Source: a virus. From it: a DNA stretch of 36,960 bases. The stretch covers positions 1-36,960 of IMG/VR virus record IMGVR_UViG_3300022935_001670. One strand, written 5' to 3'. Positions 1 to 36,960 of this stretch are shown here, one piece after another. A program made the translations under genes and the position numbers. Numbering within the stretch: position 1 is the stretch's first letter; each line of letters begins with the position of its first letter. The notes below the pieces were generated by a model, which had not been told where the DNA came from, did no database searches, and saw nothing but the letters and a program-made list of their open reading frames with translations.

Positions 1-2088
1 TACGTTATTGACTCATACGAATCAGAAGAGGATCTTGACGAGGCATATGCACGTGTAACACTTAATAGACCACTGGAAGATAGCATTATTGAATTTGGCG
101 CAACCTATACGGCAAGATCAGCAGTTCCTATTAGAACGCTGGGTGCTGATGGTACATTAACAATTAGAATTTCATTAACACGTGTTACATCACATGACTT
201 ACTTGACATTGGTACGGGATCTTACGCTGACACAAACTATCCAAACGAAATTTACGGTCCACCAGTTAATGCAATTAATGCCGACGGCGAAACAGAAGAA
301 AGAGATGTTGGACGTGTGTTCTATGTAACCACTGACCAATATGGTAACTTTAGCGTTGGTCCTTACTTCCGAGTTGACCAAGGTACTGGTCGAGTAACAT
401 TCTCCGCAGCGATTGCGTTGAGTAACTTGGATGGTATTGGATTCAAGCGTGGTGTTCCAATTGCTGAATTCTCAACAGACTCAGGATTTACTGATAACGC
501 TGTTGATACTGTACCAACGGAAAACGCAACAAGACTTTACATTGATAGAAGGCTTGGTGTAACCCATGGTGGTTCGTCAGTAACTGCTGACAACTTGATT
601 CCACCGACCAGTGGTGGTTTTGTAGCATTAAGCGGACAGTTGGCTATGAAAGGCCAACTACAGATGGGTAATAATAAAATTGTACAGGTTGCAGATCCTG
701 TGGATCCAACCGACGCATTAAACCTTAGAAGTTTAACATTTGATAACTTACAGAACTTTACCTTTAATAATCTTGAATCAAACCAAATATTGGTGTTTAC
801 TGGTAACGACAGAGATGCTATTAACTGTTCGGTGGTTGGAGATATCAGCCTAAACATTGATTCAACTGCAAACACAATTGATGCACAAATTAATCCTGAT
901 ACAATTTTAGATGCTGATATCAATAGTGCTGCTGACATTGCGCAGAGCAAACTATTGATGAATCTTGGAACAACAAGAGCGGCTGCTCCTACAGGATCTG
1001 CTGCGGTCAAGCAGGCAGCAAGTGGTCTATCAAGTTATGACAGTGCAGTATTCACTGTAACTGATGGATTCGTAACACTAAAAGCCAATGGTGTTGCTAA
1101 AACTAAACTTGCACAGATTGCTGCCACAAGTGTATTGGGTAACAATACTCTTACAACTGCAAATGCTTCTGATGTGTCAATGGCTCAGGTCGTTGATACC
1201 GGTGGTGCTGTTAAGAAATCACAATTTTCAAGCGTTGGTTTCCTTGCAAGAATAAGTGCTTCGTCAAGTTCATTGGATGGCGACTATGCAGTAATCAACT
1301 ACGCTGCTGGTTCAAGTTCAACGGTTGAAGCAAACAAATTAATTAGAAGAGATTCAAATGGTGACTTTGGTGGAAGATATGCTGACCTACAAGCACTTTA
1401 TGTTGATGGTATTGAAACGCTTGACACTGGCACAACTGGATCGGGTGGTTTCGTAAGATTACACACATATGGAACCAACGGTGGTATCTATCTACAGGAT
1501 GGTACGCTAACCACTGATAAGATTACTTACTATGATAATAACACCCACCAATTCAGAACACAGGCAGGTACTGCAAATGCTCCTATCATTGCTTCAAGCA
1601 TACAGGTAAATGCAATTACAACTGGCGGAAACACAACCGCAGGAACGATAACTGGTAGATGGACGCTAACAGGAACATCACCAAACGAATCAAGATTTGA
1701 GGCAACATACTCAGCGGACGTTGCAGAATACTACGAGGGTGACAAGGAATACGAAGTCGGAACGGTGTTAGTATTTGGTGGTGACAAGGAAGTCACAACT
1801 TCAAACAAACAAGGCGATACAAGGGTAGCAGGTGTTGTATCCAACACGGCAGCCTATGTGATGTATACTGCTTGCCCAGGTGAGAAGAACCTTGTTGCAT
1901 TGACTGGTAGAGTTCCTTGTAAAGTCGTAGGAAAAATTAAGAAGGGTGACATACTCGTAACAGCAGGTATACATGGTGTGGCAACAGTTTCAACAGATCC
2001 TAAGGTAGGAACAATTGTTGGTAAAGCCATCGAAGATTACGATAGTGATCATATTGGAACAATTCAAGTAGCGGTGGGCAGATCATAA
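1..2088 (+). CDS. Tail fibre-like structural protein with C-terminal autocleavage-type domain (5' end outside window)
   Basis: The frame is open from the first base, so the N-terminus lies upstream; 695 residues are visible. The body is rich in Thr, Ser, Gly, Asn and Asp with beta-type repeats, as in fibrous phage adhesins. The last ~130 residues (from about 567) contain YSADVAEYYEGD, then a Gly/Val-rich stretch with RVAGVVS and TGRVPCKVVG and a KKGDILV segment. This resembles the peptidase G2-type intramolecular chaperone domain that caps tail spikes and fibres of many marine phages and can cleave itself off after trimerisation. The stop codon shares one base with the next ATG, which suggests an operon of fibre genes. 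Family assignment is from remembered motif patterns; the catalytic residues were not verified. Confidence 0.8.
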   Translation, partial: YVIDSYESEEDLDEAYARVTLNRPLEDSIIEFGATYTARSAVPIRTLGADGTLTIRISLTRVTSHDLLDIGTGSYADTNYPNEIYGPPVNAINADGETEERDVGRVFYVTTDQYGNFSVGPYFRVDQGTGRVTFSAAIALSNLDGIGFKRGVPIAEFSTDSGFTDNAVDTVPTENATRLYIDRRLGVTHGGSSVTADNLIPPTSGGFVALSGQLAMKGQLQMGNNKIVQVADPVDPTDALNLRSLTFDNLQNFTFNNLESNQILVFTGNDRDAINCSVVGDISLNIDSTANTIDAQINPDTILDADINSAADIAQSKLLMNLGTTRAAAPTGSAAVKQAASGLSSYDSAVFTVTDGFVTLKANGVAKTKLAQIAATSVLGNNTLTTANASDVSMAQVVDTGGAVKKSQFSSVGFLARISASSSSLDGDYAVINYAAGSSSTVEANKLIRRDSNGDFGGRYADLQALYVDGIETLDTGTTGSGGFVRLHTYGTNGGIYLQDGTLTTDKITYYDNNTHQFRTQAGTANAPIIASSIQVNAITTGGNTTAGTITGRWTLTGTSPNESRFEATYSADVAEYYEGDKEYEVGTVLVFGGDKEVTTSNKQGDTRVAGVVSNTAAYVMYTACPGEKNLVALTGRVPCKVVGKIKKGDILVTAGIHGVATVSTDPKVGTIVGKAIEDYDSDHIGTIQVAVGRS

Positions 2089-4082
2089 TGGCATACGATA
2101 ATAATATAAATCCAGGAAAGGCTCCATTAGTCTGGAGCAGAATAAAATCAGCCTTTGATCAAATCAATGAAAACTTTTCAATCATTGGTGCTTCTGTTGC
2201 TGCTTATTCACCAATAACCATTGCAAACATTGACCAAAGCAATCCCGTAAAGATAACCTGTACGAGAGAGCACAACATGTCCAATGGATGGAGAGTGACT
2301 ATCAGAAGTACGGGTGTTAGCCAACTTGACGACAATGATTATTATGTTCAGATTTCAAGCAATGATGAATTATTACTTTACAGCGATGAAGCACTAACCA
2401 CTGCCGTCAATGGCACGGCATATGATGCATACTCATCCGGTGGTGGAACCATACAGGCATATTCAGACTTTGCATCAATAGATTTTGAAAATTTAACAAC
2501 CAGCGTATCACCAGAAACGGGTTCAACATACTCATTGGGTGACTCAACAGATACATGGAAAAAATTATACATATCAGAATATTCAGACACTCCTGGCAAT
2601 GAACAGAATGGTGTTTGGCTTGGTACTGCCCAGATCAAGGGTGCATCCGGTGTTGTTGATTTACCATTTGGTTCAACAATAAACGGTGACCTAATTATTG
2701 ATCCTGAAAAAAGATATTTCCGTTACATTAATCTTGATGATGGAGATACAGTGGAAGCGGATCATACCAATGACACACTGTCAATTTACTCCGGTACAGG
2801 TATGCAATTGGTTGCTGGATCAGCCGCTGATAGCATCACAATCACAAACACAGGTGTAACACAACTTGCGGCTGGAACAGGTATAAGCGTAGATGCAGCA
2901 ACAGGAAACATAACGGTTACAAATACGGGTGTAATTTCTGTATCAAATGGCACATCATTGCCAGCAATTGCAAGTGGAAGAAGTGCAGGAGTTGGAATTA
3001 TAACAAGCGGTGCTACAGGAACTTTAACATTAACAAACACCGGTGTAATTGAAGTACAGGCTGGTACTGGTATTACCGTGTTTACTGATACGGCAACTGG
3101 TATCGCAACAATTACCAACAGTGCTCCGGCGGGTAATGCATTTAGATTCGTTTCAATATTTGGACAAACAACCATAGAAGCAGATGGTGTTGCTGATACA
3201 CTTGAAATTGCGGAAGGTTATGGAATCACTTTAACAACTGATGCCCCTAACGATAAGGTCACTGTTAGTTTTGATAATACTGTCGATATCATCGGATCAG
3301 TGTTCGGAGATGACTCAACCAAGATAGTTGATGCAGTGGAAAACAAAGTTTATGCTGCTGGTGGATTCTTTGGCAATCTAACAGGAAATGTTACGGGTAA
3401 TATTACTGGAGATGTTACAGGCAATGTAACTGGAAACTTGGTAGGCGATACAACAGGTTACCACACTGGAGATGTTAAAGGTTCAGTTTTTGGAGATGAT
3501 TCTACAAAGATTGTTGATGCTGTAGAAAACAAAGTTTATGCAGATGAACTTTGGGGCACATTGAGAGGCCAAACTTGGATGGCTGGATATGACGGTTACC
3601 TTACTATTGCAAATGGTGGCTCTACTGGTCCAGGTGCTATACAGATTGTTGCATCAGCCAATTTAGATTTAACAGCAGGCTCAGGATACACAATTAATGC
3701 AAATAGAAATATTGTTGCATCGGGCGGAGTTACAGGTAATGTTACAGGTAATTTAACTGGTTATCAAACAGGTGACATGACTGGTTCAGTATTTGCTGAT
3801 GATTCAACAAAACTTGTTGATGCAGTGGAAGGAAAAATTGTAGGACCAATTGAATCAGAAAGTATTTCCGGTAACCTAACAGGTTCGGTGTTTGCTGATG
3901 ATTCAACAACCATAATAGATGGTCCAACAGGAACGGTCGCTGGTATACACGTTCCAGGATCTACCACTCCAGCAAGCGAATTTGCAGATGGTCAGACATA
4001 CGAAATTAGAGTTGATGACAGTTTTATTTGGGTTAAGACAAGTACTGGTGCTTGGAAAAAAGCAACATTGGGAAGTTTTTAG
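2088..4082 (+). CDS. Tail fibre / virion structural protein with internal repeats
   Basis: 664 residues, starting on the last base of the previous stop. The N-terminus has a WSRIKSAFDQINENFSIIG segment, the same 'AFxxINxNF' module seen in the next two genes, probably an attachment or trimerisation element. Residues ~240-350 contain repeated 'ITVTNTGV' beta units. Residues ~403-620 contain four copies of a ~21-residue unit beginning GSVFGDDSTK or GSVFADDSTK, separated by collagen-like GNVTGN/GDVTGN triplets. The C-terminus (YEIRVDDSFIWVKTSTGAWKK) resembles the knob end of cyanophage fibres. The function is likely host-receptor contact; the receptor is unknown. Confidence 0.8.
   Translation: MAYDNNINPGKAPLVWSRIKSAFDQINENFSIIGASVAAYSPITIANIDQSNPVKITCTREHNMSNGWRVTIRSTGVSQLDDNDYYVQISSNDELLLYSDEALTTAVNGTAYDAYSSGGGTIQAYSDFASIDFENLTTSVSPETGSTYSLGDSTDTWKKLYISEYSDTPGNEQNGVWLGTAQIKGASGVVDLPFGSTINGDLIIDPEKRYFRYINLDDGDTVEADHTNDTLSIYSGTGMQLVAGSAADSITITNTGVTQLAAGTGISVDAATGNITVTNTGVISVSNGTSLPAIASGRSAGVGIITSGATGTLTLTNTGVIEVQAGTGITVFTDTATGIATITNSAPAGNAFRFVSIFGQTTIEADGVADTLEIAEGYGITLTTDAPNDKVTVSFDNTVDIIGSVFGDDSTKIVDAVENKVYAAGGFFGNLTGNVTGNITGDVTGNVTGNLVGDTTGYHTGDVKGSVFGDDSTKIVDAVENKVYADELWGTLRGQTWMAGYDGYLTIANGGSTGPGAIQIVASANLDLTAGSGYTINANRNIVASGGVTGNVTGNLTGYQTGDMTGSVFADDSTKLVDAVEGKIVGPIESESISGNLTGSVFADDSTTIIDGPTGTVAGIHVPGSTTPASEFADGQTYEIRVDDSFIWVKTSTGAWKKATLGSF
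3294..3944 (+). repeat. Four-copy protein-coding repeat in tail fibre gene
   Basis: Copies start at 3294, 3480, 3783 and 3882, each encoding about 21 residues of the form GSVF[G/A]DDSTK[I/L]VDAVE. The first two copies have identical protein but differ at many third positions, so the repeat is old or kept by selection on protein. Between copies lie collagen-like GNVTG/GDVTG triplets (about 3373-3480 and 3730-3780). Such arrays can change copy number by recombination and alter fibre length. Confidence 0.8.
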
Positions 4083-4094
4083 GGGCGTAGATAA

Positions 4095-4349
4095 ATGGCT
4101 AAGCGTACAATAAATATCGGAACAAGCGCAAACGACAGAACGGGCGATACCCTACGAACTGCCTTTAACAAGATTAATCAAAACTTTAATGAGTTATATG
4201 TTGGGCCTCCACAACTTACGCAGGCTGAAATAGATGCACTCACACCAGTTTTTGGTATGATGGTTTACAATACAACAACAGGAAAATTTCAAGGGTATGC
4301 TGCTGATGCAAATAATGACAGTGCAGCAGGGTGGGCAGATCTCCACTAA
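4095..4349 (+). CDS. Short fibre-type structural protein (N-terminal module plus C-terminal knob)
   Basis: 84 residues. The first ~36 residues (INIGTSANDRTGDTLRTAFN... followed by KINQNFNELY) match a module recurring at the N-termini of marine T4-like phage structural proteins. The remainder (FGMMVYNTTTGKFQGYA, ending GWADLH) resembles the C-terminal tip of much longer fibres. It looks like a minimal fibre with the shaft missing. A weak AGGGG ribosome site lies at 4081-4085, 9 bases ahead of the ATG. Function is inferred as a virion component; the small size is the notable point. Confidence 0.7.
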   Translation: MAKRTINIGTSANDRTGDTLRTAFNKINQNFNELYVGPPQLTQAEIDALTPVFGMMVYNTTTGKFQGYAADANNDSAAGWADLH

Positions 4350-4352
4350 ATA
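4346..4352 (+). promoter_or_regulatory. Candidate late promoter (CTAAATA)
   Basis: CTAAATA overlaps the end of the short fibre gene, 17 bases before the ATG at 4370, with the ribosome site GGAAG (4361) between. It resembles the T4 late promoter TATAAATA and the same element recurs before other late genes here. It partly overlaps the TAA stop codon, so chance is possible. Confidence 0.4.
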
Positions 4353-4369
4353 TAGATATAGGAAGCGAA

Positions 4370-4957
4370 ATGGCAGACATTCAAACAATTAATATAGGTA
4401 ACGTGGTAAACGATGGTCTTGGTGATGATCTAAGAACCGCGTTTCAAAAGGTCAATGCCAACTTTGCTGATCTTAATGCCGAACTTACAGTTACGGTAAC
4501 AAATACGGGAACAACAGGTGTTGGTCTTTTTAAGGAAAAGGTTGGTAGCGAATTAAGATTTAAGAAACTTGTTTCTGGTACTAAGATAGTTCTTGATGAA
4601 GCAACAGATAGTATCATAGTTAATAATACGGAACCAGATGCATTTACAAGAATTGATACTGACAGTGGAACATTGCAGGCTTCTGCTAATCAACAAATTA
4701 CAATTCAAGGAACAGCATCAACTGGTTCTCAGACAGGAGTCAAGGATATTGAAGTTACCGCACTTGCTGGAAGTGGTGTAATCAATATTAAAAATACCAT
4801 TCCCGTAACGGAATATCTAACTTCTTTCGATTTTGGACCAATTTCTGAAACTGGGTTTACCAATGCTTTACAACTTGCTTTCACGGCTGCCAATATTGAC
4901 TTTGCAACTCTAACTATTGATTCTGATTTAAATTTGGACTGTGGCGGTCTAACGTAG
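4370..4957 (+). CDS. Virion structural protein with AFQKVNANF module
   Basis: 195 residues. An upstream in-frame GTG at 4331 exists, but ATG 4370 has GGAAG 5 bases upstream and gives an N-terminus (MADIQTINIGN, then DDLRTAFQKVNANFADL) aligned with the preceding gene's module, so 4370 is preferred. The middle carries 'TVTNTGTTGVGLFKEKVG' beta-type sequence. Residues from ~160 (FDFGPISETGFTNALQLAF) look like a small C-terminal domain. No enzyme motif was seen. Context places it among tail or fibre proteins. Confidence 0.7.
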   Translation: MADIQTINIGNVVNDGLGDDLRTAFQKVNANFADLNAELTVTVTNTGTTGVGLFKEKVGSELRFKKLVSGTKIVLDEATDSIIVNNTEPDAFTRIDTDSGTLQASANQQITIQGTASTGSQTGVKDIEVTALAGSGVINIKNTIPVTEYLTSFDFGPISETGFTNALQLAFTAANIDFATLTIDSDLNLDCGGLT

Positions 4958-4967
4958 GAGGCAACTA

Positions 4968-7484
4968 ATGGCAGTAACTTGGATAACGCCAGCAGGAGAC
5001 CTTGGAACACTTGAAGAAAGAATTACAGTTAACATAGTACTCCAAGCATCAACTGATATCGGTAATCTACAATACAAAATTATTGCGGGTTCACTACCTA
5101 CGGGTTTATATCTTGATCAAGCCACAGGAGCAATAAAAGGAACTCCTGGAGAAGTAACTAAATTTACCGAAAAAAGATTTGTCGTTAGGGCGTACGATGC
5201 CCAAGACGAGAAAGATAGAACATTTAAATTGTTCGTTGATGGGTCTGACTTTCCTGAATGGATCACACAAGAAGGATTCCTTAAAGTAGGAGAAGGTGAA
5301 GCATACTTTGTTCTTGATGATTCAAGAGTAGATTTTCAACTTGAAGCAACTGACAGAGATCTTGTTGCTGGAGATGTTTTACAGTATTATGTTATTCCTA
5401 ACAGTGGAACACTGCCTCCGGGTCTAACACTTTCAAAAACAGGAAGAATAACAGGATTCACGGAGCCTGTTGCTGCAATTGATTACACATCAACACCTAC
5501 TGGAGCATATGATACACATTCATTTGATACGGTTCCACTTGATATAGCCAAGAATAATTCAACTGGTTTTGATTCATATTATTATGATGACCAAAGATAT
5601 GACTATGGTGAGCAAGGAAGAACTCCTAAAAAATTAAGTAGAATATACACCTTTGGTGTTGCAATAACTGATGGTGTTAACGCAGTAAGCAGAACGTTTA
5701 AAATCTATGTTGTAACTGAAGAATTTTTACAAGCAGACAATACTCTTATTCAGGTTGACACTAATCTATTCCAAGCAGATTCAAGCAGAGATAGAAAACC
5801 ACTTTGGATCACTGATTCAAATCTTGGAAGATACAGAGCAAACAATTATGTTACAATATTCCTTGATGTATATGATCCCCCATCGTTGACTGGTACAATA
5901 AGTTATTTTCTTTTAGAAACTAATCCAGATGATGGAACTCCAAGCGTTTTACCTCCTGGGTTGGTGCTGGATGGGCAATCTGGTGAACTCGCAGGTAAAA
6001 TTCCTTACCAGGCAGCGGTTACTGAAAATTATAAATTTTCAATGGAAGCAGTAAACTTTCCACCTTCTTTGGCACAAGGCACATACAATCTAAGGGGAAA
6101 TTGGAGTTCAACAACTGCATATGCAGTCAATGATGCAATTAAATTTGGGAATTTGCTATATGTCTGTGTTAAGGATAATATTGGAGAAATACCAGAAGAC
6201 AATGAGGAATATTGGAATCTTGGAGTGTCAAGTGCTGTTAAAACATTTACGGTTGACATCATAGGTGAAATAGAAAGTGCTATTGAATGGATTTCAAATA
6301 CCGATGTCGGAACCATCAAACCAAATCAACCAAGTAGATTGTTTGTTGAGGCGCGAAGTCTGTTATATGGCGGAAGAATAAGATACGAACTTGTTTCGGG
6401 TGAGGTACCTCCAGGATTAACATTTCTACCAACCGGAATACTACAGGGTAAGGTAAGACAGTTTTCCGATAGTGATCAAGATGGGTTGACAAGATTCTAT
6501 GATCAGGACAGTGCATTGATTGATTCTACAGGTTCAAGAAGTTTTAATACAACGTTTGATGATGATCAAACGAGTTACGACAAGATTTTTAATTTCAAAG
6601 TTAAAGCAATTGACGGTGCAAATTTTGCTGAATCCGAAAAAGACTTTACCATAAAGGTCGTGGCTGAAAATGAAAAGACATTTTCTAATCTTTATTGCAA
6701 GGCATTACAAAGCAAAGAAAAGAGATTCAGTTGGTTTAACTTTATTACTGACGGAACCGTGTTTGTTCCTGAGGATATGTATCGATATGGAGATGAAAAT
6801 TTTGGTGTTCAAGCAGAATTGAAGACTTTATTATTTGCTGGAATTGAAAGTGTTGAAGCGGTAAGATACATACAGGCAATGAGTAGAAATCATTATAGAA
6901 AAAGATTCACATTTGGAGATCTGAGATCAGCCAAAGCAAAAGATCCGGAAACACAGGAAACAATTTATGAAGCCATTTATATTGATCTAAAAGATGAATA
7001 TGAAAAAGAAGATGGCACGAGCATAAATGCTGAGATTGAATTAAAGGATAACATCAACAGCAAGGTATTGGTTAGCCAGAGTTCAATAAGGATCGACAGT
7101 GATATTCCGCTTGTTAGTGATAGCGATTTACAGAAAGTATTTCCAAATTCAGTAAAAAACATGAGAGGAAGAATTAGAGCGATCGGAGAAAGAGATCGTG
7201 AATTTTTGCCTCTTTGGATGCGTAGCATACAGGATACGGGAACAGTAGAATTAGGATATACAAAGGCCCTGGTGCTTTGTTATACCAAACCCGGAAGATC
7301 AGAATCTATAATGGCTAAAATTAGAGCCAAGGGATTTGACTTTAAACTAATAGATTTTGTTGCAGATCGTTACATCATTGATATAGTCAACGGAGAAATA
7401 CAGGATCAATACCTAAAATTTCCGCAGGAATCAATAACAAAACAGAATGAATCATATCCTAAGACGCAGGATATAAGCATATGA
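4968..7484 (+). CDS. Large structural protein with putative Ig-like (He_PIG-type) domains
   Basis: 838 residues. A strong AGGAGG ribosome site overlaps the previous stop (TAGGAGG at 4955). The protein contains at least four repeats of the form 'LPTGLYLDQATGAIKGTP' (about residues 44-62), 'LPPGLTLSKTGRITGF', 'LPPGLVLDGQSGELAGK' and 'VPPGLTFLPTGILQGK'. This is the hallmark of cadherin/Ig-like He_PIG domains that bind carbohydrates or mediate adhesion. After ~residue 560 the sequence changes to an alpha/beta C-terminal domain without those repeats. It is probably a tail-associated adhesin; similar long proteins occur in T4-like cyanophages. Confidence 0.75.
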   Translation: MAVTWITPAGDLGTLEERITVNIVLQASTDIGNLQYKIIAGSLPTGLYLDQATGAIKGTPGEVTKFTEKRFVVRAYDAQDEKDRTFKLFVDGSDFPEWITQEGFLKVGEGEAYFVLDDSRVDFQLEATDRDLVAGDVLQYYVIPNSGTLPPGLTLSKTGRITGFTEPVAAIDYTSTPTGAYDTHSFDTVPLDIAKNNSTGFDSYYYDDQRYDYGEQGRTPKKLSRIYTFGVAITDGVNAVSRTFKIYVVTEEFLQADNTLIQVDTNLFQADSSRDRKPLWITDSNLGRYRANNYVTIFLDVYDPPSLTGTISYFLLETNPDDGTPSVLPPGLVLDGQSGELAGKIPYQAAVTENYKFSMEAVNFPPSLAQGTYNLRGNWSSTTAYAVNDAIKFGNLLYVCVKDNIGEIPEDNEEYWNLGVSSAVKTFTVDIIGEIESAIEWISNTDVGTIKPNQPSRLFVEARSLLYGGRIRYELVSGEVPPGLTFLPTGILQGKVRQFSDSDQDGLTRFYDQDSALIDSTGSRSFNTTFDDDQTSYDKIFNFKVKAIDGANFAESEKDFTIKVVAENEKTFSNLYCKALQSKEKRFSWFNFITDGTVFVPEDMYRYGDENFGVQAELKTLLFAGIESVEAVRYIQAMSRNHYRKRFTFGDLRSAKAKDPETQETIYEAIYIDLKDEYEKEDGTSINAEIELKDNINSKVLVSQSSIRIDSDIPLVSDSDLQKVFPNSVKNMRGRIRAIGERDREFLPLWMRSIQDTGTVELGYTKALVLCYTKPGRSESIMAKIRAKGFDFKLIDFVADRYIIDIVNGEIQDQYLKFPQESITKQNESYPKTQDISI

Positions 7485-7490
7485 TAAATA
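7483..7490 (+). promoter_or_regulatory. Candidate T4-type late promoter (GATAAATA)
   Basis: GATAAATA differs from the T4 late consensus TATAAATA at one base. It lies 26 bases ahead of the GTG start at 7517, leaving room for a short leader and the GGAGA ribosome site. It overlaps the last base pair of the upstream stop codon region. Confidence 0.55.
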
Positions 7491-7516
7491 CATACGTTAA
7501 CAATTGGAGATAAACA

Positions 7517-8119
7517 GTGGCGAGCAATATTAATTATTTGAGCATCAATGAAAATTTTCCTGTTGCTGGACAGGACAATGATACTCAGGTTTTCAGAGAT
7601 AACTTTGATACCATTAAAACCAGCCTAAGATATGCAAAAGACGAAATCACAGACCTTCAGACTGACTCTGCAAGGCTTGATCTTGATAATGATTTTTCAT
7701 TAAACAAGATTCAAAACGCACTTCTCCAAAATAACAGAACACAGAAATTTGATGCTGGCGCTGTAACAGCAAGTCCTACCACTGTTGACTACCAAAATGG
7801 TAACTATCAAATTTACAGAGTTGGTGCTAATTTGACCATGGATTTCTTAAACTTTCCAGGAGATCCTGTTTTTGTTTCTGAATCTACTCCAATTGGCATG
7901 GGCAAGGTCACTCTTGAACTGTATGGCGATGGAACCAAGAGACTCGTAACAGTATTAACATCAGGCGGTACAATTACTAAAAAATCCAATTTTCCTGCAT
8001 TAACAGAAGCAGGTGTTCACACGTTTGAAGTTACATCGACCACTGATCCTGTAATTATTGAAGTGTGGAGACACAGTGCAGATAAAATTTTCCTACACTA
8101 CATTGGACAGTTCAGTTAA
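7517..8119 (+). CDS. Virion structural protein
   Basis: 200 residues from a GTG start preceded by TTGGAGATAAACA (ribosome site GGAGA). The N-terminus (YLSINENFPVAGQDNDTQ, then VFRDNF) is a pattern recognised in structural proteins of T4-like cyanophages, followed by a short helix and a beta-rich C-terminal half ending IGQFS. No enzymatic motif is visible. It is the last of the fibre/structural block and has its own late-type promoter. Precise virion position is unknown. Confidence 0.7.
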   Translation: MASNINYLSINENFPVAGQDNDTQVFRDNFDTIKTSLRYAKDEITDLQTDSARLDLDNDFSLNKIQNALLQNNRTQKFDAGAVTASPTTVDYQNGNYQIYRVGANLTMDFLNFPGDPVFVSESTPIGMGKVTLELYGDGTKRLVTVLTSGGTITKKSNFPALTEAGVHTFEVTSTTDPVIIEVWRHSADKIFLHYIGQFS

Positions 8120-8124
8120 TCATT

Positions 8125-8361
8125 ATGTTTCACCCCTTCGAAGAAGATGTAACACAATTATCGGACACACAATTAACCGATAGAATATCCGAATTGGGGA
8201 AAAAATATACCCAAGCCGCACGTTTAGGTAAGGGTCAACTGTTGACACAACTCCAAACATTTGTTACAATATATAGAGATGAGATTACAAGAAGAGCAAT
8301 GGCATCGAAATTACGTGCAAATGATGATAAGGATTTGGATCAACTAATTAATGTGGAATAA
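8125..8361 (+). CDS. Conserved small phage protein, unknown function
   Basis: 78 residues, mainly helical: FEEDVTQLSDTQLTDRISEL, then KKYTQAARLGKGQLLTQLQTF and a charged C-terminus ending KDLDQLINVE. The arrangement (acidic N-terminus, two amphipathic helices, 'DLD.LINV' tail) resembles a small hypothetical protein common in T4-like cyanophages. It overlaps the following gene by 11 bases. Function unknown. Confidence 0.65.
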   Translation: MFHPFEEDVTQLSDTQLTDRISELGKKYTQAARLGKGQLLTQLQTFVTIYRDEITRRAMASKLRANDDKDLDQLINVE

Positions 8362-8821
8362 AACAAACACAATCGATCAGATAGTAAAAGGCGTTACAAA
8401 ACACGGTACTGACATTTTGGAACACTGTGTTACTAATGACGACCTAACGAACTATATTGATAGAATACAAAGTGAGTTTTTAAGTTATCCAATTCCAAAA
8501 AAAGAATTTAATCCTAATAATTGGTTCATGCCAGACGCCTATAAAGAGATGGATATCAAAAAATATGTGTTAGATTTGTGCAGAACAGATGAAGAAATAG
8601 ATAGGGTTAAGATTGAATTGGCTGAATATGAAAAACGCAATTTACTCATGTTGTTAAAACAAATGAAATACATAGTAGATACATTGCGAAAAAACAATAT
8701 CGTTTGGGGTGTAGGACGTGGATCAAGCGTAGCAAGTTATGTGCTTCATTTATTAGGGGTCCACAAGATAAATTCTATTAAATACGATATACCACTAAAC
8801 GAATTCTTTAAAGGAGAATAA
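8351..8821 (+). CDS. Fragment-like protein similar to bacterial DNA polymerase III alpha (C-family) without catalytic aspartates
   Basis: 156 residues. The C-terminal third (WGVGRGSSVASYVLHLLGV, then HKINSIKYDIPLNEFF) matches the DnaE/PolC segment 'GPGRGSxAGSLVAYxLGIT.IDPlxYxLLFERFL'. The preceding helix (EIDRVKIELAEYEKRN) also fits the DnaE 'R...EL' region. In DnaE the catalytic PDFDxD motif follows about 15 residues later, but this protein stops first, so it cannot be a complete polymerase. It could bind primer-template or the host replisome, or be a repurposed structural domain. It overlaps the previous gene by 11 bases and is followed by an AAGGAG site for the next. Similarity is judged by eye. 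Confidence 0.6.
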   Translation: MWNKTNTIDQIVKGVTKHGTDILEHCVTNDDLTNYIDRIQSEFLSYPIPKKEFNPNNWFMPDAYKEMDIKKYVLDLCRTDEEIDRVKIELAEYEKRNLLMLLKQMKYIVDTLRKNNIVWGVGRGSSVASYVLHLLGVHKINSIKYDIPLNEFFKGE

Positions 8822-8822
8822 T

Positions 8823-9047
8823 ATGGGAACAATTAGAAGTATGCGAGGAAGAGAGATTGATATGGAGAAACTCAATCTTAAAAACGAAGAATTGCCAGCA
8901 GTTGGTAATATGAAAGTAAATGCTCGCGGTGATGAAATTGGCAAGGGTGGAAAAGTAATCAGAACCAGAGAACAGGTTTTACAAGATTATTACAAGAAAA
9001 ACCCAAGAGCCGTAAAAGAAGAAATAGTAAACAGAAAGAAAAACTAA
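8823..9047 (+). CDS. Conserved small phage protein, unknown function
   Basis: 74 residues with a strong AAGGAG ribosome site 6 bases ahead. Starts MGTIRSMRGREIDMEKL and contains VGNMKVNARGDEIGKGGKV, a pattern seen in short hypothetical proteins of T4-like marine phages; the C-terminus is very basic (KNPRAVKEEIVNRKKN). Its charge suggests nucleic-acid or virion-protein contact, but no domain is recognised. Confidence 0.6.
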   Translation: MGTIRSMRGREIDMEKLNLKNEELPAVGNMKVNARGDEIGKGGKVIRTREQVLQDYYKKNPRAVKEEIVNRKKN

Positions 9048-9057
9048 TAGGTGAGAA

Positions 9058-9450
9058 ATGATTAAAGGCAAAGTAAGACCAATCCATGCCGATGTACTAA
9101 TTTGTGATATGTACTTTGGTGAAATGAAAACAGCAGGTGGATTGTATATTCCATCGGATGATGCGAAAACCCACGGTGTTAAACCAAGATGGGGTAGGGT
9201 CTATGCCAAAGGTCCAGAAAATAATGAGGATTATCAAGTGGGTGATTGGATCCTCGTTGAACATGGTCGCTGGACAAGAAAGTTCAAAATAGAAGACGAA
9301 AACGGTGATAAGTTAGAAATTCAAAAAGTTGAACTTGAAGCAATCATTGCATATCAAAAAGAAAAACCTAACGATCTTGCCTATTGGGGTAAAGAGTATA
9401 ACGACGGCGAAGCAGCCACTATTGATCCAAGCCTATTTGTTAATAATTAG
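9058..9450 (+). CDS. GroES-like co-chaperonin (T4 gp31 role)
   Basis: 130 residues, longer than bacterial GroES (~97) and T4 gp31 (111). Recognisable GroES features are the N-terminal RPIHADVLICDMY, the mobile-loop/strand segment EMKTAGGLYIPSDDA (about residues 22-36), WGRVYAKGPEN, YQVGDWILVEHGRWT, and a late 'VELEAIIAY' strand. GroES-like phage proteins cap host GroEL and help fold the major capsid protein. The extra C-terminal ~25 residues have no GroES counterpart. Ribosome site AGGTGAG lies just upstream. The last 4 bases overlap the convergent minus-strand gene. Confidence 0.8.
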   Translation: MIKGKVRPIHADVLICDMYFGEMKTAGGLYIPSDDAKTHGVKPRWGRVYAKGPENNEDYQVGDWILVEHGRWTRKFKIEDENGDKLEIQKVELEAIIAYQKEKPNDLAYWGKEYNDGEAATIDPSLFVNN

Positions 9451-9683
9451 ACTGCTGTAGGAACTCCAAAAACATCAAGTTTATCTTCACGAACACAATA
9501 GACCATGTCTATTGGTTTTAGTTGAAACTCTATCTGCATATCTCTTTTAATTGAACCAGCATTGTAGCCAACATAAAGTTTGCATTCTTCCACTGTATCA
9601 AACTTAGGTTGCTGATACCAGAATACATCCTTGCTGCCGTCGGGATAGGTTCCCATCATTAACACTATTATGAACCATTTCAT
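9447..9683 (-). CDS. Small protein with hydrophobic N-terminus, unknown function
   Basis: 78 residues on the minus strand, ending within the stop region of the GroES-like gene. The N-terminus (MKWFIIVLMMGTYPDG) is a short hydrophobic stretch that could be a signal or membrane anchor. Two cysteines follow (VEECKLYVGY and DMVYCVRED), consistent with a small exported protein with one disulfide. A protein of similar design is encoded at 11135-11314. No clear ribosome site. Coding is supported by the absence of any other gene here and by its fit between neighbours. Confidence 0.5.
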   Translation of the reverse strand: MKWFIIVLMMGTYPDGSKDVFWYQQPKFDTVEECKLYVGYNAGSIKRDMQIEFQLKPIDMVYCVREDKLDVFGVPTAV

Positions 9684-9709
9684 AACAGTATTTAGATATA
9701 AAATAGCAG

Positions 9710-9898
9710 TTAATAACTGAGTGCTTTATCTGGACACAGCCTAAAGGTCAATGCCTTTCTCGGCCCACGTGTGGTGTTTATGGATACCTCCCCTGACTTT
9801 GGATGGAATTCAATTTTGGTAATCTTAGCCTTGCTATTGTTCTTGCCAACAAGGATTTCTTGGCCTACTTCGAGGTTTAAATTAAGATTTCTAATCAT
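9710..9898 (-). CDS. Small hypothetical protein
   Basis: 62 residues if started at the ATG whose complement ends at 9898; the ribosome site AAAGGAGA lies 5 bases upstream of it. A longer reading from 9916 would start inside that site and is less likely. The sequence has a beta-rich, KOW-like flavour (LEVGQEILVGKNNSKAKITK), suggestive of a small barrel, but no family is assigned. Together with 9447-9683 it forms a minus-strand pair diverging from the mazG operon. Confidence 0.55.
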   Translation of the reverse strand: MIRNLNLNLEVGQEILVGKNNSKAKITKIEFHPKSGEVSINTTRGPRKALTFRLCPDKALSY

Positions 9899-9948
9899 GG
9901 GATTCTCCTTTTGCATAACGATTGTTATAAAAATATTTACCAGATTGC

Positions 9949-9977
9949 TTGACAGTAATTAACAGATAGTATATAAT
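9949..9977 (+). promoter_or_regulatory. Consensus sigma70-type early promoter
   Basis: TTGACA (9949-9954) and TATAAT (9972-9977) are both perfect consensus hexamers with an exact 17-base spacer. Transcription would start near 9984, just ahead of the GAGGAG ribosome site (from ~9990) and TTG start (10002) of the mazG-like gene. This is expected for an early promoter read by unmodified host RNA polymerase. Confidence 0.85.
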
Positions 9978-10001
9978 ATATGTAAATTAGAGGAGTTTAA
10001 A

Positions 10002-10445
10002 TTGTCTAACATTGATCTAAACAAATACAAGGAATTCGTAGAAAAGGTTACATCTGACGAATCAAATGATCCAAATCGCTTGTATGGACGCTTGGGATAT
10101 CTAAGTGGCTATGCACACAAAACAGAAGCAGAAGTGCAGGACGAAGCACCGTGCAATGTTTCATTACTGCTTACTGGTGGCATCGGTTTGAGTTCAGAAA
10201 CTGGAGAACTAAATGAAATTATTAAAAAGGTTATATTCCAAGGCAAACCTTGGAACGAGGATGTTCGCTTTCACCTTAAACGAGAACTGGGCGATATTCT
10301 TTGGTATTGGGTTAATACTTGCAGAGCATTGGATCTTGACCCTAACGAAGTAGTGGAGGAAAACGTGGAGAAACTCAAGGCACGATATCCAGGCGGAGAG
10401 TTTGATGTGCATTACAGCGAAAATAGGAAGGACGGAGATCTCTAA
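10002..10445 (+). CDS. mazG: MazG-like nucleotide pyrophosphohydrolase
   Basis: 147 residues from a TTG start with GAGGAG 6-7 bases upstream. The all-alpha MazG signature is present: E66-TG-E69-xx-E72 (ETGELNEIIKK) and, ~25 residues on, E95-LG-D98 (RELGDILWYW), the ExxE...ExxD metal-binding arrangement. The C-terminal helix (NVEKLKARYPGGEF) is typical of phage members. MazG hydrolyses (d)NTPs to monophosphates; phage copies have been proposed to adjust (p)ppGpp or nucleotide pools. First gene of the early operon behind the consensus promoter; the next gene starts inside its 3' end. Confidence 0.85.
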   Translation: MSNIDLNKYKEFVEKVTSDESNDPNRLYGRLGYLSGYAHKTEAEVQDEAPCNVSLLLTGGIGLSSETGELNEIIKKVIFQGKPWNEDVRFHLKRELGDILWYWVNTCRALDLDPNEVVEENVEKLKARYPGGEFDVHYSENRKDGDL

Positions 10446-10815
10446 GAAGAAGCCAGATAATGTAGTGGATAATCCAAACTCACTACCATATCCTACAAAT
10501 GTTGGTGCTCCTGCATTTACCATTCCTGACGTCCTTAAACACAAGAATGAACGCGGAGTGAATGCAACACATCATTTGGAAACACGATTCGAGGAACTAA
10601 AACGGAAATATTTTGATTTAGTTTCTCTTGCAGAAGATACCGAACTCGTGTATAATGCAAAGTATGCTTTTATTCCTGTCGTGGGAAAGACGTATCATCT
10701 ATATGTAGGATACGATGATAAACTGTTCCTAAGCATAATAGAACCGGAAAGAGTTTCTTGGGATTGCAAGGGCAGTTTTAAACTCACGGCAGACAGCACT
10801 TGGGAGAGACAATGA
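10405..10815 (+). CDS. DUF2452-like conserved phage protein
   Basis: 136 residues from ATG 10405 (TTG 10402 is also possible), with GGAGAG a few bases upstream, inside the end of mazG in another frame. The sequence NVVDNPNSLPYPTNVGAPAF, then ETRFEELKRKYFDLV, VYNAKYAFIPVVGKTYHLY and LSIIEPERVSW, matches the conserved pattern of a domain of unknown function common in phages and proteobacteria (DUF2452-type). The true start may lie nearer the 'KKPDNVV' segment, but no standard start codon with a good ribosome site was found there. Biochemical role unknown. Confidence 0.7.
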   Translation: MCITAKIGRTEISKKKPDNVVDNPNSLPYPTNVGAPAFTIPDVLKHKNERGVNATHHLETRFEELKRKYFDLVSLAEDTELVYNAKYAFIPVVGKTYHLYVGYDDKLFLSIIEPERVSWDCKGSFKLTADSTWERQ

Positions 10816-11138
10816 AATTTAAAAGTTCAAGTATAGAAGGCGTAGTTGTTAAGAATGACGACCGCTATATTGTAAAGGACAATACAACACTAAAAAATCT
10901 TGTTGTTAGTAGCACAAGATTAAATCCACGCAAAAGCACAAGCGGACACAAGCATGAAGGACAGGAAGAAGTTTACATGTTCTTAGAAGGTCACGGAACA
11001 ATGGAACTTGACGATGTGACTTATAATGTTGAAGCGGGCGATACTGTTTTAATAGAAGACGGTGTGTTTCATCGTGTTCACGCAGGCACGGAAGAATTAT
11101 ATTTTGTATGCGTATTTGACGGAAGGAGAAAGTTTTGA
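10812..11138 (+). CDS. Cupin-domain protein
   Basis: 108 residues; ATG 10812 is preferred over the upstream TTG 10800 because GGGAGAG precedes it by 4-5 bases. Single conserved beta-barrel with cupin motif 1 residues H46, H48, E52 (GHKHEGQEEVY) and a motif 2 histidine H87 (VFHRV), so a complete metal site is likely. It resembles small stand-alone cupins related to sugar isomerases or epimerases; the substrate is not predictable. Overlaps the preceding stop by 4 bases and shares TTTTGA with the next start. Confidence 0.8.
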   Translation: MKFKSSSIEGVVVKNDDRYIVKDNTTLKNLVVSSTRLNPRKSTSGHKHEGQEEVYMFLEGHGTMELDDVTYNVEAGDTVLIEDGVFHRVHAGTEELYFVCVFDGRRKF

Positions 11139-11314
11139 AATCATTTATAGTATATGTATGGATGATCGCAGCCTACAATGGCAATCCCATTGTGGTGGGT
11201 GAATTTGAAAACTGTGATCAGGGCATTGCCACAGCAAATAATTTTTTCCCAGGATATGTTGCACTACATTGCATTACGCCTGATCTAACACCTCCCGGAG
11301 GCGTTGCTCTGTGA
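11135..11314 (+). CDS. Small protein with hydrophobic N-terminus (TTG start)
   Basis: 59 residues, start TTG overlapping the cupin stop, with GGAAGGAGA 5-6 bases upstream supporting that start. The sequence begins MKSFIVYVWMIAAYNG and contains two cysteines (EFENCDQG and ALHCITPD). Its layout parallels the minus-strand protein at 9447-9683: short hydrophobic start, a mid Cys and a late Cys. Probably exported or membrane-bound; function unknown. Its last bases overlap the GTG start of the cytidylyltransferase gene. Confidence 0.6.
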   Translation: MKSFIVYVWMIAAYNGNPIVVGEFENCDQGIATANNFFPGYVALHCITPDLTPPGGVAL

Positions 11315-11721
11315 GGATAGGGTTTACAGCATCAGCATTTGATCTGTTCCACAGCGGACACGTGGCAATGTTGAAAGAAGCAAGATCAAATTGTGATTAT
11401 ATGATTGTAGGATTACAAACTGATCCCACAATTGATAGACCCGAAAAGAACAAACCCGTCCAAAGTGTATTTGAAAGATACGTGCAATTGGAAGGCTGCA
11501 AGTATATTGACGAAATCATTCCCTATGCAACTGAACAGGATCTTTTGGACATATTCCTAACCTACAAGATTGACGTTCGCTTTATTGGAGAAGAATACAA
11601 GTCCAAAGATTATACGGGCAAACAATTATGTCTTGACAAGGGCATAGAAATATACTATAATAGTAGACAACACTCATTTAGCACGAGTGGTTTACGTAAA
11701 AGGATAAAGGATACAAAATGA
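11311..11721 (+). CDS. Cytidylyltransferase-like nucleotidyltransferase (TagD/GCT type)
   Basis: 136 residues from GTG 11311. The HxGH motif is H14-S-G-H17 (FDLFHSGHVAML), with ERYVQLEGCKYIDEIIPY in the position of the family's RY..V...K.VDEVI segment and a C-terminal STSGLRKRI matching the ISTSxxxxRI signature. This family transfers CMP (or AMP) to phosphate-bearing alcohols or sugars, for example glycerol-3-phosphate. With the neighbouring cupin, a role in modifying a nucleotide-activated sugar or lipid head group is conceivable but unproven. Confidence 0.8.
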   Translation: MRIGFTASAFDLFHSGHVAMLKEARSNCDYMIVGLQTDPTIDRPEKNKPVQSVFERYVQLEGCKYIDEIIPYATEQDLLDIFLTYKIDVRFIGEEYKSKDYTGKQLCLDKGIEIYYNSRQHSFSTSGLRKRIKDTK

Positions 11722-11894
11722 AACTTCCGGATGGATTACAAAAAACAGGAATTACAACTATGGGTGCTGCCGGTATAGCACTTATGGTTTTACATATCAT
11801 GGGATACTTAACAGGCTGGGCGTGGCCTATATTGTACGTGATTATGATACTAACAGCATTTGCTTCGGAAACTTCTAATAAGGTAAGAATGTAA
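11718..11894 (+). CDS. Small two-helix membrane protein
   Basis: 58 residues, ATGA overlap with the previous stop and TAATG overlap with gp44. Two hydrophobic segments (about residues 12-31 and 34-49: GAAGIALMVLHIMGYL and WPILYVIMILTAF) predict a small inner-membrane protein. Its placement with tight coupling on both sides supports real coding. Function unknown. Confidence 0.6.
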   Translation: MKLPDGLQKTGITTMGAAGIALMVLHIMGYLTGWAWPILYVIMILTAFASETSNKVRM

Positions 11895-12808
11895 TGAAAG
11901 AATTATGGGTAGAAAAATATCGTCCTAAGTCATTGGATGGTTATGTTTTTAGAGATGAGCATCAACGAAAACAAGCACAGAGCTGGATTAAAGAAAAATC
12001 AATTCCACATTTATTGTTTAGTGGTGCGGCGGGCATTGGTAAGACCACAATGGCCAAGATTCTCATCAACGAACTTGAGATACCCGATTATGATGTTTTA
12101 GAAATTAACGCATCACGAACAAACTCTGTTGATGCTGTTCGTGATAAGATCACAAACTTTGTGCAGATGATTCCATTTGGTCCATTCAAGGTTGTGCTAC
12201 TTGATGAGGCTGATTACTTGAGTCCAAACGCACAGGCAGCACTGCGTGGTGTTATGGAAGAGTATCACAGCACAGCACGTTTTATTCTTACTTGTAACTA
12301 TCCTAACAGAATTATTCCTGCACTGCATTCACGTTGCCAGGGCTATCACATTGAACGAATTGACCAAACAGAATTTACGGCAAGGGTGGCAACAATCCTC
12401 GTAGAAGAAAAAATAGATGTTGATCTTGAAACGCTTGATCTGTACGTAAAAGCAACATATCCGGATTTGAGAAAATGCATCAACATGGTGCAACAAAATG
12501 TTAGTGATGGCAAACTGCATGCTCCAAGCAAGGGCGATGAAGGTGCCGCTGATTGGAAGTTTGACATGGTTGAATTGTTTAAGGCAGGCAAGATTACAGA
12601 AGCAAGACAATTGCTTTGCGGAAAACTAAAAGCAGAAGAAATGGAAGAAGTTTATCGTTGGCTGTATGACAATTTAGAAATTTTTGGTGAAGAAGAAAAA
12701 CAGGACACGGCTGTCTTGATTATTAAACAGGGACTTGTGGATCACACATTAGTTGCTGATCCGGAAATAAATCTTGCCGCGGTGTTAATTAAACTGGCAA
12801 GGTTATAG
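11894..12808 (+). CDS. 44: Clamp-loader large subunit (gp44-like AAA+ ATPase)
   Basis: 304 residues. N-terminal LWVEKYRPKSLDGYVF is the clamp-loader signature. Walker A is GAAGIGKT (44-51), Walker B LLDEAD (102-107), sensor 1 ILTCNYPNRIIP, and the SRC arginine-finger motif LHSRCQ follows. Length agrees with T4 gp44 (319). It would form the ATPase part of the loader that opens the gp45 clamp onto primer-template. The small subunit gp62 was not found nearby and the clamp gene lies about 21 kb downstream. Confidence 0.9.
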   Translation: MKELWVEKYRPKSLDGYVFRDEHQRKQAQSWIKEKSIPHLLFSGAAGIGKTTMAKILINELEIPDYDVLEINASRTNSVDAVRDKITNFVQMIPFGPFKVVLLDEADYLSPNAQAALRGVMEEYHSTARFILTCNYPNRIIPALHSRCQGYHIERIDQTEFTARVATILVEEKIDVDLETLDLYVKATYPDLRKCINMVQQNVSDGKLHAPSKGDEGAADWKFDMVELFKAGKITEARQLLCGKLKAEEMEEVYRWLYDNLEIFGEEEKQDTAVLIIKQGLVDHTLVADPEINLAAVLIKLARL

Positions 12809-13060
12809 TTGAAAATAAGATATTATCATAAGATAGATGGTTGGAGATGGTTAGGATTCATACTGGCAATGGTCAGTGCATTCACACTGAGCGGTGGTAA
12901 TCCCAATGTGCAGTGGATGGGTTGGGCAGTTGCTCTCGCATCATGTAGCATATGGATTTGGATGGGAATTAAGGACAAGGATGTGCCGAGGGCACTCATG
13001 GAGTTAATGTATTTGTTATTGGCTGTTAGAGGTGTTTGGAATTGGTTAGAGATTAACTAA
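12809..13060 (+). CDS. Small membrane protein
   Basis: 83 residues from TTG 12809, immediately after the gp44 stop, with AAGG about 7 bases upstream. Three hydrophobic segments (WLGFILAMVSAFTLSG, WMGWAVALASCSIWIWMGI, LMYLLLAVRGVWNWL) predict a compact integral membrane protein. The stop codon shares one base with the next ATG. No functional motif was identified. Confidence 0.6.
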   Translation: MKIRYYHKIDGWRWLGFILAMVSAFTLSGGNPNVQWMGWAVALASCSIWIWMGIKDKDVPRALMELMYLLLAVRGVWNWLEIN

Positions 13061-13461
13061 TGATTCTTGATAAAATTAGACAGGCAGGCGAGGATCTTAG
13101 GATGCTTGAAGGACACGACAGGCTACAATATCTGGTAGACAAGGCACGAGAAGTAGAACCCTTACCGGAAGAAGCCAAGACAGAACAGAACAGGATACAT
13201 GGCTGTGCCTCAAAGTTGTGGATCATAGGTGGCGCAGATAAAGATAACTTGATGCGTTATCGAGCAGATGGCGATGCATTCATTACAAAGGGAACTGCCA
13301 AGGTAGTTACGGACATCGTGAATGGTTGCCATAAAAGCGAAGTGGCACATCTCACAGTTGATGACTTTGAACAATTAGGCATCAAGGAACTGCTTACAAT
13401 GCAGAGACAAAGCGGCTTGGGGCAACTAATTAATAGAATAATAGGAATAGCAAATGCTTAG
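13060..13461 (+). CDS. SufE-like sulfur acceptor protein
   Basis: 133 residues, close to E. coli SufE (138). The active-site cysteine lies in RIHGCASKLW (C49), matching the VxGCQSxVW motif, and the YRADGDAFITKGTAKVV segment matches 'ADSDAxIvxGLxAll'. SufE accepts sulfane sulfur from the SufS cysteine desulfurase and activates it for Fe-S cluster assembly. The partner SufS would be host-derived. It is immediately followed by a ferredoxin gene, which suggests the phage supports Fe-S supply during infection. Confidence 0.85.
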   Translation: MILDKIRQAGEDLRMLEGHDRLQYLVDKAREVEPLPEEAKTEQNRIHGCASKLWIIGGADKDNLMRYRADGDAFITKGTAKVVTDIVNGCHKSEVAHLTVDDFEQLGIKELLTMQRQSGLGQLINRIIGIANA

Positions 13462-13470
13462 GAGTATAAT

Positions 13471-13830
13471 ATGGCACACTTAGTAGATGATAGATGTATT
13501 AATTGTAGACACACAACTTGTGTTAGCGTTTGCCCCGTAGATTGTTTTTACGAGGGAGAAAATATGTTGGTAATTAATCCAAGCGAATGTATCGATTGTG
13601 GTGTATGCATTCCGGAATGTCCGGAAGAAGCAATATACCAAACAGACGATGTCAACGATCCTTGGTACAAACACAACGAATATTTTTCAGAAATATGGCC
13701 AAATATTACTAAACAGAGAACACCAATGTTTGAATACAGTCATTGGGCCGGAAAAGAAAAAGGCGAAAAGACAAAATATTTTAAGAAAGGGCCAGGAGGA
13801 AAGCCTGATCCAAGATTAGGAGAAAAGTAA
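13471..13830 (+). CDS. fdxA: FdxA-type 7Fe ferredoxin
   Basis: 119 residues with AGGAG upstream. Cysteines C9, C12, C17, C21, C25, C40, C43, C46 and C50 reproduce the Azotobacter FdI pattern shifted by one residue: C9/C17/C50 for a 3Fe-4S cluster, C21/C40/C43/C46 for a 4Fe-4S cluster, with the two extra cysteines (12, 25) also conserved. The CPVDCFYEGENMLVI segment is diagnostic of FdxA. The C-terminal ~45 residues are basic and less conserved. An electron carrier acting in the cytoplasm; the partner is unknown. Ends in a hairpin separating it from convergent phoH. Confidence 0.9.
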   Translation: MAHLVDDRCINCRHTTCVSVCPVDCFYEGENMLVINPSECIDCGVCIPECPEEAIYQTDDVNDPWYKHNEYFSEIWPNITKQRTPMFEYSHWAGKEKGEKTKYFKKGPGGKPDPRLGEK

Positions 13831-13834
13831 AATA

Positions 13835-13858
13835 TTGGGGGATCTAATGACCCCCCAA
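13835..13858. terminator. Hairpin between convergent ferredoxin and phoH genes
   Basis: TTGGGGG (13835-13841) pairs with CCCCCAA (13852-13858) around a 10-base loop. On the minus strand the stem is followed by ATATTTTACTTTT, a fair U-rich tract that would end phoH transcription; on the plus strand no U-run follows, so plus-strand termination would be weak. Confidence 0.65.
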
Positions 13859-13862
13859 GGTA

Positions 13863-14582
13863 TTATTCGTCGCCGTAGATTTCTAAAATTTCCTTAACCG
13901 CTTCGTGTCTTTCTATATCATGTTTTGTAAAGCGGCAGATATCAACATACTGATGGTTATTAAAGTTGTTATACAACCCAAGGAACTGAAGTAACCCATT
14001 ATTGCTTGGCCTATCAGCCTGTTGCAAATCACCGGTTACCACCATCTTTGATCCTTCGCCCAATCTTGTCAGCAACATTTTCATCTGACTTGGCGTTGCG
14101 TTTTGCATTTCATCCGCTATGATAACGGAGTTTTTAAATGTTCTACCTCGCATGTATGCGAGTGGTGCTACTTCAACTATTCCCTCTCTTACTTGTCTTT
14201 CAATTTCAGCCTGGCAGAAGTTGTCAGAAAAAACGTCAAAAATAGGACGAGTCCATGGTGCCATTTTTTCATTTAAATCTCCTGGCAAAAATCCATGTTG
14301 TTCATCCACCGAGACCGCAGGTCTTGTAATTACGATCTTATCGCACAATTTGTCCTTGAATTCATTAATGGCCCATTGGACAGCAATCATGGTTTTACCC
14401 GTTCCTGCAGGACCAATAGCAAACACGATGTGTTTGTCTTCTGTGTCCAGCATTTTTAAGTAAATTTCCTGACTGAAATTTTTGGGAGTAATGTGTATTC
14501 TTTTTGATTTGTGAGAGTTGATGTTTACGATGTTGCTATACGCTGCGTTGTGACCCGCATGGGCCTTGTGTTTTCTCTTCAT
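13863..14582 (-). CDS. phoH: PhoH-like ATPase
   Basis: 239 residues. Walker A is GPAGTGKT (57-64), followed by AVQWAINEF, ITRPAVSVDEQHGFLPGDL, a Walker B-like SVIIADEMQNATPSQMKM, and a VVTGDLQQADRP sensor segment, all characteristic of the PhoH NTPase/helicase-like family. The N-terminal ~35 residues are basic and His-rich. phoH is one of the commonest host-like genes in marine phages; its RNA-related role is unsettled. The only larger gene here on the minus strand; a small ORF at 14579-14668 overlaps its start. Confidence 0.9.
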   Translation of the reverse strand: MKRKHKAHAGHNAAYSNIVNINSHKSKRIHITPKNFSQEIYLKMLDTEDKHIVFAIGPAGTGKTMIAVQWAINEFKDKLCDKIVITRPAVSVDEQHGFLPGDLNEKMAPWTRPIFDVFSDNFCQAEIERQVREGIVEVAPLAYMRGRTFKNSVIIADEMQNATPSQMKMLLTRLGEGSKMVVTGDLQQADRPSNNGLLQFLGLYNNFNNHQYVDICRFTKHDIERHEAVKEILEIYGDE

Positions 14583-14668
14583 ATTAAGGAATATCCTCCG
14601 TGTTTGAAAAAAGCCCAGACACGGCGTCTTAATATATCCAGCGATGTAAAAAGTCCGTATCCGAACAT
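14579..14668 (-). CDS. Possible 29-residue ORF coupled to phoH
   Basis: On the minus strand an ATG (complement of 14666-14668) opens a 29-residue frame (MFGYGLFTSLDILRRRVWAF...) that ends in TGA overlapping the phoH ATG (ATGA). The C-terminal HGGYSL codons contain the GGAGG that would serve as the phoH ribosome site, 12 bases from the phoH start. The arrangement suggests translational coupling, but the ORF has no obvious ribosome site and could be fortuitous. Confidence 0.35.
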   Translation of the reverse strand: MFGYGLFTSLDILRRRVWAFFKHGGYSLI

Positions 14669-14719
14669 ACTATTATTTAATGGAAGATTTAAGAAATAAT
14701 AGCGTAACATATTAAAAAC

Positions 14720-14727
14720 GATAAATA
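14720..14727 (+). promoter_or_regulatory. Candidate T4-type late promoter (GATAAATA)
   Basis: GATAAATA lies 15 bases ahead of ATG 14743, with the ribosome site TAGGAGA between. It is in noncoding DNA, so unlike several similar elements it is not constrained by a stop codon. It fits a T4-like late promoter driving the block that runs into the lysis genes. Confidence 0.65.
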
Positions 14728-14742
14728 CATTAGGAGACTAAT

Positions 14743-15258
14743 ATGGCCAGCATAAAAGAAATTATTGATAATATTGAACAGATTTATGGTTCTAACAACA
14801 GTTTAAACCTTCTAAAGGACTTTGAGCGTGTTGTTGACGAATTAGACTTATACGTCTATGATAACTGGATGGACGGTGAGTTAGCAGAAGGACCCAAAGA
14901 AGATAGGTACTTTGTAGAATGCACATTTATGTGGCCCAAGGAAAATATGCCAGAACCGGCTGGCGGAAAGCGATTGCTTGAATATGGATGTAAAGTATCA
15001 TATGCAGAATCCATGCTTAAAGAAGTTAGAAAAATAAAAACTCCAGATGATATTCGACCAGGAACAAAAAAAGGTAAAATTGACTACAAACCAATATGGA
15101 TGGTAAAGATCAAGATGCCTAAGAGATTAATGAAGAACATTGATAGAGGATATACTAACCTTGATAGAAATAAGGTTCAGGATGTTCTAAATCAAGGTAA
15201 CAATATCTTAGAACCAGTTGAGCAAATGGCACCACAAGGCGAGACGGATGAACAATAA
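14743..15258 (+). CDS. Conserved late phage protein, unknown function
   Basis: 171 residues, GGAGA ribosome site 7 bases upstream and a late-type promoter. N-terminal helices (IKEIIDNIEQIYGSNNSL, then LLKDFERVVDELDLYVYDNW) are followed by an alpha/beta region containing DRYFVECTFMWPKENMP, IWMVKIKMPKRLMKN, and an acidic tail. No family was recognised. Late timing and position before the lysis cassette suggest a virion or assembly role. Its 3' end overlaps the next gene by 11 bases. Confidence 0.65.
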   Translation: MASIKEIIDNIEQIYGSNNSLNLLKDFERVVDELDLYVYDNWMDGELAEGPKEDRYFVECTFMWPKENMPEPAGGKRLLEYGCKVSYAESMLKEVRKIKTPDDIRPGTKKGKIDYKPIWMVKIKMPKRLMKNIDRGYTNLDRNKVQDVLNQGNNILEPVEQMAPQGETDEQ

Positions 15259-15988
15259 ACAGGACAAAAAAGTTTTAGAAGAAGGTCTTCGCAAAGGAGA
15301 TCTCCAGGAAATGATCTATTCTATTTTTGAAATAGACACATTTAGATCGAAGATGGGAGAGGATAAAGATGTTTGTGTTTTAACATTCCAATCAAAGGAT
15401 AGATATCCAGCAAAGGACTTTATGGAATTTGTCGAAAAAGGTTATCCATTTGTATTGGATGCTGATGTTAGTGCAGGAGAAAATAAGGATGGAGAATATT
15501 CTATTTTTGTAGAGATTGAAAGAACTCCTAAACTGGCAGATGACATTATGGAAATGTTATACGGACTTTCGAGATTAACAAATGTTAATGATTGGGAATA
15601 TAAGTTTTATAAAAATAATGAGTTGGTAAAGGCAACAACTGAAAATTTAAGATCGATTCCTAATTCACCTAAGATGTATGAAGCGTCCATGCAGAAATTT
15701 AGAACCGAGGAAGTTAAGAGTTTCTTTGATAAAACATTGATGGACGATTTGACTCTTGATGAAAATATTATTACCATTCATAAACCTTTTGGAAATGTTT
15801 ACAAATTTGAAATGGTTGATGAAGGTATAAACGAAGGTGTTAATGAAGCCCCAGCCGTTGACGAACATGCAATGGCAGAAATTTTTTGGTTAACAAAAGT
15901 AATGGGCAATTATGACATTAACAAATATGGTGAGAATTTTCTTTTCACCAATGGAAGTAAAACTAAATTACTTAAAAGGGTAAATTAA
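15248..15988 (+). CDS. Conserved late phage protein, unknown function
   Basis: 246 residues starting at ATG 15248; an earlier in-frame TTG (15218) lacks a good ribosome site and would extend the overlap. The sequence contains CVLTFQSKDRYPAKDFMEFV, an EYSIFVEIERTP strand pair, and a C-terminal region with DEHAMAEIFWLTKVMGNYD. The pattern is alpha/beta without a catalytic signature I recognise. It pairs with the previous gene (overlap 11 bases) and precedes the endolysin by one base. Confidence 0.6.
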   Translation: MNNKQDKKVLEEGLRKGDLQEMIYSIFEIDTFRSKMGEDKDVCVLTFQSKDRYPAKDFMEFVEKGYPFVLDADVSAGENKDGEYSIFVEIERTPKLADDIMEMLYGLSRLTNVNDWEYKFYKNNELVKATTENLRSIPNSPKMYEASMQKFRTEEVKSFFDKTLMDDLTLDENIITIHKPFGNVYKFEMVDEGINEGVNEAPAVDEHAMAEIFWLTKVMGNYDINKYGENFLFTNGSKTKLLKRVN

Positions 15989-15989
15989 A

Positions 15990-16502
15990 ATGGCTGCAGA
16001 AAACTATGACAAGTGTTTAGAAACTATTCTACATCACGAAGGTGGGTACGTAAACCATCCAAAGGATCCAGGCGGAGAAACTAACCTGGGTGTTACAAAA
16101 AGAGTTTATGAAGATTGGGGCGGAACCAAGGACATGAAAGACCTAACTGTTGAGGATGTTGCTCCTATCTACAGAAAGAATTATTGGGATAGAATGAAGT
16201 GTGACGATATTCCAGCAGGACTTGACCTTTGTGTATTTGACTTTGGTGTTAATGCAGGAACAGGCCGTTCAGCAAAATACTTACAAACCATGATCGGAAC
16301 AGTTGCTGATGGCGGCATTGGTCCTAACACTCTTAGGGCGTTAGATGCATATATCGATGCTAATGGTATTGAAGGTGCTATTAAAAACTTTCAAGAAGCA
16401 CGTCAAGGGTATTATGAATCATTAAGCACCTTTGAAACATTTGGTAGAGGATGGACTCGCAGAGTTACGGAAACTACCGAACTTGCACTATCAATGGTAT
16501 GA
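15990..16502 (+). CDS. Endolysin, GH108-type N-acetylmuramidase
   Basis: 170 residues. The GH108 signature is at the N-terminus: HHEGGYVNHPKDPGGETN followed by LGVTKRVYE, with catalytic Glu17 in EGGY. GIGPNTLRAL resembles the peptidoglycan-binding DGxxGPxTxxA element. No signal peptide or SAR segment is evident, so access to the wall depends on a holin. First gene of a compact lysis cassette. Confidence 0.88.
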   Translation: MAAENYDKCLETILHHEGGYVNHPKDPGGETNLGVTKRVYEDWGGTKDMKDLTVEDVAPIYRKNYWDRMKCDDIPAGLDLCVFDFGVNAGTGRSAKYLQTMIGTVADGGIGPNTLRALDAYIDANGIEGAIKNFQEARQGYYESLSTFETFGRGWTRRVTETTELALSMV

Positions 16503-16654
16503 GCAAAGTCTGTCTAAATTGCGGAAGAGAACACGAAGGTAAGTTAGTAGAAACTTTTACCGACGGCGATAACAATCCAGTGGAGATAGTTGTTTGTGAA
16601 CACGCAAGGTATGATACCATGACAATAGATGAATTTTGGAGGCAACATGTTTAG
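16499..16654 (+). CDS. Small CxxC protein between endolysin and spanin
   Basis: 51 residues from ATG 16499 overlapping the endolysin TGA (ATGA). The N-terminus CLNCGREHEG and the later VVCEHARYD supply C-x2-C plus C-x-H, a possible zinc knuckle. It ends inside the start of the i-spanin gene. Placed within the lysis cassette; function unknown. Confidence 0.55.
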   Translation: MSKVCLNCGREHEGKLVETFTDGDNNPVEIVVCEHARYDTMTIDEFWRQHV

Positions 16655-17078
16655 TTCAATTAGAATTGCTATCATACTGGTAATAATCACAGCGGCTGCT
16701 GGAGGGTTTTTCTATGTTAAAAAATTACAGAGTGATTTAGAAACAGCAAGAGCCAATGTAGCCAAGATGGAAGTGGCTCTGGAAACCAGCGAGAACTCAT
16801 TGAAACTTGAAAGAGCCGAAACTGTTAGATTGGGAGAACTCAATCTTCAGTTATCAAGCGATTTACAAAAGGCGGAGAAGTATGGAGATGAACTCCGTGC
16901 TACTCTACAGAAACATAACTTAACACACTTGGCTAACAAGAAGCCAGGTTTAATTGAAAAGAGGATGCAAAATGCGACTGATAAACTATGGGATGATCTT
17001 GAGTCTATCACTGACCCTAATGCTAACATCGGGGTGCAGCCTACTCAGACCGGAACCAAAGATAGTAACAGTAACTAA
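16647..17078 (+). CDS. i-spanin (Rz-like)
   Basis: 143 residues from ATG 16647, with GGAGG 5 bases upstream (an earlier frame-start at 16629 is less likely). Residues ~5-24 form one N-terminal transmembrane helix (IRIAIILVIITAAAGGFFYV), followed by a periplasmic coiled coil (LETARANVAKMEVALETSEN...) and a conserved KKPGLIEKRMQNATDKLWDD segment typical of phage i-spanins. It links to the outer-membrane o-spanin encoded by the overlapping gene and fuses the membranes in the last lysis step. Implies a Gram-negative host. Confidence 0.78.
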   Translation: MFSSIRIAIILVIITAAAGGFFYVKKLQSDLETARANVAKMEVALETSENSLKLERAETVRLGELNLQLSSDLQKAEKYGDELRATLQKHNLTHLANKKPGLIEKRMQNATDKLWDDLESITDPNANIGVQPTQTGTKDSNSN

Positions 17079-17358
17079 TACGGTTAAGACTACCGTTCCT
17101 ATTGTTGCACAGCCTAAAGCAGTTCGATTGAACGATGTTAAGATCTATGTGGTTTCAAAAGAGAACTACGAGGAATTCGTAAAGGAATTTGAAGCGAAGA
17201 ATGGTAGCGATGCTTACATTGCTATTTCAGTCAAGGACTATGAAAATCTTTCATTAAACTTTGCTGAACTAAGACGTTACATAGAACAGCAGAAACAAAT
17301 CATCGTGTACTATGAAAACGCTGTTAAGCCAGAGGATAAAACGGATAAGACAGAATAA
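16972..17358 (+). CDS. o-spanin (Rz1-like lipoprotein)
   Basis: 128 residues from ATG 16972 (AGAGGA upstream). It begins 107 bases inside the i-spanin gene in another frame, the classic Rz/Rz1 overlapping arrangement. Signal peptide with lipobox LTSGC, lipidated C22. After a short linker (KIVTVTNTVKTTVPIV) it carries an extended domain of ~75 residues, longer than lambda Rz1, with YVVSKENYEEFVKEF and a terminal helix. Outer-membrane partner of the i-spanin. Confidence 0.8.
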   Translation: MRLINYGMILSLSLTLMLTSGCSLLRPEPKIVTVTNTVKTTVPIVAQPKAVRLNDVKIYVVSKENYEEFVKEFEAKNGSDAYIAISVKDYENLSLNFAELRRYIEQQKQIIVYYENAVKPEDKTDKTE

Positions 17359-17361
17359 ATA
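17354..17361 (+). promoter_or_regulatory. Candidate late promoter (AATAAATA)
   Basis: AATAAATA overlaps the o-spanin stop codon and lies 22 bases upstream of the ATG at 17384, with AAGGAG between. Seven of eight bases match TATAAATA. The overlap with the stop lowers its weight. Confidence 0.45.
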
Positions 17362-17383
17362 TGTATATTAAGGAGCGAATCAA

Positions 17384-17713
17384 ATGGCAGAAGATAAAAT
17401 TATAGTTCCAGCAGACAAGGATACTGCTTCAAAAAAAGTATCAGTCGAATTGGAAGTTGATACAAGCGTAAAGGACCTTGGTCCAAATCCCTACGCTAAA
17501 TTAATTCATTTAGCAAGAGCGGTGGATAGTTGGAGAATTTTTCCAAGAGTATTCATCACAACATACATTATTTTGTTATACAAATGTGTAATTTGGTATA
17601 TGGAACTTCCAAATCCAACCATGGAACAATCCGGTTTGATTAGTATTGTTGTTGGTGCTGGTGCTGCTTGGTTTGGTTTGTATACTGGATCCAGCAAGAA
17701 AATCGACAAATAA
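17384..17713 (+). CDS. Probable holin (two-helix membrane protein)
   Basis: 109 residues with AAGGAG 8 bases upstream. A ~50-residue hydrophilic N-terminus precedes two hydrophobic segments (VFITTYIILLYKCVIWYM, about 56-73, and LISIVVGAGAAWFGLYTG, about 84-102) and a short basic tail (SSKKIDK). Size, topology and place at the end of the endolysin-spanin cassette fit a class II holin. No sequence-family match is claimed, so the call rests on context and topology. Confidence 0.6.
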   Translation: MAEDKIIVPADKDTASKKVSVELEVDTSVKDLGPNPYAKLIHLARAVDSWRIFPRVFITTYIILLYKCVIWYMELPNPTMEQSGLISIVVGAGAAWFGLYTGSSKKIDK

Positions 17714-17747
17714 AAATTTTCGGACACTTAACATCTGTGTTAAATAA

Positions 17748-17775
17748 TAAAGGATTGCTTAAGGAGGATCCTTTA
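17748..17775 (+). promoter_or_regulatory. Hairpin enclosing the dnaJ Shine-Dalgarno
   Basis: TAAAGGAT (17748-17755) is perfectly complementary to ATCCTTTA (17768-17775), giving an 8-bp stem whose 12-base loop contains AAGGAGG (17761-17767). The start codon at 17783 is 15 bases beyond this site, unusually far unless the stem folds. Upstream, TTAACA (17728-17733) and TGTTAA (17738-17743) form a second small inverted repeat. It may modulate DnaJ translation. Confidence 0.45.
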
Positions 17776-17782
17776 ATACACC

Positions 17783-18640
17783 ATGGATTATTACGAACAG
17801 TTAGGCGTCAAAAGAAACGCTACCCAGGATGAAATAAAACAGGCATATCGAAAACTTGCCATGAAACACCATCCTGACCGCGGTGGTGATCAAATTAGAT
17901 TCCAACACATCAATGAAGCATACGATGCATTAAAAGACCCGGACACCAGAGCAAAATATGATGCTTATGGCGAAAGGGGTGCTGGATTTGGTAATGCCAA
18001 TCAATATAGGTCAGGTCCCGGAGGTTATGAGTTCCATTGGGATAGTGCAGGTTCACCATTCAGCGGAATGGATGATCTTTTTCAATATTTTGGATTTAGA
18101 GGAAATAACAGTCGAGCTAAAAATAGACCAATAAACATTCCTCTTGATATTACTCTTGAAGATGTACTTGAAGGTAAAAATATTTCCTTTGAATTGCAAT
18201 TGCCAAGCGGTAGAACAAAATTAATTACAGTTGATGTTCCGCCAGGAATCCAAGATGGGCAACAGATTAGATACGAAGGAATGGGTGATGACAGTCATAG
18301 AGGATTGAAAATTGGCGATGTTATCATTACTGTAAGAATTCGTAATCACCCCATCTTCGAACGTCACGGAGATAATATACTATGTGAGGCAACAGTCGGA
18401 GTTATTGATTTAATTTTGGGAGGGCAAACTGTTGTTCAAACACTTTCCGGAAAAAATCTTACGATAAACGTTCCGGCAGGTACGCAGCCAGATACTGTTC
18501 TAAGTTGCAAAGGTGAGGGATTACCTAATTTAAGAACAAAAATTAGAGGAAATCTTTTGGTTAGGATTAAGGGAATAGTTCCAAGGAATTTATCCCAAGC
18601 CCAAAAAGACAAACTCGAAAGGTTAAGGAATGGAATATAA
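17783..18640 (+). CDS. DnaJ/CbpA-type J-domain co-chaperone
   Basis: 285 residues. J domain at 1-65 with HPD at 30-32 (KHHPDRGG), a short Gly-rich linker (GNANQYRSGPGGYEF), then DnaJ C-terminal substrate-binding domains (PINIPLDITLEDVLEGKNIS, then VDVPPGIQDGQQIRYEGMGD and RNHPIFERHGDNI). The CxxCxGxG zinc finger is absent, so it is a type II, CbpA-like J protein. It would recruit host DnaK. First of three proteostasis genes; overlaps the deformylase by 11 bases. Confidence 0.9.
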   Translation: MDYYEQLGVKRNATQDEIKQAYRKLAMKHHPDRGGDQIRFQHINEAYDALKDPDTRAKYDAYGERGAGFGNANQYRSGPGGYEFHWDSAGSPFSGMDDLFQYFGFRGNNSRAKNRPINIPLDITLEDVLEGKNISFELQLPSGRTKLITVDVPPGIQDGQQIRYEGMGDDSHRGLKIGDVIITVRIRNHPIFERHGDNILCEATVGVIDLILGGQTVVQTLSGKNLTINVPAGTQPDTVLSCKGEGLPNLRTKIRGNLLVRIKGIVPRNLSQAQKDKLERLRNGI

Positions 18641-19163
18641 ATTAGATATTGACTATAAATTAGGTTTACACGAAGCATTAAATCAAGCCAGCGATGTTTG
18701 GGAGTTTGATAAGGAAAAATACGATCCGGAAAAACTCGAATGGGACATGTGTAACTTTATGATCAATCATAAAGGCATAGGGTTAGCGGCTAATCAAATA
18801 GATTTAAAGAAAAGAGTTTTTGTAATGGGTAGCACTGACCTACCTAATTTTCCCAAACCGTTTGCACTATTCAATCCAACTATACTCGAAGCCAGCAAGG
18901 AAAGAGTATTGGATACAGAAGGCTGTTTAAGTTTTCCAGGACTATTACTAAAGGTTTCAAGACCTGCATGGATAGTAGGACAGTGGCAAAATGCGAAAGG
19001 TGAAACCAAGGAAGCAAGGATTGAGGGTTACCTTGCCAAGTGCTTCCAACACGAATTTGATCACCTAAATGGAATCTGTTTTGTTGACAGAGTGGGTAAA
19101 CTGAAGTTACAATTAGCATTAAAGAAATTAAACAAATTAAGGAAAAAAATAAGAAATGATTGA
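18630..19163 (+). CDS. def: Peptide deformylase
   Basis: 177 residues. All three catalytic motifs are present: GIGLAANQI (49-57), EGCLS (97-101, metal ligand C99) and QHEFDH (140-145, ligands H141 and H145, catalytic E142). The enzyme removes the formyl group from nascent proteins. Phage deformylases are known in marine phages. The C-terminus is longer and more basic than in phage minimal forms (ending KLNKLRKKIRND). Overlaps both neighbours (11 and 8 bases), so it is co-translated with dnaJ and clpA-like genes. Confidence 0.92.
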   Translation: MEYKLDIDYKLGLHEALNQASDVWEFDKEKYDPEKLEWDMCNFMINHKGIGLAANQIDLKKRVFVMGSTDLPNFPKPFALFNPTILEASKERVLDTEGCLSFPGLLLKVSRPAWIVGQWQNAKGETKEARIEGYLAKCFQHEFDHLNGICFVDRVGKLKLQLALKKLNKLRKKIRND

Positions 19164-21525
19164 ACCAAGCAAACAACTACAACAGATTTTTGATTCGTCG
19201 GTAAACATTGCTAAGAATTTAAATCATAGATTAATCACTATAGAACATTTAGTTTATGCAATAGTTTCTGATAAAGATGCAGCAGCAGGTCTAAAGGAAT
19301 TTGGTGTTGATGTTGCGTACATCCAAACTAATCTTGATCATTATCTTAAGAACAATCTAAAGGATATCATTAGTACTGAAAATGTTTTACCTAAAAAAAC
19401 TAACACAGTTGAACGAGTGCTTAATAGATGTTTTACACAGGTGCTATTCAGCGGTAGAAATCAAATGGAAACTGCTGATGTAATTATTAGTGTGCTTTCA
19501 GAAAAAAATTCATTTGCATTTTATTTCCTTACAAAGGGCGGAATCGTAAAAGAAAAATTTGTTCAACACTTCCAAGAAAACTTTATTGGAAACGATGACG
19601 GTGATTGGGGTATGGAATCACCTGATGAAGCCGCATTAACAAACAATCAATTAGACAAAATTATTAATCAATTCTGTGATGATCTTTCAATGAAAGCAAA
19701 ACAAAGATTAATCGATCCTGTAATTGGCAGAGGTAAAGAATTGGAAGACATAACACTCGTATTAGCACGTAGATCTAAAAGTAACGTGTTGATGGTAGGA
19801 GAGCCAGGTGTTGGTAAGACTGCTATTGCAGAAGGATTAGCACGTAAGATTTTTGAAAAGAAAGTACCCAAGTTTATCCAGGATCATAAAGTGTTTACAC
19901 TTGACATTGGTGCATTAGTAGCAGGTAGCAAATATAGAGGTGATTTCGAAGAAAGAATTAAAGCAGTATTAATGGCGCTTGAACGCAAGGGAAAAATTAT
20001 CTTGTTCATCGACGAAGCACACATGATGAGCGGTGCAGGAACTGCCAACCAAAGTTCAAACGATCTTGCTAACATGCTGAAGCCTGCTCTATCAAAAGGA
20101 AACTTAAAAGTGATTGCTTCCACTACCTGGGAAGAGTATCGCAAGTATTTTGAAAAGGATCGTGCATTAATGCGTCGATTCCAAAGAGTAACTATTGACG
20201 AGCCGACACCGGAATTAACAATTAAAATTGTTAAGGGATTAAGAAGATATTATGAAAAACACCATAACGTCGCTATTACCGACGAAGCAATTGATCAGGC
20301 AGTTAAATTATCAGTAAAATACATGGCTGATAAGAAATTGCCTGACAAGGCTATTGATATTATAGATTGTGCATCAGCACGTTACAAGTTGAAAGATGAT
20401 CCTGCAGAAGAAGGAATTCAACAAATAGTAGATGTTGAACAAATTACATATGAATTATCTAAGATGATTGATATGCCTTTAGAAACTGTAGCACAAAAGG
20501 AAAGCAAAAATTTAAGTGGTTTAGAAGAATCAATGAAGAAAGTTGTTTTTGGTCAAGACGATGCTGTTAATACATTACTTGATAAAATTTTTGTTGCACA
20601 GGCAGGACTTAAATCACCTAACAAACCTATTGGTTCATTCCTTTTCCTTGGTCCAACAGGTTGCGGTAAGACCGAAACAGCGAAACAACTTGCTGAAAAA
20701 ATGGGCATGAATTTAATTAGATTTGATATGAGTGAATATCAGGAAAAACATTCAGTTGCAAGATTGATCGGTGCTCCTCCGGGTTATGTTGGGTATGAAG
20801 AAAATGCTGGTCAATTAATTACTAAGTTACAGGAAAATCCTCACTCAATACTATTGCTTGATGAAATTGAAAAAGCACACCAAGATGTTTCCAACATTCT
20901 ATTACAATTTATGGATAACGGGTTCGTCACTGGATCTAATGGAAAGCAGGCAGATGGACGCAATACTATTTTGATCATGACATCAAACCTTGGTGCTGCT
21001 GACAACGAATCAAACACAATAGGATTTGACGATCTTGAAAAGGATGGCGAAGATGATAAGGCAGTTAAAAAATTCTTTACGCCTGAATTTAGAAATAGAT
21101 TAGATGGAACCATTAAATTTGGTAAACTATCTACAGACGTTGTGAAATCAATTGTCGGTAAATTTATTGATGAATTAAATTCACAATTGAAGGATAAAAA
21201 TATCTTAATACAATTGCAGGAAGATGCAGTCAACTATCTTGCCAAGAAGGGATATAGCAAGAAGATGGGCGCAAGACCATTATCAAGAATTATAGATAAT
21301 CAAATAAAAACTCCTCTAAGCAAAAGAGTTCTGTTTGGTGATCTTGTTGATGGTGGTAAGGTAATGGTTTCAGTTAACGATGGAGAACTGGAATTTAGTG
21401 TTAGTCCAATGCCTAAGCCTTTAACTAAAGAAGAAAAAAAAGCAAGGAAGGCCAAAGCATTAGCAGAAAGAACAAAAGATGTCCAGCAAGAATCTACTGA
21501 AAGCGTATCAGATTTACAACAGTAA
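19156..21525 (+). CDS. ClpA-like AAA+ unfoldase
   Basis: 789 residues with two AAA+ modules. An N-terminal Clp-N-like domain (to ~140) is followed by D1 with Walker A GEPGVGKT (215-222) and Walker B LFIDEAH (near 283-289), and D2 with Walker A GPTGCGKT (499-506) and Walker B LLLDEIEKAH (near 566-576). The long ClpB middle coiled coil is absent, so it is ClpA-type. An IGF tripeptide (622-624) sits between SNLGAAD and FTPEFRNRLD, where ClpA has the IGL loop that docks ClpP. No clpP is in the window, so host ClpP is the likely partner. The tail (after ~765) is low-complexity. Confidence 0.9.
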   Translation: MIEPSKQLQQIFDSSVNIAKNLNHRLITIEHLVYAIVSDKDAAAGLKEFGVDVAYIQTNLDHYLKNNLKDIISTENVLPKKTNTVERVLNRCFTQVLFSGRNQMETADVIISVLSEKNSFAFYFLTKGGIVKEKFVQHFQENFIGNDDGDWGMESPDEAALTNNQLDKIINQFCDDLSMKAKQRLIDPVIGRGKELEDITLVLARRSKSNVLMVGEPGVGKTAIAEGLARKIFEKKVPKFIQDHKVFTLDIGALVAGSKYRGDFEERIKAVLMALERKGKIILFIDEAHMMSGAGTANQSSNDLANMLKPALSKGNLKVIASTTWEEYRKYFEKDRALMRRFQRVTIDEPTPELTIKIVKGLRRYYEKHHNVAITDEAIDQAVKLSVKYMADKKLPDKAIDIIDCASARYKLKDDPAEEGIQQIVDVEQITYELSKMIDMPLETVAQKESKNLSGLEESMKKVVFGQDDAVNTLLDKIFVAQAGLKSPNKPIGSFLFLGPTGCGKTETAKQLAEKMGMNLIRFDMSEYQEKHSVARLIGAPPGYVGYEENAGQLITKLQENPHSILLLDEIEKAHQDVSNILLQFMDNGFVTGSNGKQADGRNTILIMTSNLGAADNESNTIGFDDLEKDGEDDKAVKKFFTPEFRNRLDGTIKFGKLSTDVVKSIVGKFIDELNSQLKDKNILIQLQEDAVNYLAKKGYSKKMGARPLSRIIDNQIKTPLSKRVLFGDLVDGGKVMVSVNDGELEFSVSPMPKPLTKEEKKARKAKALAERTKDVQQESTESVSDLQQ

Positions 21526-21560
21526 ACTTGTTGTAGACAACTGTAGGGTTTAATTACGTT

Positions 21561-22253
21561 ATGATACCAACTGCTAAAAAAACCAAACAGAAGTTTTACA
21601 ACAAATATGTTTATAAAGTATCATTCATATTTCCCGGTTCTGGTGCACTAAGATATTATGACTTTGATAAATTGATAGATTTGTGCAGTGTTCCACCTGC
21701 TAATCAAGGCCCTTCTTATTCTTCATACGTTGATCAGGTTAAAAGCATAGTTTGGAAAAATAAGAACGATTGGTTGAAGATGGTTGGAATATTGACTCGA
21801 TACGATAAAAAAGAATTTCAAAAAAGACTCGAGAGCGATATTCTTGATTTTTACACAAATAATGATGAATTATATAACGATCTTTGTAACACATTTCCGG
21901 ATCGCATAAGAATTAGATTTCAACCACCAGAGGGTAAAAAGCAAGAAATATTGGATCATGAAAAACAAATATTAGTAAAAACATATCCACATAATGGAAA
22001 ATACAAATATAAGACATTTCTTCAACCTCACAGAATACCCTCATCTGACAGATCATCATTGGATAACTGGTTAAAAAAACAGGGAGAAAAAATTACGTAT
22101 TCCGATTCCATTTCTCGATGGTTATTAGGAAGCAATCATAATTGGGATAGACGATACATACTGGTTGATGAAGAAAGCACTCTTTTGATGATAAAAATGC
22201 GCAGTCCTATGCTGATAGGTAGCACACTCAAATATGTAATAAGCGATAAATAG
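21561..22253 (+). CDS. Conserved phage protein, unknown function
   Basis: 230 residues. Features are an N-terminal basic start (IPTAKKTKQKFYNKYVYKV), an alpha/beta middle, and a C-terminal conserved-looking half: KTFLQPHRIPSSDRSSLDNW, ITYSDSISRWLLG, NWDRRYILVDEESTLLMIKM and a terminal YVISDK strand. The DRRYILVD and LLMIKMRSP strands suggest a compact enzyme- or ferredoxin-like fold, but no family is recognised. It follows the ClpA-like gene after 35 bases with a weak ribosome site, and precedes a structural-type gene. Confidence 0.6.
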   Translation: MIPTAKKTKQKFYNKYVYKVSFIFPGSGALRYYDFDKLIDLCSVPPANQGPSYSSYVDQVKSIVWKNKNDWLKMVGILTRYDKKEFQKRLESDILDFYTNNDELYNDLCNTFPDRIRIRFQPPEGKKQEILDHEKQILVKTYPHNGKYKYKTFLQPHRIPSSDRSSLDNWLKKQGEKITYSDSISRWLLGSNHNWDRRYILVDEESTLLMIKMRSPMLIGSTLKYVISDK

Positions 22254-22256
22254 TGT

Positions 22257-22643
22257 ATGCCCACAAAAACGACAGTACTTTTAGAAAACATTTTTACAGA
22301 AGCACCCGCTGGTGATTCTTCATTTCGTGTTGGTGATAAGAAGAAGGGTGCTGGATATCACAAGAACAATGACGGTGTGCATACCGTTGTATATGCCTTA
22401 AATTCCTTCATAGGCACCATAAAGATACAGGGAACGCTCGCTGAATATCCTGGAGAAGACGATTGGGTTGATGTTGAGTTTACTGATGCAACCACGGAAA
22501 TTGCTGGAGATAGTACGTTATACGGTGCTGCTGACAGCACAGATTACATAAATTCTAAGTCTTTTGTTGGTAAATTCAAGTGGATTCGCGCAGTATACAA
22601 CGTACAAAATGGTCGAATTGTACAGATAAGATTCAACCACTAA
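22257..22643 (+). CDS. Probable virion protein of T4-like marine phages
   Basis: 128 residues, beta-rich: KTTVLLENIF, HTVVYALNSFIGTIKIQGTL, DDWVDVEFTDATTEI, then FVGKFKWIRAVYNVQNGRIV and a terminal QIRFNH strand. This resembles a small structural protein of cyanomyoviruses with the 'GKFxWVRA...I..V.YNH' ending. The start ATG lies 4 bases after the previous stop; no strong ribosome site. Probably a late decoration or tail component; position unassigned. Confidence 0.6.
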   Translation: MPTKTTVLLENIFTEAPAGDSSFRVGDKKKGAGYHKNNDGVHTVVYALNSFIGTIKIQGTLAEYPGEDDWVDVEFTDATTEIAGDSTLYGAADSTDYINSKSFVGKFKWIRAVYNVQNGRIVQIRFNH

Positions 22644-22656
22644 AGACCTTTTTTCA

Positions 22657-22674
22657 CTAAATACAGTATAAATC
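22657..22674 (+). promoter_or_regulatory. Candidate late promoter region (CTAAATA and TATAAATC)
   Basis: CTAAATA (22657-22663) and, 3 bases on, TATAAATC (22667-22674; 7 of 8 to the T4 late consensus) lie in the 49-base gap before ATG 22693. An AAGGG ribosome site (around 22680-22684) follows. This is noncoding DNA at the head of the leader-bearing gene cluster, so it is the likely late promoter for that cluster. Confidence 0.6.
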
Positions 22675-22692
22675 TAAGTAAGGGTTATTATA

Positions 22693-23331
22693 ATGCGCGA
22701 TCTATTGGACAAATTAAAATTATACGAACAGGACGAAGCCTATCAGGGCGAAGTTGAAGACTTTGAATTTACCGGCGATGACGGTGAAACAGGCTTTGGA
22801 ACATTATATTACACAGCAGTCAACGGACAAGTTGATCCTAATTCGCTGAGAGGTGAAGCGGAAGGCGATGGTAACAATAAACTGGACGATGAATTAGCAA
22901 CAGCAGTTGTGCAACCAGATGGTCCAGATCACGAAGCGGCATTAGAGGCTGCTCAAGAAGATTATGATGAAACTGCTCGCAGAATGATGAGCAAGTTTGA
23001 AGATGTTGACGACGAGCAAACATTTGAAGGTGAAGAGTTCTTTAATTACTATGGATACCTACCCTGGCACGAAGACGTACCTGTAGAAGAAGCAGAATAC
23101 AGAGGACGCAAGGTTTCATTAGGAAAGCCAATGCGTGGTGATGTTAAAAAATTTAAGGTATACGTCCGAGATCCAAAGACTAAAAATATTAAGAAAGTTA
23201 ACTTTGGTGATCCTAACATGAAGATCAAAAAATCCAATCCTGCACGCAGACGTTCATTCCGTGCAAGACATAACTGTGATAATCCAGGACCACGCACAAA
23301 AGCAAGATACTGGTCATGTAGGAAATGGTAA
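22693..23331 (+). CDS. Late protein with leader-like N-terminus and basic Cys-containing C-terminus
   Basis: 212 residues. Starts MRDLLDKLKLYEQDEA, an amphipathic segment with an LYE site, followed by a strongly acidic middle (residues ~15-110). The last ~80 residues switch to basic: VRDPKTKNIKKVNFGDPNM, then ARHNCDNPGPRTKARYWSCR. The C-terminal module with two cysteines 16 residues apart recurs in marine T4-like phages. No enzyme motif. First gene of a cluster sharing this general design; may be a scaffold, capsid-associated or packaged protein. Confidence 0.65.
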   Translation: MRDLLDKLKLYEQDEAYQGEVEDFEFTGDDGETGFGTLYYTAVNGQVDPNSLRGEAEGDGNNKLDDELATAVVQPDGPDHEAALEAAQEDYDETARRMMSKFEDVDDEQTFEGEEFFNYYGYLPWHEDVPVEEAEYRGRKVSLGKPMRGDVKKFKVYVRDPKTKNIKKVNFGDPNMKIKKSNPARRRSFRARHNCDNPGPRTKARYWSCRKW

Positions 23332-23334
23332 ACA

Positions 23335-23670
23335 ATGAAACTAAACGAATTATTCTCACCAATAGGCGCACCAAGCGATAAAGAAGACATTAACTGGTCA
23401 GAAGACCTAAAGTTTTTCGTTGATAATGATAATGATATATTGTCCAAGGTCATGTTTCCTGCTATAAAGAAACACATGACATATAAAGGACATCCTTCCG
23501 CTTATAAAATTTATATAAAGCCTTTAGAGCGTTGCAAGGAAATGTACGCAAAAAAATACAAATTAGATAATCCTGAAGAAAAAATTACAAAAGAAGCAAT
23601 TATTCAGTTAGCAAGAGAAATGGCTGAACAACAAGAAAAATACATAGAGCGCGGCGACTATGAGAATTAA
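23335..23670 (+). CDS. Small late protein with MKLNELF leader
   Basis: 111 residues. Begins MKLNELFSPIGAPSDKE, fitting the M-[RK]-[ILF]-x-E-[LVF] pattern of the cluster. The rest is a small helical domain (LKFFVDNDNDILSKVMFPAI, HPSAYKIYIKPLERCKEMYA, and a terminal EAIIQLAREMAEQQEKYI). Similar short proteins exist in T4-like cyanophages; function unknown. Its stop overlaps the next start by 11 bases. Confidence 0.65.
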   Translation: MKLNELFSPIGAPSDKEDINWSEDLKFFVDNDNDILSKVMFPAIKKHMTYKGHPSAYKIYIKPLERCKEMYAKKYKLDNPEEKITKEAIIQLAREMAEQQEKYIERGDYEN

Positions 23671-24286
23671 ACAATTATTCGAGGACGATAATAATAAGCA
23701 TGTCACCTTTTGTTTTGGTAGATTCAATCCTCCAACATTAGGTCACAAGCAAGTGTTTGATACCATGAAAGAAGTTGGTGGCGACATGCAAATTTTTACG
23801 ACATTGAGCCATGATAGAAAAAAGAACCCTCTCGAATATAATACAAAAATAGAATTTCTTAAAAAAATGTTTCCTCGGTATAGTGAGTTTGTAATGAACG
23901 CACCGACTTTGAATACTATTATGAAAATTGCTTCTTATCTTTACGACCAAGGATACAGGCATGCTACATTTGTTTCTGGTAGTGATAGAATGGAAGGTTT
24001 CAAGGACCTATTAAACAGTTACAATGGTGTTGAAGGAAAGTCCCATGGTTACTATAAGTTTGAAACTTTAGATTTTGTTTCAAGTGGACAGAGAGAAGAT
24101 GGTGGTGAAGGATTAGCAGGCATTAGTGCAACAGCAGCAAGAAGTGCCGCAGAAAATAATGACCTTGCAGCGTTTGCAAAAGCAACTGGTGCTGGAGAAA
24201 ATATAGAAGATTTATTTCATGCTGTAAGGAAAGGCATGGGAATTGAAGATGAAAAAGATAGTGAGGAAGAAGATGAAAATAAATGA
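23660..24286 (+). CDS. Nucleotidyltransferase (NMNAT/cytidylyltransferase superfamily) with leader
   Basis: 208 residues. Leader MRIKQLFEDD (LFE site), then a Rossmann-like nucleotidyltransferase domain: FCFGRFNPPTLGHKQVF carries the GRFNPPTxGH signature (H29; the TxGH variant of HxGH). The late GISATAARSAAENND matches the ISxTxxR motif that binds the nucleotide. Members transfer NMP to small phosphorylated substrates such as NMN; the true substrate is unknown. Unlike the early cytidylyltransferase at 11311 it lies in a late-type cluster and carries the cluster leader, so it may be packaged. Confidence 0.75.
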   Translation: MRIKQLFEDDNNKHVTFCFGRFNPPTLGHKQVFDTMKEVGGDMQIFTTLSHDRKKNPLEYNTKIEFLKKMFPRYSEFVMNAPTLNTIMKIASYLYDQGYRHATFVSGSDRMEGFKDLLNSYNGVEGKSHGYYKFETLDFVSSGQREDGGEGLAGISATAARSAAENNDLAAFAKATGAGENIEDLFHAVRKGMGIEDEKDSEEEDENK

Positions 24287-25109
24287 AGTCTCCATTCCGC
24301 CTATCAAAGCAAGAGATCCTAATTGGAAGGATATGGAATCACTTCGCAAGAGTGGGGCCGCTGGCGCTCATCGCGATAAGAAAAAAGAAATGAAACAGGG
24401 TAAAGTCAAACACAAGGGGAAAGAAATGGACGAATCTATCTACACACATCCAGCAGGAAATGAACTTTCCAGAATAGGAAGGATCCTAATGGACAAATCA
24501 ATCACAGTCAAGGACGATGCGTTATCCAACGTAATGGGCAGACTGGGCGACGAATTAACACGATATGGCGAAGCAGGCGGAGCATCAAGTTTCGATGAGT
24601 TGATTAAGAGAGTTCGACTCAATAAAGATCAAGTTATGAAAATGATGAAGTGGGCTCAGAAGCAGGAAGATACTTCATTACAAAAAGTTAAGGACCCTGC
24701 TCCATCTGCAGATGATGAAGATGAGAAAGAGGAATCTGTATCAAACGAAAAACATGACAACATGGAATTTTCCGATAAAGAAATCAAGATGGCTTATGGA
24801 GTCCTAAACGATCCAAGATACAAGGGCGGTAACTATTCAGGTGCTGTTAGAACAATCGAAAAGATTGCAAAAGGACTGTCGGATCATCCGGGCGTTAAGA
24901 AAGCACTACAAAGAACAAACGAAGCGATATGCGCTGAATGTGGAAAGGCTCGCTTTGTTGCTATGCCTGAAGAAATTCAAAAGCAATACGAAAGCGTTAA
25001 TGAGGAAAAGCAAAAAGGCATTGACGGTAAAGTATGCTGGAAGGGCTACAAGCGAATGGGCACCAAGATGAAGGGTGGCAAAAGAGTTGATAACTGTGTC
25101 AAGATGTAA
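24273..25109 (+). CDS. Late protein with MKINEV leader and CWKGYKR-type C-terminal module
   Basis: 278 residues from ATG 24273; an earlier in-frame ATG (24243) is deeper inside the previous gene. Leader MKINEVSIPPIKARDP. The middle is helical (IYTHPAGNELSRIGRILMDK, then FDELIKRVRLNKDQVMKMMK), and NEAICAECGKARFV gives a CxxC. It ends with VCWKGYKRMGTKMKGG then KRVDNCVKM, a two-Cys basic tail recognised at the C-termini of many marine myovirus proteins. The enzymatic role is unknown. Stop and next start share one base (TAATG). Confidence 0.65.
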   Translation: MKINEVSIPPIKARDPNWKDMESLRKSGAAGAHRDKKKEMKQGKVKHKGKEMDESIYTHPAGNELSRIGRILMDKSITVKDDALSNVMGRLGDELTRYGEAGGASSFDELIKRVRLNKDQVMKMMKWAQKQEDTSLQKVKDPAPSADDEDEKEESVSNEKHDNMEFSDKEIKMAYGVLNDPRYKGGNYSGAVRTIEKIAKGLSDHPGVKKALQRTNEAICAECGKARFVAMPEEIQKQYESVNEEKQKGIDGKVCWKGYKRMGTKMKGGKRVDNCVKM

Positions 25110-25309
25110 TGGAACTGGAGGAGTTAAAAAAACTTGCAGGCATCTATGAACGTCATGGTTGGAAAGCATATGACGGACCTAATTTATCCATTACAGGCAC
25201 CGAAAAACAATACTTAGAAAAGAAGCACAACATACAACCAGGTACCCCTGAATGGTTTAAGTTGTGGTTCTCATTACCAAAACTAACAGGCGAGAAACCA
25301 ATAGGATGA
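25109..25309 (+). CDS. Small late protein with LKKLAGI motif
   Basis: 66 residues, MELEELKKLAGIYERHG at the N-terminus, then a KQYLEKKHNIQPGTPEWFKL helix. The 'L..L.KLAG[IM]' peptide is frequent in T4-like marine phage proteins and recurs near the C-terminus of the protein at 27127 (DIIKLAGM). GGAGG lies inside the reading frame soon after the start; the actual ribosome site is weak. Function unknown. Confidence 0.55.
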   Translation: MELEELKKLAGIYERHGWKAYDGPNLSITGTEKQYLEKKHNIQPGTPEWFKLWFSLPKLTGEKPIG

Positions 25310-26505
25310 GATTCTTTGAATTCAAGAACGAGGAAGCAGCCGGAGTTGGCATAGTAACAAAACAGAATGCCACGGCAGACGTTCCTGTTGGTGGCGAATA
25401 CATGAACGTCAAGAAACTATTCCCCAAGAAGAAAAAGAAAAAGGAAAGCATAGAAGAAGCATTCGTTGAACCAAACTTTGATTATGAATGGGAAGAAGCA
25501 AACCGCTATCCAGAGTTTCAAAAGATTGGCAAGGATGCTTGGATTGAACTTGCTAAAAAGGGCAAGGTAGTTACCATTACCAATGCAACAGGTATCAGCA
25601 ATACAGATGCCACGGAGCCTGATAGTTTTTCATCGTTAGACAAGGACAAACAAGCAAGAGCATTAGCACAACTGGATAGTGGGGAAATTGAAATGCCTAT
25701 TGTTGCTGTGTATAGTGATGGTCACAAAGAACTTATTGGCGGCAACACAAGACTCACTGCCTTGATGGCAAAGAAAATTCCAGCGATGGTATGGCAATTT
25801 GATGTGCCTGATGATATTGCTAACCTTGCAGTAAACAAAAAGGAAAGCATAGCATACGAAGATATGTTCCAAGGACTAAATCCTAAGTCAGAAATTTACG
25901 TTGATATGGATGGAGTTCTCGCAGACTTCTTTGGAGAGTGGAAGAAGTTGGTAGGCAAGGACTGGAGAGAAATTGGTAAGGACGAAATTGAACCAGCACT
26001 TAAAAAAATTAGAGACGAGGAAGACTTTTGGTTAAACATTCCTCTAACAGCAAACGCAAAAAAATTACTCAGCATTATTAAACAGGTTAAAGGAAACTAC
26101 AAGATTCTAAGTTCACCATTGGCTAATGATCCTAAATCGGAACCACACAAGCGCGAATGGGTAGCGAAGAATTTAGACTTCTTCCCACCAACTGAAGTCA
26201 TCATAACCAAGGATAAGGCGAAGTATGCGACAACCCCCGACGGCACACCTAATATCCTTATAGACGATTATGGTGTTAATATTGCAGCGTGGGAAAGTGC
26301 CGGAGGCATAGGGTTCAAGCACAAGGATCACAAGTTTGAAAGGACTGCTAAAAAACTAAAGGCAGAGATAGAAGAAAGTTTCCAAAGCCTCGTAAGAAAT
26401 TACATAGAAGAAAAGTGGAGTGCCAAATACAAGAAAAGCATTAACTGCAACAATCCAAAGGGCTTTTCACAGAAAGCACACTGCGCAGGACGCAAGAAGA
26501 AATGA
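25306..26505 (+). CDS. Leader-bearing fusion: ParB-like domain plus HAD-type 5'-nucleotidase
   Basis: 399 residues from ATG 25306. Leader MRFFEFKNEEA, then TKQNATADVPVGGEYMNVKK, a motif of marine phage proteins, and a poly-Lys stretch. Residues ~60-175 resemble a ParB/sulfiredoxin-type domain with GGNTRLTALMA (145-155) in place of GxHRxxA. Residues ~195-340 form a HAD phosphatase: DMDGVLADF (nucleophile D200, acid D202), LSSPLANDP (motif II), ITKDKAKYA (motif III Lys) and LIDDYGVNI (motif IV), as in deoxynucleotidases. The C-terminus has EKWSAKYKKSINCNNPKG, then a second Cys and RKKK. An unusual architecture for a late gene. Confidence 0.75.
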   Translation: MRFFEFKNEEAAGVGIVTKQNATADVPVGGEYMNVKKLFPKKKKKKESIEEAFVEPNFDYEWEEANRYPEFQKIGKDAWIELAKKGKVVTITNATGISNTDATEPDSFSSLDKDKQARALAQLDSGEIEMPIVAVYSDGHKELIGGNTRLTALMAKKIPAMVWQFDVPDDIANLAVNKKESIAYEDMFQGLNPKSEIYVDMDGVLADFFGEWKKLVGKDWREIGKDEIEPALKKIRDEEDFWLNIPLTANAKKLLSIIKQVKGNYKILSSPLANDPKSEPHKREWVAKNLDFFPPTEVIITKDKAKYATTPDGTPNILIDDYGVNIAAWESAGGIGFKHKDHKFERTAKKLKAEIEESFQSLVRNYIEEKWSAKYKKSINCNNPKGFSQKAHCAGRKKK

Positions 26506-27122
26506 GAATATTTGAAGTAGTAGAAAACTTTGCTGATGATAAAAATCTACCAGATGAGTTTTTAAAAAGTAAATTTTACGATGAGGCTGACGATTGTAAA
26601 GAATCTACTAAAAAGTTTGTAGAATTTATGAAATCAAATAAACTTCCCGAACCCAAAGTTATTTGGCTTGCTCCACCAAAAGATATTAAAAAGTTTCCTG
26701 GTAAAAGCGGGCAGGGAGACGCACACATTATGCCTATAGTAGGTAATGATGCCATTGACTTTACGGCAAAACAATTCGGTGTAAATCAAATACCATTTAT
26801 TACGCCCATGAGTAAGGTAAAACAAGTTTATAATGAAATAGGTGGATATTATACGGATGCTCCGGATTGGGTTCCGGGTAAGACTACACACATCGTAGGA
26901 ACACTTAACAGTTTGCCACAAAAGGCATTAGGACTTGCAGAAAACTTTGCCGACGGTAAAGTAAAGGGCAAGAGCCGTCCAGGACGTGTAAAGCGTTCAG
27001 GTGCCAGTTGTAGTGGCAGCGTAACCAGCCTAAGAAAACGTGCCAAAAATGCAAGTGGTGAGAAAGCCAAGATGTATCACTGGTGCGCAAATATGAAGAG
27101 CGGTAGGAAAAAGGGTAAATAG
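26502..27122 (+). CDS. Leader-bearing protein with papain-like C-H-D pattern
   Basis: 206 residues. Leader MRIFEVVENFADD. The middle has C32 at the start of a helix (DDCKESTKKFVEFM), H75 in QGDAHIMPIV and D86 in GNDAIDFTAKQFG. This spacing and strand context match papain-like/transglutaminase-fold proteins ('C...helix...H...D.Ta.QF'). The C-terminus (GKSRPGRVKRSGASCSGS, then KMYHWCANMKSGRKK) is a basic two-Cys module seen in other phage proteins. The ENFAD peptide occurs both in the leader and just before the tail. Peptidase or transferase activity is an inference from pattern only. Confidence 0.6.
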   Translation: MRIFEVVENFADDKNLPDEFLKSKFYDEADDCKESTKKFVEFMKSNKLPEPKVIWLAPPKDIKKFPGKSGQGDAHIMPIVGNDAIDFTAKQFGVNQIPFITPMSKVKQVYNEIGGYYTDAPDWVPGKTTHIVGTLNSLPQKALGLAENFADGKVKGKSRPGRVKRSGASCSGSVTSLRKRAKNASGEKAKMYHWCANMKSGRKKGK

Positions 27123-27126
27123 TGTT

Positions 27127-28344
27127 ATGTTATTAAGAGAACTTTTTAAAGCAAAAGAAGATTCACTTCAGGAATTCGATCTTGGTAGTGTTTGGACAGG
27201 AATAAAAACCTTAGGTAAGGGCCTATTATCGGCTCCTGCTGCTGCCGCACAAATAGCACTCACACCATCAGACACTGCAAAATATGATACAATGGATGCT
27301 GCATCAAGTGTATATCAAGGTGCATTAGATAAAGGATTAAGTGGTGCTGAAGCAGAAAAACTTGCACAGGATTTTGAAAAATCACTAAAGGCAAATCCCA
27401 ATGATCCAAAGGTGAAACAAATACACAGCCAATATGCTGCTTGGGATGATAACTTTAATGAAATCCCAGGTTCAACAAAAGTGGCCAAACCTGCTACGGA
27501 CATCAAACCAGACTTAGTGGTTAAACCTAAAGTTTCAACAGCACCAGTTGATGATCCTACAACAAAAATTCCACAAATATCAAAATCAGAAAAACCAGTC
27601 GATCCAAAAGATTTTGAAAAGGCCATTGCGGGTAATGATGTTAGAAAAGTCTCAGACGCCATTCCTAATGTTGTTACAAATACAATGGCTGCTGATAAAC
27701 TTGCCACACAAACATTTAAGAATCCTACAGAAATAGAACAGGGTATTAAATCTGTTGTTGGTAATAAAATGCCGGCGAGCAACATCAGTGCATTAGCAGC
27801 AACGGCAGCAAAATATGCTATTCCAGCAGCAGGTGTTGTTGCATTGTTATATGGTGGTAAAAAATTATATGATTATCTAACAAAAGAAGAATCTATGAAA
27901 AATAATGAAAGCCAATACACACCAACACGTGATAAGGAAGACTACTTTGCCAAGAAGAAAGCACTACAGGATCTACAGGCAGATCCAAACACAGCAAAGG
28001 ATCCTGAACTACAGAAAGAATTAATTAAGCGTAAGAAAGCACTGGATAAGGATACTAAAGAACATTTAGATCTATTAGATATTATTAAATTAGCGGGCAT
28101 GGAAGAAAGTGCCACAGCAGGTGCTACAAGTTCTGCTAACATAGCAACTGTTGCTAACCCACATTTGAGTCCAGGACAAGCACGTGGTAAGAAATCTTAC
28201 ACAGGCAGTCCTTGGGGTGGTAAATCAGGCACAAAGGCACCCCCTCAACCAAGCGTAAAACAGCCTAAAAAGTCGGATGGAACTGCCAAAAATGCGCTTG
28301 ATATGAAAAACAATATTTTTGGCGAAAACCCTATTAGAAGATAA
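27127..28344 (+). CDS. Large low-complexity late protein with MLLRELF leader and a hydrophobic segment
   Basis: 405 residues. Leader MLLRELFKAKEDSLQEFD contains possible LRE and LQE sites. The body is Ala/Lys/Asp/Pro-rich and probably partly disordered. A single hydrophobic segment (AIPAAGVVALLYGGKKLYDY, about 234-253) could insert in a membrane. Later come a charged helix, DIIKLAGM, and a C-terminal KNNIFGENPIRR, an ending seen in cyanophage proteins. No ribosome site is clear; it may be coupled to the preceding stop. An injected membrane-interacting protein is one possibility. Confidence 0.6.
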   Translation: MLLRELFKAKEDSLQEFDLGSVWTGIKTLGKGLLSAPAAAAQIALTPSDTAKYDTMDAASSVYQGALDKGLSGAEAEKLAQDFEKSLKANPNDPKVKQIHSQYAAWDDNFNEIPGSTKVAKPATDIKPDLVVKPKVSTAPVDDPTTKIPQISKSEKPVDPKDFEKAIAGNDVRKVSDAIPNVVTNTMAADKLATQTFKNPTEIEQGIKSVVGNKMPASNISALAATAAKYAIPAAGVVALLYGGKKLYDYLTKEESMKNNESQYTPTRDKEDYFAKKKALQDLQADPNTAKDPELQKELIKRKKALDKDTKEHLDLLDIIKLAGMEESATAGATSSANIATVANPHLSPGQARGKKSYTGSPWGGKSGTKAPPQPSVKQPKKSDGTAKNALDMKNNIFGENPIRR

Positions 28345-28347
28345 ATA
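28340..28347 (+). promoter_or_regulatory. Candidate late promoter (GATAAATA)
   Basis: GATAAATA overlaps the TAA stop of the preceding gene and lies 4 bases before ATG 28352. If it acts as a T4-like late promoter, the transcript would begin at or after that ATG, favouring the next in-frame ATG (28367, with AAGAAAG upstream). The stop-codon overlap makes chance possible. Confidence 0.4.
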
Positions 28348-28351
28348 CAGT

Positions 28352-28681
28352 ATGGACCAAGAAAGAATGAATAAAGTTGACGATCACGAAGCCAAAATGG
28401 CTAAGGCAGAACTATACAAATCTGCACAGTATTCTGCCAAGTTGTTTAAAATGATCGATGACAATGAGGAACTTGAGGGTTGGGTTCAATCAAAGATAAC
28501 AAAAGCATCAGATTATCTTTCTTCAGTTTATCATTGGATGGAATACAACAAAATGGCCAAGTCTGCTATGAATGACGGTCCACAAGATTTTGAGGAAAGT
28601 GTGCATGAACAAATTAAAAAACAACTTTCTGAAAAATGGACAACAAACTACAAAAAGACAACAGACGGTAACAAGGATTAA
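28352..28681 (+). CDS. Small helical late protein conserved in T4-like marine phages
   Basis: 109 residues from ATG 28352 (28367 is an alternative). The DDHEAKMAKAELYKSAQYSA segment, followed by KLFKMIDDNEELEGWVQSKI and TKASDYLSSVYHWMEY, is a pattern I recognise from many T4-like cyanophage proteins. The C-terminus (KKQLSEKWTTNYKKTTDG) resembles the pre-Cys part of the tail of the protein at 25306. All-helical, without catalytic motif. Probably a virion-associated or packaged protein. Confidence 0.65.
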   Translation: MDQERMNKVDDHEAKMAKAELYKSAQYSAKLFKMIDDNEELEGWVQSKITKASDYLSSVYHWMEYNKMAKSAMNDGPQDFEESVHEQIKKQLSEKWTTNYKKTTDGNKD

Positions 28682-28683
28682 AA

Positions 28684-29781
28684 ATGGACTTTAGAAATAT
28701 CATTACAAAAATGCGCGAAATAGATCCTACTACGCCAGGTGAGGATTTACAGCGTTTAACGGCACTGGCAGAATCAACAGGTATTTCTATGGGCGCAAAA
28801 GAAAGTCCAAAAGAAATTATCAATGAAGATGTTGAAGTAGTTTCCGAAAAAGCAGTTAGCAAGAAGCAACAGAGATTTATGGGCATGGTTCATGCAGCAC
28901 AAAAAGGTGAAAAGCCTGCTTCTAAGGAAGTTGCTAAAGTTGCTAAAGACATGAAGAAGAAAGACGCAAAAGATTTTGCATCAACAAAGCACAAGGGTTT
29001 ACCAGAAAAGAAAAAGGCAAAGAAAGAATCAATTGAATTAGTTGATGACTTTGGTGAAATTGTTGAGGCTAAGAAAAGTGCCGCACAGAAAAAAGCGCAA
29101 GAGAAATTCAAGAACATGGTTAAAGGCAAGAAAGGCGATGACAAGGACTCGATGGACGAGTCGTCGGCTAAGCCAGACTTTCTTGACATTGATAAGGATG
29201 GCGACAAGAAAGAGCCGATGAAAAAGGCAGCCAAGGATGCTAAGAAAGGCAACAAGAAAACCGATGAAGGAATCGGTGGAGCACTTGCGGGTGCTGCGGC
29301 TGGTGACAGCATCATGGGTAAAATCGGTGGTGCATATGTTGGACATCAGACTCAAAAATCTCTTAATAAATCAGAAAAGAATATTAAGAAAATTGCCAAG
29401 GCATTACAAAATAAAGGAATTAATGTAGATATTGATGAAGCAAGCAAAAAGAAAACTGTCAAGGAATCAGTAGAACCTAAGATGTCATTTGTTGAAATGA
29501 TGAAGTTGGTTCGCGAAAGTGGCGGACAGCAGGCAATTGATCCACTTGATGATGTTCTTTGGTCTTGGGCAAATAGAGTTGCTCAATCAAAAGTGGAAGA
29601 ATCTACCAAACAGGAAATTTTCGCAGCAATGGTATACGAAAGAAACGGTGGACGTTTTGAAATGTATGACGTTGTTGAAAAGGGACTAAACGAAGGCAAG
29701 GACTGCAACTGTGGTCCAGACTGTGCGTGTAAAGGCAATTGCGGTGACGACTGCAACTGTGGTCCAAACTGCGGCAAATAA
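28684..29781 (+). CDS. Multi-module late protein with DUF3008-like, glycine-zipper and Cys-rich segments
   Basis: 365 residues with AAGGA 7 bases upstream. Modules in order: an N-terminal helical region; SKKQQRFMGMVHAAQKGEKP, then KDAKDFASTKHKGLPEK (residues ~59-103), resembling a DUF3008-type small domain; Lys/Ala-rich charged repeats with a PDFLDIDKDGDKKEPMKKA peptide; a glycine-zipper stretch IGGALAGAAAGDSIMGKIGG (about 198-217) that may contact membranes; a helical domain with WSWANRVAQSKVE; and an 8-cysteine tail (from ~340) of CNCGPDC-type repeats that resembles a metal-binding peptide. A strong terminator follows, so it closes the late cluster. Confidence 0.65.
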   Translation: MDFRNIITKMREIDPTTPGEDLQRLTALAESTGISMGAKESPKEIINEDVEVVSEKAVSKKQQRFMGMVHAAQKGEKPASKEVAKVAKDMKKKDAKDFASTKHKGLPEKKKAKKESIELVDDFGEIVEAKKSAAQKKAQEKFKNMVKGKKGDDKDSMDESSAKPDFLDIDKDGDKKEPMKKAAKDAKKGNKKTDEGIGGALAGAAAGDSIMGKIGGAYVGHQTQKSLNKSEKNIKKIAKALQNKGINVDIDEASKKKTVKESVEPKMSFVEMMKLVRESGGQQAIDPLDDVLWSWANRVAQSKVEESTKQEIFAAMVYERNGGRFEMYDVVEKGLNEGKDCNCGPDCACKGNCGDDCNCGPNCGK

Positions 29782-29800
29782 TTTTTTACCAAAATTAACA

Positions 29801-29833
29801 AAAAGCCAGTTAATTAGTTGACTGGCTTTTTTT
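29801..29833 (+). terminator. Rho-independent terminator
   Basis: AAAAGCCAGTTAA (29801-29813) pairs with TTGACTGGCTTTT (29818-29830) with one G-U wobble and a 4-base TTAG loop, followed by further T residues to 29833. This is a strong intrinsic terminator ending the late cargo cluster. Its 3' arm supplies the -35 element of the next promoter. Confidence 0.88.
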
Positions 29834-29846
29834 GTGACTATATAAT
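29818..29846 (+). promoter_or_regulatory. Sigma70-type early promoter overlapping the terminator
   Basis: TTGACT (29818-29823) and TATAAT (29841-29846) are separated by exactly 17 bases. The -35 hexamer lies in the descending arm of the terminator hairpin. Transcription would start near 29853, ahead of the CAGGAGA ribosome site of the dsbA-like gene. Confidence 0.8.
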
Positions 29847-29870
29847 AATATCATTAACCAGGAGAAATAA

Positions 29871-30146
29871 ATGTCAAGAAATTATGGACCAGAAGAAAAA
29901 GCAAAATTAGAAAGATTAATCAAAGAAGGTTCAAATGTACTTAGAGAAGTTGAAGACCTTAACGAAGGATTAAAAGACACCGTAAAGGCTGTCGCAGAAG
30001 AACTTCAAATCAAACCAAGCACAATTAATAAAGCAATTAAAATTGCACACAAGGGTGATTGGGCCAAGCACGAAGAAGAATGGTCAGAAATTGAAGGTAT
30101 CTTAGGTATTACCAAGAATCTACCAGACGACCAAAATCAACAGTAA
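29871..30146 (+). CDS. dsbA: DsbA-like double-stranded DNA-binding protein
   Basis: 91 residues, close to T4 DsbA (89). Sequence LERLIKEGSNVLREVEDLNE, then GLKDTVKAVAEELQIKPSTI and KAIKIAHKGDWAKHEEE, matches the all-helical phage DsbA family in T4-like cyanophages. T4 DsbA binds late promoter regions and enhances late transcription. Behind a near-consensus early promoter and an AGGAGA ribosome site, so it is made early, as expected for a regulator. Unrelated to the disulfide oxidase of the same name. Confidence 0.8.
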   Translation: MSRNYGPEEKAKLERLIKEGSNVLREVEDLNEGLKDTVKAVAEELQIKPSTINKAIKIAHKGDWAKHEEEWSEIEGILGITKNLPDDQNQQ

Positions 30147-30152
30147 AGGCTA

Positions 30153-30443
30153 ATGACCATTTTGGATCAAGTAAAAGCCTTCTGGCTAAAATCATACCGC
30201 AGTGATAAAACTGCATTCTTCTTTGAACTCGTAAGTTTTATATTCACTGTGGGTGCAAGCCTAACACTGGCAATTAATGCCAAGGATCCAAACATGCTCT
30301 ATGTGTATCCAGGATTCTTCATAGGCAGCATTACGCAGTGCTACGCATCATTTAGGCGAGGAGCGGCATGGGTGATGATGCTTACATTCTATTTTAGTTT
30401 GGTTAATGTATTTGGATTTGGCATTGCTTCAAATTGGTGGTAA
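30153..30443 (+). CDS. Small membrane protein
   Basis: 96 residues with AAAGG upstream. Three hydrophobic segments (FFFELVSFIFTVGASLTLAI, MLYVYPGFFIGSITQCYA, AAWVMMLTFYFSLVNVFGFG) predict an integral inner-membrane protein. It belongs to the early operon after dsbA. No functional motif is seen; similar small membrane proteins are frequent near the polymerase gene of marine T4-like phages. Confidence 0.65.
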   Translation: MTILDQVKAFWLKSYRSDKTAFFFELVSFIFTVGASLTLAINAKDPNMLYVYPGFFIGSITQCYASFRRGAAWVMMLTFYFSLVNVFGFGIASNWW

Positions 30444-30450
30444 AGATAGG

Positions 30451-30479
30451 TTGACAGGCTGTAACTTTTCTGTTAAACT
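30451..30479 (+). promoter_or_regulatory. Candidate sigma70-type promoter giving a near-leaderless transcript
   Basis: TTGACA (30451-30456) is a perfect -35, followed by a 17-base spacer and TAAACT (30474-30479), a 4-of-6 match to TATAAT. The ATG of the next small gene is at 30488, only 8 bases beyond the -10, so the mRNA would begin at or just before the start codon. Confidence 0.6.
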
Positions 30480-30487
30480 ATACACAT

Positions 30488-30652
30488 ATGCTTAAAAAAT
30501 TAAACGTAATTATTCAAGGTCTCAAATATAATGATTTAGAAAATTGGTACGAAAGATTGAATAATAAGAAAACTTTTAAAGGTTTAACTAAAACACAAAA
30601 GAAAATCCACAAAGTATTAGAAGATAGATTGTGGTTTGAATACAGAGTTTAA
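30488..30652 (+). CDS. Small basic protein, unknown function
   Basis: 54 residues: LKKLNVIIQGLKYNDLENWY, then a KKTFKGLTKTQKKIHKVLED helix and LWFEYRV. Strongly basic and helical, suitable for nucleic-acid binding. No ribosome site is visible, consistent with leaderless translation from the promoter at 30451-30479. Its TAA shares a base with the next ATG. Confidence 0.55.
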   Translation: MLKKLNVIIQGLKYNDLENWYERLNNKKTFKGLTKTQKKIHKVLEDRLWFEYRV

Positions 30653-30882
30653 TGCCAAAAAAGAGAAAGAAAAATTTAATGAATAATTACAAGGATCATT
30701 CAACTTATAATCCAGAAATTCATACCAAGACAAAAGGTGGCTATGGATTTGGAATGAAACGAGGTGCCAAAGAATTAGAATACGAAAGTAGCGGAGTTAA
30801 CCTGGCATCTGTATTTGGATGGGAAGTTCCTGATAGATTAAAACATATCAAGGAAGCAATTGATAAAAGGAATGGAAAATAA
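30652..30882 (+). CDS. Small basic protein, unknown function
   Basis: 76 residues starting on the last base of the previous stop. N-terminus PKKRKKNLMNNYKDHS is highly basic; then GGYGFGMKRGAKELEYESSG and VFGWEVPDRLKHIKEAID. Probably a nucleic-acid- or polymerase-interacting protein by charge, but this is a guess. No recognised family. It ends 23 bases into the next gene. Confidence 0.55.
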   Translation: MPKKRKKNLMNNYKDHSTYNPEIHTKTKGGYGFGMKRGAKELEYESSGVNLASVFGWEVPDRLKHIKEAIDKRNGK

Positions 30883-31216
30883 TAAAATAATAATTTCCAA
30901 TCACATAGGACCGGAAGGTGCTCCGGCAGATAGAATTTACGGAAGCCCAGCAAGTGGAGGGCAGTTAAGATTAATACAAGCAGATTACACCGATTACAAG
31001 GGAAAGATACACAAGAAGCAACTTATTCTAAAGGGAATAGACGGAAACAATTTCAAATCACACTGCTTCGTCACTGACGATGGTAGATGGTTTGATAGAA
31101 CCGGTATTCCAATGTTAAAACCAACTGAGATTGTAGAAGATGAAGAAAGCATTCAAGGATCGAATGAAACTGATACAACTGTGGCTACAGTGGAAGAAAA
31201 AATAAATGAAAATTGA
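30860..31216 (+). CDS. Conserved small protein, unknown function
   Basis: 118 residues from TTG 30860, chosen because AAGGA lies 5-6 bases upstream; ATG 30872 is in frame, but AAGGA directly abuts it, too close to act. Beta-rich: NKIIISNHIGPEGAPADRIY, QLRLIQADYTDYKGKIHKKQ, HCFVTDDGRWFDRTGIPML, then an acidic disordered tail (IVEDEESIQGSNETD). No catalytic motif. Part of the early operon leading to gp43. Confidence 0.55.
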   Translation: MIKGMENNKIIISNHIGPEGAPADRIYGSPASGGQLRLIQADYTDYKGKIHKKQLILKGIDGNNFKSHCFVTDDGRWFDRTGIPMLKPTEIVEDEESIQGSNETDTTVATVEEKINEN

Positions 31217-31436
31217 TTCAATACTCAAATGGGCAGCGACTGTTATCCTAATCATAGGAACATTTGTTAATGCAACATTCCCTAATTTGTATCCTCTGGG
31301 GCCAGCACTGCTTGCCGCGGGTGGTATAGTTTGGTTGATTGTTTCGTTCATGTGGAAGGAACCTGCACTAATAGTTACGAATGCGGTACTAAGCGCAGTG
31401 GGCATTATTGGTATTAGTCTGTTTTATCTTGCATAA
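31206..31436 (+). CDS. Small membrane protein
   Basis: 76 residues overlapping the previous stop by 11 bases. Three hydrophobic stretches (ILKWAATVILIIGTFVNATF, LLAAGGIVWLIVSFMW, LIVTNAVLSAVGIIGISLFY) fill most of the chain. It resembles the small membrane proteins at 11718 and 12809 in type, not in obvious sequence. Function unknown. Confidence 0.6.
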   Translation: MKIDSILKWAATVILIIGTFVNATFPNLYPLGPALLAAGGIVWLIVSFMWKEPALIVTNAVLSAVGIIGISLFYLA

Positions 31437-31457
31437 TGATTTGCAAGGATATATAAT
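31429..31457 (+). promoter_or_regulatory. Candidate promoter for gene 43
   Basis: TTGCAT (31429-31434, 4 of 6) and TATAAT (31452-31457, perfect) are 17 bases apart. Transcription would begin near 31464 and carry the AAGGAG site (31521-31526) and ATG (31532) of the polymerase gene, but not the start of the 25-codon ORF at 31458. Confidence 0.5.
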
Positions 31458-31535
31458 ATGAAGAAGGTTTTGTCCGCCACTAAAGGACTGTTTGGTATTT
31501 GTCAGCCGAAAATGACATGTAAGGAGAAAAGATGA
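31458..31535 (+). CDS. Possible 25-residue ORF coupled to DNA polymerase
   Basis: ATG 31458 has AAGGA 8 bases upstream and opens a 25-residue basic peptide (MKKVLSATKGLFGICQPKMT...) that ends in TGA overlapping the polymerase ATG (ATGA). Its last codons contain the AAGGAG ribosome site of gene 43. It may be a leader peptide coupling polymerase translation to upstream transcription, or be fortuitous. Confidence 0.4.
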   Translation: MKKVLSATKGLFGICQPKMTCKEKR

Positions 31536-34195
31536 GTTACGTAGATGCGTTCTATGACCGAAATGAAGACATTATTCGAATTGTCGAAAGAAAGAACGGC
31601 AAGAGAACTTTCACAGAGTATCAACCCCGACACATATTCTATTACAAGGACCCCAAGGGCAAGCACACGTCAATCTATGGCGAAACACTACAGCGTGTAA
31701 CAGCAAAGAACATCAAGGAACTGCGCAAGGAACTTGCGATACACTCCAACAAGAAACTATACGAAAGCGATATCAATCCCATCTATCGTTGTCTCGAGGA
31801 CAACTATCTAAACATCGACGCACCAAAACTGAACGTTGCGTTTTTCGATATTGAGGTTGATTTCGATCCAGAGCGTGGATACGCATCACCGGAAGACGCA
31901 TTCATGCCAATCACTTCCATTGCCGTGCATTTGCAGTGGATGGAAGAACTAATCTGTTTGGCAATTCCTCCCAAGACGCTGAGCATGGCAGAAGCACAGA
32001 AGGCAATTGAAGGAATCCCCAACACCATACTCTATGACAACGAAGCGGACATGCTGGATGCATTCCTTGACCTGATACAGGATGCGGATGTGTTGAGTGG
32101 TTGGAACTCGGAGGGTTATGATATCCCATACACGATTAACCGTGTAACAAAAGTGTTGAGTAAGGAAGACACAAGGCGTTTTTGTTTGTGGGATCAGTAT
32201 CCTAAGAAACGAACTTATGAAAAGTTTGGCAAGGAATCACAGACATATGATCTAATTGGTCGTGTGCATATTGATAGTTTGGAATTATACAGGAAATACA
32301 ACTACGAGGAAAGACATACGTACAGGCTGGATGCAATTGGTGAGCTTGAAGTAGGCGAAAAGAAAACCGTATATGAGGGTTCTCTTGATGCACTATACAA
32401 CAATGACTTTAGAACGTTCATTGAATATAACAGACAGGACACTGCGCTGTTGGACAAACTGGACAAGAAACTAAAATTTATCGATCTCGCAAACACAATT
32501 GCACACGAAAACACGGTTCTTATTTCAACAACAATGGGTGCCGTTGCCGTTACGGAACAGGGCATTATCAACGAAGCACACAGGCGTGGAATGATTGTTC
32601 CCAATCGTATTAAGCGTGAGCCAGGCAGTGAGCCTGCGGCAGGTGCGTATGTTGCGTATCCCAAGAAGGGCATACACGAATGGATTGGTAGTGTTGACTT
32701 GAATTCACTGTATCCTTCCGTGATTCGTGCATTGAACATGGGTCCAGAGACTGTTGTTGGGCAACTAAGACAGGACGGCACAAGGCAACACATTGATGCA
32801 CAGATGGCCAAGGGCAAATCATTTGCGGCTGCTTGGGAAGGCATGTTTGGCAGCGTGGAATACTCATCTGTGATGGAAAAAGAAATAGGCAGGCAGATTA
32901 CGATTGACTGGGAAAACGGAGACAACGATACATTAAGTGCCGCACAGATTTATGATCTAATCTATGAAAGCAATCAACCATGGATGCTCAGTGCCAATGG
33001 CACAATCTTCACGTATGAAAAAGAAGGCGTGATACCCGGCCTACTCGCACGTTGGTACAAGGAACGTAAGGAGATGCAGGCCAAGCAGAAGGAAAGCCAG
33101 AACGCAGGCAACAAGATTGAAGAAGAATACTGGGCAAAGCGACAGTTGGTCAAGAAGATCTTGCTGAACAGTTTGTATGGCGCTATTCTTAATCCCGGTT
33201 GTAGATTCTTTGACAACAGGATTGGTCAATCAGTTACACTAACCGGACGTAGCATTACACAACACATGGCTGCTAAGATCAATGAAATCGTAACGGGTGA
33301 ATATGATCATACAGGCAAGGCAATTGTTTATGGTGATACTGACTCCTGTTACTTTACGGCATACAGCGTTCTCAAGAAGGACATTGATGCAGGAAAGATT
33401 CCATGGACCAAGGACAGCGTTATTGAATTGTATGATACCATTGGTGAAACGACCAATGACTCGTTTGGCAAGTTCATGGGTGAAGCATTCCACTGTCCCA
33501 AGAAGCGTTCGGAAGTGATTGCGGCAGCACGTGAAATTGTTGCGAGCAAGGGACTGTTCATTACCAAGAAAAGATATGCCGTTCTCTACTATGACATTGA
33601 GGGTTTTAGAACTGACACGGAAGGCAAGGCGGGCAAGATCAAGGCAATGGGCTTGGACCTAAAGCGTTCGGACACACCAGTCGTGATCCAGGACTTCCTA
33701 AAGAATGTTTTGGAAATGGTCTTGGAAGGACAGGAACGAGAGCGTGTGCTTGATTATATTACGGAATTCCGAACGGAATTCAAGGCACGTCCGGGTTGGG
33801 AAAAGGGTTCTCCAAAGCGTGCCAACAAGATTACTGAATACGAAGCCAAGGAAAAGAAAGCGGGCAAGGCTAATATGCCTGGACACGTAAGAGCAAGTAT
33901 CAATTGGAATACGCTCAAGCGCATGAATGGCGACAAGTATTCAATGAACATTACGGACGGTGCAAAGGTCATCGTGTGTAGGGTAAAAGATAATCCAATG
34001 GGATACACATCAGTTGCGTATCCGGTAGATGAACTAAGGCTACCGGAATGGTTCAAGGAGTTACCATTCGATGACGCAACTATGGAGAATACGGTCATCG
34101 ACGAAAAACTCAATAACCTAATTGGTGTTTTGGAATGGGACATAAGCAAGACTCGCAATGATAATAACTTTAACAAATTATTTGATTTTGAGTAA
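31532..34195 (+). CDS. 43: Family B DNA polymerase (gp43-like)
   Basis: 887 residues, against 898 in T4. Exonuclease motifs: FFDIEVDF (D106, E108), WNSEGYDIPY (D197) and YNRQDTALLD (D303). Polymerase motif A: VDLNSLYPSV (D389); motif B: KKILLNSLYG (541-550); motif C: YGDTDS (D602, D604). All catalytic residues are therefore present, with an active proofreading domain. No intein or split is visible. AAGGAG ribosome site 5 bases upstream. The gene is more GC-rich than most of the window. The C-terminus (NNFNKLFDFE) is where T4 gp43 contacts the clamp. Confidence 0.95.
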   Translation: MSYVDAFYDRNEDIIRIVERKNGKRTFTEYQPRHIFYYKDPKGKHTSIYGETLQRVTAKNIKELRKELAIHSNKKLYESDINPIYRCLEDNYLNIDAPKLNVAFFDIEVDFDPERGYASPEDAFMPITSIAVHLQWMEELICLAIPPKTLSMAEAQKAIEGIPNTILYDNEADMLDAFLDLIQDADVLSGWNSEGYDIPYTINRVTKVLSKEDTRRFCLWDQYPKKRTYEKFGKESQTYDLIGRVHIDSLELYRKYNYEERHTYRLDAIGELEVGEKKTVYEGSLDALYNNDFRTFIEYNRQDTALLDKLDKKLKFIDLANTIAHENTVLISTTMGAVAVTEQGIINEAHRRGMIVPNRIKREPGSEPAAGAYVAYPKKGIHEWIGSVDLNSLYPSVIRALNMGPETVVGQLRQDGTRQHIDAQMAKGKSFAAAWEGMFGSVEYSSVMEKEIGRQITIDWENGDNDTLSAAQIYDLIYESNQPWMLSANGTIFTYEKEGVIPGLLARWYKERKEMQAKQKESQNAGNKIEEEYWAKRQLVKKILLNSLYGAILNPGCRFFDNRIGQSVTLTGRSITQHMAAKINEIVTGEYDHTGKAIVYGDTDSCYFTAYSVLKKDIDAGKIPWTKDSVIELYDTIGETTNDSFGKFMGEAFHCPKKRSEVIAAAREIVASKGLFITKKRYAVLYYDIEGFRTDTEGKAGKIKAMGLDLKRSDTPVVIQDFLKNVLEMVLEGQERERVLDYITEFRTEFKARPGWEKGSPKRANKITEYEAKEKKAGKANMPGHVRASINWNTLKRMNGDKYSMNITDGAKVIVCRVKDNPMGYTSVAYPVDELRLPEWFKELPFDDATMENTVIDEKLNNLIGVLEWDISKTRNDNNFNKLFDFE

Positions 34196-34203
34196 AAAAA
34201 CTC

Positions 34204-34232
34204 TTGTGTTTTATGCAAAACCTAAATATAAT
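34204..34232 (+). promoter_or_regulatory. Candidate mixed early/late promoter for the clamp gene
   Basis: In the 58-base gap before the clamp gene, TATAAT (34227-34232) lies 17 bases from a weak TTGTGT (34204-34209). The late-like CTAAATA (34222-34228) overlaps it. GTTTT/AAAAC around ATGC (34208-34221) forms a small inverted repeat. The AGGAGA ribosome site follows at about 34242. Confidence 0.4.
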
Positions 34233-34253
34233 GTAAGTGTATAGGAGAATTCA

Positions 34254-34991
34254 ATGAAAGACATTTTACAAGATATCGTTGGACATACACAGAACTTAGG
34301 ATTCCTAACGACTGTGAAGGTGACCGGCGAAGAAGACAAGACGGCGATATTTTCCATGGCTGATGATAGATCAGTTATCATGGAAGCAGAAACACACAAT
34401 CCGTATCCGGACATGATTGGCACGTTCGGCATGCCACAACTACAAAAATTAAAATACTTAATCGATGGTAGTGAATATCAGAAGGATGCAAAGATCAGCA
34501 TTACGACCGCTGAAAGAAATGGTGCAACAATTCCTGTGGGAATCCATTTTGAAAATGCGGGCGGTGATTTTAAAAATGACTATCGTTTCATGAACATGGA
34601 AATCATTAACGAGAAGATGAAGACCGTTAAGTTCCGTGGTGTTAATTGGGACGTGGAAGTTGTTCCATCACTGCCTGGCGTGCAGCGTTTTAATTTCCAG
34701 GCTGGTGCCAACCCAGAACATCCAACATTCCTTGCAAAGACCGAGGATGGTAACCTAAAGTTTATCTTTGGTGATGCTTCAACGCATGGTGGTGAGTTTG
34801 TGTTTGCACAGAACGTGGAAGGAAAACTTGACAGAGGCTGGACTTGGCCTGTTGCGAGCATTCTTGCTATCCTAAAGATTGCGGATGTGAATAACACCAA
34901 GATGAGCATTTCAAACGAAGGGGCCATCCAGATTGAACTTGATAGTGGTTTGGCAAAATACAAATATATCATTCCAGCACAGGCGGCCTAA
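34254..34991 (+). CDS. 45: Sliding clamp (gp45-like)
   Basis: 245 residues, against 228 in T4 gp45, placed 58 bases after gp43. The sequence has the alternating strand pattern of a clamp with two domains: ILQDIVGHTQNLGFLTTVKV near the N-terminus, a central FKNDYRFMNMEIINEKMK, and SISNEGAIQIELDSGLAKY, then KYIIPAQ, at the C-terminus. This C-terminal pattern agrees with gp45 proteins of T4-like cyanophages. The trimer ring tethers gp43 and, in T4, also activates late transcription. Identification rests on pattern and position; sequence identity to T4 is low by eye. Confidence 0.75.
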   Translation: MKDILQDIVGHTQNLGFLTTVKVTGEEDKTAIFSMADDRSVIMEAETHNPYPDMIGTFGMPQLQKLKYLIDGSEYQKDAKISITTAERNGATIPVGIHFENAGGDFKNDYRFMNMEIINEKMKTVKFRGVNWDVEVVPSLPGVQRFNFQAGANPEHPTFLAKTEDGNLKFIFGDASTHGGEFVFAQNVEGKLDRGWTWPVASILAILKIADVNNTKMSISNEGAIQIELDSGLAKYKYIIPAQAA

Positions 34992-34999
34992 ATAGAGTT

Positions 35000-36547
35000 A
35001 TGAAAAAACCAGTCAATCTTACACCACTACAGAAGGACTACGCTGTGTATCTACCAGCGATTAGTTGTTTCTTTTCGACATACATATCCAAGCAGAGATA
35101 CGAGGAGTTCATTCCAAAGGATAGAGTTCCCGCAGGCTTTGATAGAGGCATTGAGGGAATGAACTTCCTCAATGAGGAAGAAGGATACTTTACATACAAG
35201 TATGGATTGTATTCCGCAGGACACGCACAACTAAACTTGGACAAGACCATCAAGATGGATAGTATGGTGCAAGAGCGTGAAAGAAGCAAGACCATGATAC
35301 TTGGTGACTCGGGTGGTTATCAGGTTGGTAAGGGTGTTCTTAAGTTTGATTGGCTAAACTTTGAAGGTCCTGCTGCTAACAAGACAAGAGATGATATTCT
35401 TAATTGGCTTGAACTAACAGCAGATTGGTCAATGCTACTTGACGTTCCGACTTGGGCTTGTGATCACATTCACTCTCCTAAGACAGGACTAAAGAGTTTT
35501 GAGGACTGCTTGGACAAGACAAGATTCAATAACAAGTATTGGTTAGAGCGCAGATTAGGACAAACCAAGTTCCTAAACGTTTTACAGGGCTCAGACTGGG
35601 ATACTGCTGAAAGGTGGTATGAAGGTGTCAAAGAATTCTCCGACACCAAAGTTTGGGGAGATAAGGCCTGTGAAGGTTGGGCAATGGGTGGTGCTAACAT
35701 GTGCAAGATGCCTATTACACTAAGACGTTTAATGACCATGAAGTTTGATGGCATGCTGGAAGGCAAGGATTGGATGCACTTCTTGGGTACAGCACAACTT
35801 GATTGGTCTTGCTATCTTACTTCAATTCAACGACAGGTACGTAAACACATCAATGAAAATTTTACAATCAGTTTCGACTGCGCAAGTCCTTTCATCGCTA
35901 CAGCACACGGGTTGGTGTATACTAACGCCCAACACACAAGTAAACGTTGGTCAGTTATTATGGACAAGGCCCCTGATAATAAGATGCTTGCCAAACGGCA
36001 TGATATTCCTTTCCCGTTCGAAAGCGAAATTGGAAGACGCCTTAGCATCGCGGACATATGCCACTATGCACCAGGCATGCTAAACAAGATTGGCAAGGAA
36101 GGCAAGACAAGTTGGGATTCATTTGGTTATGCACTTATGATGGCACACAATGTTTATTGCCACATCGTAGCAGTGCAAAGAGCAAACAATTTAATGGACA
36201 TAGAATTACAGAACAATCGTCCGGACTGGAGACGCTGGAGAAAGGTCAAGGAAGCGGACAAGAGTGATGAATATTCTGAATGGGTGCCACGCAACATCCT
36301 ATACTTTGACAGATTCATAGAAGAACTATTTGAGTGCAAGACCAAGGACGAAGCATTTGCCATGATCAAGCAGGCGGATGGTTTCCTTAAGGATTTGGAA
36401 GGTGCAAGGCTGCGTGGTGGAGTTACTAACGAATTTAATAGAATGTTCGTGGAGGTAGATGACGATGGTGAAGAGAAAACACCTTGGGCAGATGACAGAG
36501 AAGATGGAGAATTGGACAAACTCGAAAAACAACTACAGGAGGCGTGA
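35000..36547 (+). CDS. TGT-superfamily enzyme, DpdA-like (candidate DNA 7-deazaguanine transglycosylase)
   Basis: 515 residues. Tracks the tRNA-guanine transglycosylase barrel in order: GDSGGYQ (D103), LLDVPTWAC (D148), NVLQG (Q196), GWAMGG (G230-G231), HFLGTA, SFDCASPF (D293, the nucleophile position of bacterial FDCVxPTR), and a late AHNVYCHI where TGT has its HN zinc-ligand region. The CxCxxC zinc cluster of tRNA enzymes is not evident. Phage relatives (DpdA) insert preQ0-type bases into DNA. Position after the polymerase and clamp supports DNA as substrate. The C-terminal tail is acidic. The alternative is a tRNA-modifying enzyme. Confidence 0.75.
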   Translation: MKKPVNLTPLQKDYAVYLPAISCFFSTYISKQRYEEFIPKDRVPAGFDRGIEGMNFLNEEEGYFTYKYGLYSAGHAQLNLDKTIKMDSMVQERERSKTMILGDSGGYQVGKGVLKFDWLNFEGPAANKTRDDILNWLELTADWSMLLDVPTWACDHIHSPKTGLKSFEDCLDKTRFNNKYWLERRLGQTKFLNVLQGSDWDTAERWYEGVKEFSDTKVWGDKACEGWAMGGANMCKMPITLRRLMTMKFDGMLEGKDWMHFLGTAQLDWSCYLTSIQRQVRKHINENFTISFDCASPFIATAHGLVYTNAQHTSKRWSVIMDKAPDNKMLAKRHDIPFPFESEIGRRLSIADICHYAPGMLNKIGKEGKTSWDSFGYALMMAHNVYCHIVAVQRANNLMDIELQNNRPDWRRWRKVKEADKSDEYSEWVPRNILYFDRFIEELFECKTKDEAFAMIKQADGFLKDLEGARLRGGVTNEFNRMFVEVDDDGEEKTPWADDREDGELDKLEKQLQEA

Positions 36548-36548
36548 T

Positions 36549-36725
36549 ATGGGTGACTATACACAAAGGCTGAAATGGTTAAGGGAAACACACCAATATC
36601 TAAATAAGAAGATCGATACAATGGAAAAGACTGGTAAATTTTCCGATGAACAAATTTCCGAAATGAAACGTGATCGTCTTAAAATGAAGGACGAAATCGA
36701 AAGGATAGAGAAGGAACACGCATAA
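36549..36725 (+). CDS. DUF465/YdcH-like small coiled-coil protein
   Basis: 58 residues from ATG 36549 with AGGAGG 6-7 bases upstream, overlapping the 3' end of the TGT-like gene. The sequence YTQRLKWLRETHQYLNKKID, then a FSDEQISEMKRDRLKMKDEI helix, matches the two-helix DUF465 (YdcH) pattern 'L...H..L...I..L...L..LKxxKLxLKDEI'. A small coiled-coil of unknown function. Stop and next start share one base. Confidence 0.65.
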   Translation: MGDYTQRLKWLRETHQYLNKKIDTMEKTGKFSDEQISEMKRDRLKMKDEIERIEKEHA

Positions 36726-36960
36726 TGCAACGTGATTATGAAACTGGTAGTGCAAGTGACGTAAGATTTTTTACAGGTGTAGAAGTTGAAAAAACTCCTG
36801 CACACGGAATGCAAACTCTATTCGTTACGGGTCTAAATGATCCGAGCATCATTAGGGATCATGCACAGGATGTTAAACACATCTTCTTTGGTGCCAATCA
36901 CAGTTTCGATCCTGCTTCACAGAATCACAGTGCGGACTATTATGAGGAATGGGAAAAAAT
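36725..36960 (+). CDS. Unidentified protein, 3' end outside window
   Basis: An ATG on the last base of the previous stop (TAATG) opens a frame that continues to the end of the window; 78 residues plus a partial codon are visible. It begins MQRDYETGSASDVRFFTGVE and continues with VEKTPAHGMQTLFVTGLNDP and a KHIFFGANHSFDPASQNH segment. The pattern is alpha/beta with several His and Asp residues. No family was recognised. Its position directly after the TGT/DpdA-like gene makes a partner in base modification possible but untested. Confidence 0.6.
   Translation, partial: MQRDYETGSASDVRFFTGVEVEKTPAHGMQTLFVTGLNDPSIIRDHAQDVKHIFFGANHSFDPASQNHSADYYEEWEK

What the first reader, a model, noticed from the sequence alone, without database searches (positions are those of the whole stretch)
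22693..29781. Cluster of late genes sharing a short N-terminal leader that resembles a capsid-targeting sequence
Seen directly: six proteins start with a near-common 7-residue pattern M-[K/R/L]-[I/L/F]-x-[E/Q]-[L/V/F]: MKLNELF (23335), MRIKQLF (23660), MKINEVS (24273), MRFFEFK (25306), MRIFEVV (26502), MLLRELF (27127); 22693 starts MRDLLDKLKLYEQ. The bodies behind the leader are unrelated (nucleotidyltransferase, ParB-like/HAD phosphatase, papain-like candidate, low-complexity membrane-type protein). Established: T4 internal head proteins carry a short N-terminal capsid-targeting sequence with [L/I]-x-E cleavage sites for the gp21 prohead protease, and most leaders here contain such a tripeptide (LNE, INE, LFE, LRE). 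Inference: the cluster encodes a set of enzymes packaged in the head and injected with the DNA.
Basis: partly seen in the sequence, partly recalled or inferred. Interest (0 to 1): 0.82.

Follow-up and report, generated by a model that had tools for sequence, protein, structure and literature searches.

The report
Capsid-targeting leader on packaged phage enzymes
A giant T4-related environmental phage appears to tag a set of unrelated enzymes with the same short start sequence that phage T4 uses to pull proteins into its head, and the sites that T4's head protease cuts recur in that tag and between the protein modules, which suggests the phage injects a kit of cut-to-size enzymes together with its DNA.

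Summary
Exactly six of 52 window genes start M-[KRL]-[ILF]-x-[EQ]-[LVF], all in one cluster. In 237 related environmental loci plus the window the general form is on 13.3% of gene starts versus 0.34% of internal methionines, in front of about 50 body clusters. Its functional positions match the T4 IPIII capsid-targeting sequence MKTYQEFIAE and the starts of T4 Alt and gp24. All eight long leader-bearing contigs that carry the T4-type major capsid gene also carry the gp21-type prohead protease. In cyanophage S-CREM2, 5 of 6 proteins with such leaders, including a homologue of window gene 23660, were detected in purified virions (52 of 219 overall; P=0.003); S-SZBM1 gave 1 of 4. New beyond the finding: recurrent C-terminal modules begin directly after a hydrophobic-x-E site in 69 of 79 unrelated contexts, so some cargos look like polyproteins cut inside the prohead. 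Targeting, cleavage and injection are not shown for this phage. Verdict: interpretation well supported; a new variant of the T4 internal-protein system.

The parts
23335..23670 (+). leader protein, 111 aa, MKLNE|LF; body of unknown function, family of about 37 in related loci
23341..23349 (+). predicted protease site LNE at residues 3-5, the only [ILV]-x-E in the protein
23660..24286 (+). leader protein MRIKQLFE|DD; nucleotidyltransferase (CTP_transf_like; NPPTLGH and GISAT motifs present). Homologues are in cyanophage virions
23675..23683 (+). predicted protease site LFE at residues 6-8, the only one in 208 aa, just before the enzyme domain
24273..25109 (+). leader protein MKINE|VS; DUF7230-like segment and C-terminal Cys module B (CWKGYKRMGTKMKGGKRVDNC). 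Start codon chosen from an ORF open to TTG 24243
24996..25004 (+). junction site VNE242-244 just before module B (25005-25106)
25109..25309 (+). 66-aa protein with a second type of N-terminus, MELEELKKLAGIYE|RHGWK; conserved family (M[DN]IxxLKxLAG[IV]xE)
25306..26505 (+). leader protein MRFFEFK; ParB-like segment (by eye) and NT5C 5'-deoxyribonucleotidase (HAD), C-terminal module E KWSAKYKKSINCNNPKGFSQKAHC. Start codon chosen inside a longer ORF
25450..25458 (+). junction site IEE49-51 before the ParB-like segment
26404..26412 (+). junction site IEE367-369 directly before module E (26413-26502)
26502..27122 (+). leader protein MRIFEVVE|N; body with invariant Cys32, His75, Asp86 (papain-like hydrolase candidate); basic Cys module A at the C-terminus
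26934..26942 (+). junction site LAE145-147 directly before module A, within a low-confidence (probably flexible) linker
26943..27119 (+). module A, NFADGKVKGKSRPGRVKRSGASC...MYHWCANMKSGRKKGK; 580 or more environmental viral stretches, none detected by tblastn in 50,697 phage isolate records
27127..28344 (+). leader protein MLLRE|LF..LQE16|; low-complexity body with one hydrophobic segment; no [ILV]-x-E in residues 17-405
22693..23331 (+). variant N-terminus MRDLLDKLKLYE|Q; C-terminal module C (phrog_7595, RSFRARHNCDNPGPRTKARYWSC) preceded by VEE133
28684..29781 (+). cluster neighbour without the canonical leader; 12 [ILV]-x-E sites, one (VSE55) before the DUF3008 module D and one (LNE337) before a Cys-rich tail. 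A stand-alone DUF3008 protein is annotated as virion protein in S-SCSM1

Best explanation
The shared 7-9 residue leader is a capsid-targeting sequence of the T4 internal-protein kind. Proposed sequence of events: late in infection the leader (hydrophobic at 3 and 6) binds the prohead core made by the gp22-type scaffold, so the tagged enzymes are trapped when the gp23-type shell closes. The gp21-type prohead protease then cuts after the glutamate of hydrophobic-x-E, removing the leader and, at junctions between modules, separating enzyme bodies from small basic Cys-containing modules. The freed proteins stay with the packaged genome and enter the next host with the DNA. Shown here: leader identity, spread, position-specific conservation, junction sites, and co-occurrence with gp21/gp23 in the long contigs that reach the capsid genes. 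Shown by others: homologues in cyanophage virions, and targeting plus cleavage of the T4 sequence. Inferred: targeting, cleavage and injection in this phage.
For: Leader at 451/3403 starts vs 58/17021 internal Mets, about 39x, with permuted patterns at 7-58 starts. About 50 body clusters carry it. Unselected positions 8-9 become E; phi-x-E ending at residues 8-13 in 74% vs 19.5%. T4 positions 4, 7 (targeting) and 8, 10 (processing) reported for IPIII map to the conserved positions 3, 6, 7, 9 here; T4 ipII/ipIII MKTYQEFIAE, alt MELITELFDE, gp24 MAKINELLRE read from the record. All 8 long contigs with gp23 also have gp21, with the HP and GVSSRG motifs conserved in the five aligned. S-CREM2: 5/6 leader proteins detected in virions vs 52/219, P=0.003. 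Nucleotidyltransferase in virions of S-SCSM1, S-SZBM1, S-CREM2. Window leader proteins avoid [ILV]-x-E after residue 18: 7 vs 20.3 expected by shuffling (P=0.0005), rest 145 vs 118; five of those seven lie at module boundaries. Junctions: [ILVMF]-x-E in 49/59, 14/14 and 6/6 independent contexts for modules A, E, D.
Against: No virion data for the window's own lineage; closest DNA-polymerase relatives among isolates are under 60% identical. S-SZBM1 proteome: only 1 of 4 pattern proteins detected (P=0.45). Authors of the virion papers warn of carry-over of abundant proteins. The depletion of protease sites is strong in the window, moderate over dereplicated loci (ratio 0.68 vs 0.93, P=4e-4) and absent in the 320-kb contig G001 (20 vs 18.4). 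Some 24273 homologues lack the leader. The window contains no capsid or protease gene. Ten of the 18 long contigs checked lack both gp21 and gp23, taken here as fragments. Loci were chosen by homology to cluster proteins, so 13.3% is an enriched rate; in G001 as a whole it is 2.1% vs 0.15%.
Confidence: 0.83

Rival explanations
1. The leader is a core-binding tag of prohead assembly proteins only: the tagged proteins shape or stabilise the core and are retained or degraded, and are not injected enzymes.
For: T4 gp22, gp67 and gp68 share the same cleavage rule and have N-termini rich in hydrophobic-x-E; 28684 with 12 sites looks like such a core protein.
Against: Several bodies are recognisable enzymes with motifs intact (nucleotidyltransferase, NT5C, Cys hydrolase candidate), protease sites are avoided inside them in the window, and homologues survive into mature virions.
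Confidence: 0.15
2. The similarity is a by-product of translation initiation or of gene 5' ends being copied around, without targeting function.
For: AT-rich 5' ends and exchange of gene starts are common in phages (established knowledge); all copies start at the initiation codon.
Against: Leaders in the window share only 7-13 of 18 nucleotides; the constraint is on amino-acid classes and continues to the unselected positions 8-9; permuted patterns are not enriched to the same degree; other window genes lack it.
Confidence: 0.04
3. The hydrophobic-x-E motifs before modules are ordinary linker or module residues, not cleavage sites, and cargos stay as full-length multidomain proteins.
For: E at -1 is invariant for module A, so it could simply be its first residue (59/59). 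In the L279 fusion the junction reads K-L-E rather than phi-x-E. About 17% of module A contexts lack a hydrophobic at -3.
Against: A hydrophobic at -3 with free choice at -2, -4 and beyond recurs for three unrelated modules, and the AlphaFold model of 26502 gives low confidence over 140-164 around the site.
Confidence: 0.35
4. The leader is an N-terminal degron or host-targeting signal acting in the infected cell.
For: Short N-terminal tags on unrelated proteins can do this in general (established knowledge).
Against: Match to T4 capsid-targeting positions, co-occurrence with gp21 and virion detection of homologues.
Confidence: 0.03

Closest known systems
T4 internal proteins IPI, IPII, IPIII with the 10-residue capsid-targeting sequence, processed by gp21 (reviewed in PMC9026906)
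   Same: short N-terminal leader with hydrophobics at the targeting positions and phi-x-E at the processing positions; unrelated bodies behind it; gp21/gp23 head type in relatives
   Different: leader usually one residue shorter (9-mer M-[KR]-phi-x-E-phi-phi-x-E); cargo includes recognisable enzymes and modular chains, several per genome; no test of function
T4 Alt ADP-ribosyltransferase (MELITELFDE) and vertex protein gp24 (MAKINELLRE)
   Same: an enzyme packaged in and injected from the head (Alt); start sequences nearly superimposable on MKLNELF and MKINELLRE
   Different: no sequence relation of the bodies seen
Cytidylyltransferase/NMNAT-like virion proteins of cyanophages S-SCSM1, S-SZBM1, S-CREM2 (PMC9602691, PMC9146016, PMC10665884)
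   Same: homologue of window gene 23660, found in virions, with a capsid-targeting-like leader not remarked on in the passages read
   Different: leader in the T4-like 10-mer form in two of the three; not in a jumbo-phage background
SPN3US/phiKZ ejection proteins cleaved by a prohead protease (PMC10052503)
   Same: many head-packaged proteins, some processed inside the prohead
   Different: different head lineage; known there from mass spectrometry, not recognised by a short shared leader
P1 DarB N-terminal capsid-targeting segment (PMC9024508)
   Same: N-terminal segment sufficient to take a protein into a head
   Different: 30 residues shown sufficient; defence-related cargo (DarB); no link to the leader here was tested

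Membership tests
T4-type capsid-targeting sequence (internal head proteins) | short N-terminal segment with hydrophobic residues at the positions needed for targeting (IPIII 4 and 7) | tested here: met
   positions 3 and 6 hydrophobic (by selection); alignment with ipII/ipIII, alt, gp24
T4-type capsid-targeting sequence (internal head proteins) | gp21 cleavage motif [LI]-x-E at the end of the leader | tested here: met
   unselected positions 8 or 9 are E in about 64% and phi-x-E ends at 8-13 in 74% vs 19.5%; 6 of 7 window proteins
T4-type capsid-targeting sequence (internal head proteins) | same genome encodes gp21-type protease and gp23-type head | tested here: met
   8 of 8 long leader-bearing contigs with gp23 also have gp21; the window itself is a fragment without these genes
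T4-type capsid-targeting sequence (internal head proteins) | tagged proteins are in the mature virion | tested here: inconclusive
   homologues yes in three cyanophages; S-CREM2 5/6 (P=0.003), S-SZBM1 1/4; none for this lineage
T4-type capsid-targeting sequence (internal head proteins) | leader sufficient to take a foreign protein into the head, removed on maturation | not testable with these tools
   needs fusion experiment and N-terminomics
Nucleotidyltransferase (CTP_transf_like / NMNAT-like), gene 23660 | Pfam PF01467 above its cut-off, with HxGH-like and SxT motifs | tested here: met
   24 bits vs cut-off 21; NPPTLGH and GISAT in the translation; substrate unknown
Papain-like cysteine hydrolase, gene 26502 | Cys-His-Asp triad in the papain-like fold | tested here: inconclusive
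   Cys32, His75, Asp86 invariant in 5 sequences; no fold match at E<=0.001, weak best matches are mostly thiol hydrolases

The most novel reading that the evidence does not exclude
Environmental T4-related phages, including jumbo ones, carry a general, sequence-readable protein delivery system: a 9-residue leader packages interchangeable cargo chains into the head, and the prohead protease cuts them at hydrophobic-x-E junctions into separate enzymes and small basic Cys modules, which are injected as a takeover or counter-defence kit.
Probability: 0.5. Interest if true: 0.87.

Novelty: new variant of a known kind. Interest (0 to 1): 0.74.

Why it matters
It gives a simple sequence rule that predicts which of the many unknown proteins of environmental T4-related phages travel in the virion. 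That makes an open question, what these phages inject besides DNA, directly testable, and offers a reason why a nucleotidyltransferase keeps turning up in cyanophage virion proteomes. The junction sites suggest phages can pack several activities behind one tag. Short leaders of this kind are also known handles for loading foreign proteins into phage heads.

Tried and rejected
DNA-level search of the window's right two thirds against 50,697 phage records: no match. Search for close relatives of 23660 by back-translated peptides failed, so relatives came through 26502, 25306 and 22693. Site depletion as a general mark of cargo was dropped as a claim: strong in the window, moderate over all loci, absent in G001. 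Virion test in S-SZBM1 not significant. Systematic BLAST-boundary test of junctions gave only a modest peak (5-6% vs about 1% background), so the claim rests on three hand-defined modules. AlphaFold of 25306 without an alignment failed (pLDDT 35). PDB sequence searches for 23660 and 25306 found nothing. The DNA leader pattern does not occur in Atu_ph07. The idea of recent DNA copying of leaders was rejected.
Full report
Setting. The window is a 36,960-base virus record of a T4-related phage: tail fibres, gp31-like co-chaperonin, clamp loader, PhoH, endolysin, peptide deformylase, ClpA-like protease and a DNA polymerase just downstream of the cluster. The polymerase (31532-34195) is nearest to those of jumbo phages Phosso, Atu_ph07 and the 121Q/PBECO4 group, all below 60% identity, and Atu_ph07 shares the Clp protease-DnaJ-PhoH-clamp loader neighbourhood. 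No capsid or protease gene was recognised in the window.

Observation. All N-termini quoted in the finding are correct. The pattern M[KRL][ILF].[EQ][LVF] selects exactly genes 23335, 23660, 24273, 25306, 26502 and 27127 out of 52. For 24273 and 25306 this start is a choice within longer ORFs. The nucleotide sequences of the leaders differ (7-13 of 18 identical).

Generality. From 237 related environmental loci plus the window, 3403 distinct ORFs were called. The form M[KR]phi.[EDQ]phi is at 451 starts (13.3%) and 58 of 17,021 internal methionines (0.34%); four permuted patterns reach only 7-58 starts. The loci were found by homology to cluster proteins, so the rate is inflated; over almost all of the 320-kb contig G001 it is 9 of 439 ORFs against 3 of 1966 internal methionines. 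Bodies fall into about 50 clusters. Positions not used for selection carry the signal on: E at position 8 in 37% and 9 in 27% against about 7%, back to background at 10. Sixty-four of 68 nucleotidyltransferases have the leader directly against the enzyme domain, for example MLLRELFE followed within a few residues by the domain. A DNA pattern for M[KR]xxE-phi-phi-x-E gave 25 places in 13 of 16 records, none for the pattern read backwards.

Comparison with T4. The review PMC9026906 states that the first ten residues of IPIII suffice for incorporation, that residues 4 and 7 matter for targeting and 8 and 10 for processing, and that gp21 cuts after L/I-x-E. Reading the T4 record gives ipII and ipIII MKTYQEFIAE, ipI MKTFKEFTS...ITE19, alt MELITELFDE and gp24 MAKINELLRE. 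Removing one residue near the start superimposes the window leader on these, with the four functional positions being the conserved ones.

Protease. Long leader-bearing contigs were searched for gp23 and gp21. The eight with gp23 (of 18 searched) are the same eight with gp21; the rest lack both and are taken as fragments. The gp21 relatives keep the HP and GVSSRG motifs of the T4 protease.

Virion evidence. S-CREM2's published virion table (PMC10665884) was mapped to its genes. A fixed leader pattern matches six proteins: SAM hydrolase gp6, gp13, kinase gp14, gp136 and cytidylyltransferase gp154, all detected, and gp175, not detected; 52 of 219 proteins were detected overall, P=0.003. The pattern was fixed after the S-CREM2 list had been seen, so this P value is somewhat optimistic. 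In S-SZBM1 (PMC9146016) one of four was detected, the cytidylyltransferase (P=0.45). In S-SCSM1 the homologue starts MKSFLQFLKE and is annotated as virion protein, as are neighbours including a 69-aa DUF3008 protein matching the module in window gene 28684. S-CREM2 gp160, detected, contains a module like the C-terminus of 24273.

Cleavage sites and modules. In the seven leader proteins of the window [ILV]-x-E occurs 7 times after residue 18 against 20.3 in shuffles (P=0.0005), while the other 42 genes have 145 against 118. Five of the seven sit at module boundaries: VEE133 in 22693, VNE244 in 24273, IEE51 and IEE369 in 25306, LAE147 in 26502. Across loci, three modules with unrelated upstream sequence start right after such a site: module A 49 of 59 independent contexts, module E 14 of 14, module D 6 of 6, with neighbouring positions free. 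Module A also occurs directly behind the leader alone (MRIFEVVENFADGKKKGKSRPG). In L279 the equivalents of window genes 25306 and 26502 are one ORF. This is what cargo chains cut by the prohead protease would look like, but depletion is only moderate over all loci (0.68 vs 0.93) and absent in G001, so cleavage is an inference.

Cargo. 23660 is a nucleotidyltransferase of unknown substrate; 25306 contains an NT5C-type nucleotidase; 26502 has an invariant Cys-His-Asp set in five aligned sequences, and its AlphaFold model (mean pLDDT 65) is most confident over about residues 13-113, with low confidence over the leader and the 140-164 linker; the closest, non-significant folds are mostly thiol hydrolases. 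The small C-terminal modules are basic and contain cysteines; a role in binding DNA or holding the cargo in the head is a guess.

Literature. Four library searches for capsid-targeting sequences in cyanophage, metagenomic or jumbo-phage context found no description of this; the library holds open-licence papers only, so absence there is not proof.

Verdict. The leader is real, conserved, widespread and best explained as a T4-type capsid-targeting sequence. Packaging is likely, leader removal likely, junction cutting plausible, injection inferred from T4 and P1.

Noticed in passing
T4 NC_000866 18966-19130 (L261:467-631): T4 gp61.1, a 54-aa hypothetical protein next to the primase gene, starts MKTFKEFIKE, nearly the capsid-targeting sequence of IPI/IPIII; a candidate unrecognised T4 head cargo.
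   Followed up: partly
window 25109-25309 and related loci: A second conserved start, M[DN]IxxLKxLAG[IV][NG]E|FKGY, on a family present in many relatives; a similar LAGL stretch ends the gp22-like scaffold proteins seen in L093-L097.
   Followed up: partly
window 29686-29778: 28684 ends in a cysteine-rich tail (CNCGPDCACKGNCGDDCNCGPNCGK) resembling a metallothionein, just after an LNE site.
   Followed up: no
L278:4990-5199 (S-SCSM1 gp279): The 69-aa DUF3008 virion protein ends in KRTFKEFLEYIE, like a capsid-targeting sequence placed at the C-terminus.
   Followed up: no
G001:C1:201771 (L272): Leader MRAQEFIDE in front of a kinase-like body (GKGVDQTAYLEPSTGLVLKVFG, by eye), parallel to the leader-bearing APH-like kinase gp14 in S-CREM2 virions.
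   Followed up: no
L260 (Phosso 331487, 336004, 339080): Cultured Sinorhizobium jumbo phage Phosso has leader-like starts MKAIEILSE, MRFYEIKGG and MRLSEIINE downstream of its DnaB-like helicase gene; a culturable test case.
   Followed up: partly
OR473000 gp156 (126012-126725): S-CREM2 virion protein starting MKKLISELKLTLQTHDKLN, with nucleotidyltransferase-like motifs by eye, encoded in the same cluster as the cytidylyltransferase.
   Followed up: no
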